From positions 1 through 64,000 of the forward strand of contig NZ_AQXQ01000009.1 in assembly GCF_000376865.1 (NCBI RefSeq): 64,000 nt of DNA. The letters are read 5' to 3'. Below the pieces are notes generated by a model that did not search any database, was not told the origin of the DNA, and saw nothing but the letters and a program-made list of their open reading frames with translations. The stretch's first letter is position 1. Each line of letters starts with the position of its first letter. Made by a program: the position numbers and the translations under genes. Of the stretch, positions 1 to 64,000 are shown piece after piece. This DNA is from Thioalkalivibrio sp. ALJ7 (GTDB lineage Bacteria > Pseudomonadota > Gammaproteobacteria > Ectothiorhodospirales > Ectothiorhodospiraceae).

Positions 1-289
1 CCCCCTGTTTTCCGAGACAAGGCGCGTCGTGCAGCGGGTAGTGGTTCTACCCGCCCGTTTCTGATGGATTCGGGGCGCAACGCAGGATCGGGCCATATTC
101 ATTCAGAATCGGGGGCACCAACCCGACAAGTGATTGAAAGAGCGGGCTCGGCCGCCCGTTGTTGATCAAAAACGGGCGCGGGAACGGCGTTGCGGTTCCC
201 TTGTGCAGAGTGACTGCACGGCAGTCACCGCGCCTTGTTCGCACGCAAAAGCGACTCGAGCGCGGACGTGCGATTCAATCAGCGTCTCC
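1..289 (+). mobile_element. Element A: left-truncated MITE-like repeat upstream of ruvB
   Basis: This is a diverged copy of the repeat also found at 29910-30204, 31182-31461 and 63294-63573. Its left terminal repeat lies before the window start. The right end reads through the shared inverted-repeat words into CAGCGTCTCC at about 280-289, followed by CTTAG. Internal hairpins seen in the other copies are present: CGGGTAG/CTACCCG at about 38-56, GGGAAC/GTTCCC at about 180-200 and GTGACTGC/GCAGTCAC at about 209-227. It also has extra segments absent from the 280-bp copies, and some of these form stems themselves (for example GCCCGTT/AACGGGC near 152-175). Nothing in it looks like a real protein gene. 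The remaining leader to the ruvB start (290-374) shows no clear promoter. Confidence 0.8.
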
Positions 290-374
290 CTTAGGGGTAC
301 TTCAGAGTCTACGGGGTGAAATTGCTCGTCCGGACCCTGTAAACGGGGCCGCTGGCACTGCATACTGCGGGGCT

Positions 375-1418
375 ATGGAATCGCGCCTGGTGGATATGCA
401 GAGTCGCTCCGAAGAAGATCGGGCGGAGGTCAGCCTGCGCCCGAAACGGCTCGCGGACTACACGGGTCAGCCTCGTGTTGTCGAGCAGCTGGGGTTGTTC
501 ATCGAGGCCGCGCGCGCACGCGACGAGGCCCTGGATCACACCCTGGTGGCCGGCCCGCCCGGGCTTGGCAAGACCACGCTTGCGCATATCGTGGCCCACG
601 AGCTGGGTGTGGGGCTGCGTCAGACCTCCGGTCCGGTGCTGGAGCGCGCCGGTGACCTCGCGGCCATCCTGACTGCGCTGGAACCCCGAGATGTGCTGTT
701 CGTGGACGAGATCCATCGCCTGCCGACGGTGGTGGAGGAGATCCTGTATCCGGCGCTGGAAGACGGCCAACTGGATATCGTGATCGGCGAGGGTCCGGCC
801 GCGCGCTCGATCAAGGTGGATCTGCCGCCGTTCACATTGGTGGGGGCCACGACCCGGGCCGGTCTGCTCTCGGCTCCGTTACGTGACCGGTTCGGTATCG
901 TGCAGCGTCTTGATCATTACACTGTCACGGACCTCGCGCATATTGTGAATCGTGCGGCCGGGCTGCTGGGTGTGGGGATCGAGCCCGAGGGCGCGGCGGA
1001 GATCGCCCGCCGCGGGCGAGGCACTCCACGCCTGGCCAATCGCTTGCTGCGCCGGGTGCGCGATTTTGCCCAGGTGCGGGCCGATGGGGTGGTGACGCAC
1101 GAGGTCGCCTCCCAGGCGCTGGACCTGCTGGCGATCGACGCTTCGGGTCTGGATGCCCAGGACCGGCGCCTGCTGGAGGTGCTGGTCGAGAAATTCGATG
1201 GTGGCCCGGTCGGCGTGGAGAGCCTCGCCACGGCCATGAACGAGGACCGCGGTACGCTGGAGGATGTGGTCGAACCGTTTCTGATTCAGCAAGGCTATCT
1301 GCAGCGCACCCCGCGCGGGCGCCAGGCGACTCGGCGCACGCTGGCCATGTTTGGCCTGACGCGCATGGAGGAGGGCGATCTGCTGACGCCGGTGGCCCGG
1401 GACGCGAACTCTTCATGA
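375..1418 (+). CDS. ruvB: Holliday junction branch migration ATPase RuvB
   Basis: RuvB is the AAA+ motor that, with RuvA, drives branch migration of Holliday junctions for RuvC to resolve. The 347-residue product has Walker [10 protein letters not shown] at residues 60-68, Walker B DEIH at 111-114, the sensor 1 segment GATTRAG, and a C-terminal winged-helix DNA-binding domain. Length fits the family (E. coli 336). The frame stays open upstream to 159, but that extension translates repeat element A, so the ATG at 375 is chosen. The stop overlaps ybgC by four bases (ATGA). ruvC and ruvA normally precede ruvB and may lie just outside the window, which would put element A between ruvA and ruvB (inference). 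Confidence 0.96.
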
Positions 1419-1834
1419 CGGTGGAGTTCGAATGGCCGGTGCGCGTGTATTACGAGGACACCGATGCCGGTGGCGTGGTGTATCACGCGAACTATCTCAA
1501 ATTCATGGAGCGCGCCCGCACCGAGTGGCTGCGCGCCCTGGGTTTTGAGCAGGACCAGTTGCGCGCCGAATACGGAATTGTGTTCGCCGTGCGGCGTCTG
1601 GCTGTAGAGATGCAGCGCCCGGCGCATTTTAACGAGGCGCTGGTCACCACCTGCCAGGTGCAGCGCTTACGCCGCGCGAGCGTCGAGTTCGAGCAGGTCG
1701 TGCGACGTGACACGACGGTGCTGGCGACCGGGCAGGTGGGGATCGCCTGTGTGGATGTGGCGCGGCAGGCGCCGGTGGCGGTCCCCGACGAAGTGGCGCG
1801 CGCGATGCGTGCGGCGGAAGGAACAACGGCATAA
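1415..1834 (+). CDS. ybgC: YbgC-type acyl-CoA thioesterase of the Tol-Pal cluster
   Basis: This 139-residue single hot-dog-fold thioesterase hydrolyses acyl-CoA or acyl-ACP thioesters. E. coli YbgC binds ACP and is linked to phospholipid synthesis at the inner membrane. The 4-hydroxybenzoyl-CoA thioesterase signature is clear near the N-terminus: [19 protein letters not shown], with the catalytic Asp in the DTDAGG segment. It overlaps ruvB by four bases at the start and is 14 bp ahead of tolQ, the conserved position for ybgC as first gene of the tol operon. Its exact substrate in this organism cannot be read from sequence. Confidence 0.93.
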
Positions 1835-1848
1835 CGGGAGACGGACAA

Positions 1849-2541
1849 GTGACAGTCGATTTTTCGATGTACCAGCTGATCATGGATGCCAGCCTGATCG
1901 TGCAGCTGGTCATGGTGATCCTGGTGATCGCCTCGGTGCTCTCCTGGCTGGTGATTATCATCAAGGCGCGCTCCCTGAACGCGGCTCATCGCGCCAGCGA
2001 CGAGTTCGAGGAACGTTTTTGGTCGGGTGCGGACCTGTCGCACCTGTATGAGGGCGTGCGCCGCAAGCCCGAGATGTCCGGGATGGAGCACGTATTCTCC
2101 TCCGGGTTCAAGGAGTTTCTACGTGCCCGCCAGCACGGAATGTCAGCTGGCGAACCCGCTTATCGCGCGATGCGGGTGGCCATTGCGCGCGAGACCGACG
2201 AGATGGAGCGCTACCTGCAGTTCCTCGCCACGGTGGGCTCCACCAGCCCGTATATCGGCTTGTTCGGCACCGTCTGGGGGATCATGCACGCCTTCCTCGG
2301 TCTTTCCGGGGTGCAGCAGGCGACGCTTGCGATGGTGGCCCCAGGGATCGCCGAGGCGCTGATCGCGACCGCGCTGGGCCTGTTTGCCGCTATCCCGGCG
2401 GTGATTGCCTACAACAGGTTCGCTGGAGATGTGGATCGGGTGGCAGGTCGCCTGGAAAACTTCAGCGACGAGTTCGTGGCCCTGCTGAACCGCCAGGGTG
2501 CGGGCAAGCCCGCCGAGGGTGCCGCCGGGGCGCCGGCCTAA
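1849..2541 (+). CDS. tolQ: Tol-Pal energising subunit TolQ
   Basis: TolQ is the MotA/ExbB-family inner-membrane protein that forms a proton-driven motor with TolR. It powers TolA during outer-membrane constriction at division. The 230-residue product has three predicted membrane segments at about 15-37, 127-149 and 167-189. The conserved ExbB/TolQ stretch (GLFGTVWGIMHAF, then PGIAEALIATALGLFAAIPA) covers the last two. The start is GTG at 1849, preceded by a GGGAG ribosome-binding site; this gives the usual family length. tolR follows after 3 bp. Confidence 0.97.
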   Translation: MTVDFSMYQLIMDASLIVQLVMVILVIASVLSWLVIIIKARSLNAAHRASDEFEERFWSGADLSHLYEGVRRKPEMSGMEHVFSSGFKEFLRARQHGMSAGEPAYRAMRVAIARETDEMERYLQFLATVGSTSPYIGLFGTVWGIMHAFLGLSGVQQATLAMVAPGIAEALIATALGLFAAIPAVIAYNRFAGDVDRVAGRLENFSDEFVALLNRQGAGKPAEGAAGAPA

Positions 2542-2544
2542 GCC

Positions 2545-2997
2545 ATGGCCGAGTCTCGTCGTAATAGCCGTCGCCTGCGGCGGCCCATGTCGCAGATCAA
2601 CGTCGTGCCGTTCATCGACGTGATGTTGGTGCTGCTGATCATCTTCATGATCACCGCCCCGATGCTGCAGCAGGGCGTGGAGGTGGATCTGCCGGAGGCG
2701 GATGCCGAATCTATGGAACAGGACCAGCAGGCAGCCGAGCCGTTGGTCGTGACCGTCGCGGCCTCCGGGGCGATGAGCCTGAATCAGGGGCCTTACGTCA
2801 ACGAGCCGCTAGCGCCGCAGGAAATGACCGAGATCGTGCGCGACTTCCTTGCCGAGAATCCGGGCACCCAGACCTTTGTGCGTGGCGATCGCAATGTGGA
2901 TTACGGCCGGGTGATCGACGCGATGGTTGCCCTGCAGCGTGCCGGGGGTGGCCGTGTCGGCTTGATCACCGAGCCGCCACGCGATAACCAGGACTGA
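2545..2997 (+). CDS. tolR: Tol-Pal motor subunit TolR
   Basis: TolR is the ExbD-family partner of TolQ. The 150-residue product has a short cytoplasmic N-terminus, one membrane helix at about 21-41 and a periplasmic domain ending in VGLITEPP. The membrane segment carries the proton-relay aspartate in PFIDVMLVLL (Asp25, equivalent to Asp23 of E. coli). The acidic periplasmic linker (EADAESMEQDQQ) suits a high-salt organism, which is an inference. It lies 3 bp after tolQ and 10 bp before tolA. Confidence 0.96.
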   Translation: MAESRRNSRRLRRPMSQINVVPFIDVMLVLLIIFMITAPMLQQGVEVDLPEADAESMEQDQQAAEPLVVTVAASGAMSLNQGPYVNEPLAPQEMTEIVRDFLAENPGTQTFVRGDRNVDYGRVIDAMVALQRAGGGRVGLITEPPRDNQD

Positions 2998-3007
2998 GCC
3001 AACCGCC

Positions 3008-4027
3008 GTGTTCGAGCTCCTGCGCCGCCACCCGTTTAGTCTGCTCCTCGTTCTGCTTCTGCACGGGGTGTTGTTCGCGGCGTTATTGCTGAATGTCAGC
3101 CTGATCTCGCCCTCGACTTCATCCTCGCGCGCGGCGGTGGAGATCGCCATGCAGGAGGACATCGAGGTGATCGATGCGGTGGCCGTGGATGCCGAGACCT
3201 TCGATCGCATCGAGCACGAGCGTGTAGTGGCCGAACAGGAACAGGTTGCCGAGCAACTTCGTGAGCAGGAAGATCAGCGTCGCGCCGAAGAACAGGCCCG
3301 GCGCGAGGAAGAGGAGCGCCAGGCCGAGGAGCAAAGGCGCCGCGAGGAAGAAGAGCGCGCGCGCCAGCAGGCCATCGAAGAGGCCGAACAGGCCCGGCGT
3401 GAAGCCGAGGAAGAGCGCCAGCGGGCGCGCGAAGAAGCCGAGGCCGAGCGGGAGCAGATCCGTCAGGAACGCGAGGCGGCGGAACGGGAGCGGCGTGAGG
3501 CCGAGGAGGCCCGCGAACGCGAGGAAGCCGAACGCCGGGAACGCGAGGAGGCAGAGCGCCAGGCTCAGGAGGAGGCGGAGCGGCGTGAGCGTGAGGAGGC
3601 CGAACGCCGTGAGCAGGAAGAGGCCGAGCGCCGGGCCGAGCAGGAGCGCGAGCTGGAGGAACAGCGCCGCCGCGAACAGATGGAGCGCGAGCGCGAGCGC
3701 ATGGCCGAGGCCCAGTCTCGGCGCGAGGCTGCCGAACGCCAGGCACAGCTGGATCGAGAGATCGACGAGTGGCGTTCACAGGTGCAGTCGGTGGTGCAGC
3801 GGCGCTGGCGTCAGCCCTCGGGAGTGGATAGTTCAGACCGTGCCATTGTTCTCGTGCGTGTGAACGAGGCCGGGCGTATCATCAATTTCGATATCGAGAG
3901 CTGTTCCGGTGGGTCTGCCTTCTGCAGCTCGGTTCAGCAGACCATGGATCGTCTGTCCTCGCTGCCACGCCCGCCGGATGCGGATGCCGTGCGCGGCGGG
4001 GTGCGGATTCGTTTCGAGCCGGACTGA
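3008..4027 (+). CDS. tolA: Tol-Pal trans-periplasmic protein TolA
   Basis: TolA links the TolQR motor to TolB and Pal across the periplasm. The 339-residue product has the typical three parts: one N-terminal membrane helix (about 11-31), a very long charged helical/coiled-coil domain (about 70-245) and a C-terminal globular domain (about 250-339) beginning near WRSQVQSVVQRRWRQP. The middle is almost entirely Glu, Arg, Ala and Gln in imperfect EEAERRE-type repeats. The DNA there is accordingly a degenerate GAG/GCC/CGC repeat in which copy number could vary between strains. The start is GTG at 3008. A pair of Cys (SCSGGSAFC) in the C-domain matches the disulfide seen in this family. Confidence 0.95.
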   Translation: MFELLRRHPFSLLLVLLLHGVLFAALLLNVSLISPSTSSSRAAVEIAMQEDIEVIDAVAVDAETFDRIEHERVVAEQEQVAEQLREQEDQRRAEEQARREEEERQAEEQRRREEEERARQQAIEEAEQARREAEEERQRAREEAEAEREQIRQEREAAERERREAEEAREREEAERREREEAERQAQEEAERREREEAERREQEEAERRAEQERELEEQRRREQMERERERMAEAQSRREAAERQAQLDREIDEWRSQVQSVVQRRWRQPSGVDSSDRAIVLVRVNEAGRIINFDIESCSGGSAFCSSVQQTMDRLSSLPRPPDADAVRGGVRIRFEPD

Positions 4028-4057
4028 TCGGTTACAAGCCGGGCAATGAGGAACACC

Positions 4058-5344
4058 ATGCAACGAGTGATTCACGCAATGCTGCTGGGGCTGGCGCTGC
4101 TTTGGTCGGCCCAGGCCCAGGCCGTGCTGGAAGTGACGGTGACCGAAGGGGTGACTGGAGCGATCCCGGTCGCGGTGGCCCCGTTTGCCTGGGAGGGTGA
4201 GGGCAGCCCTGATGAGGAGGTCGACTCGATCCTGGCCGCGAACCTGACCCGTAGCGGGCTGTTCGAGGTCGAGCGCGAGGGTCTGCCCTCGGCGCCCTCG
4301 GGCCCGGCCGATTTCCTTGCCGAGCCCTGGGCGGACGCCGGTATGGAATATCTGGTGGTCGGTTCCAAGCGCCAGGACGGGGATAACGTGATCGTGGAGT
4401 TCCACGTATTCGACGTGCTGGCGGAGGAGCGCCTGGGCGGTTGGCGTATCCCCGTGCCGGCGGACATGCTGCGCCGTGGCGCGCATCGTGTTTCGGATAT
4501 CGTCTACGAGCAGATCACCGGTGATCCGGGTGCCTTCAGTGCACGGATTGCATTCGTCAGCGTCGAGCGTCAGAACGACTCCCGCGAGTTTCGCCTGGAG
4601 GTGGCCGATTCCGACGGGGCCAACCCGCGCACCCTGTTCCGTTCCGAGGACCCGATCATGTCGCCGGACTGGTCGCCGGACGGGCGCGAACTGGTGTACG
4701 TGTCGTTCGAAAACCGCCGCTCCGAGGTCTTTCGCCAGAACGTGGAGACCGGCGAGCGTTCGCGGATTGCGAGTTTTACCGGCATCAACAGCGCCCCGGC
4801 CTGGTCGCCGGACGGGCGACATCTGGCGTTGAGTCTGTCACGTGACGGCTCGCCGAACATCTACGTAATGGATCTGGACTCCGGTGACCTGCGGCAGTTG
4901 ACGCGTTCCAGTGCTATCGAGACCGAGCCGGTCTGGTCACCGGATGGCGAGACCATCTACTTCACCTCCGACCGAGCGGGTGCGCCGCAGATCTACGCCC
5001 AGCCTGCGGGTGGCGGTAACGCGCGGCGTCTGACGTTCGAAAGCGGCTACGCGGCCGCGGCTACGATCTCTCCGGATGGTCGTTCACTGGTGTATGTGCA
5101 CGGGGGTGATGGTGGATTTCAGCTGGCGCGTCTCGATCTGGATGATCGCCGTGTGACGCGCCTCACGGACGGACGGGATGCAGAATCGCCAAGCTTTGCC
5201 CCCAATGGCAGCATGATTCTCTATGCCATGACAGACCGGGGTCGCGGTGTGCTGGGTTCGGTGAGTCGGGACGGGCAAGTCCACCAGCGGTTGGCGGCCC
5301 GTGAGGGCGAGGTACGCGAGCCTGCCTGGTCGCCCCTGAATTGA
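4058..5344 (+). CDS. tolB: Tol-Pal periplasmic beta-propeller protein TolB
   Basis: TolB is the periplasmic protein that alternates between Pal and TolA. The product has an N-terminal signal peptide ending near AQA, an N-terminal alpha/beta domain (about 23-165) and a six-bladed propeller with repeated PD40 motifs (SPDWSPDGRE, PAWSPDGRH, EPVWSPDGE, TISPDGRS). An ATG at 4046 is in frame, but a GAGGA ribosome-binding site at about 4048-4052 is placed for the ATG at 4058, which also gives a cleaner signal peptide (428 residues). pal begins 47 bp downstream. Confidence 0.96.
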   Translation: MQRVIHAMLLGLALLWSAQAQAVLEVTVTEGVTGAIPVAVAPFAWEGEGSPDEEVDSILAANLTRSGLFEVEREGLPSAPSGPADFLAEPWADAGMEYLVVGSKRQDGDNVIVEFHVFDVLAEERLGGWRIPVPADMLRRGAHRVSDIVYEQITGDPGAFSARIAFVSVERQNDSREFRLEVADSDGANPRTLFRSEDPIMSPDWSPDGRELVYVSFENRRSEVFRQNVETGERSRIASFTGINSAPAWSPDGRHLALSLSRDGSPNIYVMDLDSGDLRQLTRSSAIETEPVWSPDGETIYFTSDRAGAPQIYAQPAGGGNARRLTFESGYAAAATISPDGRSLVYVHGGDGGFQLARLDLDDRRVTRLTDGRDAESPSFAPNGSMILYAMTDRGRGVLGSVSRDGQVHQRLAAREGEVREPAWSPLN

Positions 5345-5391
5345 ACGTTGACCCCTTATTATTGTGATCTCCTTTCGAGGAAACGAAAGCC

Positions 5392-5955
5392 ATGAATAAC
5401 GTTTTTCGCCTGACCCTTGCAGCCGTTTTGGTGGCCGCCTTGTCGGCTTGTGCCACCCCGACCCGTGATGCCGAAGACGCCGAGCGTGAAGCCGAGCGTG
5501 AAGCGGCTGCCGAGCAAGAGCGCGCCGAACGTGCCGAGCGCGAAGCGGCCGAGGCTCGCGGTCTTGGCCGCGATCGAGAGTTTGACGCGGCCGCTTTGGA
5601 CGATCCCGACAGCCCGCTGGCTGAGCGTATGGTGTACTTCGACTTCGACCGCGATGAGGTGAAGTCCGAGCATATGCCGATGCTGGAGGCGCACGCGGCC
5701 TATCTGTCGCAGAATCCGGGTGCGCGGATGCGTCTGGAAGGGCATACCGACGAGCGCGGCACGCGCGAGTACAACCTGGCGCTGGGTGAGCGGCGCGCAC
5801 AGTCGGTACGCCGGGTGTTGAACCTTAATGGCGCTTCGGATGACCAACTCGAGGTCATCAGTTATGGTGAAGAGATGCCGGTCGCCTTCCAGCAGAACGA
5901 GGAGGCCTGGGCCAAGAATCGCCGGGTTGAGCTGGTCTACGAATCCCGGCGCTGA
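5392..5955 (+). CDS. pal: Peptidoglycan-associated lipoprotein Pal
   Basis: Pal is an outer-membrane lipoprotein that grips peptidoglycan and is the outer-membrane end of the Tol-Pal system. The 187-residue product has a lipobox LSAC with Cys20 as the expected lipidation site, then a Glu/Arg/Ala-rich helical linker (about 25-60). The C-terminal OmpA-like domain (about 80-187) includes YFDFDRDEV and the peptidoglycan-binding stretch LEGHTDERGTREYN. The charged linker is longer than in E. coli Pal (173 residues). A GAGGAAA ribosome-binding site precedes the ATG. The hairpin at 5999-6020, just past its stop, may end part of its transcripts. Confidence 0.96.
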   Translation: MNNVFRLTLAAVLVAALSACATPTRDAEDAEREAEREAAAEQERAERAEREAAEARGLGRDREFDAAALDDPDSPLAERMVYFDFDRDEVKSEHMPMLEAHAAYLSQNPGARMRLEGHTDERGTREYNLALGERRAQSVRRVLNLNGASDDQLEVISYGEEMPVAFQQNEEAWAKNRRVELVYESRR

Positions 5956-5969
5956 TTACGGGAAGTCCG

Positions 5970-6803
5970 ATGCCTTTAGTGGTTGAACAGTCTTGCGGAA
6001 ATGCCCCCTCGGGGGCATTTCTGTTTCGGTGGCCGGGGCGCTCGATTGCTCTGGCGTTCGCGTTGTTTGCCCTGGTCACCATGGCGCCGCTGGTGCCGGG
6101 GCCCGCTGGTGCCCAGGACGACACGGTGTTCGCGACGCAGTCCCAGATCCGCCAGCTGGATCGGCGCCTGGAGCGCATCGAGCGGGTCCTGGATTCCAGC
6201 GCGATGAATGAGCTGTTGCAGGTCTCCGAGTCCCTCAACCGCGATCTGCGCGAGATGCGCGGAGAGGTGGAGACGCTCCGCCACGAGGTGAATCGCCTCA
6301 GTACACGCCAGCGTGACCAGTTCCGACATCTCGATGAGCGGGTGGCGGCAGTCGAGGGCGGGGCCGTGGTAGCCGATGACGGCGCGAGTGAGGAGGTCGT
6401 GCAGCTGGATCTTCCTGAGGCCGACGAGCAGGCCGCCTATCAAGATGCCTTTGACGACCTGATGTCCGGTGACTACACCACCGCCATCCGGAAGCTGGAG
6501 CGCTTCATCGAGGATTACCCGGATGGGAATTTTGCGGCCAACGCCTGGTACTGGCTGGCTGAGGCGAAGTATGCCAGCGGCGAATTCGACGCCGCGCTGG
6601 AAGACTTCGAGCGCCTTCGCGAGGACTTCCCTGAAAGTGACAAGAGCGGGGACGCCCTGTTAAAGATCGGCTATTCGCACTACGAGTTGGAAAACTTCGA
6701 CGAAGCTCGCGAGGCGCTGGAGGCGGTGCGCGCCGATTACGGCGGGACCACCCTGGATCGCCTGGCCCGCGAACGCCTGCGGCGGATCGACGAGGCCCAA
6801 TGA
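5970..6803 (+). CDS. cpoB: Cell division coordinator CpoB (YbgF)
   Basis: CpoB is a periplasmic TPR protein that coordinates Tol-Pal with PBP1b during division. The 277-residue product has a signal peptide after an unusually long N-terminal stretch (hydrophobic core about 25-45, cleavage near AGA), a coiled-coil trimerisation region (about 50-115) and a C-terminal tol-pal-type TPR domain (about 148-275; AYQDAFDDLMSGDY onward). A ribosome-binding site GGGAAG precedes the ATG at 5970, and no better start lies downstream. A strong hairpin (5999-6020) sits inside codons 10-17. The stop overlaps queE (ATGA). Confidence 0.92.
   Translation: MPLVVEQSCGNAPSGAFLFRWPGRSIALAFALFALVTMAPLVPGPAGAQDDTVFATQSQIRQLDRRLERIERVLDSSAMNELLQVSESLNRDLREMRGEVETLRHEVNRLSTRQRDQFRHLDERVAAVEGGAVVADDGASEEVVQLDLPEADEQAAYQDAFDDLMSGDYTTAIRKLERFIEDYPDGNFAANAWYWLAEAKYASGEFDAALEDFERLREDFPESDKSGDALLKIGYSHYELENFDEAREALEAVRADYGGTTLDRLARERLRRIDEAQ
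5999..6027 (+). terminator. Terminator-like hairpin inside the 5' end of cpoB
   Basis: AAATGCCCCC (5999-6008) and GGGGGCATTT (6011-6020) form a perfect inverted repeat followed by the T-rich CTGTTTC. It lies 44 bp after the pal stop and within the first codons of cpoB. It looks like a terminator for pal that cpoB translation or read-through could modulate. That it functions this way is an inference. Confidence 0.55.
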
Positions 6804-7495
6804 GCGAAACATCGTTGCGGGACGCCCGCAGCGCTGACCTGGTGGATCCGGTCAGTCAGCGCCTTCGCATCACCGAGATGTTCATCTCGCTACAGGGCGA
6901 GGCGGCTCAGGTCGGCTGGCCCACCGCGTTTGTGCGCCTGACCGGTTGCCCACTACGTTGCCGTTGGTGCGACAGTGAGTACGCGTTCGAGGGTGGAGAG
7001 GCCTTGCCGCTGACCTCCATCCTCGACTGGGTCGGGCGTGCTGGCGTGCGCCATGTCTGCGTGACGGGGGGCGAGCCACTGGCGCAGCCGGGTTGTCTTC
7101 CCCTGTTGGCGGGTCTTTGCGACGCGGGTTTTGCGGTCTCGCTGGAGACCAGTGGGGCGATGGACGTATCGGCTGTCGATCCGCGCGTAGCGGTGGTTAT
7201 GGATTGGAAAGCGCCCGGTTCGGGCGAGGCCGAACGTAACCGCGAGGCGAACCTTCCTCGATTGAAGGCTGGCGACCAGCTGAAGTTTGTGCTCGCCGGG
7301 CGCGACGATTTCGAATGGGCCCGGACTGAGCTGGTGCGCCTGGGGCTGGACCCCGAGGTGGAGGTGCTGTTCTCGCCCGTATTCGGCGAACTGGAGCCGC
7401 GTAGCCTCGCGGACTGGATCGTGGCCGAGCGTCTTCCAGTCCGCTTTCAGGTACAACTACACAAGCTCCTTTGGGGCGACCAGCCGGGGCGCTAG
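6800..7495 (+). CDS. queE: 7-carboxy-7-deazaguanine synthase QueE (radical SAM)
   Basis: QueE converts 6-carboxytetrahydropterin to 7-carboxy-7-deazaguanine, the step before QueC in preQ0/queuosine synthesis. The 231-residue product has the radical-SAM cluster motif CPLRCRWC (Cys50, Cys54, Cys57; CxxxCxxC) and the SAM-binding GGEP at about 90-93. The N-terminal [10 protein letters not shown] segment is typical of QueE. It overlaps cpoB by four bases and is separated from queC by one base, so the two queuosine genes are translated as a unit at the end of the Tol-Pal operon, a common gammaproteobacterial arrangement. Confidence 0.95.
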
Positions 7496-7496
7496 G

Positions 7497-8183
7497 ATGC
7501 ACGTACCCGCGGAGAAGGCCGTGGTCCTGCTCTCGGGCGGTCTTGACTCGGCGACCTGTCTGGCGATGGCGCGGGCCGAGGGTTTCGAGTGCCACGCCCT
7601 GTCCATTGATTATGGTCAGCGCCACCGTTCAGAACTGGATGCGGCCCGGCGTGTCGCCGCCGCTCAGGGTGTGACGGACCATCGCGTGGTTGCGGTGGAC
7701 CTGAGTGCCATTGGTGGGTCGGCACTGACGGACCCGGCGATCGATGTCCCGACCACGCCGACTGAAGGCATCCCCGTCACCTACGTACCTGCCCGCAACA
7801 CGGTCTTTTTGTCGCTGGCCCTGGGGCTGGCCGAGACGCTGGATGCGCGCCTGCTCTATGTGGGGGCCAATGCGGTGGACTATTCCGGGTATCCGGATTG
7901 CCGTCCGGCCTTTATCGAGGCCTTTCGTGATCTGGCGTGCGTGGCAACCCGAAGCGGCGTAGAGGGTGTGCCCTGGGAGGTGCGTGCCCCGCTCATGCAT
8001 TTAAGCAAAGCCGAGATTATCCAGGCCGGCGCGCGTCTCGGCGTGGACTATAGTCAGACGATTAGCTGCTATCAGGCCGACGCGGAGGGCCGCGCTTGCG
8101 GTCGCTGCGACAGCTGCCGCATCCGCCGCGAGGGATTTGCCGCCGCCGGCGTCACCGATCCAACCCGCTACGCCACACCATAG
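7497..8183 (+). CDS. queC: 7-cyano-7-deazaguanine synthase QueC
   Basis: QueC is an ATP-dependent amidotransferase-like enzyme making preQ0 from 7-carboxy-7-deazaguanine. The 228-residue product has the PP-loop SGGLDS at 13-18 and the C-terminal zinc-site cysteines (SCYQ, then CGRCDSC), both needed in the family. The frame is open upstream to 7287 inside queE, but the ATG at 7497 gives the family length (E. coli 231) and the expected N-terminus KAVVLLSGG. QueD and the later queuosine enzymes are not in the window. Confidence 0.95.
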
Positions 8184-8321
8184 GTCTCGCCTGAGGCTTG
8201 GGGGCCCAGGCCCGGGTAATTCCGGAATGAATTCGGGGTCGATCTCGTCTAGCGTCCGATGTATGCTGCGCACCCCATGGGTGCAGGCTTGCCCTGAAAT
8301 CTTTCGTCGAGAGGATACGTG

Positions 8322-9593
8322 ATGGAATTCTCCAGTTTTTCAACGGCCGCTTTGGCGTTCCTGGGCGGGACCTTCATTCTCGCCTTTATCATGGGCGCCG
8401 TCGCAAACAAGACCAACTTCTGCACCATGGGTGCGGTGTCCGATTGGGTCAACATGGGCGACACCGGGCGTATGCGTTCCTGGCTGCTCGCGATTGCCAC
8501 TGCGATGTTGGGCGTCGCGCTGCTCGAGTTCTTTGGGGTTCTGAGCGCCGAGGGCTCCTTCCCTCCCTATCGCGGTGAAAACCTGAACTGGTTGGGCCAT
8601 GTCATCGGTGGCTTCCTGTTCGGGATTGGTATGACCTATGCCTCCGGCTGCGGTAACAAGACGCTGGTGCGTGTCGGTGGCGGCAATATCAAGTCGGTGA
8701 TGGTGATGATTATCATCGGGGTCATCGCCTTCTGGCTGACCAGCCGCGAAACCGTGTTTGGTACCGGCCAGACGCTGTTCCAGTTGCTGTTCGGCTGGAT
8801 GGACAGCGCGGCTATCCGCCTGGAAGGCGGCCAGGATCTGGGCTCGATCATCGCCGGTGACGGCGCGGACACCGCCCGCCTGGTGCTGGGCCTGGTGATC
8901 GGTGTGCTGCTTCTCGCACTGATCTTCAAGGCCGCGGACTTCCGCCGCAGCTTCGACAATGTCCTTGGCGGCCTGGTGATCGGCCTGGTCGTGATCGGCG
9001 CCTGGTGGTTGACCAGCAACGTGCAGGTCGACGATGGCATGGGCGGCGTTTACAGCGCCCAGGAATATATCCAGGAGTGGGACTTTGTCTCCGACGCCGA
9101 TGACGGCGAGCGCCCGGCCTTGTCCGCTCCCTGGGCCAACCAGTCGTTCACGTTTATCAACCCGATGGGGCAGAGCGTGGGCTACGTGTCCAGTGGCTTC
9201 GATCGCACCCTGCTGTACTTCGGTGTGATGGCGCTGGCCGGTGTGATCCTGGGTTCGTTCTTCTGGGCTCTGGTCTCCCGTAGCTTCCGGGTGGAGTGGT
9301 TCTCCTCCTTCCGCGATTTCGTCAACCACTTCTTCGGTGGGATCCTCATGGGTGTCGGCGGCATCCTGGCGCTGGGCTGCACCATTGGGCAGGCCGTGAC
9401 CGGTATCTCCACGCTGGCCCTGGGTGGCTTCCTCACGTTTGCGTTCATCGTGTTCGGTTCTGCCCTGACCATGAAGATCCAGTACTACAAGATGGTCTAC
9501 GAAGAGGAGGCCAGCTTCGGCAAGGCGCTGATCACCTCGCTGGTGGACATGAAGCTGCTGCCGGGTGGTCTGCGCAAGCTTGAGGCCATCTGA
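8322..9593 (+). CDS. YeeE/YedE-family sulfur-compound transporter
   Basis: Members of this membrane family (TsuA and relatives) take up thiosulfate or related sulfur compounds. The 423-residue product is a polytopic membrane protein with the family's cysteine loops: KTNFCTMGAVSDW near the N-terminus, YASGCGNKTLVRVGGGN at about 107-123, and LGCTIGQAVTG near residue 350. It is a two-repeat (full-length) member with a charged extracytoplasmic loop around 245-285. The ATG at 8322 is preferred over the adjacent GTG at 8319 because of GAGAGGA at 8309-8315. It stands alone between queC and tRNA-Lys. Substrate choice is not readable; a sulfur-oxidiser context makes thiosulfate plausible. Confidence 0.85.
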   Translation: MEFSSFSTAALAFLGGTFILAFIMGAVANKTNFCTMGAVSDWVNMGDTGRMRSWLLAIATAMLGVALLEFFGVLSAEGSFPPYRGENLNWLGHVIGGFLFGIGMTYASGCGNKTLVRVGGGNIKSVMVMIIIGVIAFWLTSRETVFGTGQTLFQLLFGWMDSAAIRLEGGQDLGSIIAGDGADTARLVLGLVIGVLLLALIFKAADFRRSFDNVLGGLVIGLVVIGAWWLTSNVQVDDGMGGVYSAQEYIQEWDFVSDADDGERPALSAPWANQSFTFINPMGQSVGYVSSGFDRTLLYFGVMALAGVILGSFFWALVSRSFRVEWFSSFRDFVNHFFGGILMGVGGILALGCTIGQAVTGISTLALGGFLTFAFIVFGSALTMKIQYYKMVYEEEASFGKALITSLVDMKLLPGGLRKLEAI

Positions 9594-9612
9594 TTGGCTG
9601 CCGGGGGTGCGC

Positions 9613-9640
9613 TTGCGTTTTCCCCGGCGGTTCGTACACT
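9613..9640 (+). promoter_or_regulatory. Probable sigma-70 promoter for tRNA-Lys
   Basis: TTGCGT at 9613-9618 and TACACT at 9635-9640 are separated by 16 bp, about 50 bp upstream of tRNA-Lys. Confidence 0.45.
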
Positions 9641-9687
9641 ACGCGCCGAAGGCTCGGCACCCCCGGGCCTTCGGTAGTGCCAGTACC

Positions 9688-9763
9688 GGGTCGTTAGCTC
9701 AGTTGGTAGAGCAGTTGGCTTTTAACCAATTGGTCGTAGGTTCGAATCCTACACGACCCACCA
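9688..9763 (+). tRNA. tRNA-Lys (anticodon TTT)
   Basis: This is a full cloverleaf with acceptor GGGTCGT/ACGACCC, D-arm AGCTCAGTTGGTAGAGC, anticodon loop CTTTTAA (anticodon TTT) and T-arm GGTTCGAATCC. The CCA end is encoded. It is followed by a terminator hairpin at about 9799-9818. Confidence 0.97.
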
Positions 9764-9796
9764 TATTCATCCGGTCGGCAGTCCAGATCGGCGCGA

Positions 9797-9819
9797 AGGC
9801 CCGCTTTTGCGGGCTTTTT
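9797..9819 (+). terminator. Rho-independent terminator after tRNA-Lys
   Basis: The stem is GCCCGC/GCGGGC (9799-9804 with 9809-9814) with a TTTT loop and a run of T after it. Confidence 0.8.
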
Positions 9820-9866
9820 GTGTTTACAGGGGCGGAACAGGCTAAAATGCGCGCCTTTTAAGCGAA

Positions 9867-9953
9867 GCGAAAGTGGCGGAACTGGTAGACGCGCTGGGTT
9901 TAGGTCCCAGTGGGGTAAAACCCGTGAGAGTTCGAGTCTCTCCTTTCGCACCA
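9867..9953 (+). tRNA. tRNA-Leu (anticodon TAG)
   Basis: This is an 87-nt class II tRNA with acceptor GCGAAAG/CTTTCGC, anticodon loop TTTAGGT (anticodon TAG), a long variable arm around TGGGGTAAAACCC, and an encoded CCA. A TAAAAT box about 20 bp upstream (9843-9848) may be its -10. The 93 bp to tig hold nothing recognisable. Confidence 0.96.
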
Positions 9954-10046
9954 TGAATCCCAAGAATTGGTCCCGAACCGAGGCACCGGATGGTGCCTGA
10001 TCATCGGCAGGGATGACCGATATTCCGAATACTGACGAGGCCCTCC

Positions 10047-11354
10047 ATGCAAGTTTCTGTTGAAGCCACCGGCAACCTGGAACGCAAGATGACCATCCAG
10101 GTCCCCTCCGAGCGGATCGACACCGAGGTCGACAATCGCCTGAAGTCCCTGGCCAAACGGGTCAAGCTGGACGGTTTTCGTCCCGGCAAGGTCCCGCTGA
10201 AGGTCGTACGCCAGCGTTACGGCACCGGCGTGTACCAGGAGGTGTTGAGCGAAGTCCTGCAGGAGAGCTACCGCGAGGCGGTGCAGCAGGAAGGGCTGGA
10301 GCCGGCCGGCAATCCGAGCATCGAGCCGACCAATCTCGAAGGCGGCGACGCCATCGAGTTCACCGCCAGCTTCCAGGTGTTCCCCGACGTGGAAGTGGCC
10401 GATTTCGCCGATGTCGAGATCGAGCGACCGGTCGCCGAGGTGGGTGACGAGGACATCGATCGAGTGATTGACTCCCTGCGCGAGCAGAACAAGGAGTGGG
10501 CAGACGTCAAGCGCAAGGCCAAGAAGGGCGATCGTGTGACCCTGGACTTCGTGGGCAGCCTGAATGGCGAAGAGTTTGAAGGTGGCAAGGCCGAAGACTT
10601 CCAGATCGAAGTCGGTGCCGGTCGCCTGATCGAAGACTTCGAAAAGCAGCTCAAGGGTGTCAAGACCGGCGAGGAGCCGACCATTGATGTGACCTTCCCG
10701 GACGACTACCCGGCCGAAAACCTGAAGGGCCAGACGGTGCAGTTCGCCCTGACCATCAAGAAGGTTGAAGGGCCCAAGCTGCCGGAGGTCGACGAGGAAT
10801 TCGCGAAGAAATTTGGTATCGAGGATGGCTCGGTTGAGAAACTTCGCGCCGATGTGCAGTCCAACATGGAGAGGGAGCTGCGCCAGGCCCTCAAGGGTCG
10901 GGTCAAGCAGCAGGTACTGGAGGCCGTGGTCGAAAAGCACGGGTTCGATCTGCCGGACGCATTGGTGAAGTCCGAGATCAACCGCCTGCGCGAGGAGGCC
11001 GAGAAACGCTTCGGCGGCGCACAGCAGACCCAGCCGCTGCCCGACAGCCTCTTCGAAGAAGAGGCTCAGCGCCGCGTGCGCTTGGGCTTGGCCCTGCGGG
11101 CGATCATCGAGCAGAAGGGCTTCGAGGTGGATGCCGAGCGGGTCGAACGCGATCTTGAGGAAATGGCGGCTACCTACGAAGACCCGGAAGAGGTCAAGAA
11201 CTACTACCGTTCCAACCCCCAGGCGAAGGGCAACCTGGAGTCACTGGTTCTGGAAGATCAGGTCGTTGACTGGGTCATCGAACAGGCCAAGGTCAGCGAG
11301 AAGAAGACCAACTTCCAGGACATCATGAATCCGAACAAGGAGTCGACTGAATGA
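10047..11354 (+). CDS. tig: Trigger factor, ribosome-associated chaperone
   Basis: Trigger factor binds the ribosome exit tunnel and shelters nascent chains. The 435-residue product has the N-terminal ribosome-binding domain with the signature [12 protein letters not shown] near residues 44-55, a central FKBP-type PPIase domain (about 160-250; [15 protein letters not shown]) and the C-terminal chaperone arms. Length matches E. coli (432). It overlaps clpP by four bases and heads the standard tig-clpP-clpX-lon-hupB order. Confidence 0.97.
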
Positions 11355-11992
11355 GCCACGACATGGCCGATCAGGGTGCGCAACACGCCCAGGGTCTGAA
11401 CCTGGTGCCGATGGTGGTCGAACAGACTGCCCGCGGCGAACGTGCCTACGACATCTATTCCCGGCTGCTGAAGGACCGGGTCATCTTTTGCGTGGGCCCG
11501 GTTGAGGATTACATGGCCAACGTGATCGTGGCCCAGCTGCTGTTCCTCGAGTCCGAGAACCCGGACAAGGAGATCAGCCTGTATATCAATTCTCCGGGTG
11601 GCGCGGTCACCGCCGGCATGGCGATCTACGACACCATGCAGTTCGTCAAGCCTGAAGTCAGCACCCTGTGCGTAGGCCAGGCTGCCAGCATGGGTGCGGT
11701 GCTCCTGGCGGGCGGCGCCCCGGGCAAGCGCCACACCCTGCCGCACTCGCGAGTGATGATTCACCAGCCGCTGGGCGGTTTCCAGGGGCAGGCATCGGAT
11801 ATCGATATCCACGCGCGCGAGATCCTGAAGATTCGCGACGAGTTGAATCGGGTGCTGGCCCATCACACAGGCCAGCCGATCGAGAAGATCGAGCAGGACA
11901 CCGACCGCGACCGTTTCCTGACCGCGACCGATGCAAAGGAATACGGCCTGGTCGACCACGTGCTGACCCACCGTAGCTCCGCGGATACCTGA
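11351..11992 (+). CDS. clpP: ATP-dependent Clp protease proteolytic subunit ClpP
   Basis: ClpP is the serine peptidase chamber that partners with ClpX. The 213-residue product has the catalytic Ser113 in [11 protein letters not shown], His138 in [10 protein letters not shown] and the Asp of EQDTDRD near 181-187. The first residues are the usual short propeptide before LVPMVVEQT. It overlaps tig by four bases. clpX follows after a 140-bp gap that contains a GC hairpin (CCCCG/CGGGG near 12015-12034) but no clear promoter that I can defend. Confidence 0.97.
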
Positions 11993-12132
11993 TCGCTCCA
12001 CTGCCGCAACCACGCCCCGGGCATTCGCTCGGGGTGAGGCCTCAATACCGGACTCCGGGATGGCTCGTTTGCAACTATTCGGCAAACGGGGCATGTTTTG
12101 AGGAACACTGAAATCGCAACCGAGGCAAACGG

Positions 12133-13413
12133 ATGAGCGACGAAACCACCCCCTCCGCCGACGGCAAACTCCTGTACTGTTCTTTCTGCGGAAAGAGTCA
12201 GCACGAGGTGCGCAAGCTGATCGCCGGGCCATCCGTATTCATCTGCGACGAGTGCGTCGAGCTGTGCAACGACATCATCCGCGAGGAGATGCAGGAGGCC
12301 GGGCACACCGAACGGGATTCCCTGCCGACCCCGCACGAGATCCGGGCGATCCTCGATGACTACGTGATTGGGCAGAATTCCGCCAAGAAGATCCTTTCCG
12401 TGGCGGTGTACAACCACTACAAGCGCCTGCAGGCCAAGGCCGGCAAGGACGATGTCGAGCTGTCCAAGTCGAACATCATGCTGATCGGCCCGACTGGTTC
12501 CGGCAAGACGCTCCTGGCCGAGACCCTGGCGCGCGTGCTCAACGTGCCGTTTACCATCGCCGACGCGACCACGCTCACTGAAGCCGGTTACGTGGGCGAA
12601 GATGTGGAAAACATCATCCAGAAGCTGTTGCAGAAGTGCGATTACGATGTAGAGAAGGCCGAAAATGGCATTGTCTACATCGACGAGATCGACAAGGTCT
12701 CGCGTAAGTCGGACAACCCGTCCATTACCCGCGATGTCTCGGGTGAGGGTGTGCAGCAGGCGCTCCTCAAGCTGATCGAGGGCACCACCGCTTCGGTGCC
12801 GCCGCAGGGTGGCCGCAAGCATCCGCAGCAGGAGTTCCTGCAGGTGGACACCAGCAACATCCTGTTTATCTGTGGCGGGGCGTTCTCCGGACTGGAAAAG
12901 GTGATTCAGCAGCGGGCCGAGAAAGGCGGTATCGGCTTCGGTGCCGAGCTGCGCACCACCGAGGCGGCCAAATCCGGTGGCCAGTGGTTCAAGCAGCTGG
13001 AGGCCGATGACCTGGTGCGTTACGGGCTGATCCCCGAGTTCGTGGGGCGCCTGCCGGTACAGGCGACGCTCGACGAGCTGGATGAGGACGCTCTGATCAC
13101 GATCCTGACCCAGCCGAAGAACGCGCTGGTGAAGCAATATGCCCGCCTGTTTGACATGGAAGGTGTGGAGCTCGAGTTCCGCGACGATGCCCTGGCCGCC
13201 ATCGCCCACAAGGCGATGGAGCGCAAGACCGGAGCGCGCGGCCTGCGCACCATCATGGAGAACATCCTGCTCGATACCATGTACGAGCTGCCGTCCATGG
13301 AGGGCGTCAGCAAGGTGGTGATCGACGAAGCAGTAATTCGCGGCGACGCGGAGCCCTATCTGGTCTACGAAAACGAGTCGTTTGCCAAGAAGCAGGCCTC
13401 TGCGGATTCCTGA
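12133..13413 (+). CDS. clpX: ClpXP unfoldase ClpX
   Basis: ClpX is the AAA+ unfoldase that feeds substrates to ClpP. The 426-residue product has the N-terminal C4 zinc-binding domain (CSFCGKS then CDECVELC, about 16-40) that recruits adaptors. Walker A is GPTGSGKT near residue 119, and Walker B is YIDEIDK. The pore motif GYVG, the ClpP-contacting region around IGF and the C-terminal sensor 2 motif TGARGLR are also present. Length equals the family norm (E. coli 424). Confidence 0.97.
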
Positions 13414-13432
13414 CCGGAAGTGTTGCGGCGCC

Positions 13433-13460
13433 CTTGAAATGGGCGCCGTCGCCCCCACTT
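13433..13460 (+). promoter_or_regulatory. Heat-shock (sigma-32 type) promoter of lon
   Basis: CTTGAAA at 13433-13439 and CCCCACTT at 13453-13460 are 13 bp apart, close to the sigma-32 consensus, and lie 35 bp before the lon start. The -35 box is the loop of a perfect stem, GGCGCCC/GGGCGCC (about 13427-13447). Confidence 0.7.
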
Positions 13461-13494
13461 CCTTTGTACATTCGTCCAGCCCTGAGGGGGCCAC

Positions 13495-15960
<2,466 letters not shown>

Positions 15961-15979
15961 GCCCCTGTAATCGGGCACA

Positions 15980-16018
15980 AACCGCGGGCGCGACTGAGCC
16001 GGAGCCCGCGGTTTTTTT
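15980..16018 (+). terminator. Rho-independent terminator after lon
   Basis: AACCGCGGGC (15980-15989) pairs with GCCCGCGGTT (about 16004-16013) across a 14-nt loop and is followed by a run of T. Confidence 0.85.
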
Positions 16019-16062
16019 ATGCCCGGAGTCACCCTCGTCCGGGGCCCCGACCGCCGGGGTGT

Positions 16063-16092
16063 TTGACTCCTTTTCCGGCGGCTTGCTATAAC
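16063..16092 (+). promoter_or_regulatory. Sigma-70 promoter of hupB
   Basis: TTGACT at 16063-16068 and TATAAC at 16087-16092 are 18 bp apart, about 130 bp before hupB and downstream of the lon terminator. Confidence 0.65.
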
Positions 16093-16221
16093 CCCAACCG
16101 CATCATCTGATTTCGTGCCGCAGGGCAGTCGCGGGACCATGGAGAAAAGGGTCCCGCCTGGTGTAAGCTACCTCCCATCCGGCAGAAAGCCTGAGTCACC
16201 ACTGAGATAAGGAAGCGCTTC

Positions 16222-16494
16222 ATGAATAAATCCGAATTGATCGACGCGATCGCCGCAGAAGCCGATGTCCCGAAGGCCCAGGCCGGCCGGATCGTGGATG
16301 CCATGGTGAGTGTCGTGGGTGATACCCTCGCCAAAGGTGACCAGGTCTCCCTGGTGGGCTTTGGTACCTTCCTGGTGCGCGAACGCGAAGCCCGCACCGG
16401 CCGTAACCCCCGTACCGGTCAGACCATCCAGATCGCCGCTTCGAAAACGCCTTCTTTCAAGGCTGGTAAAGCCCTTAAGGATCGCGTAAACTAG
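16222..16494 (+). CDS. hupB: DNA-binding protein HU-beta
   Basis: HU is the abundant nucleoid protein that bends DNA. The 90-residue product covers the complete family: N-terminal helical dimer body ([11 protein letters not shown]), VSLVGFGTF saddle strand and the DNA-binding arm with GRNPRTGQ containing the intercalating Pro. It is monocistronic, with its own promoter, and sits after lon as in many Gammaproteobacteria. The downstream tRNA-Val begins only 11 bp past the stop with no terminator between, so read-through into the tRNAs is possible. Confidence 0.96.
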
Positions 16495-16505
16495 CGCGCT
16501 TTATT

Positions 16506-16581
16506 GGGTGCTTAGCTCAGTTGGTAGAGCGTCGCCTTTACACGGCGAATGTCGGCGGTTCGAACCCGTCAGCACCCACCA
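16506..16581 (+). tRNA. tRNA-Val (anticodon TAC)
   Basis: The cloverleaf has acceptor GGGTGCT/AGCACCC, anticodon loop TTTACAC (anticodon TAC), T-arm GGTTCGAACCC and an encoded CCA. Confidence 0.97.
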
Positions 16582-16617
16582 AGTGCAGCCCGGACCCTGG
16601 TTGCGCTGAAAGAATAC

Positions 16618-16694
16618 GGAGCGGTAGTTCAGCTGGTTAGAATACCGGCCTGTCACGCCGGGGGTCGCGGGTTCGAGTCCCGTCCGCTCCGCCA
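16618..16694 (+). tRNA. tRNA-Asp (anticodon GTC)
   Basis: The cloverleaf has acceptor GGAGCGG/CCGCTCC, anticodon loop CTGTCAC (anticodon GTC), T-arm GGTTCGAGTCC and an encoded CCA. It lies 36 bp after tRNA-Val and is probably co-transcribed with it. Confidence 0.97.
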
Positions 16695-16703
16695 TCATCT
16701 GAG

Positions 16704-16732
16704 AAAGGCGCCCTTGTGGCGCCTTTTTCTTT
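16704..16732 (+). terminator. Rho-independent terminator after tRNA-Asp
   Basis: AAGGCGCC and GGCGCCTT form a stem with loop CTTGT, followed by TTTCTTTTC. Confidence 0.8.
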
Positions 16733-16760
16733 TCTTGACTATTGCGATCCAGAATCAAAG

Positions 16761-16984
16761 AAGGTCAAGGGCGTTTGCACCACGGAGGACACGAAGGACA
16801 CGGAGAAGGGCAAGGAATTCGGGTCCGCGGCAACGCTCGGCTTGCCCCCCGACGCAACTTCATCCTTCCACGATACTCTGTCCTTCCCGTGGATCGCTAT
16901 CGACTTTCTCCGTGCCCTCCGTGTCCTCTGTGGTGCAAACGCCTTTGACCTGGCCCTTCTTCGTGCCTTCGTGTGCTTCGTGGT
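16761..16984. repeat. R1: inverted-arm repeat between tRNA-Asp and ppiD
   Basis: The left arm (about 16761-16808: AAGGTCAAGGGCG, then CACCACGGAGGACACGAAGG, then ACACGGAGAAG) is inverted at about 16907-16955 (CTCCGTGTCCTCTGTGGTG). The right side carries an outer module ending CTTCGTGTGCTTCGTGGT at 16984, which has no left counterpart here. The roughly 100-bp core shows no similarity that I can see to the cores of R2-R4. This fills most of the 395-bp gap before ppiD; no gene is present. Confidence 0.8.
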
Positions 16985-17089
16985 AGACAGCCGATCTCTG
17001 GCGCTAGCGCAGACGCGCGCGGGCGTGCCTGCTACCATCGGCGGCGGATTCCCGATTTCCTCTCCACGGCGGAGCGAGCAGAGACCAAC

Positions 17090-18979
17090 ATGCTACAAGC
17101 GATTCGTGACCGGGCGAGCGGCTGGCTCGCCTATGTGATCATCGGCCTGATTACCATTCCCTTTGCCCTGTGGGGTTTGGGGGAATACTTCGGCGGCGCC
17201 GGTCCCCTGGTGGCAGCCGAGGTGAACGGTACGGACATCGCGGTCCGCGATGTCCACCAGGAAGCGCGCACCCAGCGCAATGAAATGGCACGCATGTTCG
17301 GTGGCGAGATCCCCGATGACTTGCTGGATGAGCAAGGCATTCGGCTGCAGGCCCTGGAGACGTTGATCCGACAAGAGCTTCTGCGTCAGGCGGCCGATTC
17401 GGCAGGCTTCAAGGCTTCAGGTGACAGTGTCCTGCGCGAGATTCGGGGCATGCAGGTGTTTCAGGAACAGGGCCGATTCAGCCGCGAGCGTTACAGCCAG
17501 CTGCTCAATGCCCAGCGCATCAGCCCGGCCGATTTCGAGCAGGACATCGCGCGCAGCATCGTGATGTCTCAAATTCAGCGCGGTATCCAGGCCACAGGTG
17601 TGGTCCCGGAAGCCCTGGTGGAAGATTACAGCCGCCTGCGCAACCAGACGCGCGTGGCGAGCTGGCGCGTCTTTCAGGCCGACGATTTCGACCGTCCCGA
17701 CGTCGTCGATGACGAGGCGATTCGCGAGTACTACGAGGCGAATCCCGACGAATTCACTACCACCGAGCGGGTCCGCGTAAGCTACCTGCGCCTGGATCCA
17801 GAAGGCTTGGAAGCGGGGGTCGATGTGACGGAGGACGAGATCCGCGAACATTACCGCGTCAACCGGAGCCGCTACGAAGAGCCAGAGGTGCGCGATGTCC
17901 AGCTGATCCGTATTCAAGAGACTGGCGAGGATGGCGAGGCCAAGATCCGTGAGCTGCGCGAGCGCCTGGAATCGGGCGAAGACTTCGCCGAGCTGGCCGA
18001 GGAGTACTCCGAGGACAGTCTGACCGCCGATCGTGGTGGGCGTATGGGCGAGGTGGCGCGCGGCGATCTGGACTCCACCCTGGAGACGGTGATCTTCACC
18101 CTGCCGGAGGGGCTGATCAGTCAGCCGGTGCGCACCGATCGTGGCTGGTACATCCTTGAGGTCACCTCGATCCAGGAGGCGCAGCCGCAGCCGTTCGAGG
18201 ACGTCCGCGACGACGTGGAGCAGGATCTGCGTGATCGTACCGCCGAGCAGATGCAGATCGATGCCCTGGACGACCTAATGTCGCTGGCGGCCGAATTCTC
18301 CGACAGCCTGGAGCCGGCTGCCGACGCGACGGGACTCGAGATCCAGACGAGCGATTGGTTCTCCCGTGGTTCCGGTGACGACATCGCGCGTCATCGGTCT
18401 ATCCGCGATGCGGCCTTCGATCCTCGGGTGCTGGAGGATGGCAACAACAGTGAGGCGATCGACCTGCAGGATGGCTCTACCGTGATCCTGCGCATTGAGT
18501 CCCACGAGCCTTCCGAGGTGAGGGATCTGGCCGATGTCGAGGATGAAATCCGCGAGCGGCTGCAGCGCCAGGCCGCCGCCGATGCAGCGCAGGCCGAGGG
18601 TGAGGCCCTGATTGAGCGTCTGCGCGAGGCCGAGGATTGGACCACGGAGGCCGACGAAAATGGCGAGTGGAGCCGGTCGGTGGATGTGACTCGCGAGAGC
18701 GCTGCGGACTTGCCAACCGGCTTGCAGGACTACCTGTTCCGTATGCCGGCTCCAGGCGAGGGTTCGGTTGAGATCGCCGGGACGCGGATCGGGGACGGTG
18801 ACTTTGCCGTAACGGTCCTTGAGGCGGTCCGCATGGGCGAGGACGTGGTGGACGCCGCCGCACGCCAGCAGGCGCGGGATCAGATGGGCAATGCCTATGG
18901 CAGCGCCGAATTCCGGTCCTATCTGGCGTGGCTGGAGGAGCAGGCGGATATCAAGCGCTTCCCCGACGCTCTCGACTAG
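17090..18979 (+). CDS. ppiD: Periplasmic folding chaperone PpiD (SurA/PpiC family)
   Basis: PpiD is an inner-membrane-anchored periplasmic chaperone that meets proteins leaving the Sec translocon. The 629-residue product has an N-terminal membrane helix at about 13-36, a SurA-like N-terminal chaperone domain, one parvulin PPIase-type domain at about 265-365 (with FAELAEEYSEDSLTADRGG) and a second degenerate C-terminal domain. Length matches E. coli (623). The frame is open upstream to 16973 through the repeat, but the ATG at 17090 gives the expected MLQAIRD start. It is strongly acidic. PpiD after hupB is conserved in Gammaproteobacteria; here two tRNAs and a repeat separate them. Confidence 0.95.
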   Translation: MLQAIRDRASGWLAYVIIGLITIPFALWGLGEYFGGAGPLVAAEVNGTDIAVRDVHQEARTQRNEMARMFGGEIPDDLLDEQGIRLQALETLIRQELLRQAADSAGFKASGDSVLREIRGMQVFQEQGRFSRERYSQLLNAQRISPADFEQDIARSIVMSQIQRGIQATGVVPEALVEDYSRLRNQTRVASWRVFQADDFDRPDVVDDEAIREYYEANPDEFTTTERVRVSYLRLDPEGLEAGVDVTEDEIREHYRVNRSRYEEPEVRDVQLIRIQETGEDGEAKIRELRERLESGEDFAELAEEYSEDSLTADRGGRMGEVARGDLDSTLETVIFTLPEGLISQPVRTDRGWYILEVTSIQEAQPQPFEDVRDDVEQDLRDRTAEQMQIDALDDLMSLAAEFSDSLEPAADATGLEIQTSDWFSRGSGDDIARHRSIRDAAFDPRVLEDGNNSEAIDLQDGSTVILRIESHEPSEVRDLADVEDEIRERLQRQAAADAAQAEGEALIERLREAEDWTTEADENGEWSRSVDVTRESAADLPTGLQDYLFRMPAPGEGSVEIAGTRIGDGDFAVTVLEAVRMGEDVVDAAARQQARDQMGNAYGSAEFRSYLAWLEEQADIKRFPDALD

Positions 18980-18997
18980 CCTGACTCGGTGTCTATA

Positions 18998-19180
18998 AAG
19001 GCCAAGGAACGTAACACCACGGAGGACACGGAGCCCACGGAGAAAGTCGATCGTGATTGACTGGACGGGGCGCGGGGAGCGGTGCGTTTGTCCTTTTTCG
19101 CGGAATACTTTCGCGCTGAGCAGTTCTTGCGAATTCTCCGTGTCCTCTGTGCACTCTGTGGTTCAACGCCCTTGCCTTAT
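18998..19180. repeat. R2: inverted-arm repeat between ppiD and fabI
   Basis: The left arm at about 18998-19048 (CACCACGGAGGACACGGAG and the following CCCACGGAGAA) is inverted at about 19134-19180 (TTCTCCGTGTCCTCTGTGC, ACTCTGTGGTT, CAACGCCCTTGCC). The core of about 85 bp is unlike those of R1, R3 and R4. Only the inner arm module is present. It lies between the convergent genes ppiD and fabI. The rest of the 340-bp gap is the shared terminator region. Confidence 0.75.
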
Positions 19181-19240
19181 GGCCGGTAATGCCGAGCGGG
19201 TTTGATTGGCCGAGGCCGGGTTGAAGCCCGCACACAAGAA

Positions 19241-19273
19241 AGCCCGGCTCCGCTCACGCGGGCCGGGCTTTTC
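19241..19273. terminator. Bidirectional terminator between ppiD and fabI
   Basis: AGCCCGGC (19241-19248) pairs with GCCGGGCT (19262-19269), with T-rich tails on both strands. The loop contains CCGCTCACGCGG, also found in the terminator at 30521-30559 on the opposite strand. Confidence 0.8.
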
Positions 19274-19319
19274 CATGCCTTCCACCGGAAGAGGCGGCGT
19301 CGGGGCCGAAGCCCGCGAG

Positions 19320-20120
19320 CTACTTCTCGAGGCCGATCTCGGCCGCGCCCAGTCCCACCGTGCTGTAGCCCGAGTCGACGTACATGATCTCGCCGGTGAT
19401 CCCGGACGCAAGATCGGAGCAAAGGAAGGCCCCGGCGTTGCCAACCTGTTCGGTGGTCACGTTGCGCCGCAGTGGGGCATTGGCCTCGACGTGGTCCAGG
19501 ATGCGGCGGAAGTCGCCGATACCGGCGGCCGCCAGGGTGCGGATCGGACCGGCAGAGATGGCGTTTACGCGCGTGGTTTCCGGTCCCAGGGTGCTGGCCA
19601 GGTAACGCACGTTGGCCTCGAGGCTGGCCTTGGCCAGACCCATGACGTTGTAGTTGGGCATGGAGCGTTCGGCACCGAGGTAGCTAAGCGTGAGGATGGA
19701 GGCGTCACGGTCCTTCATCATCCCGCGCCCGGCCTTGGCCAGGGCCGCCAGGCTGTAGGAGCTGACGTCGTGGGCAATGCGAAAGCCCTCACGAGTCATG
19801 TTGTCCAGAAAGTCGCCCTCAAGCTGCTCCTTGGGGGCAAAGGCGACCGAGTGCACGAGGATGTCGACCCCGTCCCAGTAGTTGTCCAGGTGTTCGAACA
19901 CTTGCTCGATCTCGCGGTCATCCTCGACGTTACAGGGCACCAGGATGTCGGAATCAAAATCGGCAACCAGTTTTTCGACGCGGTCGCGCAGGCGTTCGTT
20001 CTGGTAGGTGAAGGCGAGTTCGGCGCCTTCGCGATGCATGGCCGCGGCAATGCCGTAGGCGATGGAGCGGTTGCTGGCAACGCCGACAATCAACGCGCGC
20101 TTGCCCTTCAGAAAACCCAT
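19320..20120 (-). CDS. fabI: Enoyl-[ACP] reductase (NADH) FabI
   Basis: FabI reduces trans-2-enoyl-ACP in the last step of each fatty-acid elongation cycle. The 266-residue short-chain dehydrogenase-like product starts with the FabI-type nucleotide site ([13 protein letters not shown]) and has the catalytic Tyr-x6-Lys pair in YNVMGLAK, followed by [11 protein letters not shown]. It is transcribed alone, converges on ppiD and diverges from the ABC transporter. It ends at a shared bidirectional terminator. The family is the usual target of triclosan-type inhibitors (family knowledge). Confidence 0.97.
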
Positions 20121-20278
20121 GTGAAACTCCTTGGCTCAGGTCCGTGCCGACGCACCCGGGCGGGCGGTCTCGACGGCGCCCGACGGTTTGTGGAACCGTG
20201 GTCGGGCGCGACTGTCTTCGGGATCATACCGATGTGCCGCAAGTGCGGCCACCACCCAATGAGTCGAAGGGAATGGCT

Positions 20279-20287
20279 TGCTATAGT
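20279..20287 (+). promoter_or_regulatory. Possible extended -10 promoter of the ABC importer operon
   Basis: TGCTATAGT (20279-20287) is a good extended -10 about 87 bp before the first gene. No convincing -35 is seen. The rest of the 253-bp fabI/importer gap shows nothing else. Confidence 0.35.
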
Positions 20288-20373
20288 GCGAACACCTACG
20301 GTCCGTGCGACCACCCGCCCGGCGTCCCGAAATCGGGGGCGACGGCGCGCCACCGCTGCAATTCGGAGGCCTT

Positions 20374-22233
20374 GTGAATCGTCATTTCGGTTGGATCGCC
20401 ACCCTGATCGTGCTGGGCATCCTCTTGTTGCTGGTAATGGTTCAGATCGACCGCCAGTGGCAGCGCATGGCCTCCATGCAGAACGTCATGACTGAACAGG
20501 CCCGAGACCTTCGGGCCTTGCGGCGCAGCCTCCAGGGGCTGGAATCCGACCTGGCGTCCGGCCGTTTTGCCGGGATGGATGCGGAGCGCGCGCCGCGGGT
20601 GGACGAGGTCCCCTCGGCCTTCCGCCGTGCCGCCGAAGCCGCGGCGGCCGAGGACTATGCCGAGGGCGACTGGCTGGTCCAGGCCTTCGGCACCGGGCTG
20701 GCGACCATCACGCCCTATGTCTCCTCGGATGCCTATGCCTCCGAGGTGCAGAACTACGTGCTGGAATCCCTTGTGCAGCGCGATCCACAGTCGCTGGAGT
20801 GGCAGGGTCTGCTCGCCGAATCCTGGGAATTCGACGACAGCGGGACCGAGCTGACCTTTCGTCTGCGCCCGGGGCTCCAGTTCTCCGACGGCGAGCCGCT
20901 GACCGCCGAGGATGTGCAGTTCACCTTTGATTTTCTGATGGTCGATGCCATTGCAGTGCCGCGGGCGCGGGCGTTTCTGGAGAAAGTCGAGGCCGTGGAG
21001 GCGCTCGACGAACGCACGGTGCGGTTCATTTTCGAGGAGCCGTATTTCGATGCGATGCGGGTGGCCGGCGGGTTGGGCGTGTTGCCGAAACACTTCTACG
21101 AGCGCTATCTGGACGAGCCCGAGACCTTCAACGAATCGCGGGGAATCCTGCTTGGTTCCGGGCCCTACCGCCTGGAGGACCCGACCGGCTGGACCCCGGA
21201 CGCCGGCCGCATCGAGCTGGAACGCAATCCGCGTTATTGGGGCCCGGTGGAGCCGTCGTTCGACCGCCTGGTCTGGCGGGTGATCCAGAATGACTCGGCG
21301 CGTCTGACCACGTTCCGCAACCGGGACATCGACGTCTACGGCGCCCGTCCGCGTGAATACGCCCGGCTGCGCGATGACGAGGCCTTGCGCGAACGGGCCG
21401 ATACCCACGAGTACATGAGTCCGACCGCGGGGTATTCCTACATCGCCTGGAACCAGCGGCGCGGGGGCGAGCCGACCCGCTTCGCCGATCCACGCGTGCG
21501 TAAGGCGATGAGCCATCTAACCGATGTCGACCGCCTGATCGAAGAGGTGATGCTGGGCTATGCGGAACGTGCGATCAGCCCGTTCAGCCCGCGCAGCGAT
21601 CAGCACAATCCGGACCTCGAGCCGATCCCGTATAACGTCGAGCGGGCGCTCGAACTGTTGGCCGAGGCCGGGTACGAGGAGAAGAACCGCGACGGCGTCC
21701 TGGTCAACGAGGAAGGTGAACCGTTCTCCTTCGAACTGGTGTATTTCCAGGACAACGAGGACACCCGTCGTATCGCGCTGTTCCTGCGTGACCTGTATGC
21801 CCGCGCCGGGGTCGAAATGAAGCCGACGCCGACCGAGTGGTCGGTGATGCTGGAGAATCTGAGCCGCCAGGACTTCGATGCCATTACGCTCGGTTGGACC
21901 AGTGGTGTGGAGGTGGATATCTACCAGATGTTCCATTCCAGCCAGACCGTCTCCGGTGGCGACAATTTTATCCACTACGAAAATCCGGAGATGGATGCGG
22001 TGATCGAGGCCGCACGTGGCGAGGTCGACGAGGCCGCGCGCATGGAGCACTGGCGCGAGGCCGAACGCATCCTGCACGAGGACCAGCCGTATACCTTCCT
22101 GATGCGGCGCCAGACCCTGGCCTTCATCGACCGCCGAATCCAGAACCTGGAGCAGACGGCGCTGGGCCTGAACCTCGGGTTCGTGCCGCTGGAGGTCTAC
22201 GTGCCGTTCGAACAACAGCGCCACGGGCAGTAG
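20374..22233 (+). CDS. Membrane-anchored solute-binding protein of a Yej-type ABC importer
   Basis: This is a family-5 (DppA/OppA/YejA-like) extracytoplasmic binding protein for peptides or opine-like solutes. The 619-residue product starts at GTG 20374 behind GGAGG (20365-20369) and carries an uncleaved-looking N-terminal membrane helix (about 7-27) followed by a short coiled segment, instead of a lipobox. The mature fold is covered by LTFRLRPGLQFSDGEPLTAEDV (read in two parts), GSGPYRLED, RNPRYWG and QMFHSSQTVSGGDNF. It is the first gene of a four-gene importer operon. The substrate is not identifiable; the closest architecture I know is YejA/YejB/YejE/YejF. Confidence 0.85.
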   Translation: MNRHFGWIATLIVLGILLLLVMVQIDRQWQRMASMQNVMTEQARDLRALRRSLQGLESDLASGRFAGMDAERAPRVDEVPSAFRRAAEAAAAEDYAEGDWLVQAFGTGLATITPYVSSDAYASEVQNYVLESLVQRDPQSLEWQGLLAESWEFDDSGTELTFRLRPGLQFSDGEPLTAEDVQFTFDFLMVDAIAVPRARAFLEKVEAVEALDERTVRFIFEEPYFDAMRVAGGLGVLPKHFYERYLDEPETFNESRGILLGSGPYRLEDPTGWTPDAGRIELERNPRYWGPVEPSFDRLVWRVIQNDSARLTTFRNRDIDVYGARPREYARLRDDEALRERADTHEYMSPTAGYSYIAWNQRRGGEPTRFADPRVRKAMSHLTDVDRLIEEVMLGYAERAISPFSPRSDQHNPDLEPIPYNVERALELLAEAGYEEKNRDGVLVNEEGEPFSFELVYFQDNEDTRRIALFLRDLYARAGVEMKPTPTEWSVMLENLSRQDFDAITLGWTSGVEVDIYQMFHSSQTVSGGDNFIHYENPEMDAVIEAARGEVDEAARMEHWREAERILHEDQPYTFLMRRQTLAFIDRRIQNLEQTALGLNLGFVPLEVYVPFEQQRHGQ

Positions 22234-22279
22234 CCGGGATGCGAACCGGAGCCGAGTTCGCCAGGAGCCCGCGCGTGTC

Positions 22280-23659
22280 ATGCTGACCTATATCCTGCGC
22301 CGCCTGGTCCTGATGGTGCCGACGCTGTTCGGCATCACCGTGATCGTGTTTGCCGTCATGGCCGCTGCGCCCGGTGGGATCAGCGCCCTGACCCTGGTCG
22401 AGGGACAGGGCCTGGAGCCGCAGGCGCAAAAGGCGATGGAGGAGTACTACAACCGCCTGTACGGCCTGGATCAGCCCGCACCGGTGCAGTTCGGGCGCTG
22501 GCTGAACAACATCTCCCCGGTCGGCTTTGCCCAGGACGCGGATGGCTCAATGACCGGGTGGCCGCACTTCAAGGTACCGAACCTGGGGACCAGCTTCCGC
22601 TACGGCCGTCCGGTCATGGACCTGATTGCCGAGCGATTGCCGATCACGTTGCTGCTGAATGTCCTCTCCATCCCGCTGATTTACATCATTGCGGTGGCCG
22701 TGGGGGTGCGCGCGGCGACGCGTCACGGCGAGGCCTTCGACTCCCAGTCCGGTGTGGTGCTGCTGGCGCTGTGGTCGGTGCCGACCATGCTGGCGGGGGT
22801 GTTGTTGATCGGCTTCTTCGCTTCGGACCAGTTCTGGCAGTGGTTCCCCACCGGAGGGCTGAGCCAGCGCGCGGCGCTGGACATGACCTTTCTCCCGACG
22901 GTGGAGGTGGTCTGGGCATTGCCACTGTTGCTGGTGCTGCCGTTTCTGGGTGCGGCGCTGGGAATTTATCTGGCGCGGCATCTACCGGCCCTGATCCGAG
23001 GCGGCCTCGGGGCCCTGATCGGGGCGGTCTGTGGCTGGCTGATGTTTCGGGATCTGGCTGCGGCCGGTGCCTTCAGCACCCTCGTTGCGGCTCTGGTGGG
23101 CCTGGGGGCAGGCTGGCTGATGGCGCACAGCGATTGGGGCGTGCTGCGGGGGTTCTACCTGGGCACGGTGGGTTTGGGGGCCGGACTGGTCCTGGCGCTT
23201 GGCCTCACGCCCGGCAGCATGGTGCCAGGCTTCCTGCTCGACCGGGCCTGGCATCTGGTCCTGCCCGTGCTGTGCCTGTCCTACGGCGGGCTGGCCTTTC
23301 TTGCCAAGCTGTCGCGCTCGGCGGTGCTCGAAAATCTGACCTCGGACTATGCCCGTACCGCCCGGGCCAAGGGTGTGGCCGAGCACGACGTGCTGTGGCG
23401 CCATGTGTTTCGCAACTCGTTGCTGCCGCTGATTACCGTTTCCGCGACCCTGCTGCCATCGCTGCTGGCCGGTTCGGTCATCGTGGAGGCGATCTTCTCC
23501 ATCGACGGGATGGGCAAGCTGGCGGTGGAGGCGGTGCAGACCCGCGACCGCGAGTTGGTGCTGTCGATCACGCTGATCTCCGGTGTGCTGACGCTGGTGG
23601 GCTACCTGCTGGCGGATCTGGCCTATGCGATCGTCGACCCGCGGGTGAACTATGACTGA
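22280..23659 (+). CDS. ABC importer permease 1 (DppB/YejB family) with extra helices
   Basis: This is the first membrane-spanning permease of the importer. The 459-residue product has the typical N-terminal helix (MLTYILRRLVLMVPTLFGIT) and the C-terminal permease core with the ATPase-coupling EAA loop (ARTARAKGVAEHDVLWRHVF), ending in VDPRVNYD. It is about 95 residues longer than E. coli YejB. The surplus forms a hydrophobic block at about 210-310 that looks like several additional membrane helices inserted before the core. It overlaps the next gene by 8 bp. Confidence 0.85.
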   Translation: MLTYILRRLVLMVPTLFGITVIVFAVMAAAPGGISALTLVEGQGLEPQAQKAMEEYYNRLYGLDQPAPVQFGRWLNNISPVGFAQDADGSMTGWPHFKVPNLGTSFRYGRPVMDLIAERLPITLLLNVLSIPLIYIIAVAVGVRAATRHGEAFDSQSGVVLLALWSVPTMLAGVLLIGFFASDQFWQWFPTGGLSQRAALDMTFLPTVEVVWALPLLLVLPFLGAALGIYLARHLPALIRGGLGALIGAVCGWLMFRDLAAAGAFSTLVAALVGLGAGWLMAHSDWGVLRGFYLGTVGLGAGLVLALGLTPGSMVPGFLLDRAWHLVLPVLCLSYGGLAFLAKLSRSAVLENLTSDYARTARAKGVAEHDVLWRHVFRNSLLPLITVSATLLPSLLAGSVIVEAIFSIDGMGKLAVEAVQTRDRELVLSITLISGVLTLVGYLLADLAYAIVDPRVNYD

Positions 23660-24914
23660 GGCCATACGTTCGGCGAACCAGCGCCGCAGCCGCTCCTGGT
23701 CGCGTCGCGTGGTGGGCGAGGTGCTGCTGCGCTGGGGCGCACGGCTTGGAATCGCTTGGATCGCGTTACTGACGCTGGTTGCGGTGCTGGCGCCACTGCT
23801 GGCCAGTTCGCACCCGCTGCTGGTGCAGACGGCCGACGGCGAGTGGGCGATGCCGTTCCTGCGTTACCTGACCGCGGCCGACGTCACACTACTCGGTATG
23901 CTGCTGCTGGCGCTGGTGTTCTGGCGTCTGCCCGGGCGGCCGTGGCGGCGCTTCGCCCTTTGGGGCGTGTTAGGCGCAATCCTGGGGGCAGTCGCCTGGC
24001 AGACGGTGTCCCCGCCGTCGCTGGTGATCTATGAGCAGTATCGCGAGGCCGAGGCCATGGGAGAGTACCAGACGGTGGTGCGTGCACTGATCCCGTATTC
24101 CCCGCGCGACTACCTGCGCGACTACGCCGATACCGGGCTCGAGGCCCCGCGCGAGGTACTGGAGCGGGTGCACTGGTTTGGTACCGACGATACCGGGGCG
24201 GACGTGCTCTCGCGCATGATCCATGCCTCGCGCATTGCGTTGTCCATCGGTTTCATCGCCACCGGGATCGCCCTGGGGATTGGCGTGATCCTGGGCGGCT
24301 TGATGGGCTACTTCTCCGGGATCGTCGATATCATCGGGATGCGTCTGGTGGAGATCTTCGAGGCCATTCCGACGCTGTTCCTGTTGCTGACCTTTGTCGC
24401 CTTCTTCGGGCGCTCGTTGTACCTGATGATGCTGATCATCGGCCTGACCTCGTGGTCGGGTTATGCTCGCTATGTGCGCGCGGAGTTCCTGCGCCTGCGC
24501 CAGCAGGATTTCGTACAGGGGGCGATCGCCTCCGGGTTGTCACTGCCTTCGATCCTGTTCCGCCACATGCTGCCCAATGGCATCGCGCCGATCCTGGTGG
24601 CCGCCAGCTTCGGTGTCGCCTCGGCGATCCTGGCCGAGGCCACCCTGTCGTTCCTGGGCCTGGGGCTGGTGGATGAGCCCTCCTGGGGCCAGATGCTGAA
24701 CCAGGCAGTGCAGAGCTCCACCTTCAACTGGTGGATGGCGGCCTTCCCTGGCGGGGCGATCTTCCTGACGGTATTCGCCTACAACCTGATCGGCGAGGCC
24801 CTGCGTGACGCAGTGGACCCGCATGCCCGTTCGGCCGCGCGCACGGCCAACCGTGACGAGGGTGCACGGCCGGCCGCGGGTGCGGGCGGCGCGACCAGCG
24901 GCGGGATGCGCTGA
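23652..24914 (+). CDS. ABC importer permease 2 (DppC/YejE family) with extra helices
   Basis: This is the second permease of the importer. The 420-residue product has a first helix at about 30-55, an unusual second hydrophobic block at about 70-120, a soluble periplasmic loop and then the conserved DppC signature FGTDDTGADVLSRMIHASR. The EAA loop near LPSILFRHMLPNGIAPI and the C-terminal DPHAR follow. The block at 70-120 is not part of the usual DppC layout and mirrors the extra helices of permease 1. It overlaps permease 1 by 8 bp and is 2 bp from the ATPase gene. Confidence 0.85.
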   Translation: MTEAIRSANQRRSRSWSRRVVGEVLLRWGARLGIAWIALLTLVAVLAPLLASSHPLLVQTADGEWAMPFLRYLTAADVTLLGMLLLALVFWRLPGRPWRRFALWGVLGAILGAVAWQTVSPPSLVIYEQYREAEAMGEYQTVVRALIPYSPRDYLRDYADTGLEAPREVLERVHWFGTDDTGADVLSRMIHASRIALSIGFIATGIALGIGVILGGLMGYFSGIVDIIGMRLVEIFEAIPTLFLLLTFVAFFGRSLYLMMLIIGLTSWSGYARYVRAEFLRLRQQDFVQGAIASGLSLPSILFRHMLPNGIAPILVAASFGVASAILAEATLSFLGLGLVDEPSWGQMLNQAVQSSTFNWWMAAFPGGAIFLTVFAYNLIGEALRDAVDPHARSAARTANRDEGARPAAGAGGATSGGMR

Positions 24915-24916
24915 AT

Positions 24917-26533
24917 ATGCTGGATGTGCGCAACCTGCAGATCCGCCATCGCGACAGCGAGCAGCCGCTGGTGGCGGAAGCGAGCTTTTCCATCCGCGCG
25001 GGCGAGCTGTTTGCCCTGGTCGGGGAGTCCGGCTCCGGCAAGTCGATTACCGCCCTGGCGATCATGCGCTTGCTGGATGCCGGGTTCCGGGCCAGCACCG
25101 GTGAAATCTGGCTGGCCGGTCGCGGCGGGCGCCAGGAATTGCTGGGCCTGCCCGATGCGGTGATGCAGCAGGTGCGTGGCGACCGCATCGGTATGATCTT
25201 CCAGGAGCCGATGACCTCCTTGAACCCGGTGCTGACCGTCGGTGATCAGATCGAGGAGGTCCTGCGCCTGCACCGCCCGCAGATGAGCCCGGAGCAGCGG
25301 GCCGAACGCACGCTGGAGGTGCTGCGCGAGGTGCAGCTGCCGAACCCCGAGCAGCGCCGCGACGAGTATCCGCACAAGCTATCCGGCGGCCAGCGCCAGC
25401 GCGTAATGATCGCCATGGCGCTGGTGGCCGAGCCGGACCTGTTGATCGCGGACGAGCCGACCACGGCACTGGACGTAACCATTCAGGCCGAGATCCTGAA
25501 GCTGATCGATCACTTGCGCGAAAAGAACGGCATGGCGGTGCTGCTGATCACCCACGACTTTGGCGTCGTGGCCTCGGTCGCCGACCGCGTGGCCGTGATG
25601 CGCAATGGGCGCCTGGTGGAAGAGGGCGAATGCCTCCCGCTGTTGCGCGATCCGCAGGACGATTACACCCGCAAGTTGATTCAGGCCCTGCCGGAGAACC
25701 TGCCCCCGCTGCCACCGGTACCGGGCGCCGGGCGCGAGGCCTTGCTCGAGGTCTCCGGGCTGCAGGTGCATTTCCCGGTGCTCAAGGGTCTGCTACGCCG
25801 CCAGGTCGATGTAGTGCGTGCGGTGGACGATGTCTCGTTTTCCCTGGAGAACGGCGAGGTTCTGGCCGTGGTCGGGGAGTCCGGTTGCGGCAAGACCACG
25901 CTGGGCCGGGCCCTTCTGCGCCTGGTGGAACCGACCGGTGGCGAGATCCGCTACCGGGGCGAGTCGCTGACGCGCATGCCGCGCAAGCCCCTGCGTCGGC
26001 TGCGACGCCACTTGCAGGTGGTGTTCCAGGACCCGGCGTCGTCGCTGAATCCGCGCCTGAACGTACTGACTCTGCTGACGGAACCAATGGCCGTACACGG
26101 CATTGGCGTTGACCAGGAGGAGCGCATCGCGATGGCCGGGAAGGTGCTGGACCAGGTCGCGCTCCCCGAGGACACCCTGTGGCGATATCCACACGAGTTC
26201 TCCGGCGGTCAGCGCCAGCGAATCGCGATTGCCCGCGCGCTGGTGCTGGACCCGGACGTGATCATCTGCGACGAGGTGACCAGCGCGCTGGACGTGTCAG
26301 TACAGGCCGAGGTCTTGCAGATCCTCGCGCGGCTGCGCCGGGACCGGCGCCTGGCGATGATCTTCATCACCCACGACATGGGCGTGGTCGAGTATTTCTC
26401 GGATCGAATGCTGGTGATGCATGACGGCCGCATGGAAGAGATCGGCACCACCGCCGAGGTGCTGGCTAACCCCAAGGCGGAGTACACCCGGCACTTGCTG
26501 GATGCTGTACCCCGTGTCTCGCGTTACCTCTGA
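24917..26533 (+). CDS. Fused double-ATPase subunit of the ABC importer (YejF-like)
   Basis: This is the energising subunit, with two ABC ATPase domains in one chain as in YejF and DdpDF fusions. The 538-residue product has domain 1 with Walker A GESGSGKS (about 37-44), signature [16 protein letters not shown] and Walker [11 protein letters not shown]. Domain 2 has Walker A GESGCGKT (about 319), signature [16 protein letters not shown] and Walker [11 protein letters not shown]. Both domains look active. It closes the operon; the inverted-arm repeat R3 follows. Confidence 0.92.
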
Positions 26534-26577
26534 ACCGGGCGAGCCGGCGGCTTTGTGCCTTGGTGAGGTCGTCTTGA

Positions 26578-26903
26578 TTCACCACGAAGCGCACGAAGAC
26601 ACGAAGAAGGGCGAGGTCAAGGGCGTTTTCACCACACAGGGCATGGAGTTCACGCAGAAGACCCGGGGTGGCCCAAAACGGGCAGAGCGCCAGGCGCTGA
26701 GGGTGCCCTGGGAGATTACCGCTCTTCGCGGCACTGCGGCCGGGATGACGACGGGTCTGGGTGGATCGTTGTAGCCGCGGTGGCCCGCATCGCGACGGAT
26801 CACATTCATTCCATCCGGAATCTTCACCCGCTTCCGGTCTTTCTGTGACCCGCCCTTCTCCGTGTCCTCGATGCCCTCTGTGGTGAAAAGCGCTTCGCGG
26901 CCT
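26578..26903. repeat. R3: inverted-arm repeat between the ABC ATPase gene and mutM
   Basis: The outer module (TTCACCACGAAGCGCACGAA, about 26578) is followed by AGAAGGGCGAGGTCAAGGGC and a degraded inner module (CACCACACAGGGCATGGAG). The right side has only the inner module (CTCCGTGTCC, CCTCTGTGGTG, about 26858-26886). The core is the longest of the four (about 190 bp) and unrelated to the others by eye. It fills most of the 387-bp gap between convergent genes; no gene is visible. Confidence 0.75.
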
Positions 26904-26920
26904 TGCAGCTAGACGGGCGG

Positions 26921-27736
26921 CTATTTCTGGCAGGTGGGGCAGTAGCTGCTGGCGCGCTGGCCGATGCGGCGGGTGCGCAGCATGCCGTTGCAGATGGGGC
27001 AGGGCTCTCCCGCGCGTCCGTAGACGCGCAGGGACTGACGAAAGTAACCATGGGTGCCATCTTCACGCAGGAAGTCGCGCAGGGTGGTGCCGCCCTGTTC
27101 GATGGCTGCGGCGAGCACAGTGCGAATGTGCGCCGCCAGGCGATCGTATTCGGCTCGAGTGACTCGGCCGGCGGCGCGGCCGGGCCGGATGCCGGCGAGG
27201 AACAGCGCCTCCGTGGCGTAGATGTTGCCAACCCCGACCACAATGGCCTGATCCATGATGAAGGCCTTCACCGCGCTCCGGCGTCCGCGGCTGCGCTGGA
27301 ACAGGTAGTCAGCGTCGAATTCCGGGGCCAGCGGTTCCGGTCCCAGGTCTGCCAGCAACGGATGCAGTGTGTCGTCGCAAGGTAAGGGCAGACAGCACCC
27401 AAAGCGGCGTGGGTCGTGCAGGCGGATCTGGTAGCCGTTGTCCAGATGCAGGATCAAGTGATCGTGCCGGCGCAGCGGCGTCCCCGGTGTGCAATGGCGC
27501 AGGCTTCCGGACATCCCCAGGTGTAGCAGGATGCCCGCGCGATCGGTTTCCAGCAGCAGGTATTTGGCGCGGCGGGACAGGGTTTGCACTCGGGCACCGG
27601 CTAGCTGTTGCGCCAGCTCCGTCGGTACCGGCCAGCGCAGGCGTGGCTCGCGGATCTCGAAGGTGGTGATACGGCGCCCTGCCAGCAGGGGTTCGAGCCC
27701 GCGTCGGGTGGTCTCGACCTCCGGCAGTTCAGGCAT
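26921..27736 (-). CDS. mutM: Formamidopyrimidine-DNA glycosylase MutM
   Basis: MutM removes 8-oxoguanine and formamidopyrimidines and cuts the abasic site. The 271-residue product begins with the catalytic MPELPEVE (N-terminal Pro nucleophile after Met removal), has the lesion-recognition helix region DQAIVVGVGNIYATEAL and ends with the zinc finger (CPICNG, then YCPTCQ). The frame is open upstream to 27910, but only the start at 27736 exposes Pro2. It overlaps the upstream chorismatase gene by 8 bp, so it is translated as the third gene of that operon. Confidence 0.97.
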   Translation of the reverse strand: MPELPEVETTRRGLEPLLAGRRITTFEIREPRLRWPVPTELAQQLAGARVQTLSRRAKYLLLETDRAGILLHLGMSGSLRHCTPGTPLRRHDHLILHLDNGYQIRLHDPRRFGCCLPLPCDDTLHPLLADLGPEPLAPEFDADYLFQRSRGRRSAVKAFIMDQAIVVGVGNIYATEALFLAGIRPGRAAGRVTRAEYDRLAAHIRTVLAAAIEQGGTTLRDFLREDGTHGYFRQSLRVYGRAGEPCPICNGMLRTRRIGQRASSYCPTCQK

Positions 27737-28676
27737 GTACGCCCTCGATCTCCAGCAATAGCTCCTGGCGGCAGATGTCGCCTCGAACCCATTGCACGAT
27801 CGGGCCAGGGTGGGCCGCCTTGTAGTGTTCCGCGAGCACTGCCGCGACCTTGGGCCGGTCTTCCGGACGGCGCAGATAGACGCGCAGCCAGGAGGGCCAG
27901 GGAAGCTCACGCCCGGCCGCGTCGTGCAGGGCTTGCAGGTTGGCCAGGGTCTCGCGCGCCTGGGCGGTTACGTCGTCTGGATGGCGGCTTTCGTGGCCGA
28001 CGATGCTGGCGGTCCCGGAGAGGAGGATCAGGGGGCCGTCCCGGGTTTCCAGACGGGTCGCGCGGGCAAACGTCGGACTTTTGGGGCTGTAGCGCTTGGG
28101 GTAATGGTAGGCACTTACCTGGCGTGGGTTCTCAAGTGGTTCGGCCGGGGTTCGGGTGGCGATCAGGTAGATGATCAACTGGCGCTGGTCGCTGCCGATG
28201 GCAGTGGCCGCTGGCATGCTGGCCAGAGGGATCTCCAGCGCCTCCAATGCGGCGGCGCGGCCGATGCAAAAGGCCTGATAGCGTTCTAGACCGTCCTCCT
28301 CGGCGTGGATGTCGCCAAAGAAGTTCCAGACCCGCACCAGATGGGTAAACCCGCGCGCGCGGCAGGCCTCGAGCAGTGCGCGGTAGGCCTGCTCTGTTTG
28401 TTCCTTCAGGCCGTGATCGGTGCCGGTCCAGCTCGCGAACAGGACATCATCGGACTCGAGCAGGTGGACGGGCCCTTCTTTGGCCATCCGAGACTCGCTG
28501 CTCGTGGTCCAGAGTTCTACATAGTCATCGGGAACCAAGGGGAGCAGTCCGGGTTGGACCTGCAGGTAATCGGGTCCAGCATCGATACCGGCGGGTTCGC
28601 GCAGGCGGATCCGCATCCCGGCGTCCGGTCCGATTGCGGTGGCCGGTGCTAGCTGGCTGCGCAGGGCGATGGCCAT
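27729..28676 (-). CDS. Chorismatase (XanB2/FkbO-type, hydroxybenzoate-forming)
   Basis: Chorismatases of this family cleave chorismate; XanB2 of Xanthomonas makes 3- and 4-hydroxybenzoate for aryl-polyene pigment and ubiquinone. The 315-residue product has the family's RidA-like fold and motifs: RVWNFFGDIH with ERYQAFCIGR (about 115-140), ENPRQVSAYHYP (182-193), SPTFARA (200-206), SGTASIVGHES (220-230) and a C-terminal GDICRQELLLEIEG containing the conserved glutamates. The start at 28676 follows the EAL-HDOD stop by 7 bp, and the 3' end overlaps mutM. Whether it makes 3-HBA, 4-HBA or 3,4-dihydroxy-cyclohexadiene carboxylate cannot be decided by eye. The longer upstream frame (to 28817) has no support. 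Confidence 0.85.
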   Translation of the reverse strand: MAIALRSQLAPATAIGPDAGMRIRLREPAGIDAGPDYLQVQPGLLPLVPDDYVELWTTSSESRMAKEGPVHLLESDDVLFASWTGTDHGLKEQTEQAYRALLEACRARGFTHLVRVWNFFGDIHAEEDGLERYQAFCIGRAAALEALEIPLASMPAATAIGSDQRQLIIYLIATRTPAEPLENPRQVSAYHYPKRYSPKSPTFARATRLETRDGPLILLSGTASIVGHESRHPDDVTAQARETLANLQALHDAAGRELPWPSWLRVYLRRPEDRPKVAAVLAEHYKAAHPGPIVQWVRGDICRQELLLEIEGVHA

Positions 28677-28683
28677 TGGTGTT

Positions 28684-29898
28684 CTAATTCTCCGACAGTG
28701 AGGCGAGTAAATCCTCGGTCCAGCGTACCGCCTCCAGGTACAGGCGGCTGGAGACCGGGGCGGGGACCGGGGCTTTGTCGGAGTCGGGTTCTGCACTGGC
28801 GCCCTCAAACGCCGCAATGGTCGCCAGCATGGGTGCGAGGGGGCCAGTCCCCTCCAGTAGCGCCTGCTCCATCTCGGGCGAGAGATGCAGCTCGCCCAGG
28901 ATGCGACGCAGGGGAACGCCCAGGACGCGGTCCATCCCGGAGAGCATGCCCAGTGTAAAATAGCGTTCGCATTCCTCGGCGGGTAGTCCCAGGGCGCGGG
29001 CCATCAGCATGCCCATGCGTGCGCGGATCATCACCTGCTCGAGTCCCTGGGTCTGGTCGCTGGAGCCGCGCAGCACCATTAGCATGGCCAAGCGCTTGAT
29101 GCGCCCCTGTCCCAGGCGCAGGATCGCGCCGTACAGGGAGTCCGTCGGGCGGTTTGCGCGGTAGGCGGGGCTGTTGGCGATGCGTAGCAGCTGAATCGCC
29201 AATCCCGGCTCGGCGGCGATCAATTCTTCCAGCTCTCCCGGTGAGGGGTCGGGTGCCTGCAATGCCTTCAGCAGGCGCAGCAGGGCGAGCTCGAGGCTCT
29301 CCAGGCGCTGGCCCTCGATCACGTGGGGGAAGGAGAGATGAAAGCCCTGAAACAGGCTGAAGCCGAGGCTCCGGCAATGGGCGTATTCTTCCGCGGTCTC
29401 GACCTTTTCGGCCAGGAGTTCCACCCCGAAGGCGCGCAGGGTCGCGACCTCCCGTTCCAGGCGCTCGGGACCGAGGGTGAGCACATCCAGCTTGACCAGA
29501 TCCGCGAGTTCTACCAGCTCGGCGTGGCTCTCCTGGAACTGGTAGTCGTCTAGCGCGATGCGAAAGCCACTCCCTTTCAGCCGGCGAACGGCGGCGATGA
29601 CCTCGGCGTCAATCTCTACATCCTCGAGGATCTCCAGCACGACCTGCTCCGGTGGCAGGCTGGTGATGACCTCGTGTTCAAGAAAGCCACGGGTAAGGTT
29701 GACGAAGGCCAGATGGTCTCCAACCAGATGTTCCAGGCCGATGTCGATAAAGGCGCTGCGCAGGAGATCCGATGTGGCCAGGTCGCCGTCGGTGACCGAG
29801 GCGGCGTCCAGGTGGCCGGCGCGAAAGAGGAGCTCGAATCCGACCAGGTTCTCCTGATCGTCGAATATAGGTTGCCGGCCGACAAAAATTGGTTGCAT
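28684..29898 (-). CDS. EAL-HDOD signalling protein (c-di-GMP related)
   Basis: The 404-residue product has an N-terminal EAL-type domain (about 1-205) fused to a C-terminal HDOD domain (about 210-345), the YuxH/CdgJ architecture. The EAL motif is replaced by FELLFR (residues 21-26). Some active-site residues remain (Asn67, Glu89 in LEILED, Asp117-Asp118, Lys136), but loop 6 (DDYQFQ) is unlike the DDFGTG of active phosphodiesterases. It may therefore bind rather than hydrolyse c-di-GMP (inference). It is the first gene of an operon with the chorismatase and mutM. Element B starts 12 bp upstream of its ATG, in the promoter region. Confidence 0.85.
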   Translation of the reverse strand: MQPIFVGRQPIFDDQENLVGFELLFRAGHLDAASVTDGDLATSDLLRSAFIDIGLEHLVGDHLAFVNLTRGFLEHEVITSLPPEQVVLEILEDVEIDAEVIAAVRRLKGSGFRIALDDYQFQESHAELVELADLVKLDVLTLGPERLEREVATLRAFGVELLAEKVETAEEYAHCRSLGFSLFQGFHLSFPHVIEGQRLESLELALLRLLKALQAPDPSPGELEELIAAEPGLAIQLLRIANSPAYRANRPTDSLYGAILRLGQGRIKRLAMLMVLRGSSDQTQGLEQVMIRARMGMLMARALGLPAEECERYFTLGMLSGMDRVLGVPLRRILGELHLSPEMEQALLEGTGPLAPMLATIAAFEGASAEPDSDKAPVPAPVSSRLYLEAVRWTEDLLASLSEN

Positions 29899-29909
29899 GC
29901 TTGTGCCAG

Positions 29910-30204
29910 GGAAACACTGATTAATGTAGACGCACGCGCTCGAGTCGCTTTTGCGTGCGTTTAATGGGCGGTGACTGCCGTGCAGTCATTCTGCACAAGG
30001 GAGTTGCAACGCCAATTCCATGTGAAAGCGGACAAGCCTCTTCTTTCAACGGCTTGTAGGGTTGGCACCCCAGGTTCCCCGATCCTGCGTTGCGCCTTGA
30101 ATCCATCCGAAACGGGAGGGCCGGACCACTACCCGCTGCACGCCGCGCGTTGTCTCTGGAACACTGGGGCACCAACGCGAGCGTGTACATTAACCAGTAT
30201 TTCC
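29910..30204 (-). mobile_element. Element B: old, inverted copy of the MITE-like repeat
   Basis: This is a diverged copy in opposite orientation to A, C and D. Its ends GGAAACACTGATTAATGT (29910) and the inverse of ACATTAACCAGTATTTCC (to 30204) form imperfect terminal repeats. Interior words shared with the other copies include CTCGAGTCGCTTTTGCGTGC near 29939-29958 and the hairpin GTGACTGC/GCAGTCAT near 29970-29988. The flanking 4-mers (CCAG and CTTG) no longer match as a duplication. It occupies the divergent promoter region between the EAL-HDOD gene and the small ORF at 30275. No protein gene is supported in the remaining gap. Confidence 0.75.
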
Positions 30205-30274
30205 CTTGATCAATAAAACGGATGGGCGGCCACGACGGTGTGCGACAGGCCGGCTCAGGAGGAACCCACGCACC

Positions 30275-30505
30275 ATGGATTCAATTGATGCGCCTTTCGG
30301 CGAAGTCGTGGAGTTGCGGCAGATCCTGCACGACTCTGGAGTACCACTCCTGCGGATTATTATCCGCGATGGTGGGCGTTATACCAAGATCGAACTGGAC
30401 CCTGCGACGGCCCACCGTTGGGGCCGCGTGATGACGCAATGGGCCAACACGGCCGCCGAGGGTAGCGCGCACCCGGGGGAGGGCGAGCAGCCGGATCCGG
30501 TCTGA
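30275..30505 (+). CDS. Small protein of unknown function (76 aa)
   Basis: I do not recognise this family with certainty. The 76-residue acidic product has a central beta-rich stretch (VPLLRIIIRDGGRYTKIEL) and a helix with HRWGRVMTQWA, which looks like one small folded domain. The ATG at 30275 follows AGGAGGA (about 30257-30263); the frame is open from 30206, but that part is the edge of element B. Good ribosome-binding site, codon use like its neighbours and a strong terminator right after the stop all argue that it is a real gene. It is transcribed alone and converges on rpmG. Confidence 0.7.
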   Translation: MDSIDAPFGEVVELRQILHDSGVPLLRIIIRDGGRYTKIELDPATAHRWGRVMTQWANTAAEGSAHPGEGEQPDPV

Positions 30506-30520
30506 ATTCACGCCGACACA

Positions 30521-30559
30521 AAAAAAGCCCGGCACCGCGTGAGCGGGCCGGGCTTTTTT
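30521..30559. terminator. Bidirectional terminator between the 76-aa gene and rpmG
   Basis: AAAAAAGCCCGGC (30521-30533) pairs perfectly with GCCGGGCTTTTTT (30547-30559), giving U-tails in both directions. The loop on the minus strand contains the same CCGCTCACGCGG as the ppiD/fabI terminator. Confidence 0.9.
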
Positions 30560-30595
30560 CGCCTGTCGACCAGGCAATCGGGCCGGAAGGCGCGA

Positions 30596-30766
30596 TTACT
30601 TGATCTTGGCTTCCTTGTACATCACGTGCTTGCGGATGACGGGATCAAACTTCTTGATCTCCATCTTTTCGGGCATGTTCCGCTTGTTCTTCGACGTGGT
30701 GTAGAAGTGGCCAGTGCCGGCGGAGGACACCAGGCGGATCTTGTCGCGTGCGCTCTTCGCTGCCAT
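30596..30766 (-). CDS. rpmG: 50S ribosomal protein L33
   Basis: The 56-residue product is complete L33: [12 protein letters not shown], the [11 protein letters not shown] segment and the C-terminal [16 protein letters not shown]. It has no cysteines, so it is the zinc-independent (C-minus) form that stays functional under zinc limitation (family knowledge). A good ribosome-binding site (AAGGAGA) precedes the ATG. It is 12 bp downstream of rpmB in the standard rpmB-rpmG operon. Confidence 0.96.
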
Positions 30767-30778
30767 TGGGTACTCTCC

Positions 30779-31015
30779 TTACACCTTCTCACCACGGGAT
30801 CGGCAGTCCGCCAGGACCGCGTCGATACCGCGCTTGTCAATAATGCGCATGCCCTTGCTGCTAACGCGCAGGCGTACGAAACGGTTTTCGCTCTCCACCC
30901 AGAAACGATGGGAGTGCAAATTGGGCAGGAAGCGCCGCCGCGTCTTGCGGTGTGCGTGCGAAACGTTGTTACCGGTCGCCGGGCGTTTGCCGGTCACCTG
31001 ACATACTCGGGCCAT
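30779..31015 (-). CDS. rpmB: 50S ribosomal protein L28
   Basis: The 78-residue product is complete L28, with [20 protein letters not shown] at the start, a [11 protein letters not shown] segment and the C-terminal GIDAVLAD. The start at 31015 gives the family length; the frame is open to 31093 without support. Only one cysteine (Cys5) lies in the N-terminal region, so the zinc-ribbon form is not present. A near-consensus promoter lies about 40-70 bp upstream. Confidence 0.96.
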
Positions 31016-31055
31016 CGGGGGACTCCGGAATTTGGGTCTACCAGAAAGACGGCGG

Positions 31056-31084
31056 ACTATAGCGCAGGCCTTGGGGCGGTGCAA
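31056..31084 (-). promoter_or_regulatory. Sigma-70 promoter of rpmB-rpmG
   Basis: On the minus strand TTGCAC (31084-31079) and TATAGT (31061-31056) are separated by exactly 17 bp, 41 bp ahead of the rpmB start codon. Confidence 0.8.
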
Positions 31085-31181
31085 GGGAGGCACGGAGGAA
31101 TCTGACAGTCGCGGAGGCCTGGATTGGGCGTGCTGCCGACCCCGCGGTGATCAGCCGTATGGTCAATCAGCGCTCCCCTAG

Positions 31182-31461
31182 GGAGACGCTGATTTAATCG
31201 CACGTCCGCGTTGGCGCCCCCTGTTTTCCGAGACAAGGCGCGTCGTGCAGCGGGTAGTGGTTCTACCCGCAAGCGGCGCAACGCAGGATCGGGGAACAGG
31301 GGGCACCAACCCCGCAAGCTATTGAAAGCAGGGGCTCGGCCGCTTTTGCGCGGGAACGGCGTTGCGGTTCCCTTGTGCAGAGTGACTGCACGGCAGTCAC
31401 CGCGCCTTGTTCGCACGCAAAAGCGACTCGAGCGCGGACGTGCGATTAAATCAGCGTCTCC
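31182..31461 (+). mobile_element. Element C: intact 280-bp MITE-like repeat
   Basis: This copy has perfect 29-bp terminal inverted repeats starting GGAGACGCTGATTTAATCGC and flanking direct repeats CTAG (31178-31181 and 31462-31465). Interior stems: a 15-bp arm pair (31211-31225 with 31295-31309, one mismatch) enclosing CGGGTAG/CTACCCG, then GGGAAC/GTTCCC (31352-31357 with 31367-31372) and GTGACTGC/GCAGTCAC (31382-31389 with 31393-31400). It is about 97% identical to element D (nine differences counted by hand). There is no transposase. TIR start and YTAR-like target suggest an IS5-group origin (family knowledge, not verified). It fills the gap between the rpmB promoter and the stop of the next gene. 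Confidence 0.85.
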
Positions 31462-31467
31462 CTAGGC

Positions 31468-33192
31468 TCATCCGGCCTGGATGGCGCAGTTGCACCGCAC
31501 ATGCGGGTCGACGCCATGTGCGTGCGCCCAGGTGATGGCTTCCTCCAGCGGCATCGGGTGTGCGATGGCAAAGCCCTGGGCGGCGTCGCAGCCATATTCA
31601 TACAGACGCTGCAGTGTGGCCGCATCCTCCGCGCCCTCGGCGACGCTCTTCAGGCTCAGGTCCCGCGCGAGGCTGATACTGGCCTGGGTGATTTGGGCGT
31701 CTACTGAGTGTTCCTGCATTTGCCGCACGAAGGCCTGATCGATCTTGATCGTCGTCACGGGCATCCTTTTGAGATAGGCCAGTGAGGAGTATCCGGTGCC
31801 GAAGTCATCGATGGAGAGTTTCAGCCCGGCGTCGGTCAGGCGTTGCAGGGCGGCGATGACCTCGTCGGGATCGGCCATTACCGCAGTTTCGGTGAATTCG
31901 AGGTCGAGGGCGCATGGCGGCAATCCTGAGGCGCGGACCTTCTCCAGCAGGTTCTCTGCAAATCCTGGATCGAGAAAATTGCGGGCCGAGATATTCACGC
32001 TGACCGGCATTTCCAGGCCTTCGCCGCGCAGGACCGCGAGGTCGGCCAGCGCCAGATCGATCGCCCGATCGGTGAGGCTGTGGATCAGGCCGGTACGTTC
32101 CGCCTGCGGGATGAAGTCCCCCGGGGCAATCCGGCCGCGGCTTGGATGTTCCCAGCGCAGCAAGGCCTCCATGCCGGTCAATTGGCGGTTTTCGAGGTCC
32201 ACCTTGGGCTGGTAGTGCAGGCGCAGTTGGCCCTTATCCAGTGCCCCTTGAAGCTCGCCCAGGAGCTCCACGGTGTGCAGGCTGTTGTCGTCGCTGCGCC
32301 GGTCGTAGCTGCGATAGCGGCGCCCGGAAAGGCTGGCCTGGTGCATTGCGAGCCAGGACTTGGTGAGCAGGCGCGCGGGTTCGTCCTGTTCGTGGAACGG
32401 GAAGGACGAAAGCCCGGCGTGAGCTCCAAGGTAGACCGGGATATCGAGCACCTCGAAGGGGGCCTGCAGACCGTCGAGTGCTGCCTGCGTAACGCCCAGT
32501 GCATCGCGGCGGCTGCGGTGCGGAAGGATCAGCGCGAAGTGGTCGTCGTGGATATGGAACACCGTCGCGTCTACCGAGCCGGCCACGCTCTGCAAGCGTT
32601 CGGAGATTGACCGCAGCAGTGGGCGCTCGGCGGCGAAACCGAGCGCGGCGATAGTGTCCTGATAGTTGTCCATTTGCAGGCTGATCACGAACACTCGAGT
32701 GGCCGAACGCTCGGGTGCCTCCGCCTGCTGCATCAGTTGTTGGGTGTAGCGTTCCAGTGCTTCACGGTTGGGGAGGCCGGTGACTGGATTGTGATAGGCC
32801 TGTTCCAGCAGGCGATCCGAGTGCCGGCGCAGGGTGTCGAATAACCAGCCGGAAAAACCGCCGAGCGTGATGTAGATGGCGGTTCGGGTGAGCCAGTTGA
32901 GGGTTGGTTGGGCGAGGCCGACCGCAGTGTCCAGGGGCATAAACGGGCCCAGGACCAGGCCGGCCATGAGCCCGAAAGCCAGGCCGCCCCAAAGTCCGAA
33001 CAGGGCGGCCCCCAGCAGTACGGGGATCAGGATGAAGTTCAGATAAGCGGTGGTGGTGCCGCCTGTCTGGTGTACCAGCAGGGCGACCAGTGCCATCAGG
33101 GCGGTGGCGGTGGCGGCGCCGGCGAACTGCCAGCTTCTTCCAATCCGTTGCGAATGGGCGTTGGGCCGGGTGCCAAACGGGGATTGCGCCAT
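31468..33192 (-). CDS. Membrane GGDEF-EAL protein, probable c-di-GMP phosphodiesterase
   Basis: The 574-residue product has an N-terminal membrane sensor region with about three to four helices (23-118), then a GGDEF-like domain (about 130-295) and an EAL domain (about 310-565). The GGDEF active site is replaced by HDDHF (215-219), so no cyclase activity is expected. The EAL domain keeps EALLR (342-346), NISARNF, FTET, DDFGTG (462-467) and TIKID, so it should hydrolyse c-di-GMP. Element C ends 6 bp past its stop. It is transcribed alone and diverges from the LysR gene. Confidence 0.9.
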   Translation of the reverse strand: MAQSPFGTRPNAHSQRIGRSWQFAGAATATALMALVALLVHQTGGTTTAYLNFILIPVLLGAALFGLWGGLAFGLMAGLVLGPFMPLDTAVGLAQPTLNWLTRTAIYITLGGFSGWLFDTLRRHSDRLLEQAYHNPVTGLPNREALERYTQQLMQQAEAPERSATRVFVISLQMDNYQDTIAALGFAAERPLLRSISERLQSVAGSVDATVFHIHDDHFALILPHRSRRDALGVTQAALDGLQAPFEVLDIPVYLGAHAGLSSFPFHEQDEPARLLTKSWLAMHQASLSGRRYRSYDRRSDDNSLHTVELLGELQGALDKGQLRLHYQPKVDLENRQLTGMEALLRWEHPSRGRIAPGDFIPQAERTGLIHSLTDRAIDLALADLAVLRGEGLEMPVSVNISARNFLDPGFAENLLEKVRASGLPPCALDLEFTETAVMADPDEVIAALQRLTDAGLKLSIDDFGTGYSSLAYLKRMPVTTIKIDQAFVRQMQEHSVDAQITQASISLARDLSLKSVAEGAEDAATLQRLYEYGCDAAQGFAIAHPMPLEEAITWAHAHGVDPHVRCNCAIQAG

Positions 33193-33380
33193 TTCGGGTC
33201 CTTTGGCTCGCGCCGCTACTTCTGCCTTGGGTTATAGACCACTTTTATCCGGTTTATGTGTCAGGTCCGGGTGATGAGCTTGGGCGCGCGCTGGCCGGGG
33301 GGCGCTGTTGCCCACGGTGGGGGCTTGATAGCATTCCGGTACGCCCTGCGGGGCACGGCAATATTCAGGGATGGGGTGGC

Positions 33381-34313
33381 ATGGCTGATCGACGCTTGCA
33401 GGTCTTTCTTACGGTGGCACGCCTGTTGTCGTTCACCCGGGCGGCCGAAGTGCTGCATATGACCCAGCCGGCGGTCACCTTTCAGGTGCGGCAGCTGGAA
33501 GAGCAGCTGGATACTCGGTTGTTTGATCGCAATCACAATCGGGTGACCCTGACCGATGCCGGGCGTCTCGTTCAACGATATGCCGAGCGCATCTTTGACA
33601 CCTACGGCGAGCTCGAGGCGGCCCTGCGCGAGTTGAAGGGCGCCGATGGAGGCGCGCTGGTGATCGGGGCGAGTACCACTGTGGCCGAATACATGCTGCC
33701 CGCCCTGTTGGGGACCTTCCGGCGCGAGCACCCGGATATCGGTATTCGGCTACGGGTCGGCAACACCGAGAACGTGGTGGTAATGGTCGAGGACGGCAGT
33801 GTCGATCTCGGCATCGTCGAGGCACCGGTGACCCATCGCAGCCTGCAGGTTCAGCCCTGCCTGGTGGATCAGTTGCGGCTGATTGTGCCGCCGGAACACG
33901 AACTGGCGGGCCGCGAGACCGCGACCGTTGCCGATTTCATCGCACGCCCATTCATATGCCGCGAGGAGGGTTCTGGGACCCGCGAGGTCATCATGGAGTA
34001 CCTTGGGCGCGCTGGTTACGACCGCAACAGTCTGCGCGGCTGCATGGAACTGGGCAGCCCGGAGGCGATCAAGGGTGCGGTGGTAGCCGGTATGGGGGTC
34101 TCGGTGCTGTCCGAAGCGGTGGTGGCCAAGGAACTGGCCCTGGGCGAACTGGTGGCGCTGCCGCTGTCGCCGCCGCTGGAAAGGCCAATCTCGCTGGTGC
34201 ACGCGCGGCAGAAGTTCCGCGTGCCGACGCTGGAGGTACTGATGCAGTTCCTGCATGGCTATTGCACCGGCCAGCGGACGCCCGGCCCCGCAAAAGAACC
34301 CAAACAGGATTGA
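33381..34313 (+). CDS. LysR-family transcriptional regulator
   Basis: The 310-residue product has an N-terminal winged HTH (about 1-60; FTRAAEVLHMTQPAVTFQVR) and a periplasmic-binding-like effector domain (about 88-295; CREEGSGTREVI and GSPEAIKGAVVAGMGVSVL). By motif it resembles the CysL/CbbR-like branch, but the effector is unknown. The ATG at 33381 gives the standard length; the frame is open to 33090 without support. The next gene starts 6 bp downstream, so the regulator is in the same transcript as the pseudo-amidotransferase, unknown protein and permease. That is unusual for LysR genes, which normally diverge from their targets. Confidence 0.9.
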   Translation: MADRRLQVFLTVARLLSFTRAAEVLHMTQPAVTFQVRQLEEQLDTRLFDRNHNRVTLTDAGRLVQRYAERIFDTYGELEAALRELKGADGGALVIGASTTVAEYMLPALLGTFRREHPDIGIRLRVGNTENVVVMVEDGSVDLGIVEAPVTHRSLQVQPCLVDQLRLIVPPEHELAGRETATVADFIARPFICREEGSGTREVIMEYLGRAGYDRNSLRGCMELGSPEAIKGAVVAGMGVSVLSEAVVAKELALGELVALPLSPPLERPISLVHARQKFRVPTLEVLMQFLHGYCTGQRTPGPAKEPKQD

Positions 34314-34319
34314 CGCGAC

Positions 34320-35066
34320 ATGAAGAACTACTGCGTGGTGCAGCATACGTATTCCGAGTTTCTCGGTCTGATCGAGTCGCAACTGGAAAAACGCGATATC
34401 GGCTTCTCCTATTACCGCCCCTTCGTGGGCCAGGATCTGCCGGGCTCGGCGGCCCAGTTCGATGGCCTCTGGCTGCTCGGTGGGGCCTGGCCGACCGCGG
34501 ATCACGAAGAGAATCCTCAGGTCCCGGACGAGCTGTCGCTGATCGATATCTTCCGCCGCTCGAAGCGCCCGGTTGTCGGCATCGGCATGGGCGGGTTGCT
34601 GGTGGCCGAGCAGGCTGGTGGCACGGCCCACGAGGATCCGATGTACCGGGCCCGCTTCGTGACTGCACACAAGACTGCGGCGGGCACAGGGGATGACCTG
34701 GCCGAGGCCCTGGACGGCCGGCGTGTGCTGCAGCTGGTCAATGGCAGCGTGACACTGCCGGACGACCTGGAACCGATCCTGGTCGATGACGAAGGTGACT
34801 GGCTGGCCGTGCGTCCCGATGCACTGACCTATGGCGTGCTTTTCCGGCCCGAAATGAAGCCGGGCATGCTCGAGGACATCATCATGGAGGCCAAGCACAA
34901 TCCGCCACCAAACATGGGCGAGCTACTGGGCGAGGCCCGCATGGAATGGGGCGACATGCAGAAGGTGACCGAGGACGTAATCGTGGCCCTGGTCAAGGAG
35001 CTCGGTCTGATGCAGGAGCGCCGCAAGATGCCGGTGTTCAGCCTGAAGATCGAGGACGAGGGATGA
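34320..35066 (+). CDS. Class I glutamine-amidotransferase-like protein lacking catalytic Cys and His
   Basis: The 248-residue product has the class I GATase layout (FDGLWLLGGAW oxyanion region, nucleophile elbow, late beta-strand with His-Pro-Glu). The elbow, usually G-I-C-x-G, reads GIGMGG (87-92) with Gly89 at the Cys position. The usual FHPE reads FRPE (175-178), so the catalytic His is Arg176. Amidase activity is therefore not expected; a binding or regulatory role is an inference. The last 60 residues are an extra helical tail. It overlaps the next gene by four bases. Confidence 0.75.
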   Translation: MKNYCVVQHTYSEFLGLIESQLEKRDIGFSYYRPFVGQDLPGSAAQFDGLWLLGGAWPTADHEENPQVPDELSLIDIFRRSKRPVVGIGMGGLLVAEQAGGTAHEDPMYRARFVTAHKTAAGTGDDLAEALDGRRVLQLVNGSVTLPDDLEPILVDDEGDWLAVRPDALTYGVLFRPEMKPGMLEDIIMEAKHNPPPNMGELLGEARMEWGDMQKVTEDVIVALVKELGLMQERRKMPVFSLKIEDEG

Positions 35067-35551
35067 TTCCACCCCTGGGGCCGGGCCAGCAGGGCGGCCT
35101 GCCCGGGGGTGACCTCGGGTCGGTGCTTGGCGGCGCGCGCAAGAAGGGTCGGGATGACCCGGCCAAGGCGATTGCCGAGATCGCCCAGCGCCTGTCCGCC
35201 GAGGACCAGGCCAGCCTGCTGAAGTTTGCCCGCTTCCTGGAACAGCAGTCGCCAGCTCCGGAACCGGAGCCGGTGCCCGAGCCGGAATCCATTCCGCGCC
35301 CGGAGAGCGAGTCGGTGATCAAGGCGATGCGTCGGCTGTCGGCCACGTATCACATGCTGGATCGCTCCAAGTTACTGAACGAGACCTCGGCCCTGATGGG
35401 GCAGCACGTGATGCAGGGGCGCCCGGCGGTGGAGGTGATCGACGAGCTGGAAGTGGTCTTCCGCACCCATTACGAGAAGACGGTGGCTCAGGATCCGACG
35501 CGTCAGGCGGACGCTGGTGATGACGGCGCGGCGGGAGGTGCTGCGCGATGA
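35063..35551 (+). CDS. Protein of unknown function (162 aa) with Pro/Glu linker
   Basis: I do not recognise this protein. The 162-residue product has a Gly-rich N-terminus, a helical segment (DQASLLKFARFLEQQ, about 48-62) reminiscent of the small DUF2281-type helix in toxin-antitoxin-like proteins, a Pro/Glu linker (PEPEPVPEPE) and a C-terminal helical domain (YHMLDRSKLLNETSALMGQH). No signal peptide or membrane helix is present. The ATG at 35063 overlaps the preceding stop (ATGA), and its own stop overlaps the permease start. The three-gene overlap chain argues strongly for joint translation and a shared role. Confidence 0.7.
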   Translation: MIPPLGPGQQGGLPGGDLGSVLGGARKKGRDDPAKAIAEIAQRLSAEDQASLLKFARFLEQQSPAPEPEPVPEPESIPRPESESVIKAMRRLSATYHMLDRSKLLNETSALMGQHVMQGRPAVEVIDELEVVFRTHYEKTVAQDPTRQADAGDDGAAGGAAR

Positions 35552-36660
35552 TCGAAGTTCTGCGCCAATGGTACCAGCGTCATTTCACCGACCCGCAGGT
35601 CGTGATCCTGGCGTTTTTGCTGCTCGCGGGGTTCCTGGTCATCATCTTCGCCGGGCGCATCCTGGCGCCGCTTTTGGCCTCGCTGATCATCGCCTACCTG
35701 CTGGAAGGTGGGGTCAAGAAACTGACCCGGATCCACGTGCCGCGGTTGCTGGCGGTCACCCTCGTGTTGATCGCGTTCCTGGCGCTGACGGTGGCGGCAC
35801 TGTTTAGCGTCGTGCCGCTGCTGTCGGCCCAGGTGACGCAATTGGTCCGCGAGCTTCCGGGGATGATCCGTGAGGGGCAGTCCCTGCTGCTACAGCTTCC
35901 GGAACACTATCCCCAGTTGATTACCGACGAACAGGTGCGGGACCTGATGGGAGCGATCCAGGCCGAGGCGACCCTGCTGGGTCAGCGGGTGCTTTCGTTC
36001 TCGTTGTCCTCGGCACGGCATATCGTGGACGTGGTGATCTACCTGATCGTGGTCCCGCTGATGGTGTTCTTCATGCTGAAGGACCGCGACCTGATCCTGA
36101 ACTGGATCCGCGGCTTTATGCCGCAGGACACGCACCTGGCCAGTGAGGTCTGGCGCGAGGTCAACATCAAGATCGCCAGCTACGTGCGCGGCAAGTTCAT
36201 CGAGATCCTGATCGTCTGGGCCGTTACCTTCCTCACCTTCAACTGGTTTGGCCTGGAATATGCGGTGCTGTTGTCGTTCATGGTGGGGATATCGGTCATC
36301 ATCCCGTACATCGGTGCGGCGGTGGTGACGATCCCAGTGGCGGCGGTGGCGTATTTCCAGTTCGGCATCGGGCCCGAGTTCGCCTGGATCCTGATCGCCT
36401 ACGGGGTGATCCAATTCCTCGATGGCAATGTGCTGGTGCCGTTGCTGTTCTCCGAAGTGGTCAATTTGCATCCTGTCGCGATCATCGCCGCGGTATTCGT
36501 GTTCGGTGGCATCTGGGGCCTGTGGGGCGTGTTCTTTGCGATCCCGCTGGCGACCCTGGTGCATGCGGTGATCAAGTCCTGGCCGCGCGTCGACCGACCC
36601 CCGCCCGAGGCAGCGATCACCGACGCCGAGCGCGAGGCATCCGAACCCGCTTCGAAGTAG
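35548..36660 (+). CDS. AI-2E/PerM-family membrane transporter
   Basis: The 370-residue product is a polytopic membrane protein of the AI-2E exporter-like family (PerM, YdiK, TqsA). It has helices near 17-75, a long soluble loop (about 95-160) and the conserved C-terminal cluster including GISVIIPYIGAAVVTIPVA and a final Pro-rich tail. Substrates of most members are unknown. It overlaps the unknown gene upstream by four bases and is the last gene of the LysR-headed cluster. A second, distinct member occurs at 59542-60654. Confidence 0.88.
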   Translation: MIEVLRQWYQRHFTDPQVVILAFLLLAGFLVIIFAGRILAPLLASLIIAYLLEGGVKKLTRIHVPRLLAVTLVLIAFLALTVAALFSVVPLLSAQVTQLVRELPGMIREGQSLLLQLPEHYPQLITDEQVRDLMGAIQAEATLLGQRVLSFSLSSARHIVDVVIYLIVVPLMVFFMLKDRDLILNWIRGFMPQDTHLASEVWREVNIKIASYVRGKFIEILIVWAVTFLTFNWFGLEYAVLLSFMVGISVIIPYIGAAVVTIPVAAVAYFQFGIGPEFAWILIAYGVIQFLDGNVLVPLLFSEVVNLHPVAIIAAVFVFGGIWGLWGVFFAIPLATLVHAVIKSWPRVDRPPPEAAITDAEREASEPASK

Positions 36661-36741
36661 GCCGATACTCCAGGCCGCTGCACCGCGGATTCGCGGGCGC
36701 GGCGGCCTGCCCCATTACTCGATCAATAACAAGAAGAACGC

Positions 36742-38298
36742 ATGACCGGTACTGAGATCCTGATGAACGTGACACCCCAGGAGAGCCGCGTGGCCCTGGT
36801 GGAAAATGGCGTCCTGACCGAGTTGCACCTCGAGCGCACCCGCCGCCGCGGGATCGTGGGCAATATCTACAAGGGCCGGGTCGCCCGGGTGCTCCCGGGC
36901 ATGGATGCCGCCTTTGTCGACATCGGTCTTGAACGCACGGCCTTTCTGCATGCCTCCGACGTGGCGCCGGTGGAGCGCGAGGAATTCAATGGCAATGGCC
37001 TGTCCGACGCAGAGGTCCCCGCGTCCACGGCCAACGGGAATGGCAATGGCAATGGCCACGGCAACGGTGCCCCCGCTCCCGTGGCGCGTGAAGGTATCCG
37101 CGAACTGCTGCGCGAGGGTCAGGAAGTCCTGGTGCAGGCGGTCAAGGATCCATTGGGCTCCAAAGGGGCTCGGCTGACCACGTACATCACCTTGCCGTCG
37201 CGCAATCTGGTGCTGATGCCATACCAGACCAACGTGGGCGTCAGCACGCGGATCGAAGACGAGGGCGTGCGTGCGCGGCTGCGCGAGTCCATCGAGCAGC
37301 TGCGCGATGAGCTGGCCCCGCAGCATGGCTTCATCGTGCGTACCGCCGCGGAGCTGGCCGACTACGAGGCCATGTACAACGACACGGCCTTTCTGAAGAA
37401 GGTCTGGGACACCCTGCAGGAGCAGGCTGCGGGCGCTCCTCCGGGGACCGAGGTCTATACCGATCTGCCGCTGGTGGAGCGCATCCTGCGCGACATGGTG
37501 GGGGTGGATATCGAGCGCATCCGCATCGACTCGCGCGAGACCTATCAGAAGGTCTGCGGGTTTGTGGAACGCTATCTGCCGGAGTTGATCGGTCGTATCG
37601 AGCACTATCCGGGCGAGCGTCCGATCTTCGACCTGTTCAATGTCGAGGAAGAGATCCATCGCGCGCTGGAGCGCAAGGTGGAGCTGAAATCGGGCGGCTA
37701 CCTGATCTTCGATCAGACCGAGGCGATGACCACGGTCGACATCAACACCGGCGGATTCGTCGGCCATCGCAAGCTCGAAGAGACCATCTTCAAGACGAAT
37801 CTGGAGGCGGCCCAGGCGATCGGCCGCCAGCTGCGCCTGCGTAACCTCGGTGGGATCATCATCATTGATTTCATCGACATGCAGGACGACGAGCACAAGC
37901 GCCAGGTGATCCGCGCGCTGGAGAAGGCGCTGGAACGCGACCACGTGAAGACCCAGACCTGCGATGTCTCCCCGCTGGGTCTGGTGGAAATGACGCGCAA
38001 GCGCACCCGCGAAAGCCTGGAGCACCAGATGTGCGAGCCTTGCCAGGTATGCAGCGGGCGCGGCTATCTGAAGTCGGCGGAGACGGTGTGCTACGAGCTG
38101 TTCCGCGAGATCCTGCGCGAGGTGCGCCAGTATGACGCTCGCGAGTTGCGGGTGCTGGCCTCGCAGAGCGTGATCGATTTGTTGCTGGACGAGGAGTCCG
38201 CCAGCCTTGCCGAGTTGCAGAGTTTCGTGGGGATTCCGATTCGTTTCCAAGTGGAGACGCTATATACCCAGGAACAGTTCGATGTGGTCTTCGTCTGA
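36742..38298 (+). CDS. rng: Ribonuclease G with an Asn-Gly-rich insertion
   Basis: RNase G is the RNase E-family endonuclease that matures the 16S rRNA 5' end and turns over some mRNAs. The 518-residue product has the S1 domain (about 35-140; GNIYKGRVARVLPGMDAAFVDIG in two parts), the RNase H-like and 5'-sensor domains, the metal-site aspartates in TTVDINTGGF and IIIIDFIDM, and the zinc-link cysteines (CEPCQVCSGRG). An Asn/Gly/His repeat of about 12 residues lies in an S1 loop near 98-110, coded by GGCAAT-type hexamers at about 37034-37068. Rng-yhdP-nit-tldD order is conserved. Confidence 0.96.
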   Translation: MTGTEILMNVTPQESRVALVENGVLTELHLERTRRRGIVGNIYKGRVARVLPGMDAAFVDIGLERTAFLHASDVAPVEREEFNGNGLSDAEVPASTANGNGNGNGHGNGAPAPVAREGIRELLREGQEVLVQAVKDPLGSKGARLTTYITLPSRNLVLMPYQTNVGVSTRIEDEGVRARLRESIEQLRDELAPQHGFIVRTAAELADYEAMYNDTAFLKKVWDTLQEQAAGAPPGTEVYTDLPLVERILRDMVGVDIERIRIDSRETYQKVCGFVERYLPELIGRIEHYPGERPIFDLFNVEEEIHRALERKVELKSGGYLIFDQTEAMTTVDINTGGFVGHRKLEETIFKTNLEAAQAIGRQLRLRNLGGIIIIDFIDMQDDEHKRQVIRALEKALERDHVKTQTCDVSPLGLVEMTRKRTRESLEHQMCEPCQVCSGRGYLKSAETVCYELFREILREVRQYDARELRVLASQSVIDLLLDEESASLAELQSFVGIPIRFQVETLYTQEQFDVVFV

Positions 38299-38551
38299 CA
38301 ATTGAAGGGCGCGTGGATCATCCAACGCGAAGCGACCGCCCGGGTGATGCGCGTCAATGCGTCGTCGCAAGGGCCAATGCGGCGCGGTGATTCGCGGAAC
38401 CTGACGACCCGTGCGGCACGATCGGCGGATGCCATCGTTGCCGGGCATTCCCCAGGGGAGAGGACACCCAGTTGATTCGCAAAAGCGGACCCATCCTGGA
38501 TACGGGTCCCGGTCGGCCGGGGAGGCTGGATTGCGACCGCGTGGGGTCGAA

Positions 38552-41500
38552 ATGAGCACCCTGTCACAGAGTCTGCGCGTGCTACTGCGTCTTCTGCTCT
38601 TCCTGATTCTGCTCGCCGCGATCGCGCTATTGGTGTTGCGTCTCGCACTGCCACACTGGAACGGTCTCCATTCCTGGGTCGAAACCACGGCGAGCGAGCA
38701 ACTCGAGCACGAGGTCACCGCGTCCCGGATCGAGCTCGGCTGGGTGGGGTGGTCGCCCGCGCTGATGATCCGAGAGGTCTCGGTTGCGATGCCCTCCGGC
38801 GAGTCGATCGCGATTGACTCGTTGGGGGTGTCGCTTCGCGCCGGCGCCAGCCTGCGCAGCCGCCACCCCGCCTTGGCTCTTCGTGTGCAAGGCGTGGAAC
38901 TGCGCCTGGTACGCCATTCCGACGGACGATTTGTCCTCAGTGGCCGCGAGATCGGCCTGGGCGAGGGACGTCTGCTAACCATCCCGGTTGCACAGTGGCC
39001 TGATGTCGATGCCGAGCAGGTGCATCTGATCTGGGACGATCGTCAGGCGGGTCTCGAATCCTCACTACAACTGGAACGGGCCGCCTTGCGCACGGCCCAT
39101 GACGGATCGTTGCGGGCCTACGTCAACGGCGAGCTGGAGGCCTCCAGCCCCGGCGGCCGGGTGGAAGTCGGGTTGGAGACCCCGGCGGCGGACCTGCGCG
39201 ACGCGCGTTTCTTCCTGCAGGCCGATGCCGTGGAACTGGAGGCCTGGCAACCCTGGCTGGCCTATCTGGGCTGGCCGGCCCCCCAGGGCACGACCTCACT
39301 CCACCTGTGGGGGGGGCTGGACGATGGGCGCATGGCCTGGCTGCGCGGTGAACATGACACCATCCTCAGCCTGGACGGCGAGCCCGCCGGATCGGCGATT
39401 GGTCACCGCTTCGATTGGCGGGTTACCGACCACTGGCAGCGTTCTTCCTGGGCCGCGACCCGTCCCGGTTCGGGCGACCTGCGCTTGAGGTATCACCTGG
39501 AGGGCGAACCACGCCAGCTAGTGGTGGATGCGGTAGAGCTGGCGGCGCGCGACCTCGACATCGCGCCGTACGCGCCACTACTGACCTTGCTGGAGCAGGC
39601 CGAGCCGAAGCTGGCGGAGCGCATTGGCGATCTGCGACCTCGCGGCCGCCTGGATTTCGGCCGAGTGGAGGCCCGTCGCGAAGACGACCGCCTGCAGCCG
39701 GTCTGGGCCGAGGCCGACCTGCGCGATCTCGAATGGCGGGCGGTTGAGCAGATCCCGGGGGTGGAAGGCGTGTCGGGCTACCTTCAGTGGCGGGACGATA
39801 CGGCGGAATGGCTGCTGGATAGCCGCGGGATGCAGGTCGATCTGCCACGGGTACTGGCGGATCCGGTGTCGCTGGATCGGGTTCGCGGGCGATTGCAGGC
39901 AGAGCGTGATCAGCAGGGGCACTGGCGCTTGAGCGGTGACGCCTTGCATGCGGCCAACGCCCATGCCGCCGTGCGGGGACGCATGCAGGTTTACCTGGAC
40001 GGTCACGCGGCGGGGCCACGGGTCGATATCGCAATGGATATCCTGCGTGCGGACGGCGACCACACGGCGCGCTACCTGCCGCTTTATCACTTGCCGGAAA
40101 ACACCTACCAGTGGCTGGTGGACAGTATCCGTACCGGGAAGTCCTCCGGTGGCGGCATGGCGTACCGGGGGCGCGGGCAGGACTTCCCGTTTGCCAATGA
40201 CGAAGGGGTGTTCGACCTCTGGGCCGATGTCGAGGCGGGTGTGCTGGACTATCAGGACGGCTGGCCGCGGGCTGAAGCGTTGAGCGGTCGGCTCTTGTTC
40301 CATAACGCGCGCTTCCGGGCTGAGGGCGCGGGCGGGCGCATCCTCGACACCGAGGTGCGTGATACCCAGATCCGCATCGCCGATATGGAGAACGCGGTCT
40401 TGGAACTCGAAGGGCAGTCCGAGGGCGACGCCGCGGATCTGCTGGCCTATCTGCGTCAGGCTGAACTGCTTGAGCCCGCCGCGGAGATTCGCGACCAGGC
40501 CGTCGCGGAAGGACCCAGTCGCTTGAGTCTCGCCCTCAGTCTGCCGTTGCAGGAAGGCCGGATGGACGAGACCCGCGTACAAGGCGAGCTCGAATTGCGC
40601 GGGGTCGATTTCGAGGTGGCGGGTTGGCCCGCCGATCTCGGATCGGTGGAGGGGCGGGTGCGGTTCGATACCGCGGGCCGGGTGGCGACGGAGGGGCTGA
40701 CGGCTCTTGTGCACGACGAGACCGTGACCTTCGGGGCGGACTGGCCGCTGAACGGCGATGAGGCCCGAATCACCGCGCAAGGGCCCCAACCACTGGCGCC
40801 CTGGTTGGCGGGGTTTCCGGAGCTTGAACCCTATCTCGAGGGCTCCGCGCAATGGGACGCCCAGCTGCGGTTGGGGCAAGCCGTGGATGGGGTTCGACTG
40901 GAACTGCGCTCCGACCTGGTCGGGGTGGCGATCGATTGGCCGGAGCCCATCGGAAAGCCGGCGGGGGAAGCCCGCGCGCTGAATCTCTCCCTGCCCCTGG
41001 GACATTCCGGCGCCGGGATCGGGCGCATCAGCCTGGGTCAGGTGCTGCGTGCGCACATGCGCCTGTCGCCCGCGGCTGCGCCGGAGGACCCGGCGGCACG
41101 CGGGGCCGAACCGGATACCGCCGGGCGCGGGGTAGGGCTGCAGGCGATGGCGCTGGAGATCGGCGCGCCCGCGGCCAGTGACCTGGCCCTGCCAGGTTCG
41201 GGTGTATCGGTGCGTGCGCGCTTGCCAGAGCTCGCAGTGGACCCCTGGCAGGCGGCCCTGGAATCGGCGCCGTGGGGCCGTGAGGTCGACATCGGTGCGC
41301 CGACCGACGATGAAAGCACCGGCGAAGTGGCGCTGACGCGTCTGGAGCTGGATATACGCGACCGGATTCTCTGGGGCGACGGGGCGTTCCCAGGACTGCG
41401 CTTCCTGGCGCGGCGCGCGGATTCCGGCTGGGATATGGAGGCGGCCTCTGACTGGCTGGCAGGAGAGGCTCAATGGCGGCCGCTGGCGGCCGATGAACGC

Positions 41501-42472
41501 GGTCGCCTGGAGGCGAATCTGAGCCATCTGCTGATCGAGGACCTTGACTGGGGCGACAGTGAGCCGGAATCCCAGGCGGACCCGAGACCGGTTGAGGCCG
41601 GAACCTTCGAGGACCCGCGTGTCTGGCCGTCTGTGGCCCTTGCACTCGACAGCCTGGCGCTGGGCGATTACCGTTTCGCGGACATCCAGCTAGGGCTGGA
41701 GCCGCAGGCAAATGGACTGGTGGTTCGGGGTCTGGAGGTTCGGGCCCCGGAAGGCGACCTCCATGCGGACGCTACGGGCGTCTGGCAGGTGGATGCCGAG
41801 GGGTGGCCGGAGGCCCGGCTGGATGTAACCCTGGTCGGGGATGACTGGGGGGGTGCGCTGCAATCGGCGGGCCTGTCGCGAGCGCTGGTGGGTGGCTCCG
41901 GGGACGGCACGCTGTCGTTGTCCTGGCCGGGGGCGTTGTATGCCCCCCGCCTTGCGCATTTGGCAGGCGCAATGGAACTGGCGCTGGAGGATGGCCGCCT
42001 GGCCGATGTCGAGCCGGGGGCCGGGCGCCTGTTGGGCCTGGTCAGTCTGGATGTGCTGCCAAGGCGGCTGCGCCTCGACTTCCGTGACGTATTCACCGAG
42101 GGTCTGAGCTTCAGCGAACTGACGGCGGATGCAGTGCTGCAGGATGGCGACCTGCATGTGCCCGGCCTGCGGATGGAGGGCCCCTCGGCGCGGGTGCGTT
42201 TGAGCGGACGAACGGGCCTGGTGGCGCGCGACTACGACCACGAGATCGTGGTGGTACCCAGCCTGCGCACCGCGTTGCCGATTGTCGGCGCGCTGGTGGG
42301 TGGGCCGGTGACCGGAGTGGTGGTCCTGATTGCGGAACGAGTACTGGGGATTGGTGATCAGATAGAAGAGGCGGCCCGTGTTGAGTACGCGGTGACAGGC
42401 GCCTGGGACGACCCGCAAATACGCGTGCTGGTGCAACCCGCCGCGGATACGGACGGAAGCGACAACGACTGA
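38552..42472 (+). CDS. yhdP: YhdP/AsmA-family envelope lipid-transport protein
   Basis: YhdP is an AsmA-like inner-membrane-anchored periplasmic protein that moves phospholipid toward the outer membrane. The 1306-residue product has one N-terminal membrane helix (about 10-35), a very long beta-rich repeat region and the conserved C-terminal AsmA_2 domain (about 1050-1290; VSLDVLPRRLRLDF, then DYDHEIVVVPSL). Length matches E. coli (1266). The frame is open from 38411, but the ATG at 38552 gives the normal N-terminus. The 253 bp between rng and this start show nothing else. Confidence 0.93.
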   Translation: MSTLSQSLRVLLRLLLFLILLAAIALLVLRLALPHWNGLHSWVETTASEQLEHEVTASRIELGWVGWSPALMIREVSVAMPSGESIAIDSLGVSLRAGASLRSRHPALALRVQGVELRLVRHSDGRFVLSGREIGLGEGRLLTIPVAQWPDVDAEQVHLIWDDRQAGLESSLQLERAALRTAHDGSLRAYVNGELEASSPGGRVEVGLETPAADLRDARFFLQADAVELEAWQPWLAYLGWPAPQGTTSLHLWGGLDDGRMAWLRGEHDTILSLDGEPAGSAIGHRFDWRVTDHWQRSSWAATRPGSGDLRLRYHLEGEPRQLVVDAVELAARDLDIAPYAPLLTLLEQAEPKLAERIGDLRPRGRLDFGRVEARREDDRLQPVWAEADLRDLEWRAVEQIPGVEGVSGYLQWRDDTAEWLLDSRGMQVDLPRVLADPVSLDRVRGRLQAERDQQGHWRLSGDALHAANAHAAVRGRMQVYLDGHAAGPRVDIAMDILRADGDHTARYLPLYHLPENTYQWLVDSIRTGKSSGGGMAYRGRGQDFPFANDEGVFDLWADVEAGVLDYQDGWPRAEALSGRLLFHNARFRAEGAGGRILDTEVRDTQIRIADMENAVLELEGQSEGDAADLLAYLRQAELLEPAAEIRDQAVAEGPSRLSLALSLPLQEGRMDETRVQGELELRGVDFEVAGWPADLGSVEGRVRFDTAGRVATEGLTALVHDETVTFGADWPLNGDEARITAQGPQPLAPWLAGFPELEPYLEGSAQWDAQLRLGQAVDGVRLELRSDLVGVAIDWPEPIGKPAGEARALNLSLPLGHSGAGIGRISLGQVLRAHMRLSPAAAPEDPAARGAEPDTAGRGVGLQAMALEIGAPAASDLALPGSGVSVRARLPELAVDPWQAALESAPWGREVDIGAPTDDESTGEVALTRLELDIRDRILWGDGAFPGLRFLARRADSGWDMEAASDWLAGEAQWRPLAADERGRLEANLSHLLIEDLDWGDSEPESQADPRPVEAGTFEDPRVWPSVALALDSLALGDYRFADIQLGLEPQANGLVVRGLEVRAPEGDLHADATGVWQVDAEGWPEARLDVTLVGDDWGGALQSAGLSRALVGGSGDGTLSLSWPGALYAPRLAHLAGAMELALEDGRLADVEPGAGRLLGLVSLDVLPRRLRLDFRDVFTEGLSFSELTADAVLQDGDLHVPGLRMEGPSARVRLSGRTGLVARDYDHEIVVVPSLRTALPIVGALVGGPVTGVVVLIAERVLGIGDQIEEAARVEYAVTGAWDDPQIRVLVQPAADTDGSDND

Positions 42473-42501
42473 CGCACAGTAGACTGGATGATCGGAGCAA
42501 T

Positions 42502-43332
42502 ATGAATCAGGTAGCGGCCATTCAAATGGCCTCCGGACCCCAACCCCAGGCCAATCTGCTGGAGGCCAAGCGCCTGCTGCAGGAGGCCGCGGACAAGGGG
42601 GCACGCCTGGCCGTGCTGCCGGAGAACTTCGCCTTTATGGGCATGCAGGAGACCGACATCCTCGGGATCGCGGAGGTCGCCGATGGCGCGGGTCCGCTAC
42701 AGGCATTCCTGTCGGAACAGGCCCGCCGCCTGGGGCTGTGGATCGTCGGCGGGACCATCCCGCTGCAGACCGAGGGCGGCGAACGCGTGCGTTCGGCTTG
42801 CCTGGTGTTCGACGACCAGGGGCAGCAAGTGGCCCGCTACGACAAGATTCACCTGTTTGACGTACGCCTGCCGGACAGTACCGAGGCCTATACCGAATCG
42901 AAGGTCTTCGAGCGCGGTGACCAGGTCGTGGTGGTCGATACCCCGGTGGGGCGGATGGGCCTCGCGATCTGCTACGACCTGCGTTTTCCGGAGCTGTTCC
43001 GGGCCCTGCTGGACCAGGATGCGGAATGGGTCGCCCTGCCGGCCGCCTTCACCGCGCAGACGGGGCAGGCGCACTGGGATGTGTTGCTGCGCGCCCGTGC
43101 GATCGAGAATCAATGCTTCATGCTGTCGGCTGCTCAGGGCGGGTTCCATGTCAACGGGCGCGAGACCTACGGGCATAGCGCGCTGGTGGACCCGTGGGGC
43201 CGGGTTGTGGGGCAGTTGCAGCGCAACCCCGGCGTATTACTGGCCAAGCTGGATCACGCGCAGGTGAAACGTATCCGCAACAGCTTCCCGGCCGTTGAAC
43301 ATCGACGCCTGCCTTGCCCCGGGACCACGTGA
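42502..43332 (+). CDS. Nitrilase-family carbon-nitrogen hydrolase (Nit1-like)
   Basis: The 276-residue product has the nitrilase triad: Glu41 in LPENF, Lys115 in YDKIHLFD and Cys157 in ICYDLRFPELFR. The close homologues that I recognise (YbeM, Nit1) repair deaminated glutathione, converting it to alpha-ketoglutarate and Cys-Gly, so that role is likely but not proven. A GGAG ribosome-binding site precedes the ATG. The gene sits between yhdP (29 bp upstream) and tldD, its usual place in Gammaproteobacteria. Confidence 0.88.
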   Translation: MNQVAAIQMASGPQPQANLLEAKRLLQEAADKGARLAVLPENFAFMGMQETDILGIAEVADGAGPLQAFLSEQARRLGLWIVGGTIPLQTEGGERVRSACLVFDDQGQQVARYDKIHLFDVRLPDSTEAYTESKVFERGDQVVVVDTPVGRMGLAICYDLRFPELFRALLDQDAEWVALPAAFTAQTGQAHWDVLLRARAIENQCFMLSAAQGGFHVNGRETYGHSALVDPWGRVVGQLQRNPGVLLAKLDHAQVKRIRNSFPAVEHRRLPCPGTT

Positions 43333-43498
43333 TTCGCTTATTGGATACCCAGGCCGTGGGCAGGCGCGCGATAAACCCGCAACGCCCGCGCGCTTGAAAG
43401 CGAAGCCCGCGCCCCAAGCTCCATACTGACGATCAACACGACGCGCCCCGTCCGGACCTGGCCCGGGGCGTCGGTACCGCGGCACCCGAGAGGACTTC

Positions 43499-44941
43499 AT
43501 GATCGACAGCCTTGCGCAACAAACCCTGCTCGACCCCGCCGGCCTTGGCGACAGCGAGCTCAGCACACTCCTGGGCACCACCTTCGGACGGGGCATTGAT
43601 GGGGGTGATTGCTACTTCCAGTTCTCCAGCCAGGAGCGCTGGTCGCTGGAGGATGGCATCGTCAAATCCGCCAGCTTCAATATCGAGCGCGGCGTCGGGA
43701 TCCGCGTGGTGCGCGGTGAGCAGACCGGGTTCGCCTATTCCGACGACATCGCAATGCCGGCCATGCTGGAGGCGGCCAAGACCGCCCGCAGCATTGCCGA
43801 TGCCGGGCAGAGCGGGCGCATCGCGGTTGCCTCGCGAGCGCCTTCGCGTCCGGTGCTGTACGCCCCGGACAACCCGCTGGATTCGTTGGACGAACAGGCC
43901 AAGATCGATCTGCTCAAGGAAGTGGATGCGGTCGCCCGGGGCGCCGACCCGCGCGTGACCCAGGTGATGTGTTCGCTGGCCGGGGTGCACGAGGTCGTGC
44001 TGATCCTGAACGCCCGTGGCGAGCTGACCACCGACGTGCGCCCGCTGGTGCGTCTCAACGTGCAGGTGATTGTCGAGCAGGGCGGGCGCCGCGAATCCGG
44101 TACCTCCGGCGGCGGCGGGCGCTCTGGCTACCGTTACTTCCTGGAGGCGGATCGCGCCGCCGGTTATGCCCGCGAAGCGGTACGTCAGGCGCTGGTGAAT
44201 CTGGAGGCGCGCGAGGCCCCGGCCGGGACCATGAAAGTGGTGCTGGGCCCTGGCTGGCCGGGCGTGCTGCTGCACGAGGCCATCGGTCACGGGCTGGAGG
44301 GGGACTTCAATCGCAAGGGGACCTCGGCGTTCTCCGGGCGCATCGGCGAGCAGGTGGCGGCCAAGGGCATCACCATTGTCGACGACGGCACTCTGGAGGG
44401 GCGGCGTGGCTCGCTGAACGTGGACGACGAGGGCAACCCGACCCAGCAGACGGTGTTGATCGAGGACGGCGTGCTGCGCGGTTACATGCAGGACGAGATG
44501 AATGCCCGCCTTATGGGAGTGCACTCCACCGGTAATGGCCGGCGCGAATCCTACGCCCGTCTGCCGATGCCGCGGATGACGAATACCTACATGCTTGGCG
44601 GTGACGCCGATCCGGAGGAGATCCTGGCCTCGGTGGACGATGGTCTGTACGCAGTGAATTTCGGCGGTGGCCAGGTGGATATTACTTCGGGCAAGTTCGT
44701 GTTTTCGGCGTCTGAGGCCTATAGGGTGGAGAAGGGCAAAGTGACCTATCCGGTCAAGGGTGCGACCCTGATCGGGAATGGCCCGGATGTTCTGACCCGG
44801 GTGTCGATGATCGGTAACGACATGAAGCTCGATACTGGCGTCGGGACTTGCGGCAAGGAGGGCCAGGGCGTGCCGGTTGGCGTGGGTCAGCCAACGCTGC
44901 GTATAGACGGCATGACCGTGGGCGGTACCCAGGCGGCCTGA
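43499..44941 (+). CDS. tldD: Metalloprotease subunit TldD
   Basis: TldD forms a heterodimeric zinc peptidase with TldE (PmbA) that degrades unfolded peptides, for example in microcin B17 and CcdA processing. The 480-residue product carries the metal motif HEAIGH at about 259-264 followed by GLEGDF, matching the active subunit. Length matches E. coli (481). A GAGGA ribosome-binding site precedes the ATG. Its partner gene follows at 45378 after a small unknown gene. Confidence 0.97.
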
Positions 44942-45011
44942 GCGTGACTACGCAATTGAAGGGGCGTTTCCCCGAGGCTCGCGGTACGGAATGCAACCAA
45001 GGAGGCAGCAG

Positions 45012-45275
45012 ATGAATCTCGATTTTCTGGAGCAGGAACGGTCCCTTCCGGAAGGCCATGGCCATGACAAGATTGTCCAGTGGCATGTCTTCCGGGCACG
45101 CGAGAAGGCCGAGCAGTTCGCCCATCATGTGGAGCTGGGCGAAGGCCAGGATCTGGTCGGCGGCTGGACGCGTGACAGCGTCGGCATGCTCTATTGGGTC
45201 GGTGTACACGTCGATGACCTGGAACGCTGGGGTAACGTCGGCGCGGTTCATAAGCACGGTGCCCGGGTCGACTAG
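45012..45275 (+). CDS. Small protein of unknown function (87 aa) between tldD and tldE
   Basis: I do not recognise this protein. The 87-residue product is soluble, rich in His and Asp/Glu, with WHVFRAREKAEQFAHHVE and VGGWTRDSVGMLYWVGV segments that look like one helix-plus-sheet domain. GGAGG at 45001-45005 selects the ATG at 45012 over the one at 44991. It lies 70 bp after tldD and about 100 bp before tldE. The usual neighbour at this place in E. coli-like genomes is yjgA, which this does not resemble. Confidence 0.7.
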   Translation: MNLDFLEQERSLPEGHGHDKIVQWHVFRAREKAEQFAHHVELGEGQDLVGGWTRDSVGMLYWVGVHVDDLERWGNVGAVHKHGARVD

Positions 45276-45377
45276 CCCCGCGCCGCCCCCTCAGTCGAGC
45301 CGCGCCCCGGGGTTTGGCCCCCGGGGCGCGGCCCACCTTTCGCTATCCCGATCAGCTACCGAGTAACGGAACCCTGC

Positions 45378-46766
45378 ATGAGCACATCACCCGAACGCGC
45401 GATCCCGGAACCCGTGTCCCAGGAAGACGGAGTCCAGGCCCTGTCCCATTCGCCGGATTCGCTGCAGGCGCGCGTGCAGCGCACGCTGGAAGCCGCGCAG
45501 GCGCGTGGGGCCTCGGATGTCCAGGCGGTGGTGAGTCACAGCGTGGGTCTGGAGCTGGGCGTGCGCAAGGGCGAGATCGAGACCCTGGAACACGAACGCG
45601 ACCAGAGCCTGTCGCTGATCGTCTACTTTGGTCAGTCCAAGGGTGCGGCCTCCACGACCGATTTCAGCGATCAGGCCCTGATCGATACCGTCGAGGCGGC
45701 CTGTCGCATTGCCCGTTATACCGAGCCGGACCCGTATGCCGGGATGCCGGACCCGGCGTTCAAGGCGGCCGAGTGGGAAGATCTCGATCTGGACCACCCC
45801 TGGGGTTGTAGCGCGGTCGAGGCCTCGGAACTGGCACGCACCATTGAGGCCGCCGGTATTGCCACCGATGCGCGGATCGAAAACTCCGAAGGGGCCAGTG
45901 TCAGCACCCGTCGCGCCATCGCCTTTCTCGGCGACAGCCAAGGCTTCATGGGTGGATACCGCAGCACCCGGCATTCGCTGTCCTGCGCCCTGGTTGCACG
46001 TGACGATGCTGGCATGCAGCGCGACTATGCCTACACGGTCGCCCGCCACGCTGAAGACTTCACCGCGGCCGAGCAGATCGGCCACGAGGCCGCCGAGCGC
46101 ACCGTGCGCCGCCTGGGCGGGCGCAAACTCTCCACCCGCAGCTGCCCGGTGCTGTTCGCCCCGGAGATGGCGCGGACCCTGATCGGCAGCTTCACCCGCG
46201 CGATCTCCGGCCCGGCCCAGTACCGCGAGAGCTCGTTCCTGCTGAGCGCGGTCGGCGAGGCGGTGTTCCCCGAGTGGATGCAGATCGAGGAACGCCCGCT
46301 GACCCCGCGGGCACTGGGCTCGGCCCCCTTCGACGGCGAGGGCGTGCGGACCCGCAATCGCCCGCTGATCGCGGGGGGCGTATTGCAAAGCTACACCCTG
46401 GACAGCTACGCAGCCCGCCGCCTGGGCCTCGAAACCACCGGTAATGCTGGCGGGGCACGAAACGTGACGGTGGCCCCGGGCGACAAGGACTTCGCCGCCC
46501 TGCTGGGCGAGATGGGCACCGGCTTCCTGGTGACCGAGTTGATCGGCCAGGGTGTGAACCAGGTAACGGGCGACTACTCGCGTGGTGCCGCCGGCTTCTG
46601 GGTGGAGAATGGCGAACTGCAGTACCCGGTGGAGGAGATCACCATTGCCGGCAACCTGAAGGACATGTTCCAGCGCATGGTGGCCGTGGGCACCGACGTT
46701 GACCGCCGCGGCAACATCCACACTGGCTCTATCCTCATCGAGTCCATGACGGTCGCGGGCGACTGA
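45378..46766 (+). CDS. pmbA: Metalloprotease subunit TldE (PmbA)
   Basis: TldE is the non-catalytic partner of TldD. The 462-residue product shows the family fold and motifs (ARGASDVQAVVSHS near the start, GAAGFWVENGELQYPVEEI and the final GNIHTGSILIESMTVAGD) and lacks the HExxxH of TldD, as expected. The ATG at 45378 gives about the family length (E. coli 450) with a slightly longer N-terminus; an internal Met is not evident, so some uncertainty remains about the first 25 residues. Confidence 0.95.
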   Translation: MSTSPERAIPEPVSQEDGVQALSHSPDSLQARVQRTLEAAQARGASDVQAVVSHSVGLELGVRKGEIETLEHERDQSLSLIVYFGQSKGAASTTDFSDQALIDTVEAACRIARYTEPDPYAGMPDPAFKAAEWEDLDLDHPWGCSAVEASELARTIEAAGIATDARIENSEGASVSTRRAIAFLGDSQGFMGGYRSTRHSLSCALVARDDAGMQRDYAYTVARHAEDFTAAEQIGHEAAERTVRRLGGRKLSTRSCPVLFAPEMARTLIGSFTRAISGPAQYRESSFLLSAVGEAVFPEWMQIEERPLTPRALGSAPFDGEGVRTRNRPLIAGGVLQSYTLDSYAARRLGLETTGNAGGARNVTVAPGDKDFAALLGEMGTGFLVTELIGQGVNQVTGDYSRGAAGFWVENGELQYPVEEITIAGNLKDMFQRMVAVGTDVDRRGNIHTGSILIESMTVAGD

Positions 46767-46937
46767 ATCCGTCCGTACTGCGGAGAGTAGCCTGGAGCCC
46801 GCTGGTTCTCGGTAGGGCGCGGTACTGCACTTTTCTTGTAGCCTGTCTTCCGGCGGCGCCGAACGATCGGCGCTTTCTCGGGGCTCGACCGGTCGTTACC
46901 CAGCAGCCGGTTTCCTCCCCTGTGGCGAGGAGCGGCC

Positions 46938-48845
46938 ATGAACTTCTTTGAGCATCAGGATCAGGCGCAGCGCAGGACTCGCTGGTTGCTGGCCCTGTTC
47001 GGTCTGTCCGTGCTGGTGATCGTTGGGTCCCTGGGGCTGATGGTCTGGGCCTTCGGGGGTGGGACCGAGGCCGCTGCCTGGACCATGGGGGTGACCGCGG
47101 GGCTGATCGCCCTGGCCAGCCTGTACCGGGCCTGGCAGCTGCGCGCCGGCGGCGGCCGGCTGATCGCCCGGGAGATGGGCGGAGTGCAGGTTGATGGCAA
47201 CCCCACCGACCCGCAGCGGCGCCAGCTGCGCAACGTGGTGGAGGAGATGGCGATCGCCTCGGGGGTTCCGGTGCCCGAGGTGTACGTGCTGGAGCAGGAC
47301 CTGGGCATCAATGCCTTCGCTGCCGGTTTTGCGCCGAGTGACGCGGTGGTGGCGGTGACCCGTGGCGCTCTGGACAGCCTGGACCGAGCTGAGCTAAAGG
47401 GCGTGATCGCGCACGAGTTCGGGCACGTCCTCAATGGCGACATGCGGCTTAACATGCGCCTGATTGGCATTCTCTACGGGATCGAGATCCTGGCGCTGCT
47501 AGGGCAGGGCGGGCTGGCGCGGCGCCGGCGGCGACACAAGGGCGATATTGCCGAGACCGGTGGCGCGATCGTGAGCGTGACCCTGATCGTGGTTGGCTAC
47601 ATGGGGCTGGCGCTCGCGCGCTGGATTCGGGCCGGGATCTCGCGTCAGCGCGAGTATCTGGCAGATGCCCATGCGGTGCAGTTCACCCGCGAGCCGGAAG
47701 GTCTGGCCGGGGCGTTGAAGAAGGTCGCGGCGCGCTATGCGGGGCTCAACGGCAATACCGAAGAGATTACCCACATGCTGTTCGCCAGCGATGCGATTGG
47801 CCAGCTCTACGAGACCCACCCTCCGCTGTTGGACCGTATCCGCGTCCTGCAGCCCCACTTCGAGCCGGACGAACTGGAAGGCCTGCGGGATCAGTTGAAT
47901 GCCCGTGTGCGCAAGGCCGCCCGGGAACGTGCCGTGGACGGGATGCAGCACAAGCGGGAGGGCACACTACCCGGGGGCGAAGCGGTGGGGGATGCCCTGG
48001 GCGGCCACCCTGCACTGACCCACATCCTGGGGGCCGGGATGTTGCTCGCCGCAATCCCGGGACCGCTGGCCTGGACCGCGCGTTCCGAGGCCCGGGCGGT
48101 CGAGGTGGTCTTGTACCTGCTATTGAACCCCGATTTCGAGGTGCGTGAGCAGCAACTGGGCTTGATCGCCGAGGCCGAGGGCGAGGCCCGTGCGCAGGCA
48201 GTGCGTGGGCTGCTGGACGCCGAACCGTCCTTGCGCGCGGACCTGCGTATGCCGGTGCTCGAGCTTGCCTTTCCAGCCTTGCGGCGGCTGGCCGCCGAGG
48301 AACGGGTGCGGTTGGAGGCACTGGTGGAGCGCATGATTCACGCCGATGGCCGGGTGGCGGTATTCGAATATGCCCTGGGCCGGCTATTGGCGCGGCAATT
48401 GGGTGACGTGCAGGACCCCTACACGGCGTCCCGTCCGCGGCATGCCCGGCTGGATGCACATCAGGAGGGAGCGCATTACCTGCTGGCGTTGTTGGCCCAC
48501 CACGGCCACCCGGATGATCCGGACGCCGCTCGGGCGGCCCTGACGGCCGGGCTGGGTGAGCTCACCGGGGCCTTGCCGCTGGATGCCACGATTCCCGAGG
48601 CCCTCTCCGTTGCCGGTGGGGCGAGGGCCTGGGCGAACGTGCTGGATCGTGTGCTGGATCAGCTGGATGGGTTGCGTCTGCGCGACAAGGATCGGTTGAT
48701 ACGCGCGATGGCCGTGACCGCCCACCACGGAGGCACTGTTGGGGTCGCCGAGGCAGAGCTGCTGCGGGTAATGGCTGCCTCGCTGCATGTGCCCCTTCCC
48801 TTGGCTTCCGATGGCCTTGTCGATATCGCGGGAGATGCCCTGTAA
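46938..48845 (+). CDS. M48-family membrane metalloprotease with long C-terminal domain
   Basis: The 635-residue product has two N-terminal membrane helices (about 18-60), the M48 peptidase domain with HEFGH at 159-163 and a downstream Glu in the YLADAHAVQF segment, and further hydrophobic helices at about 175-235. It thus resembles HtpX-type quality-control proteases. After about residue 320 it has an extra helical region, and the last part (DKDRLIRAMAVTAHHGGTVG, then EAELLRVMAASL) looks like a TerB-type helical domain (inference). GAGG precedes the ATG. It is transcribed alone. Confidence 0.85.
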   Translation: MNFFEHQDQAQRRTRWLLALFGLSVLVIVGSLGLMVWAFGGGTEAAAWTMGVTAGLIALASLYRAWQLRAGGGRLIAREMGGVQVDGNPTDPQRRQLRNVVEEMAIASGVPVPEVYVLEQDLGINAFAAGFAPSDAVVAVTRGALDSLDRAELKGVIAHEFGHVLNGDMRLNMRLIGILYGIEILALLGQGGLARRRRRHKGDIAETGGAIVSVTLIVVGYMGLALARWIRAGISRQREYLADAHAVQFTREPEGLAGALKKVAARYAGLNGNTEEITHMLFASDAIGQLYETHPPLLDRIRVLQPHFEPDELEGLRDQLNARVRKAARERAVDGMQHKREGTLPGGEAVGDALGGHPALTHILGAGMLLAAIPGPLAWTARSEARAVEVVLYLLLNPDFEVREQQLGLIAEAEGEARAQAVRGLLDAEPSLRADLRMPVLELAFPALRRLAAEERVRLEALVERMIHADGRVAVFEYALGRLLARQLGDVQDPYTASRPRHARLDAHQEGAHYLLALLAHHGHPDDPDAARAALTAGLGELTGALPLDATIPEALSVAGGARAWANVLDRVLDQLDGLRLRDKDRLIRAMAVTAHHGGTVGVAEAELLRVMAASLHVPLPLASDGLVDIAGDAL

Positions 48846-49186
48846 CTCGGCCTCCGAGCGCCGTTGTAGGAGAAATAACGCGTATTCGACGAAATTAAAT
48901 TGTGGTTCAAGCAGCGGATAAGCAAAGTATTTCTCGCCTTCCGGAAAGAAAATCCCAAAAAACACTATCAATGCGCGGCCGTTTAGGAGGACAATGGCTG
49001 CGAGGTAACGGTAACAGGCTCCATATTGCACCAGGCGACACCCAGGAAAATGGACGTACAGATTCGCAGTACCGGCCCCGCTCGGGACCGCAGAGAATCA
49101 CGATCAAGACCCACCGTCGTTCGGTTGCCCTTCAGTCTCTCCTCCTCGAAATCCCAATCTACTATGAACAAGCAGAGGTAACCGAA
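48846..49186 (+). promoter_or_regulatory. Long AT-richer leader of the cold-shock gene
   Basis: These 341 bp contain no supported gene and are visibly richer in A/T than their surroundings (for example GACGAAATTAAATTGTGG). Long structured 5' leaders are typical of cspA-type mRNAs, where they act as temperature-responsive switches. I cannot fold it here, and no clean promoter is defended. The csp frame stays open upstream to 48902. Confidence 0.45.
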
Positions 49187-49390
49187 ATGGCTACAGGTAC
49201 GGTGAAGTGGTTTAGCGACGAAAAAGGCTTTGGCTTTATTACCCCGACCGATGGCTCCAAGGACGTCTTCGTCCACCACAGCGCCATCCAGGGTAGCGGC
49301 TTCAAGTCGCTGGCCGAAGGCCAGAGCGTCTCGTTTGACGTCGAGCAGGGCCAGAAGGGTCCGGCCGCCGCGAACGTCGAAGCGCAGTAA
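49187..49390 (+). CDS. Cold-shock protein (CspA family)
   Basis: This is an RNA/DNA-binding single cold-shock domain. The 67-residue product is complete: [20 protein letters not shown] with RNP1 (KGFGFI), RNP2 (VFVHHSAI) and the final GPAAANVEA. The start at 49187 follows GAGGTAACC. It has a long leader upstream and a strong terminator downstream. Whether it is cold-induced or constitutive is not shown by the coding sequence. Confidence 0.95.
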
Positions 49391-49423
49391 GACAACTGCC
49401 GGCGCGTAAGCGCCAGGTTGCAG

Positions 49424-49451
49424 AAGTCCCGCCATGTGCGGGACTTTTTTT
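49424..49451 (+). terminator. Rho-independent terminator after the cold-shock gene
   Basis: AAGTCCCGC (49424-49432) pairs with GCGGGACTT (49438-49446), followed by a T run. Confidence 0.9.
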
Positions 49452-49584
49452 GTGCGCGGTTTTTGTATGTGCCGATGCTCTCTGCCCCCTCGGTCGCCCG
49501 GGCGTCATGTCAGTCGCGCTAGAAATGTGCATGAAAAACGAGTTTTACGCTGGATCGTTGGGCGTGACGTGATAGGGTTCCGGC

Positions 49585-50082
49585 ATGCATGGAGGCCTCC
49601 GTAAAACTGCTCCGAATCCCGCCTGGGCGCGCCGTTCTGGATGTGTGTTGGTGGTCGTCATGGGCATTTTGCTGTCGCTGTTCGCAGGTAGCCTTAGCGC
49701 CACCGAGGGGCCATATCGCGCCCCCGACAAGATTCCCGGTGCCCAGACCATCGATGCGTCCGAGGCCTGGGCGCTGTTCCGCGAAGGCGTGCCGTTCGTG
49801 GATACCCGGTTGCAAACCGATTACGAGGCCGGACGTATACCCGAGGCGCGCAACCTGACCATCATGCGCGCCGCTGACGACGCGCAGAACCGCTATACCC
49901 GCGAGAACCTCCTGGCGTTCATCGGTGAGCTGGATGAACCGGTTGTCCTGTATTGCAACGAACGGGACTGCTGGCGTACCGAAGCGGCGATTCACAGGGC
50001 GCAGGAGTGGGGCTTCACCAATCTCCATTACTTCCCCGGCGGCTTCCCGGAGTGGATCCGCGCGGGCTACCCTTTCGAATAA
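49585..50082 (+). CDS. Exported rhodanese-fold protein with C-x4-C-W active loop
   Basis: The 165-residue product has an N-terminal signal or anchor helix (about 20-39) and a rhodanese domain (about 55-165). The active-site loop reads YCNERDCWR with Cys124 and Cys129, so there are two cysteines where most rhodaneses have one. This resembles the periplasmic CxxCW rhodanese-like proteins linked to PQQ systems. A sulfur-transfer or redox role in the periplasm is likely by family. It ends only 4 bp before the membrane GGDEF-EAL gene and is probably co-transcribed with it. Confidence 0.8.
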   Translation: MHGGLRKTAPNPAWARRSGCVLVVVMGILLSLFAGSLSATEGPYRAPDKIPGAQTIDASEAWALFREGVPFVDTRLQTDYEAGRIPEARNLTIMRAADDAQNRYTRENLLAFIGELDEPVVLYCNERDCWRTEAAIHRAQEWGFTNLHYFPGGFPEWIRAGYPFE

Positions 50083-50086
50083 CCCG

Positions 50087-52498
50087 ATGGACTCCGCAGG
50101 CGCCGCCCAGCTCGGCCGGGGCATTCGGCTTCAGACGATCCTGGCCGGGGTCATGTTCGCCGGCCTGCTGGTGCTGGCGGGAACCCTTGCCCTCGGGACA
50201 CACCTCGCAGTCGACCAGGCGGAGCAGCGTCTTGACCGTCTGGGCGTGGACGGCCAGTCGGCCGCGTGGCGCCAGACGCTAGAGAACGAGTGGCAGCGCA
50301 TGCGCGCGGAGGTGCCCTCGGTTACCCGGAACGATGCCCTGATCGGTGCTATGCGCGCGGACAGGGGTATCCAGAGCTACGCCGATCCCCTCTACAATCG
50401 TTTGCGCGCGGGCGAGATTGCCGACCGTATCGTCGTGCTTGATGCCCAGGGCACCGTGCGCTACGACTCGGCCGGTACGCGCGGCGAACGGGTGCCATTG
50501 GCTGCTGCAGCCTTGGCCGATGGACGCTTCCACGAAGGCCTGCATCACGTCCCCGGCGAGCGGGTCTACGCGGGCCTGGCCGTCCCGGTCTATCGAAGCG
50601 GAAACCCGATTGGCAGTGTCGTGCAGCTGCGTGACCTGTCGACCTCCGCACTGGAGTCCATGGCGGACGCCATTGGTGGTCGGGCCGCGCTACTGGACGA
50701 GCGGGGCCCACTCGCGCTCACTGCCCCCTTCGCGATGGACTTGTCGGTGGGCCGCCGGCTGCATGAACAGCCGGCGGCCGGTCGCGTCGACCTCGACGGG
50801 CGGCATTCGCAGCTGGTGTACCTGCCGTTGACCCCGTATGCCGCCGCGCGCCCGACCGCCAATGTGGTCCTGGCGCGCGATCTGACCGAATCTGTTGCCA
50901 CCCAGAAGCTGATCAACCTGACGACCTACACCGTCGCGTTCCTGGTACTGCTGGTGATCGCGGGCGGACTTTATCTGTGGCTGGGTCGCACCCTGAAGCC
51001 GATGCGAGAGGCCGTGCAGACATTGGATCGGATCGGCCATGGCGAGTTTGCCACCGAACTACGCGCCGATTCGCGCGTCCGCGAGATTGCGCGGCTGCAG
51101 GAGGTGACGCAGACCATGGCGCAGCGGCTGGGCCGCATCCTCGAGGTGGAAGAGGAGAATGCCCGGCTGGCCTTTCGCGATGCACTGACCGATCTGCCCA
51201 ACCGGCGGCTCCTGCTGGAACACCTGGAGCACGCGATCCACACGGTCAATCGCACCGGGCGCCATGCGGCACTTTTGCTGATTGACCTCGACAACTTCAA
51301 GACGCTGAACGATACCTGCGGACACTCCGCGGGTGATCGCCTGTTGCAGACCCTGGCCCGGCGGTTTACCGACCGGTTGCGGGATCAGGACATCGTCGCA
51401 CGCCTGGGTGGCGACGAGTTTGTGGCCCTGCTTGAGGAGTTGAGTCCGGATCGTTCGCAGGCCGGCGCGGATGCCCGGCGGATCGCCGAACAACTCCTGC
51501 GGGCCATGCGCGAACCCGTCGTCATCGACGAGATCGAGCACGTGATGTCGGGCAGTATCGGCATCACCCTGTTCCCGCGGGGCTTTGATACCGCCGAGGA
51601 GCTGCTCAAGCAGGCGGATTTCGCGATGTATCAGGCGAAACACCAGCGCGGCAACGCGGTGCGTTTTTACGATCCGGAGATGCAGCGTACGCTACTGCGC
51701 GAGGCCGAACTCGAACGCAGTCTGCGCCAGGCCCTGGAGCGCGACGAGCTGGTGATCCACCTGCAGCCCCAGGTGGATTCACACGGTCACATCCTGGGTG
51801 GCGAGGCGCTAATGCGCTGGCCGCAAGCCGATGGTGGCTGGATCTCCCCGGGCGAGTTCATTCCAATAGCCGAGAACACCGGTCAGATCCTGGATATCGG
51901 GCGCGTGGCGTTGTTGCAGGCCTGCCAGGTCCTTGCCCGCTGGCAGGGCCAGCCAGAGCTGGAGACGTTGCCGATATCGGTCAACCTGTCGCCGCATCAT
52001 CTGCGCCAGCGACGCCTGATGGACGAGGTGACGAGTGTTCTGGAACGGACGGGTGCACCGGCCGAGCGTCTGCATGTCGAGGTAACCGAGAGTGTGATGG
52101 CCGATGCCTCGTCGCAACTGATCGCCAACCTGGAGGCCTTGCAAGCCCTGGGTGTTGTATTGGCGCTGGACGACTTCGGGACCGGGTACTCGTCATTGAG
52201 TTATCTGAAACGGCTACCGCTGGATATGCTCAAGATTGATCGCTCATTCGTACAGGACATCGAACATGACGCCGATGACGCCAACATCGTCGCAACCATC
52301 ACCGCTATAGCTCACAACATGGGCCTGTTACTCATTGCCGAGGGTGTGGAGAACGAAATCCAGCGTGATTTCCTGGTACGCCATGGCTGCAATCGCTTCC
52401 AGGGGTACCTGTACCACCACGCGATGCCCGTTGCCGATTTCGAGGCAGTGGTCCATCGCGAGCAGGGAAGTGCCGGGAAAAATCTGGATGCACCATGA
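50087..52498 (+). CDS. Membrane sensor GGDEF-EAL protein (c-di-GMP turnover)
   Basis: The 803-residue product has a membrane helix at about 18-40, a periplasmic sensor domain (about 45-280), a second helix at about 283-305, a HAMP-like linker, then GGDEF and EAL domains. Both active sites look intact: LGGDEF at 441-445, and EAL at 573-575 with the NLSPHHLRQ, VTESVM and DDFGTG motifs. It may therefore synthesise, degrade or switch. The ATG at 50087 is chosen; the open frame upstream overlaps the rhodanese gene. It is the middle gene of a rhodanese/GGDEF-EAL/PAS-GGDEF operon. Confidence 0.92.
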   Translation: MDSAGAAQLGRGIRLQTILAGVMFAGLLVLAGTLALGTHLAVDQAEQRLDRLGVDGQSAAWRQTLENEWQRMRAEVPSVTRNDALIGAMRADRGIQSYADPLYNRLRAGEIADRIVVLDAQGTVRYDSAGTRGERVPLAAAALADGRFHEGLHHVPGERVYAGLAVPVYRSGNPIGSVVQLRDLSTSALESMADAIGGRAALLDERGPLALTAPFAMDLSVGRRLHEQPAAGRVDLDGRHSQLVYLPLTPYAAARPTANVVLARDLTESVATQKLINLTTYTVAFLVLLVIAGGLYLWLGRTLKPMREAVQTLDRIGHGEFATELRADSRVREIARLQEVTQTMAQRLGRILEVEEENARLAFRDALTDLPNRRLLLEHLEHAIHTVNRTGRHAALLLIDLDNFKTLNDTCGHSAGDRLLQTLARRFTDRLRDQDIVARLGGDEFVALLEELSPDRSQAGADARRIAEQLLRAMREPVVIDEIEHVMSGSIGITLFPRGFDTAEELLKQADFAMYQAKHQRGNAVRFYDPEMQRTLLREAELERSLRQALERDELVIHLQPQVDSHGHILGGEALMRWPQADGGWISPGEFIPIAENTGQILDIGRVALLQACQVLARWQGQPELETLPISVNLSPHHLRQRRLMDEVTSVLERTGAPAERLHVEVTESVMADASSQLIANLEALQALGVVLALDDFGTGYSSLSYLKRLPLDMLKIDRSFVQDIEHDADDANIVATITAIAHNMGLLLIAEGVENEIQRDFLVRHGCNRFQGYLYHHAMPVADFEAVVHREQGSAGKNLDAP

Positions 52499-52528
52499 AA
52501 AGGGAATAATGCCGGGCGTTAGGGCGAG

Positions 52529-53524
52529 ATGGAGAACGACATGAAGGACGATAGAACCCCGGGGTTTATGGAAGCCATCGCCCAGACTGGCCTGCTCACC
52601 GAGATTTGGGAACATTTCCCGGAGAACATGTTCCTGATGCGGGTCGAGGGGCCCGATTTTGTGGTTGAGGCGGCCAATCCGAAAATGACGGAAGTGGTTG
52701 CTCAGGACTGTATCGGAAAGCGGCTGCACGACTTCCTGCCGTGGTCTGTCGCGGAGGCGACGGTTGGGCATTATCGGGACTGTCTGCGCCAGGACAAACC
52801 GCTTCGTTACGAAGAGCATGCGGCGTTCCGTGATGGCCATGGCGAGGAGCGCGCGGGGCACTGGTTGACCCTGCTGGTGCCTGTGCACGATACGAACGGG
52901 GCGGTCTCGCACGTGTTTGGGATCGCCCAGGACGTCACCGAATTGCGTCTCGCGTGCGCCGATCTGGAGCGTTATAACCAGGACCTTGAAGCCGTCGTCG
53001 AGGTGCGTACCCAGGCCCTGAACGAGGCGAACCGGAAGCTGCAGGAGGCCAATACGCAGCTGGAATTGCTGGCTTCAAGGGATAGCCTCACGGGCGTCGG
53101 TAACCGCCGTTACTTTCAGGCTGGGGCCGAGCGGGAGATGGAGCGCGCGCGGCGCCATGGCAGCGCGCTGTCGCTGTTGATGTTCGACCTCGACGGCTTC
53201 AAGCAGATCAACGACCAGGACGGCCACGCGGCCGGCGACGCTGTGCTGCAGCGGGTGGCGGCTAGTGTGCAGGCCGAGCTGCGGACGAATGATCTCTTTG
53301 CCCGCTATGGCGGGGACGAATTTGTCCTGCTTCTTCCTGATACGCCCTTGGCGTCTGCTCGTCAGATGGGGGATCGTCTGCGCAACCGCGTACAGGCCGA
53401 GGCCGGGGTGGCCATCAGCCTGGGCGCCGCCGGATACCTTGCCGCCGATAATCACCTCGACACGCTCGTCCAGCGCGCCGACGCCGAAGTCCTTTCGGCT
53501 AAACGTGGACGCAAGCTGGGGTAG
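52529..53524 (+). CDS. PAS-GGDEF diguanylate cyclase
   Basis: The 331-residue cytoplasmic product has an N-terminal PAS domain (about 20-145; ends at HVFGIAQDVTE), a short coiled coil (about 145-175) and a C-terminal GGDEF domain with intact YGGDEF at about 260-265. The RxxD-type inhibitory site is not obvious upstream of it. It should make c-di-GMP. The start is either 52529 or 52541; both have weak GA-rich ribosome-binding sites. It follows the GGDEF-EAL gene by 30 bp. Its PAS ligand is unknown. Confidence 0.9.
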   Translation: MENDMKDDRTPGFMEAIAQTGLLTEIWEHFPENMFLMRVEGPDFVVEAANPKMTEVVAQDCIGKRLHDFLPWSVAEATVGHYRDCLRQDKPLRYEEHAAFRDGHGEERAGHWLTLLVPVHDTNGAVSHVFGIAQDVTELRLACADLERYNQDLEAVVEVRTQALNEANRKLQEANTQLELLASRDSLTGVGNRRYFQAGAEREMERARRHGSALSLLMFDLDGFKQINDQDGHAAGDAVLQRVAASVQAELRTNDLFARYGGDEFVLLLPDTPLASARQMGDRLRNRVQAEAGVAISLGAAGYLAADNHLDTLVQRADAEVLSAKRGRKLG

Positions 53525-53611
53525 GGCTGGTTTGACGTTGCAGCCGCGTGGTTCGGTCAGCCTTCGGTTTTCCAGTGGCGGCGATCCTGCTTCCTTGCAT
53601 CCGCTGGTGGC

Positions 53612-55018
53612 TCAGAGCCCGAAGATTTCCGATTTGAGGTTCCACTTGGAGGCGAGGGTCTCGGTGGCGTTGAGGAATTCCTCGGCGCGGGTCGGATGGT
53701 TCCACTGGCCCTTGGCGAGCCAGGCGAGCGCGGTTTCGCGGTCGGGGGCCAGGGACAGGATGTGGATCAGTTCGCCGGCATCACCGCCGATGACTTCACC
53801 GCCCAGCAGGGCGCCAGTATCCATGTCGCCGATCAGGCGAACGAAGCCTTCCGGTTCGTCCTGGCCCAGTGCGCGGGGGGAGGTCTCGAAGGCGGCGAAG
53901 CCGACGGCCGGTTCCAGCTCTTCGTCTTCGGCGTCGTCCTCGTCCATCCCCAGGCGTGCCATCTCGACCGCGGTGTAGATCGCGATCGGCACGAAGCGCT
54001 CGTCCTGTTCACGGGTGTTGCCGTTCTGGATGTTCTCGACCGCGATGGTGGCGTCGGCCAGGGCATGGTTGGCGGTTTGCCATTCGCTGGCGACGTCGCC
54101 GATGGCGTAGATGTTGTCGACGTTGGTCTGCAGAGTGGGGCGGCGCTGGACGAAGCCACGACGGTCGGTTTTCACGCCGATGGTGTCCAGGTTCAGGCCT
54201 TCGGTATGCGGGGTGCGCCCGGTGCCGAGCAGGACCCAGTCGACCTCGAAGCGGTTGCCCTCGCTGTCGGTGATGGTGACGCCGTCGTCCGACGCCTCGA
54301 CCTTGTCGTAGCCTTTGACCCGGACCGGCTCGACGCCATCCTCGGCCAGGCGTTCCTTCAGCGTACCCAGCGCCTGGGGGCTGAACTTCTGGCCGGACAG
54401 GGGCTTGGAACGGCTCAACCAGGTCACCTCCTTGCCGAGGTGGTGGAAGATCCAGGCGAACTCGGTGGCGACCACGCCGGAGCCGATGATGGCGACGCGC
54501 GAGCCGGTCGGGGGCTTGTCGTCGAACAGCATGTCGGTGGTGAGGACGCGGCCGGGTTTGGCCTTGAACGGTGCCGGTACGCTGGCCGTCGCGCCGGTGG
54601 CGATGATCGTGTGCCGTGCGCTGACGGTCTCGGTACCGTCATCGTTCACGATTTCCAGGGTCTCGGCATCGCGGAAGCTAGCGTTGCCATGGCGATACTG
54701 GATCTTGAGGTGCTTCATGTAGCCGAGATAGGAGTTGCGGACCTCGGTGACCACGTCGTTCTGGTGTTGCCAGGCCTGGTCCATGTCGGCACTGAGACTG
54801 CCGCTGATGCCGCGGCCCTCGAAGTGGCGCTGGGCGGCGACCGTGCGGGCGGTGTGGTACCAGTCTTTCTTGGGCACGCAGCCGCGATTGAGGCAGCAGC
54901 CGCCCCAGTCGCCCTTCTCGATGATGACGACATTCAGTCCGCGCAGGGCGCCCAGGACGGCGGCACGATAGCCCCCGGGGCCACTGCCGATGATGGCCAG
55001 GTCAAAGGTTTCGCTCAT
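53612..55018 (-). CDS. Dihydrolipoamide-dehydrogenase-like flavoprotein disulfide reductase
   Basis: The 468-residue product has FAD-binding GSGPGGYRAA near the N-terminus, the redox-disulfide segment GGCCLNRGCVPKK (pair Cys42/Cys47, with an extra Cys41), NAD-binding IGSGVVATE, the GD motif TNVDNIYAIGD and a C-terminal dimerisation domain with NHPT in place of the common AHPT base motif. It is not next to pyruvate or 2-oxoglutarate dehydrogenase genes. It could serve a lipoate-binding-protein pathway (such as sHdr-LbpA in sulfur oxidisers) or be a general reductase; this is undecided. Confidence 0.8.
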   Translation of the reverse strand: MSETFDLAIIGSGPGGYRAAVLGALRGLNVVIIEKGDWGGCCLNRGCVPKKDWYHTARTVAAQRHFEGRGISGSLSADMDQAWQHQNDVVTEVRNSYLGYMKHLKIQYRHGNASFRDAETLEIVNDDGTETVSARHTIIATGATASVPAPFKAKPGRVLTTDMLFDDKPPTGSRVAIIGSGVVATEFAWIFHHLGKEVTWLSRSKPLSGQKFSPQALGTLKERLAEDGVEPVRVKGYDKVEASDDGVTITDSEGNRFEVDWVLLGTGRTPHTEGLNLDTIGVKTDRRGFVQRRPTLQTNVDNIYAIGDVASEWQTANHALADATIAVENIQNGNTREQDERFVPIAIYTAVEMARLGMDEDDAEDEELEPAVGFAAFETSPRALGQDEPEGFVRLIGDMDTGALLGGEVIGGDAGELIHILSLAPDRETALAWLAKGQWNHPTRAEEFLNATETLASKWNLKSEIFGL

Positions 55019-55164
55019 GGTTGGTTAGCCCGGATGGTTCGTGAGTTTGTGCGATGGTCGCGCAGGATATTGGCTGTACGGGGATTTTCCCAGGGTACAG
55101 CGCGTCGGGGTTATACGGCTGACCGAGGAAAATTCCTCGTCTGGCCAGGGGAACAGTGAGGGCG

Positions 55165-55187
55165 GAGGCCATTCATCAGTGTTTCCC
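55165..55187 (-). repeat. Solitary end of the MITE-like element at the DUF3108 stop codon
   Basis: Read on the minus strand, TTAG is followed by GGAAACACTGATGAATGG, matching the element B terminal repeat (GGAAACACTGATTAATG) in 15 of 17 positions at its start. No partner end or interior is visible nearby, so it is a remnant or a chance match. The TAG inside TTAG is the stop codon of the DUF3108 gene. Confidence 0.4.
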
Positions 55188-55981
55188 TAATCGTTCAGAT
55201 CAATGATCGGGTCGTGCCATTCGAGCTGGGTGAGATTCAGCTCGAACACACGGCCGTCGGCCTCGTAGTCGAAACGAACCGGGACGTGGCGCAGTTCGCG
55301 GGCGAACCAGGCGGACAGGGCAACATCGCTGTCATCGGTGCGGCGATCGATGCGGACGGTCTCCACGCGACCGATCGGGGAGTCCATGGTCTCGCGTCCG
55401 GCGACTTCGAAGCGGTATTCGCGCAGCCGGTCCCGCTCCAGTGACTGGATGGTCTTCCGGTCGCCTTCCTGACTCAGCGCGCCGCTCTCCAGTTGCTGCA
55501 TCATCAGGTAGAGGGAGCCGAGAAAGTCCAACGTCTGCGGGGGCACCTCTAGGTCGAAGCGGTCGCCGTTGATGGTGCCAATCGCGCGGTTGTCGTCCCA
55601 GTCGAACCGGGTTTCGACCTTGCGCTCGCGGCGCGGGGTGATCTGCTTGCTGCGCGAATGCACGAGCTGTAGCTCGCCGTTCGGGTTGGTCATCAGCGCC
55701 TCGCGGCTCAGCTCGAACCGACCCAGGACCCGCAAAAAACCGGACACATGGGCGTCCATCGCCATGCGTGTCTGCACGTCTTCGTGATTGAGGGTGATGC
55801 GCGCCTTGAGCGTGTTGCCCATCGCACTGGCCTCATAGCTCGCGGTGTACGGCGGGATCGGACGCAGGTCACGATCCGCCGCCGCCGGGGCTGCGAGGAG
55901 GGCCAGCAGAATGGCCATAACCATAGTGGGTGCGAGCCTGAACATGGCGGATCTAGCCAGCCGGTTGTGGCGGTGAAGCAT
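55187..55981 (-). CDS. DUF3108-family exported protein
   Basis: The product is exported by an N-terminal signal peptide (core MVMAILLALLAAPAAA) and then is beta-rich throughout, typical of DUF3108 proteins found after purN in Gammaproteobacteria. Their function is unknown. Two starts are possible: 55981 (264 residues, GAGGA ribosome-binding site, overlaps purN by 29 bp) or 55945 (252 residues, 8 bp after the purN stop, weak site). I prefer 55981. Codon use and the conserved position in the purM-purN operon support a real gene. Confidence 0.85.
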   Translation of the reverse strand: MLHRHNRLARSAMFRLAPTMVMAILLALLAAPAAADRDLRPIPPYTASYEASAMGNTLKARITLNHEDVQTRMAMDAHVSGFLRVLGRFELSREALMTNPNGELQLVHSRSKQITPRRERKVETRFDWDDNRAIGTINGDRFDLEVPPQTLDFLGSLYLMMQQLESGALSQEGDRKTIQSLERDRLREYRFEVAGRETMDSPIGRVETVRIDRRTDDSDVALSAWFARELRHVPVRFDYEADGRVFELNLTQLEWHDPIIDLND

Positions 55982-56663
55982 TGTGCGTGTCCTCGTCGAG
56001 TTGCAGCGGCGCGCCCAGCGGCGTGCCATCGGCCTGCAGGATCCGCCCGGACCACTGAATTTCGCCTGAACACACTCGGCGAACCACCTCGGGATACAGT
56101 CGGTGCTCGGCCCGTTGCACCCGGGCGGCCAGGGTGTCGGCGGTATCGTCGGATACGACCGGCACACGAGCCTGCATGATGACTGGGCCGCCATCCAACT
56201 CTGGCGTCACAAAATGCACACTGGCGCCGTGTTCGGTCTCGCCGTCGGCCAGGGCACGGGCATGGGTATCCAGACCACGATACTTGGGCAGTAGCGAGGG
56301 ATGAATGTTCAGCATGCGGCCGGTAAATCGGTCCACAAAGCCCGGGGTCAGGATGCGCATGAACCCGGCGAGAATGACCCAATCCGGGGCGTAGCCTTCA
56401 ATGGCGGTGGCGAGATCGGCGTCGAAGGCCTCGCGCGTCGGGTAGTCGCGGTGGTTCAGCACTTGGGACGGGATGCCGTGTTGCTCGGCGAAGCCAAGCC
56501 CGCCGGCATCCGGACGGTTGCTGACCACACCCACGATCCGGGCCGGGATCTGGCCCTGCTCGCAGGCCTCGATCAGCGCGCCCAGGTTGCTGCCGCGTCC
56601 GGAGATCAGGACCACCAGGCGTTGCGGCGTTTCAGCGGTGATTTGCCCGGGGGCTTCGGTCAT
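55953..56663 (-). CDS. purN: Phosphoribosylglycinamide formyltransferase PurN
   Basis: PurN transfers a formyl group from 10-formyl-THF to GAR, step three of de novo purine synthesis. The 236-residue product has the phosphate-binding [12 protein letters not shown] near residues 19-30 and the catalytic segment [16 protein letters not shown] with the conserved Asn and His. The C-terminus is about 25 residues longer than in E. coli (212). It overlaps purM by four bases. Confidence 0.96.
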
Positions 56664-57718
56664 GCGGTGGCGTAGGTCACGCTGGGCTGGAAGTCGTCGC
56701 GCTCGCGGATCACGCCGATCGGCCAGCTACGGATGCCGGCTCGCGCGAGTTCTGTGCTGGCGGCTTCGACTCGATCCTCCGGGAGGATCACGGTCATGCC
56801 GATGCCACAGTTGAAGGTGCGCAGCATTTCTTCGTCGGCGATGTCGCCGGCCTGCTGCAGCCAGTTGAAGACCGGGGGGCGTGCCCAGCTGTTCGGGTCG
56901 ATGCGCGCGCCGAGGGTGTCCGGCAGAACACGGGGGAGGTTCTCGGTCAGACCGCCGCCCGTGATATGGGCCATCGCATGCACCGGGAAATGCTGCAAGA
57001 GCTCCAACAACGGGCGAACGTAGATCCGGGTGGGGGCCATCAGCGCGTCGCCCAGGGTCTTGCCGTCGCCATCCGGCAGGGCGTCGTCCAGGCTCGCACC
57101 GGAATGCTCCAGCACGCGCCGGATCAGCGAATAGCCATTGGAATGCGGTCCGGTGGCTTCCAGGCCCAGAACCACGTCTCCGGCCGCGACCTGGCTACCG
57201 TCGATCAGGGCGTCTTTTTCCGCGATGCCGACCGCGAAGCCGGCCACGTCGTAGTCCTCGCCCTGGTACATCCCGGGCATCTCGGCGGTCTCGCCGCCGA
57301 TCAGCGCGCAGCCCGCCTGTTCGCAGCCCTCGGCGATGCCGGTGACCACGTCCGCGGCAATATCCACGTCCAGGTGGCCGGTGGCGTAGTAGTCGAGGAA
57401 GAACAACGGTTCTGCCCCCTGGACCACGATGTCGTTCACGCACATTGCGACCAGGTCGATGCCGATGCTGTCGTGGCGGCCGGTCTCCTGCGCCAGGCGC
57501 AGCTTGGTACCCACCCCGTCGGTCCCGGAGACCAGAACGGGCTGCTTGTAACGGTCCATCGGCAGCTCGAACAGGGCACCGAAGCCACCCAACCCGGCCA
57601 TCACGCCGGGACGCTGGGTGCGCGCCGCATGCGGCTTGATGCGTTCGACCAGCTCGGCGCCGGCCTCGATATCGACACCGGCCTCGCGGTAGGTCAGGCC
57701 TGAACGGGATTCGGACAT
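56660..57718 (-). CDS. purM: Phosphoribosylformylglycinamidine cyclo-ligase PurM
   Basis: PurM makes AIR from FGAM with ATP, step five of purine synthesis. The 352-residue product starts with the typical [20 protein letters not shown] and has the ATP-site signatures [21 protein letters not shown] and the C-terminal [16 protein letters not shown]. The frame is open to 57919 but the start at 57718 matches the family (E. coli 345). It is the first gene of purM-purN-DUF3108 and diverges from the DUF2066 gene across 184 bp. Confidence 0.97.
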
Positions 57719-57902
57719 GGGTTCCCCGATGTTGGATGAGCGCGGTTGGACGGCCGCGCGCTGCGGCGGTCTCGCAGAACCCGGCATGGTAGCGAGCCGG
57801 ATGCGGGCGTGCAAAGCGACAAGCCCATCCATGCGTGTTGTGACAGGGTTTTGCGCCGCGCCTGTGGTATTTTGGGCGCCTTTCGAACAACCGATCACCA
57901 TC

Positions 57903-58934
57903 ATGCCAACGCATCGCAAATTGCACTCGTTCTCGGCGTTCCTGTTTAGCCTGGCTTTGTTGCTTCTGGCCCCCCTGGCGCAGGCTCAGGAGTCACTGGT
58001 CGTGACGGTCGCGGCCGAAGACGATGCCTCTGCGCTGGAGCAGGGGCTGGAACAGGCGCTTGTTCGCCTGGCCGGGCTGCGTTCGGAGTCGGTCCACGAA
58101 CTGGTCGAGGCGCTCCTCGCCGAGCGCGATGACGAGGGCTGGATTGCCGCGCTCGAGCGGCGCCAGCAGGTGGAGGATGACCGCTGGCGCCTGGAGTTTG
58201 ACCCCTTCCGTCTGCGCACCGCGCTGCGTGATGCCGGCGTGCCAGCGGTGCTGGGTGAGCGCCCAGGGCTCCTGGTCTGGGCGGTTTACGACCAGGGCGG
58301 GCAGCGCGACCTGCTGGGCGATGCGGTGGATGGCCCGGGTGTCCTGCGGGCGCTGCAGGATCTGGCCGAGGCGCGCGACATGCCCCTGCTGTTCCCGCTG
58401 GGGGACCTGGAGGACCGACGTGCGGCGCAGCCATCCGACATCGTTGGGGGCGTAACCGAGCCCCTGGTCGATGCCGCCCGCCGCTATGAGGCGGACGGCG
58501 TCATTTTGTTGCACGTGCGCGAGACGGCGGGCGAGACCGAGGCGCGGGCCATTGCCGTGCATGATGATCGTGAGTTCCGCGGTTCCGCCCGCGGGGATGC
58601 TCCCGAGGGGTCCGCTCGCGAGGCGGTCGCCCTGGTTCTGGATCAGGTGGCCGAGCGCTTGGCCCGGGTGCCCGCCGATCCCGACTGGGTGCGTCTGGGC
58701 TTTTCCGGGGTGCAGGGCTATGCGGCCTTCGAACGCTTGCGCGCGGAGTTGACGCGTCTGCAGGCAGTGGAGGTGGCACGCCTGGACGCGCTGGCGGGCA
58801 ATACCGTGGTACTGCAGGTGCGCAGTGGGCTGGACCAGGACGACCTGGTCGATCTGCTGCGTGGCTCGGGCTTCGCGCGGGCCGAGGTGCCGGAGGATGC
58901 GCCCGAGGCAGACGCCTGGCTCGATCGGCGCTGA
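57903..58934 (+). CDS. DUF2066-family exported protein
   Basis: The 343-residue product has an N-terminal signal peptide (hydrophobic core about 11-26, cleavage near AQA) and a soluble alpha/beta periplasmic domain with the DUF2066 features ([20 protein letters not shown] near residue 97, [11 protein letters not shown]). The function of DUF2066 is unknown; the gene is regularly found next to purM and a PgsA-like or PerM gene, as here. The open frame upstream to 57717 is not supported. It starts a chain with the pgsA-like gene, perM and hda. Confidence 0.85.
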
Positions 58935-58954
58935 TCGACGGTTGCCACGCACGG

Positions 58955-59545
58955 ATGCTGCCCCGTCACCAGATCCCGAATGCGGTCACGATCGGCCGGA
59001 TCCTGTTGATCCCGCCGATCGTCTGGCTATTGGTGCAAGAACACTATTGGATAGCGGTGGTGCTGCTGGCGATTGCAGGGCTCAGTGACGCCCTGGATGG
59101 CTGGCTGGTGCGGCGCTATGGCTGGCATACGCGTCTGGGGGCCTGGCTGGACCCGGCGGCGGACAAGCTGCTGATGCTGGGGATCTACGTAGCGGTCACG
59201 CTGTCCGGCCTGCTGCCGCTGTGGTTGTTGTTTCTGGTCGTGGGGCGGGATGTCTGGCTGACCGTGGGTTCCGCGCTCTACCGCGCATTCGTGGGGCCGC
59301 TGGCGATCCGACCGCTGTTCATCAGCAAGGTGAATACCTTCCTGCAGATCACCCTCGTGCTGGTTGCCATCGTGAAGGTGGGCCTGCTGGATCTTGATCC
59401 CATCTGGGTGCAGCTGCTGGCGATCGTGGTGGCCTTTACCACGCTCGCCAGCGGTCTCGCCTATACCGCCCAATGGGGTCTGTACGCCTGGCGTCACCTG
59501 CATGGACCAGGGGATGCGGCCGCCTCGAACCGGAGGACTCCGTGA
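58955..59545 (+). CDS. CDP-alcohol phosphatidyltransferase (PgsA-like)
   Basis: The 196-residue membrane protein has the CDP-alcohol phosphatidyltransferase motif as DGWLVRRYGWHTRLGAWLD followed by PAADK. The four aspartates (DG, D, D) are in place, while the usual Ala-Arg is Val-Arg. It has about five to six helices. A role in phosphatidylglycerolphosphate or cardiolipin synthesis fits. As only one such gene is visible and its position in a purM/hda neighbourhood is common, a secondary pgsA paralogue is also possible. It overlaps perM by four bases. Confidence 0.88.
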   Translation: MLPRHQIPNAVTIGRILLIPPIVWLLVQEHYWIAVVLLAIAGLSDALDGWLVRRYGWHTRLGAWLDPAADKLLMLGIYVAVTLSGLLPLWLLFLVVGRDVWLTVGSALYRAFVGPLAIRPLFISKVNTFLQITLVLVAIVKVGLLDLDPIWVQLLAIVVAFTTLASGLAYTAQWGLYAWRHLHGPGDAAASNRRTP

Positions 59546-60654
59546 ACCAGGGTGCCCACGCGCAGGTCGGGCTGCTATCGGCCGCAACCCTGGCCGCCCT
59601 GGTCGGGTTGCTGGTGCTGGGCGGTGCGCTGTACCTGCTGGCGCCTATCCTGACGCCCTTCGTGGTCGCGTTGCTCATTGGCTACCTGTTCAACCCACTG
59701 GTTACGCGCCTTGCGCCACGGGCTGGGGGCTCGCGGACCCTGGCCACGGTCGTGATCTTCCTGTTGGTGATGCTGGGGCTGGCGGCGCTGGTTCTGATCC
59801 TCATTCCTCTGGCACTCGCGCAGTTTGAACGTCTCACACTGGCCTTGCCGGAACTGCTGGAATGGTTTGACCAGCGGGTGCGCCCGTGGCTGGAGGAACG
59901 AGCCGGGGAGGCCTTGCCGCCGCTGGATGCGGGGGCCATCCAGGCCCTGGTAACCGAACACTGGCGGGAAGCCGGCGGCCTGGCGGGTGGCGCGCTGCAA
60001 TGGGTGAGTAGTTCGACCGGGGCCCTGGTGCTGGCGGTCCTGAATCTGGTGCTGATCCCGGTCGTGAGCTTCTACCTGCTGCGCGACTGGCCGCGGCTGT
60101 TGGACGGCCTGCGCGATCTGCTGCCCCGGGCCTGGCGCCCAACGGTGCTGACCTTTGCCAAGGAATCGGACGAAACCCTGGGGGCTTTCCTGCGCGGACA
60201 GTTGCTGGTCATGCTGGCGCTGGGCCTGTTCTATGCCGTGACCCTGACCGTGGCCGGCGTGGAGATGGGTCTGGCGATCGGTCTGATCGCGGGGCTGGTC
60301 AGCTTTATCCCCTACGTAGGCGTAATCGTAGGTGTGCTGCTGGCGGGTGTGGCGGCCCTGGTGCAAGGCGATGGCTGGAGCCTGCTGCTGATCGTGCTGG
60401 CGATCTTCGCCGTCGCCCAGGTACTGGAATCCATGGTCCTGACGCCGTGGTTGGTAGGGGACCGTACCGGGTTGCATCCGGTCGCGGTGATCTTCGCCGT
60501 GCTGGCGGGTGGTCAGTTGTTCGGGTTCTTCGGTGTGCTGTTGGCGTTGCCGGTCGCCGCGGTGCTGGCCGTGGCCGTGCGTCATGCGCTGGCCCATTAC
60601 CGGCGCTTGAATGCGGACGCGGCAGTCGCGGGTGACAACGAGGAGCGATCGTGA
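59542..60654 (+). CDS. perM: AI-2E/PerM-family membrane protein
   Basis: The 370-residue product belongs to the PerM branch: helices near 13-70, a soluble loop with a coiled region (about 85-160), and the conserved C-terminal block with GLVSFIPYVGVIVGVLLAG and LTPWLVGDRTGLHP. The GTG at 59542 is preferred, with GGAGGA at 59532-59537; it overlaps the pgsA-like stop and the hda start (GTGA at 60651). PerM next to hda is conserved in E. coli-like genomes. Transport substrate is unknown. Confidence 0.88.
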   Translation: MNQGAHAQVGLLSAATLAALVGLLVLGGALYLLAPILTPFVVALLIGYLFNPLVTRLAPRAGGSRTLATVVIFLLVMLGLAALVLILIPLALAQFERLTLALPELLEWFDQRVRPWLEERAGEALPPLDAGAIQALVTEHWREAGGLAGGALQWVSSSTGALVLAVLNLVLIPVVSFYLLRDWPRLLDGLRDLLPRAWRPTVLTFAKESDETLGAFLRGQLLVMLALGLFYAVTLTVAGVEMGLAIGLIAGLVSFIPYVGVIVGVLLAGVAALVQGDGWSLLLIVLAIFAVAQVLESMVLTPWLVGDRTGLHPVAVIFAVLAGGQLFGFFGVLLALPVAAVLAVAVRHALAHYRRLNADAAVAGDNEERS

Positions 60655-61385
60655 GCACCGGGCAATCGGGTAGCGCTGTGCCCCATCGGCAGCTTCCGCT
60701 GGACCTGCGGCTGCGTGACGCCTCACGCTTTGCGGGCTTTTACCCCGGGGGCAACCATCTGGCGCGCGATGCGGTGGAGGCCCTGGCGGTCGGGGTCGGG
60801 ATGACCGAGCCGCAGATCCTGCTGCATGGCCCGGCAGGCGTGGGCAAGACGCACCTGTTGCAGGCCGCCTGTCATCAGGGCCACGAACGCGGCGAGCCGG
60901 TGGCCTATCTGCCGTTGGCCGAGGTTGCGTCCGCGCCGCCACTGGCGGTGCTGGATGGACTGGAGTGCTCGCGTCTGGTCGCGCTGGACGACCTCGATGC
61001 CGTCGTCGGACAGGGCGACTGGGACGAAGCACTGTTCGGGCTGCTGAACCGCCTGCGCGATGGTGCATGTCGAGTGCTGATGGCGTCGGCCCATGCGCCG
61101 GATGGCCTGGGCAGTCGATTGCCGGATCTGACCTCGCGCCTGTCCTGGGGGCCGGTGTTTCGCCTGCAGACCCCGGAGGACGGCGACCTCAAGCGCATCC
61201 TCGCTCAGCGTGCAGTACTGCGCGGCCTGGAACTGCCGGAGGCGGTGGCCGAGTACCTGCTGCGCCACTACCGCCGCGACCTGGTGGCGCTACTGGAGCT
61301 CCTGGACCGCCTGGACCTGGCCGCCCTGGCCGAACAGCGCCGCCTGACCATCCCCTTCGTCCGCGATCAGCTCACCCGCTCCTGA
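60651..61385 (+). CDS. hda: DnaA regulatory inactivator Hda
   Basis: Hda binds the sliding clamp and promotes hydrolysis of DnaA-bound ATP after initiation. The 244-residue product has the N-terminal clamp-binding motif QLPLDLR (about 11-17), Walker A GPAGVGKTH (about 60-68), Walker B LVALDDLDAV and a C-terminal AAA+ lid, and it lacks the DnaA DNA-binding domain IV. Its GTG start overlaps perM. Inverted-arm repeat R4 begins 3 bp after the stop. Confidence 0.95.
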   Translation: MSTGQSGSAVPHRQLPLDLRLRDASRFAGFYPGGNHLARDAVEALAVGVGMTEPQILLHGPAGVGKTHLLQAACHQGHERGEPVAYLPLAEVASAPPLAVLDGLECSRLVALDDLDAVVGQGDWDEALFGLLNRLRDGACRVLMASAHAPDGLGSRLPDLTSRLSWGPVFRLQTPEDGDLKRILAQRAVLRGLELPEAVAEYLLRHYRRDLVALLELLDRLDLAALAEQRRLTIPFVRDQLTRS

Positions 61386-61387
61386 TT

Positions 61388-61654
61388 TTCACCACGAAGC
61401 GCACGAAGAAGGGCGATTGCACCACAGAGGACACGGAGAACACAGAGATAAACAGGAAACGCCTTGAGATCCGCACGCGGTTGTTGAGCAGGGCGAAAAT
61501 GCATCAAGCGCCGGCGGTCCTTCTCGGCCCCTGACTTATGTCGTTCCCCAGACCAACATCGAATTTTCTCCGTGTCCTCTGTGCCCTCTGTGGTTCAAAC
61601 TGCCCTTGACCTTGACCTGGCCCTTCTTCGTGCCTTCGTGTGCTTCGTGGTGAA
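61388..61654. repeat. R4: inverted-arm repeat between hda and the DUF2069 gene
   Basis: This copy has both arm modules on both sides. On the left, TTCACCACGAAGCGCACGAA is followed by GAAGGGCGATTGCACCACAG and AGGACACGGAGAA. On the right, TTCTCCGTGTCCTCTGTGCC, CTCTGTGGTTC and the outer CTTCGTGCCTTCGTGTGCTT close at about 61654. A 38-bp right segment is identical to R1 (16947-16984). The core, about 120 bp, is unrelated to the other three. It fills the gap between convergent genes; no gene is present. Confidence 0.8.
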
Positions 61655-61656
61655 TA

Positions 61657-62013
61657 TCAGGAAGCAAGCTTGCGGGCGCGGCGGGCGTCGAGTTTGACGT
61701 AGAGCAGGCAGCCGGCGAACCAGGCGAAGGCGGCCGCGGTCATCAGCACGCCGTAGAGGCGGGCATCGGCTGCGGCGGCCAGCGTGATGCCGAGGGTGAG
61801 GTAGGCCAGTGCCAGCAGGCTGGACCAGGCGTGGGTGTAGCGCCGACCGTGCAGCATGCCGCGCAGTGGGAATAGCAGGGGCAGTACCAGGATCACCAGC
61901 GCCACCGAGATGGGCACGATCTCCGGCGGAGCGATCCAGGTCGTCCAGATCAGGATCAGACCCATCAGGCCGAGGTAGGCGAGCAGTGCCAGGCCGCGAG
62001 CCGCGAAGATCAT
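61657..62013 (-). CDS. DUF2069-family inner-membrane protein
   Basis: The 118-residue product has four predicted membrane helices (about 5-28, 32-52, 62-82, 85-107) and a short basic C-terminus, the DUF2069 layout. Function is unknown. It is the last gene of a minus-strand operon after the wrbA and arsC-like genes, all overlapping by four bases. R4 abuts its stop. Confidence 0.85.
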   Translation of the reverse strand: MIFAARGLALLAYLGLMGLILIWTTWIAPPEIVPISVALVILVLPLLFPLRGMLHGRRYTHAWSSLLALAYLTLGITLAAAADARLYGVLMTAAAFAWFAGCLLYVKLDARRARKLAS

Positions 62014-62621
62014 GCGGGACTCCCGGCCTGCAATTGCCGCGTGATGCGGCCGACGCGCTCGCCCAGTGCGTCGGCGATGCGCTGCTCTTCGCGGGTGACT
62101 GGATGTTCGCCCTGGCCGCCGGCCACGTGGCTGGCGCCATAGGGCGACCCGCCCGAGGTGGTGGTGCTCAGTTCAGGCACGGTGTAGGGCACGCCCACCC
62201 ACAGCATGCCCTGATGGATCAGCGGCAGGGCCATGGTCAGCAGGGTGGTCTCCTGGCCGCCGTGCTGGGTCGCCGTGCTGGTGAACAGCCCGAACGGGCG
62301 ATCCACCAGTCCACCGCTGGCCCACAGCCCACTGGTGCCATCGAGGAAGTGCTTCAGGGGCGCGGCCATGTTGCCGAAGCGGGTGGGCGAACCCATCACC
62401 AGTCCGGCGCATTCCTCCAGGTCGCGGGTCTCCGCATAGGGTGCCCCAGCGTCCGGGATCGCCGGGGCATCGCTCGTGATGTTGGTACTGACGGGCGGCA
62501 CGGTGCGGACACGGGCGACCGCGCCGGCGCGCTCGACGCCACTGGCCACGTGGCGTGCCAGCTCGGCTGTGGCGCCGTAGCGGCTGTAATACAACACCAG
62601 GACCTCGGGGGCGGCGCTCAC
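62010..62621 (-). CDS. wrbA: NAD(P)H:quinone oxidoreductase, WrbA type
   Basis: WrbA is a flavodoxin-like FMN enzyme that reduces quinones by two electrons and limits oxidative stress. The 203-residue product has the FMN phosphate loop SRYGATAELA (about 13-22), the GSPTRFGNM segment (about 78-86), TATQHGGQE and the WrbA-typical C-terminal SPYGASHVAG. It overlaps both neighbours by four bases. Confidence 0.92.
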   Translation of the reverse strand: MSAAPEVLVLYYSRYGATAELARHVASGVERAGAVARVRTVPPVSTNITSDAPAIPDAGAPYAETRDLEECAGLVMGSPTRFGNMAAPLKHFLDGTSGLWASGGLVDRPFGLFTSTATQHGGQETTLLTMALPLIHQGMLWVGVPYTVPELSTTTSGGSPYGASHVAGGQGEHPVTREEQRIADALGERVGRITRQLQAGSPA

Positions 62622-62974
62622 GACAGGATCTCCAGCACCTGTTCCGGAGGACGCCCGATGCGGGCACGGTCACCGCGGACCAGGATCGGCCGTTCGATCA
62701 GTTTCGGGTGCTGGACCATGGTCTGGATCAATGCCTCGTCGTCCAGTTCCGCATCCTTCAGGCCCAGTTCGCGGTACTCCGCCTCGCCGGTTCGCAGCAG
62801 GTCGCGCGGCGAGATGCCGAGTTTGTCGACGATTGCGCGCAGGGTGGCCGCATCCGGCGGCGTCTTCAGATACTCGACGATCTCTGGCTCCACACCCTGT
62901 GCACGCAGCAGCTCCAGGGTCGCGCGCGACTTGCTGCAGCGCGGGTTGTGGTACAGCGTAGGGGTATCGGACAT
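62618..62974 (-). CDS. ArsC-family reductase-like protein (YfgD type)
   Basis: The 118-residue product has the ArsC thioredoxin-fold with the catalytic Cys in HNPRCSKSR and the arginine-containing segment ERPILVRGDRARIGRPPE. E. coli YfgD, next to hda, is the closest counterpart by context. It may reduce arsenate with glutaredoxin, or have another role, since no ars operon is present. The start at 62974 gives the family length; the longer frame is unsupported. It diverges from acyP with only 22 bp between start codons. Confidence 0.88.
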   Translation of the reverse strand: MSDTPTLYHNPRCSKSRATLELLRAQGVEPEIVEYLKTPPDAATLRAIVDKLGISPRDLLRTGEAEYRELGLKDAELDDEALIQTMVQHPKLIERPILVRGDRARIGRPPEQVLEILS

Positions 62975-62996
62975 GAATCCACTCCGGAGGACAGCA

Positions 62997-63287
62997 ATGA
63001 CGGAGGCCAATGATAACCATGCCCGCCGCTGGCGTGTCAGGGGACGGGTGCAGGGTGTGTTCTTTCGTGCATCCGCCCGCGACGAGGCGCAACGTCTGGG
63101 CCTGGCCGGGTATGCCCGCAACGAGTCAGACGGCAGCGTCGAGGTCATGGCCGTGGGGCCCAGGGCCGCCCTGGACACACTGGAGGAATGGCTGGCCGAT
63201 GGCCCGCGCATGGCACGGGTGGACGCCGTCGAGGCCGAAGAGCTCCCGGTGCCCGCGCAGCGTCCAGTCGGTTTCGCGACGGCTTGA
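62997..63287 (+). CDS. acyP: Acylphosphatase
   Basis: Acylphosphatase hydrolyses acyl phosphates. The 96-residue product has the phosphate loop GRVQGVFFRA with the catalytic Arg (the VQGVFFR part is near 18-24) and the Asn in GYARNESDGSVEV, both essential in the family. GGAGG at 62986-62990 supports the ATG at 62997; an upstream ATG at 62973 overlaps the divergent gene. Element D starts 6 bp after its stop. Confidence 0.93.
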   Translation: MTEANDNHARRWRVRGRVQGVFFRASARDEAQRLGLAGYARNESDGSVEVMAVGPRAALDTLEEWLADGPRMARVDAVEAEELPVPAQRPVGFATA

Positions 63288-63293
63288 ACTTAG

Positions 63294-63573
63294 GGAGACG
63301 CTGATTTAATCGCGCGTCCGCGTTGGTGCCCCCTGTTTTCCGAGACAAGGCGCGTCGTGTAGCGGGTAGTGGTTCTACCCGCAAGCGGCGCAACGCAGGA
63401 TCGGGGAACAGGGGACACCAACCCCACAAGCTATTGAAGGCAGGGGCTCGGCCGCTTTTGCTCGGGAACGGCGTTGCGGTTCCCTTGTGCAGAGTGACTG
63501 CACGGCAGTCACCGCGCCTTGTTCCCACGCAAAAGCGACTCGAGCGCGGACGCGCGATTAAATCAGCGTCTCC
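63294..63573 (+). mobile_element. Element D: intact 280-bp MITE-like repeat
   Basis: This copy has perfect 29-bp terminal inverted repeats and flanking direct repeats TTAG (63290-63293 and 63574-63577). Against element C it has nine differences over 280 bp by hand count. One is mirrored: position 21 from each end is G/C here and A/T in element C, so the terminal repeats remain perfect. The internal hairpins CGGGTAG/CTACCCG, GGGAAC/GTTCCC and GTGACTGC/GCAGTCAC are all kept. It separates acyP from the last gene and holds no supported ORF. Confidence 0.85.
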
Positions 63574-63589
63574 TTAGGGTTTGGGCGGC

Positions 63590-64000
63590 TTAGTGCCGCC
63601 GAATCGGGCGCCCGGGTGGCGGGATCACCTGGACGAAGGCTATGACGTCGCGCAGGCGGTGGGGTCCGTCCGAGCGGATGCGGGTCTCTGCGCCCTGCAT
63701 CCAGGCCCCGTCCCAGGGCACGCGCGCGGCCCCGGCGCGGGAATGGCGCGGCAGGTCGATTAGCAGCAGCCCGTCATCGAAGGCGACGTCCAGCTCGCTT
63801 CGATAGCGATCGGCGTGGATCTCGATCGTGCGGGTCTCGCCGTTCGCCAGAGTGAACGAAGTACTCTCCAGGGCTCGGTCGCGACCGCCAATTCGCACGG
63901 TGCCGGCGCGCAGACTGACGCGGATCAGATCACCAGGGAGGCCCGCCGCGCCGCTGCGGATGGCCGCTACTCGCTCGGCCTGTTCGGCCGCCAGGGCTGC
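63590..64000 (-). CDS. Partial protein of unknown function (5' end outside window)
   Basis: The reading frame is open from the right edge of the window to the TAA at 63590, so about 136 C-terminal residues are visible. The visible part begins AALAAEQAERVAAIRSG and continues GLPGDLIRVSLR, with a coding-like stretch FTLANGETRTIEIHADRY and a basic C-terminus (PPGRPIRRH). The protein looks soluble and beta-rich; a GspH-type (pseudopilin) relation is possible but unproven. A GTG at 63898 is internal, not a start. Confidence 0.55.
   Translation of the reverse strand, partial: AALAAEQAERVAAIRSGAAGLPGDLIRVSLRAGTVRIGGRDRALESTSFTLANGETRTIEIHADRYRSELDVAFDDGLLLIDLPRHSRAGAARVPWDGAWMQGAETRIRSDGPHRLRDVIAFVQVIPPPGRPIRRH

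What the first reader, a model, noticed from the sequence alone, without database searches (positions are those of the whole stretch)
27729..28676. XanB2-type chorismatase co-transcribed with an EAL-HDOD protein and mutM
Motifs SGTASIVGHES and ENPRQVSAYHYP place this in the chorismatase family that supplies hydroxybenzoates. In Xanthomonas it feeds ubiquinone and the xanthomonadin pigment; Thioalkalivibrio-type organisms have a membrane aryl-polyene-like yellow pigment (natronochrome). Packing it between a c-di-GMP-type signalling gene and an oxidative-damage repair gene suggests linkage of quinone or pigment supply to signalling and stress.
Basis: partly seen in the sequence, partly recalled or inferred. 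Interest (0 to 1): 0.6.

Follow-up and report, generated by a model that had tools for sequence, protein, structure and literature searches.

The report
Chorismatase likely standing in for UbiC
A soda-lake sulfur bacterium seems to make the starting ring of its respiratory quinone with an unusual chorismate-splitting enzyme instead of the usual one, and a separate sister copy of that enzyme travels with genes for a polyene-type pigment.

Summary
The gene is real: window 27729-28676 (-) is a complete 315-aa chorismatase, 7 nt after an EAL-HDOD gene and overlapping mutM by 8 nt. In 30 genomes of the genus the window copy (A) is in all 23 near-complete ones, with or without the pigment cluster. 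B is in 12, all with the cluster. The methyltransferase is in all 14 near-complete cluster-bearing genomes and none of the other 9. Across 274 class genomes, the 48 with a strong chorismatase either lack ubiC or carry pigment-type genes; four weak, partial hits do not fit. I read A as the UbiC replacement (4-HBA for ubiquinone) and B as the pigment copy. Two genomes with the cluster but only A suggest A can still make both isomers. Products cannot be read from sequence, and relatedness leaves little statistical power. EAL-HDOD linkage is patchy and mutM linkage is independent of pigment, so a signalling or stress role is unsupported.

The parts
27729..28676 (-). Chorismatase, paralog A (315 aa); catalytic Glu309, Cys302, Gly221, Ala159
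   Evidence: PF21168 E 3.8e-33; Hyg5/FkbO structures; residues by alignment
28684..29898 (-). EAL-HDOD protein (404 aa), upstream neighbour; adjacent in 15 of 25 genomes of the genus that hold paralog A
   Evidence: PF00563 48.7 bits and PF08668 59 bits, both over cut-off; linkage
26921..27736 (-). mutM (271 aa), downstream, overlapping the chorismatase stop by 8 nt; adjacent in 25 of 25 genomes of the genus that hold paralog A
   Evidence: NF002211 345.9 bits over cut-off 212; linkage

Best explanation
Paralog A cleaves chorismate to hydroxybenzoate and pyruvate using the conserved acid Glu309 (Hyg5 Glu334) and supplies 4-hydroxybenzoate to UbiA for ubiquinone, replacing the absent UbiC. In genomes that also carry the aryl-polyene-type cluster, a sister copy (paralog B; here at G000:C5:8180-9100, beside a pigment-associated UbiE-family methyltransferase) supplies the pigment's ring, 3-hydroxybenzoate by analogy with xanthomonadin. 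A and B arose by duplication in this lineage. Shown: gene content, co-occurrence, conserved catalytic residues, gene tree. Inferred: enzyme activity, products, and which copy feeds which pathway.
For: No PF04345 (UbiC) match in the own genome, 99.93% complete, with E. coli found as control; ubiA over cut-off, 322 bits. A in 25 of 30 genomes of the genus and 23 of 23 near-complete ones; B in 12. PF13723 pigment marker in 15 of 30, including all 12 with B; near-complete genomes: 12 B+ marker+, 0 B+ marker-, 2 B- marker+, 9 B- marker- (Fisher 6.7e-5). One genome (G286) nested among B+ marker+ genomes lacks both. Methyltransferase beside B at 76% identity or more in 14 of 30 genomes = all 14 near-complete marker+ genomes, 0 of the 9 near-complete marker- ones; a separate UbiE-like homolog at about 31% is in 23 of 23. 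Class sample of 274: of 12 strong-chorismatase genomes without the marker, 11 lack ubiC, whereas 143 of 197 genomes without marker or strong chorismatase have it (Fisher 1.3e-5). The one exception, G038 (81% complete), has ACP, AMP-ligase and acyltransferase homologs of the pigment cluster beside its chorismatase. A and B are sisters at 99/93.
Against: G274 and G282 have the cluster and the methyltransferase but only paralog A, so A can probably serve the pigment too. A and B do not differ at the literature positions 173, 240, 327, 334, so no residue assigns products. Few independent changes: 2 independent pairs for the marker, with B going along in 1 and the methyltransferase in 2; neither can reach significance; the class-level pairs tests have no power either. 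Four weak partial chorismatase hits (G133, G156, G190, G267) have ubiC and no marker; counting all 53 hits, 5 of 16 marker-less chorismatase genomes have ubiC and Fisher falls to 0.0014. Within the genus ubiC absence was tested only in G000 and G223. The A+B grouping was only 84 (unstarred) in the 99-row quick tree.
Confidence: 0.72

Rival explanations
1. A is a bifunctional XanB2-type enzyme in the strict sense: it makes both 3-HBA and 4-HBA and feeds ubiquinone and, where present, the pigment; B only adds capacity for the pigment.
For: G274 and G282 carry the pigment cluster with A as the only chorismatase found. A has the same residues at 173/240/327/334 as most of the six Lysobacteraceae sequences examined. 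PMC4685789 (passages) describes the XanB2 subfamily as opening the oxirane unselectively.
Against: Retention of B in 12 genomes, always with the cluster, suggests A alone is not enough there. A has a long branch of its own (0.77) after the split from B.
Confidence: 0.45
2. A is the pigment supplier proposed by the first reader (xanthomonadin or natronochrome ring), with ubiquinone served by B or by another source.
For: A aryl-polyene-type cluster is present in this genome; chorismatase and the PF13723 marker co-occur at class level (36 of 48 strong-chorismatase genomes against 29 of 226 others).
Against: A is kept in all 9 near-complete genomes that lack the marker, and B in none of them; the pigment-tracking methyltransferase sits beside B, not A.
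Confidence: 0.08
3. The EAL-HDOD, chorismatase and mutM genes form a functional unit linking c-di-GMP signalling and oxidative stress to quinone or pigment supply.
For: Tight spacing on one strand; mutM adjacent in 25 of 25 and EAL-HDOD in 15 of 25. An EAL-HDOD protein of V. cholerae is described as an active phosphodiesterase (PMC12607878, passages).
Against: No EAL-HDOD match within the fetched flank in 10 of 25 genomes (one of them with only 590 nt upstream). mutM linkage is also seen in two Ectothiorhodospira species, T. sulfidiphilus, T. denitrificans and 10 class genomes outside the genus within 1 kb. Adjacency alone gives no mechanism.
Confidence: 0.07

Closest known systems
XanB2 of Xanthomonas (PMC5069965 and PMC3949708, passages read)
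   Same: Chorismatase unrelated to UbiC; in Xanthomonas it gives 4-HBA for ubiquinone and 3-HBA for the aryl-polyene pigment
   Different: Here there are two paralogs; the window copy lies outside the pigment cluster and is kept without it; products unknown. XanB2 itself was not in my tree, only Lysobacteraceae relatives.
ArcB of Azoarcus sp. BH72 (PMC3949708, passages and one section read)
   Same: Chorismatase associated with an aryl-polyene cluster and reported to give 3-HBA and 4-HBA; the arc loci also list a halogenase, an AMP-ligase and a methyltransferase
   Different: arcB sits inside an arc locus; here the cluster holds no chorismatase and the supplier acts in trans
Hyg5 and FkbO of Streptomyces
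   Same: Same fold family and catalytic Glu; Gly240 and Cys327 as in Hyg5
   Different: Ala at Hyg5 position 173 (Gly in both); score below the TIGR04444 cut-off; FkbO has Ala at 240 and 327
UbiC (chorismate lyase)
   Same: Predicted role: 4-HBA for UbiA
   Different: Different protein family; no PF04345 match in this genome

Membership tests
Chorismatase superfamily (FkbO/Hyg5/XanB2) | FkbO/Hyg5-like N-terminal domain | tested here: met
   PF21168 114.6 bits, cut-off 27
Chorismatase superfamily (FkbO/Hyg5/XanB2) | YjgF-like C-terminal domain | tested here: inconclusive
   PF01042 E 0.00024 but 21.5 bits, below its cut-off of 27.3; C-terminal half aligns over its length with the solved chorismatases
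Chorismatase superfamily (FkbO/Hyg5/XanB2) | Catalytic Glu (Hyg5 E334) | tested here: met
   E309; Glu in every row of the tabulated groups that has a letter there
NCBIfam TIGR04444 FkbO/Hyg5 subfamily | Score over the curated cut-off of 325 bits | tested here: not met
   209.8 bits; 0 of 274 class genomes pass either
CH-II (Hyg5 type) | Gly/Gly/Cys at Hyg5 173/240/327 (Nat-hyg5 Gly-164, Gly-231, Cys-318 in PMC7170507; converted by me with an offset of 9) | tested here: not met
   A159, G221, C302
CH-III (XanB2 type) | Converts chorismate to both 3-HBA and 4-HBA | not testable with these tools
   Needs an assay; PMC3949708 states that alignment alone does not predict the reaction
UbiC replacement (role, not family) | ubiA present, ubiC absent, gene kept throughout the genus | tested here: met
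   ubiC absence within the genus tested for G000 and G223 only
Aryl-polyene/xanthomonadin-type cluster in the same genome | Ketosynthase, PF13723 protein, ketoreductase, ACP, AMP-ligase, acyltransferase, exporter and glycosyltransferase together | tested here: met
   G000:C12 about 536.6-549.7 kb; the dehydratase has no Pfam match and is named by position and by tblastn to other clusters

The most novel reading that the evidence does not exclude
In Thioalkalivibrio one ancestral bifunctional chorismatase duplicated and split its work: A became the 4-HBA source for ubiquinone, and B the 3-HBA source for an aryl-polyene cluster, with a halogenase in some strains, that makes natronochrome and chloronatronochrome, pigments whose genes were unassigned in the 2011 genome paper PMC3368412.
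Probability: 0.35. Interest if true: 0.6.

Novelty: new variant of a known kind. Interest (0 to 1): 0.42.

Why it matters
It would give a natural pair of sister chorismatases in one cell, useful for finding what decides 3-HBA versus 4-HBA. It would put the replacement of UbiC on a comparative footing. It would also supply candidate genes for the Thioalkalivibrio yellow pigment, which PMC3368412 (2011; passage read) says remain to be identified. In the held paper library, searches for Thioalkalivibrio with 'aryl polyene' and with 'xanthomonadin' found no paper. A search for Thioalkalivibrio with 'arylpolyene' or 'aryl-polyene' found one (PMC9768965), a metagenome paper whose passages on the two terms are separate. 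Most subscription journals are outside that library.

Tried and rejected
A mutual-information scan for columns separating chorismatases of ubiC+ marker+ genomes (12) from those of ubiC- marker- genomes (11) gave a maximum of 0.76, below the permutation mean of 0.78, so I claim nothing from that scan. Position 173, named in advance by the literature, does differ (Ala in 12 of 12 against 4 of 11, Fisher 0.0013; by family 9 of 9 against 4 of 10, p 0.011), and position 172 differs post hoc. A and B are identical at both, so this does not assign them.

Independent-pairs tests had too few changes. mutM linkage within 1 kb against ubiC: 0 of 12 linked genomes have ubiC, 13 of 36 others do (Fisher 0.021), again without phylogenetic power; for G187 and G174 the contig ends at the chorismatase, so linkage cannot be seen. 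Rows dropped: five weak partial chorismatase hits (G123, G133, G156, G190, G267) before the 48-genome counts; four of them have ubiC and no marker, which goes against the pattern (all 53: 17 with ubiC, 36 without). G292 and G295 (low completeness) were left out of the 23-genome test and the five genomes without a detected A (G288, G289, G290, G293, G294, all under 90% complete) are not in that tree. The careful 62-row tree left out 37 of the 99 rows of the quick tree: 21 named rows, mostly long-branched, among them FkbO, plus 9 A and 7 B rows for size. The EAL-HDOD protein matched no solved structure at E 1e-5. No structure prediction was run.

Full report
WHAT IS THERE. Window 27729-28676 on the minus strand encodes a complete 315-aa chorismatase. 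PF21168 matches at E 3.8e-33. TIGR04444 matches at 209.8 bits, below its cut-off of 325; none of the matches in a 274-genome class sample passes it either. Nearest solved sequences are 5ag3/5a3k (best E 1.4e-48) and 4bps, FkbO (4.7e-36); the name Hyg5 for the first pair is recalled. The literature positions Hyg5 173/240/327/334 are A159, G221, C302, E309 here (PMC7170507 passages; the first three numbers converted by me with an offset of 9). An EAL-HDOD gene (28684-29898) ends 7 nt upstream, and mutM (26921-27736) overlaps the stop by 8 nt. Consensus scans found no promoter or terminator in the region, which neither proves nor excludes an operon.

ORGANISM AND PATHWAY. The genome (2.71 Mb, 99.93% complete) has no UbiC domain (E. 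coli control positive) but a UbiA over cut-off. It has an aryl-polyene-type cluster at C12 about 536.6-549.7 kb: DUF218 protein, flavin halogenase (PF04820), ACP, AMP-ligase, lipid A-type acyltransferase, MMPL exporter, ketosynthase, PF13723 ketosynthase-like protein, a dehydratase-like protein without Pfam match, ketoreductase, glycosyltransferase. Of the two chorismatases found in this genome, neither lies in it.

THE SECOND CHORISMATASE. The same genome has a paralog (B) at C5:8180-9100, 43% identical, next to a UbiE/COQ5-family methyltransferase. That protein scores 142 bits, below the UbiE/MenG subfamily cut-off of 158, and a second, more distant UbiE-like homolog (about 31%) is in 23 of 23 near-complete genomes, so it is probably not the ubiquinone UbiE (inference).

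GENUS COMPARISON. In 30 genomes of the genus, paralog A (55% identity or more) is in 25, including 23 of 23 near-complete ones; B (43-47%) is in 12. The pigment marker PF13723 is in 15 of 30 and 14 of 23 near-complete: the 12 with B, plus G274 and G282; the fifteenth is the incomplete G293. The methyltransferase beside B is in 14 of 30 (76% or more), exactly the 14 near-complete marker+ genomes; it was not found in G293. The halogenase ortholog (83% or more) is in 8 of 30: seven of the 12 B+ genomes and G293. Fisher for B against the marker is 6.7e-5 on 23 genomes, but the tree holds only two independent pairs that differ in the marker; B goes along in one and does not differ in the other, the methyltransferase goes along in both. 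G286, nested among B+ marker+ genomes, lacks both. G274 and G282 keep the cluster, and the methyltransferase next to pyrC, but have no chorismatase there; their A must then supply the pigment, or another source exists.

CLASS COMPARISON. Of 274 class genomes, 170 have ubiC, 65 the PF13723 marker, 267 a UbiA-family match and 53 a chorismatase match, 48 after dropping five weak partial hits. Among 36 strong-chorismatase genomes with the marker, 12 have ubiC. Among 12 without it, 1 has ubiC, against 143 of 197 genomes with neither marker nor strong chorismatase (Fisher 1.3e-5). The exception G038 is 81% complete and carries ACP, AMP-ligase and acyltransferase homologs of the pigment cluster beside its chorismatase. 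So each of the 48 either lacks ubiC or has pigment-type genes. Against this, four of the five dropped weak hits are in genomes with ubiC and without the marker; with all 53 counted, 5 of 16 marker-less genomes have ubiC and Fisher is 0.0014. None of these counts is corrected for relatedness, and the pairs tests have no power.

ANCESTRY AND NEIGHBOURS. In a careful tree of 62 sequences A and B are each one group and sisters at 99/93; the quick tree of 99 gave 84. Both branches are long, so the grouping is likely but not certain. Rooted that way, the duplication precedes the genus and B was lost more than once (inference). mutM adjoins A in 25 of 25 genomes of the genus and adjoins the chorismatase of two Ectothiorhodospira species, T. 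sulfidiphilus and T. denitrificans. In G048 the order is mutM, chorismatase, a homolog of the B-side methyltransferase, then pigment-cluster genes. This suggests that mutM is an old neighbour of a formerly pigment-linked gene, after which A stayed with mutM and B with the methyltransferase (inference). EAL-HDOD adjoins A in 15 of 25; no match lay in the fetched flank of the other ten, one of which (L056) has only 590 nt upstream. T. sulfidiphilus and T. denitrificans have a 39-42% EAL-HDOD homolog 2.3-3.6 kb upstream. An EAL-HDOD protein of Vibrio cholerae, ZpdA, is described as an active phosphodiesterase (PMC12607878, passages); whether this one is active I did not determine.

CONCLUSION. 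The best-supported reading is that the window enzyme is the lineage's UbiC substitute and that pigment precursor supply belongs mainly to B. The strict XanB2 label, both products from one enzyme, stays open and is favoured for G274 and G282. The pigment cluster is a candidate for natronochrome, whose genes were unassigned in PMC3368412 (passage); the structure of that pigment was not seen in any text here. The enzyme family is known; what is new is the paralog pair and its genomic division, hence a moderate score.

Noticed in passing
G000:C12:537266-538621 (L036:5264-6622, -): Flavin-dependent halogenase gene of the pigment cluster, present at 83% or more in 8 of 30 genomes of the genus; candidate for the chlorinated pigment chloronatronochrome.
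   Followed up: partly
L038:4873-7200 (-): RelA/SpoT-family gene divergent from the alpha/beta hydrolase, paralog B and methyltransferase genes; kept beside B in 12 of 12 loci with B.
   Followed up: no
Hyg5 positions 172/173 (P0001 residues 158/159): Chorismatases of ubiC+ marker+ genomes have Ser/Cys172 in 11 of 12 and Ala173 in 12 of 12; those of ubiC- marker- genomes have Thr172 in 10 of 11 and a residue other than Ala at 173 in 7 of 11. Possible product determinant, but post hoc for 172 and confounded by ancestry.
   Followed up: partly
L087 and L088 (G274, G282): Pigment clusters without a halogenase match, in genomes where A is the only chorismatase found.
   Followed up: partly
window 49053-49451: Rfam cspA thermoregulator match, 79.7 bits, just over the gathering score of 78.
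   Followed up: no
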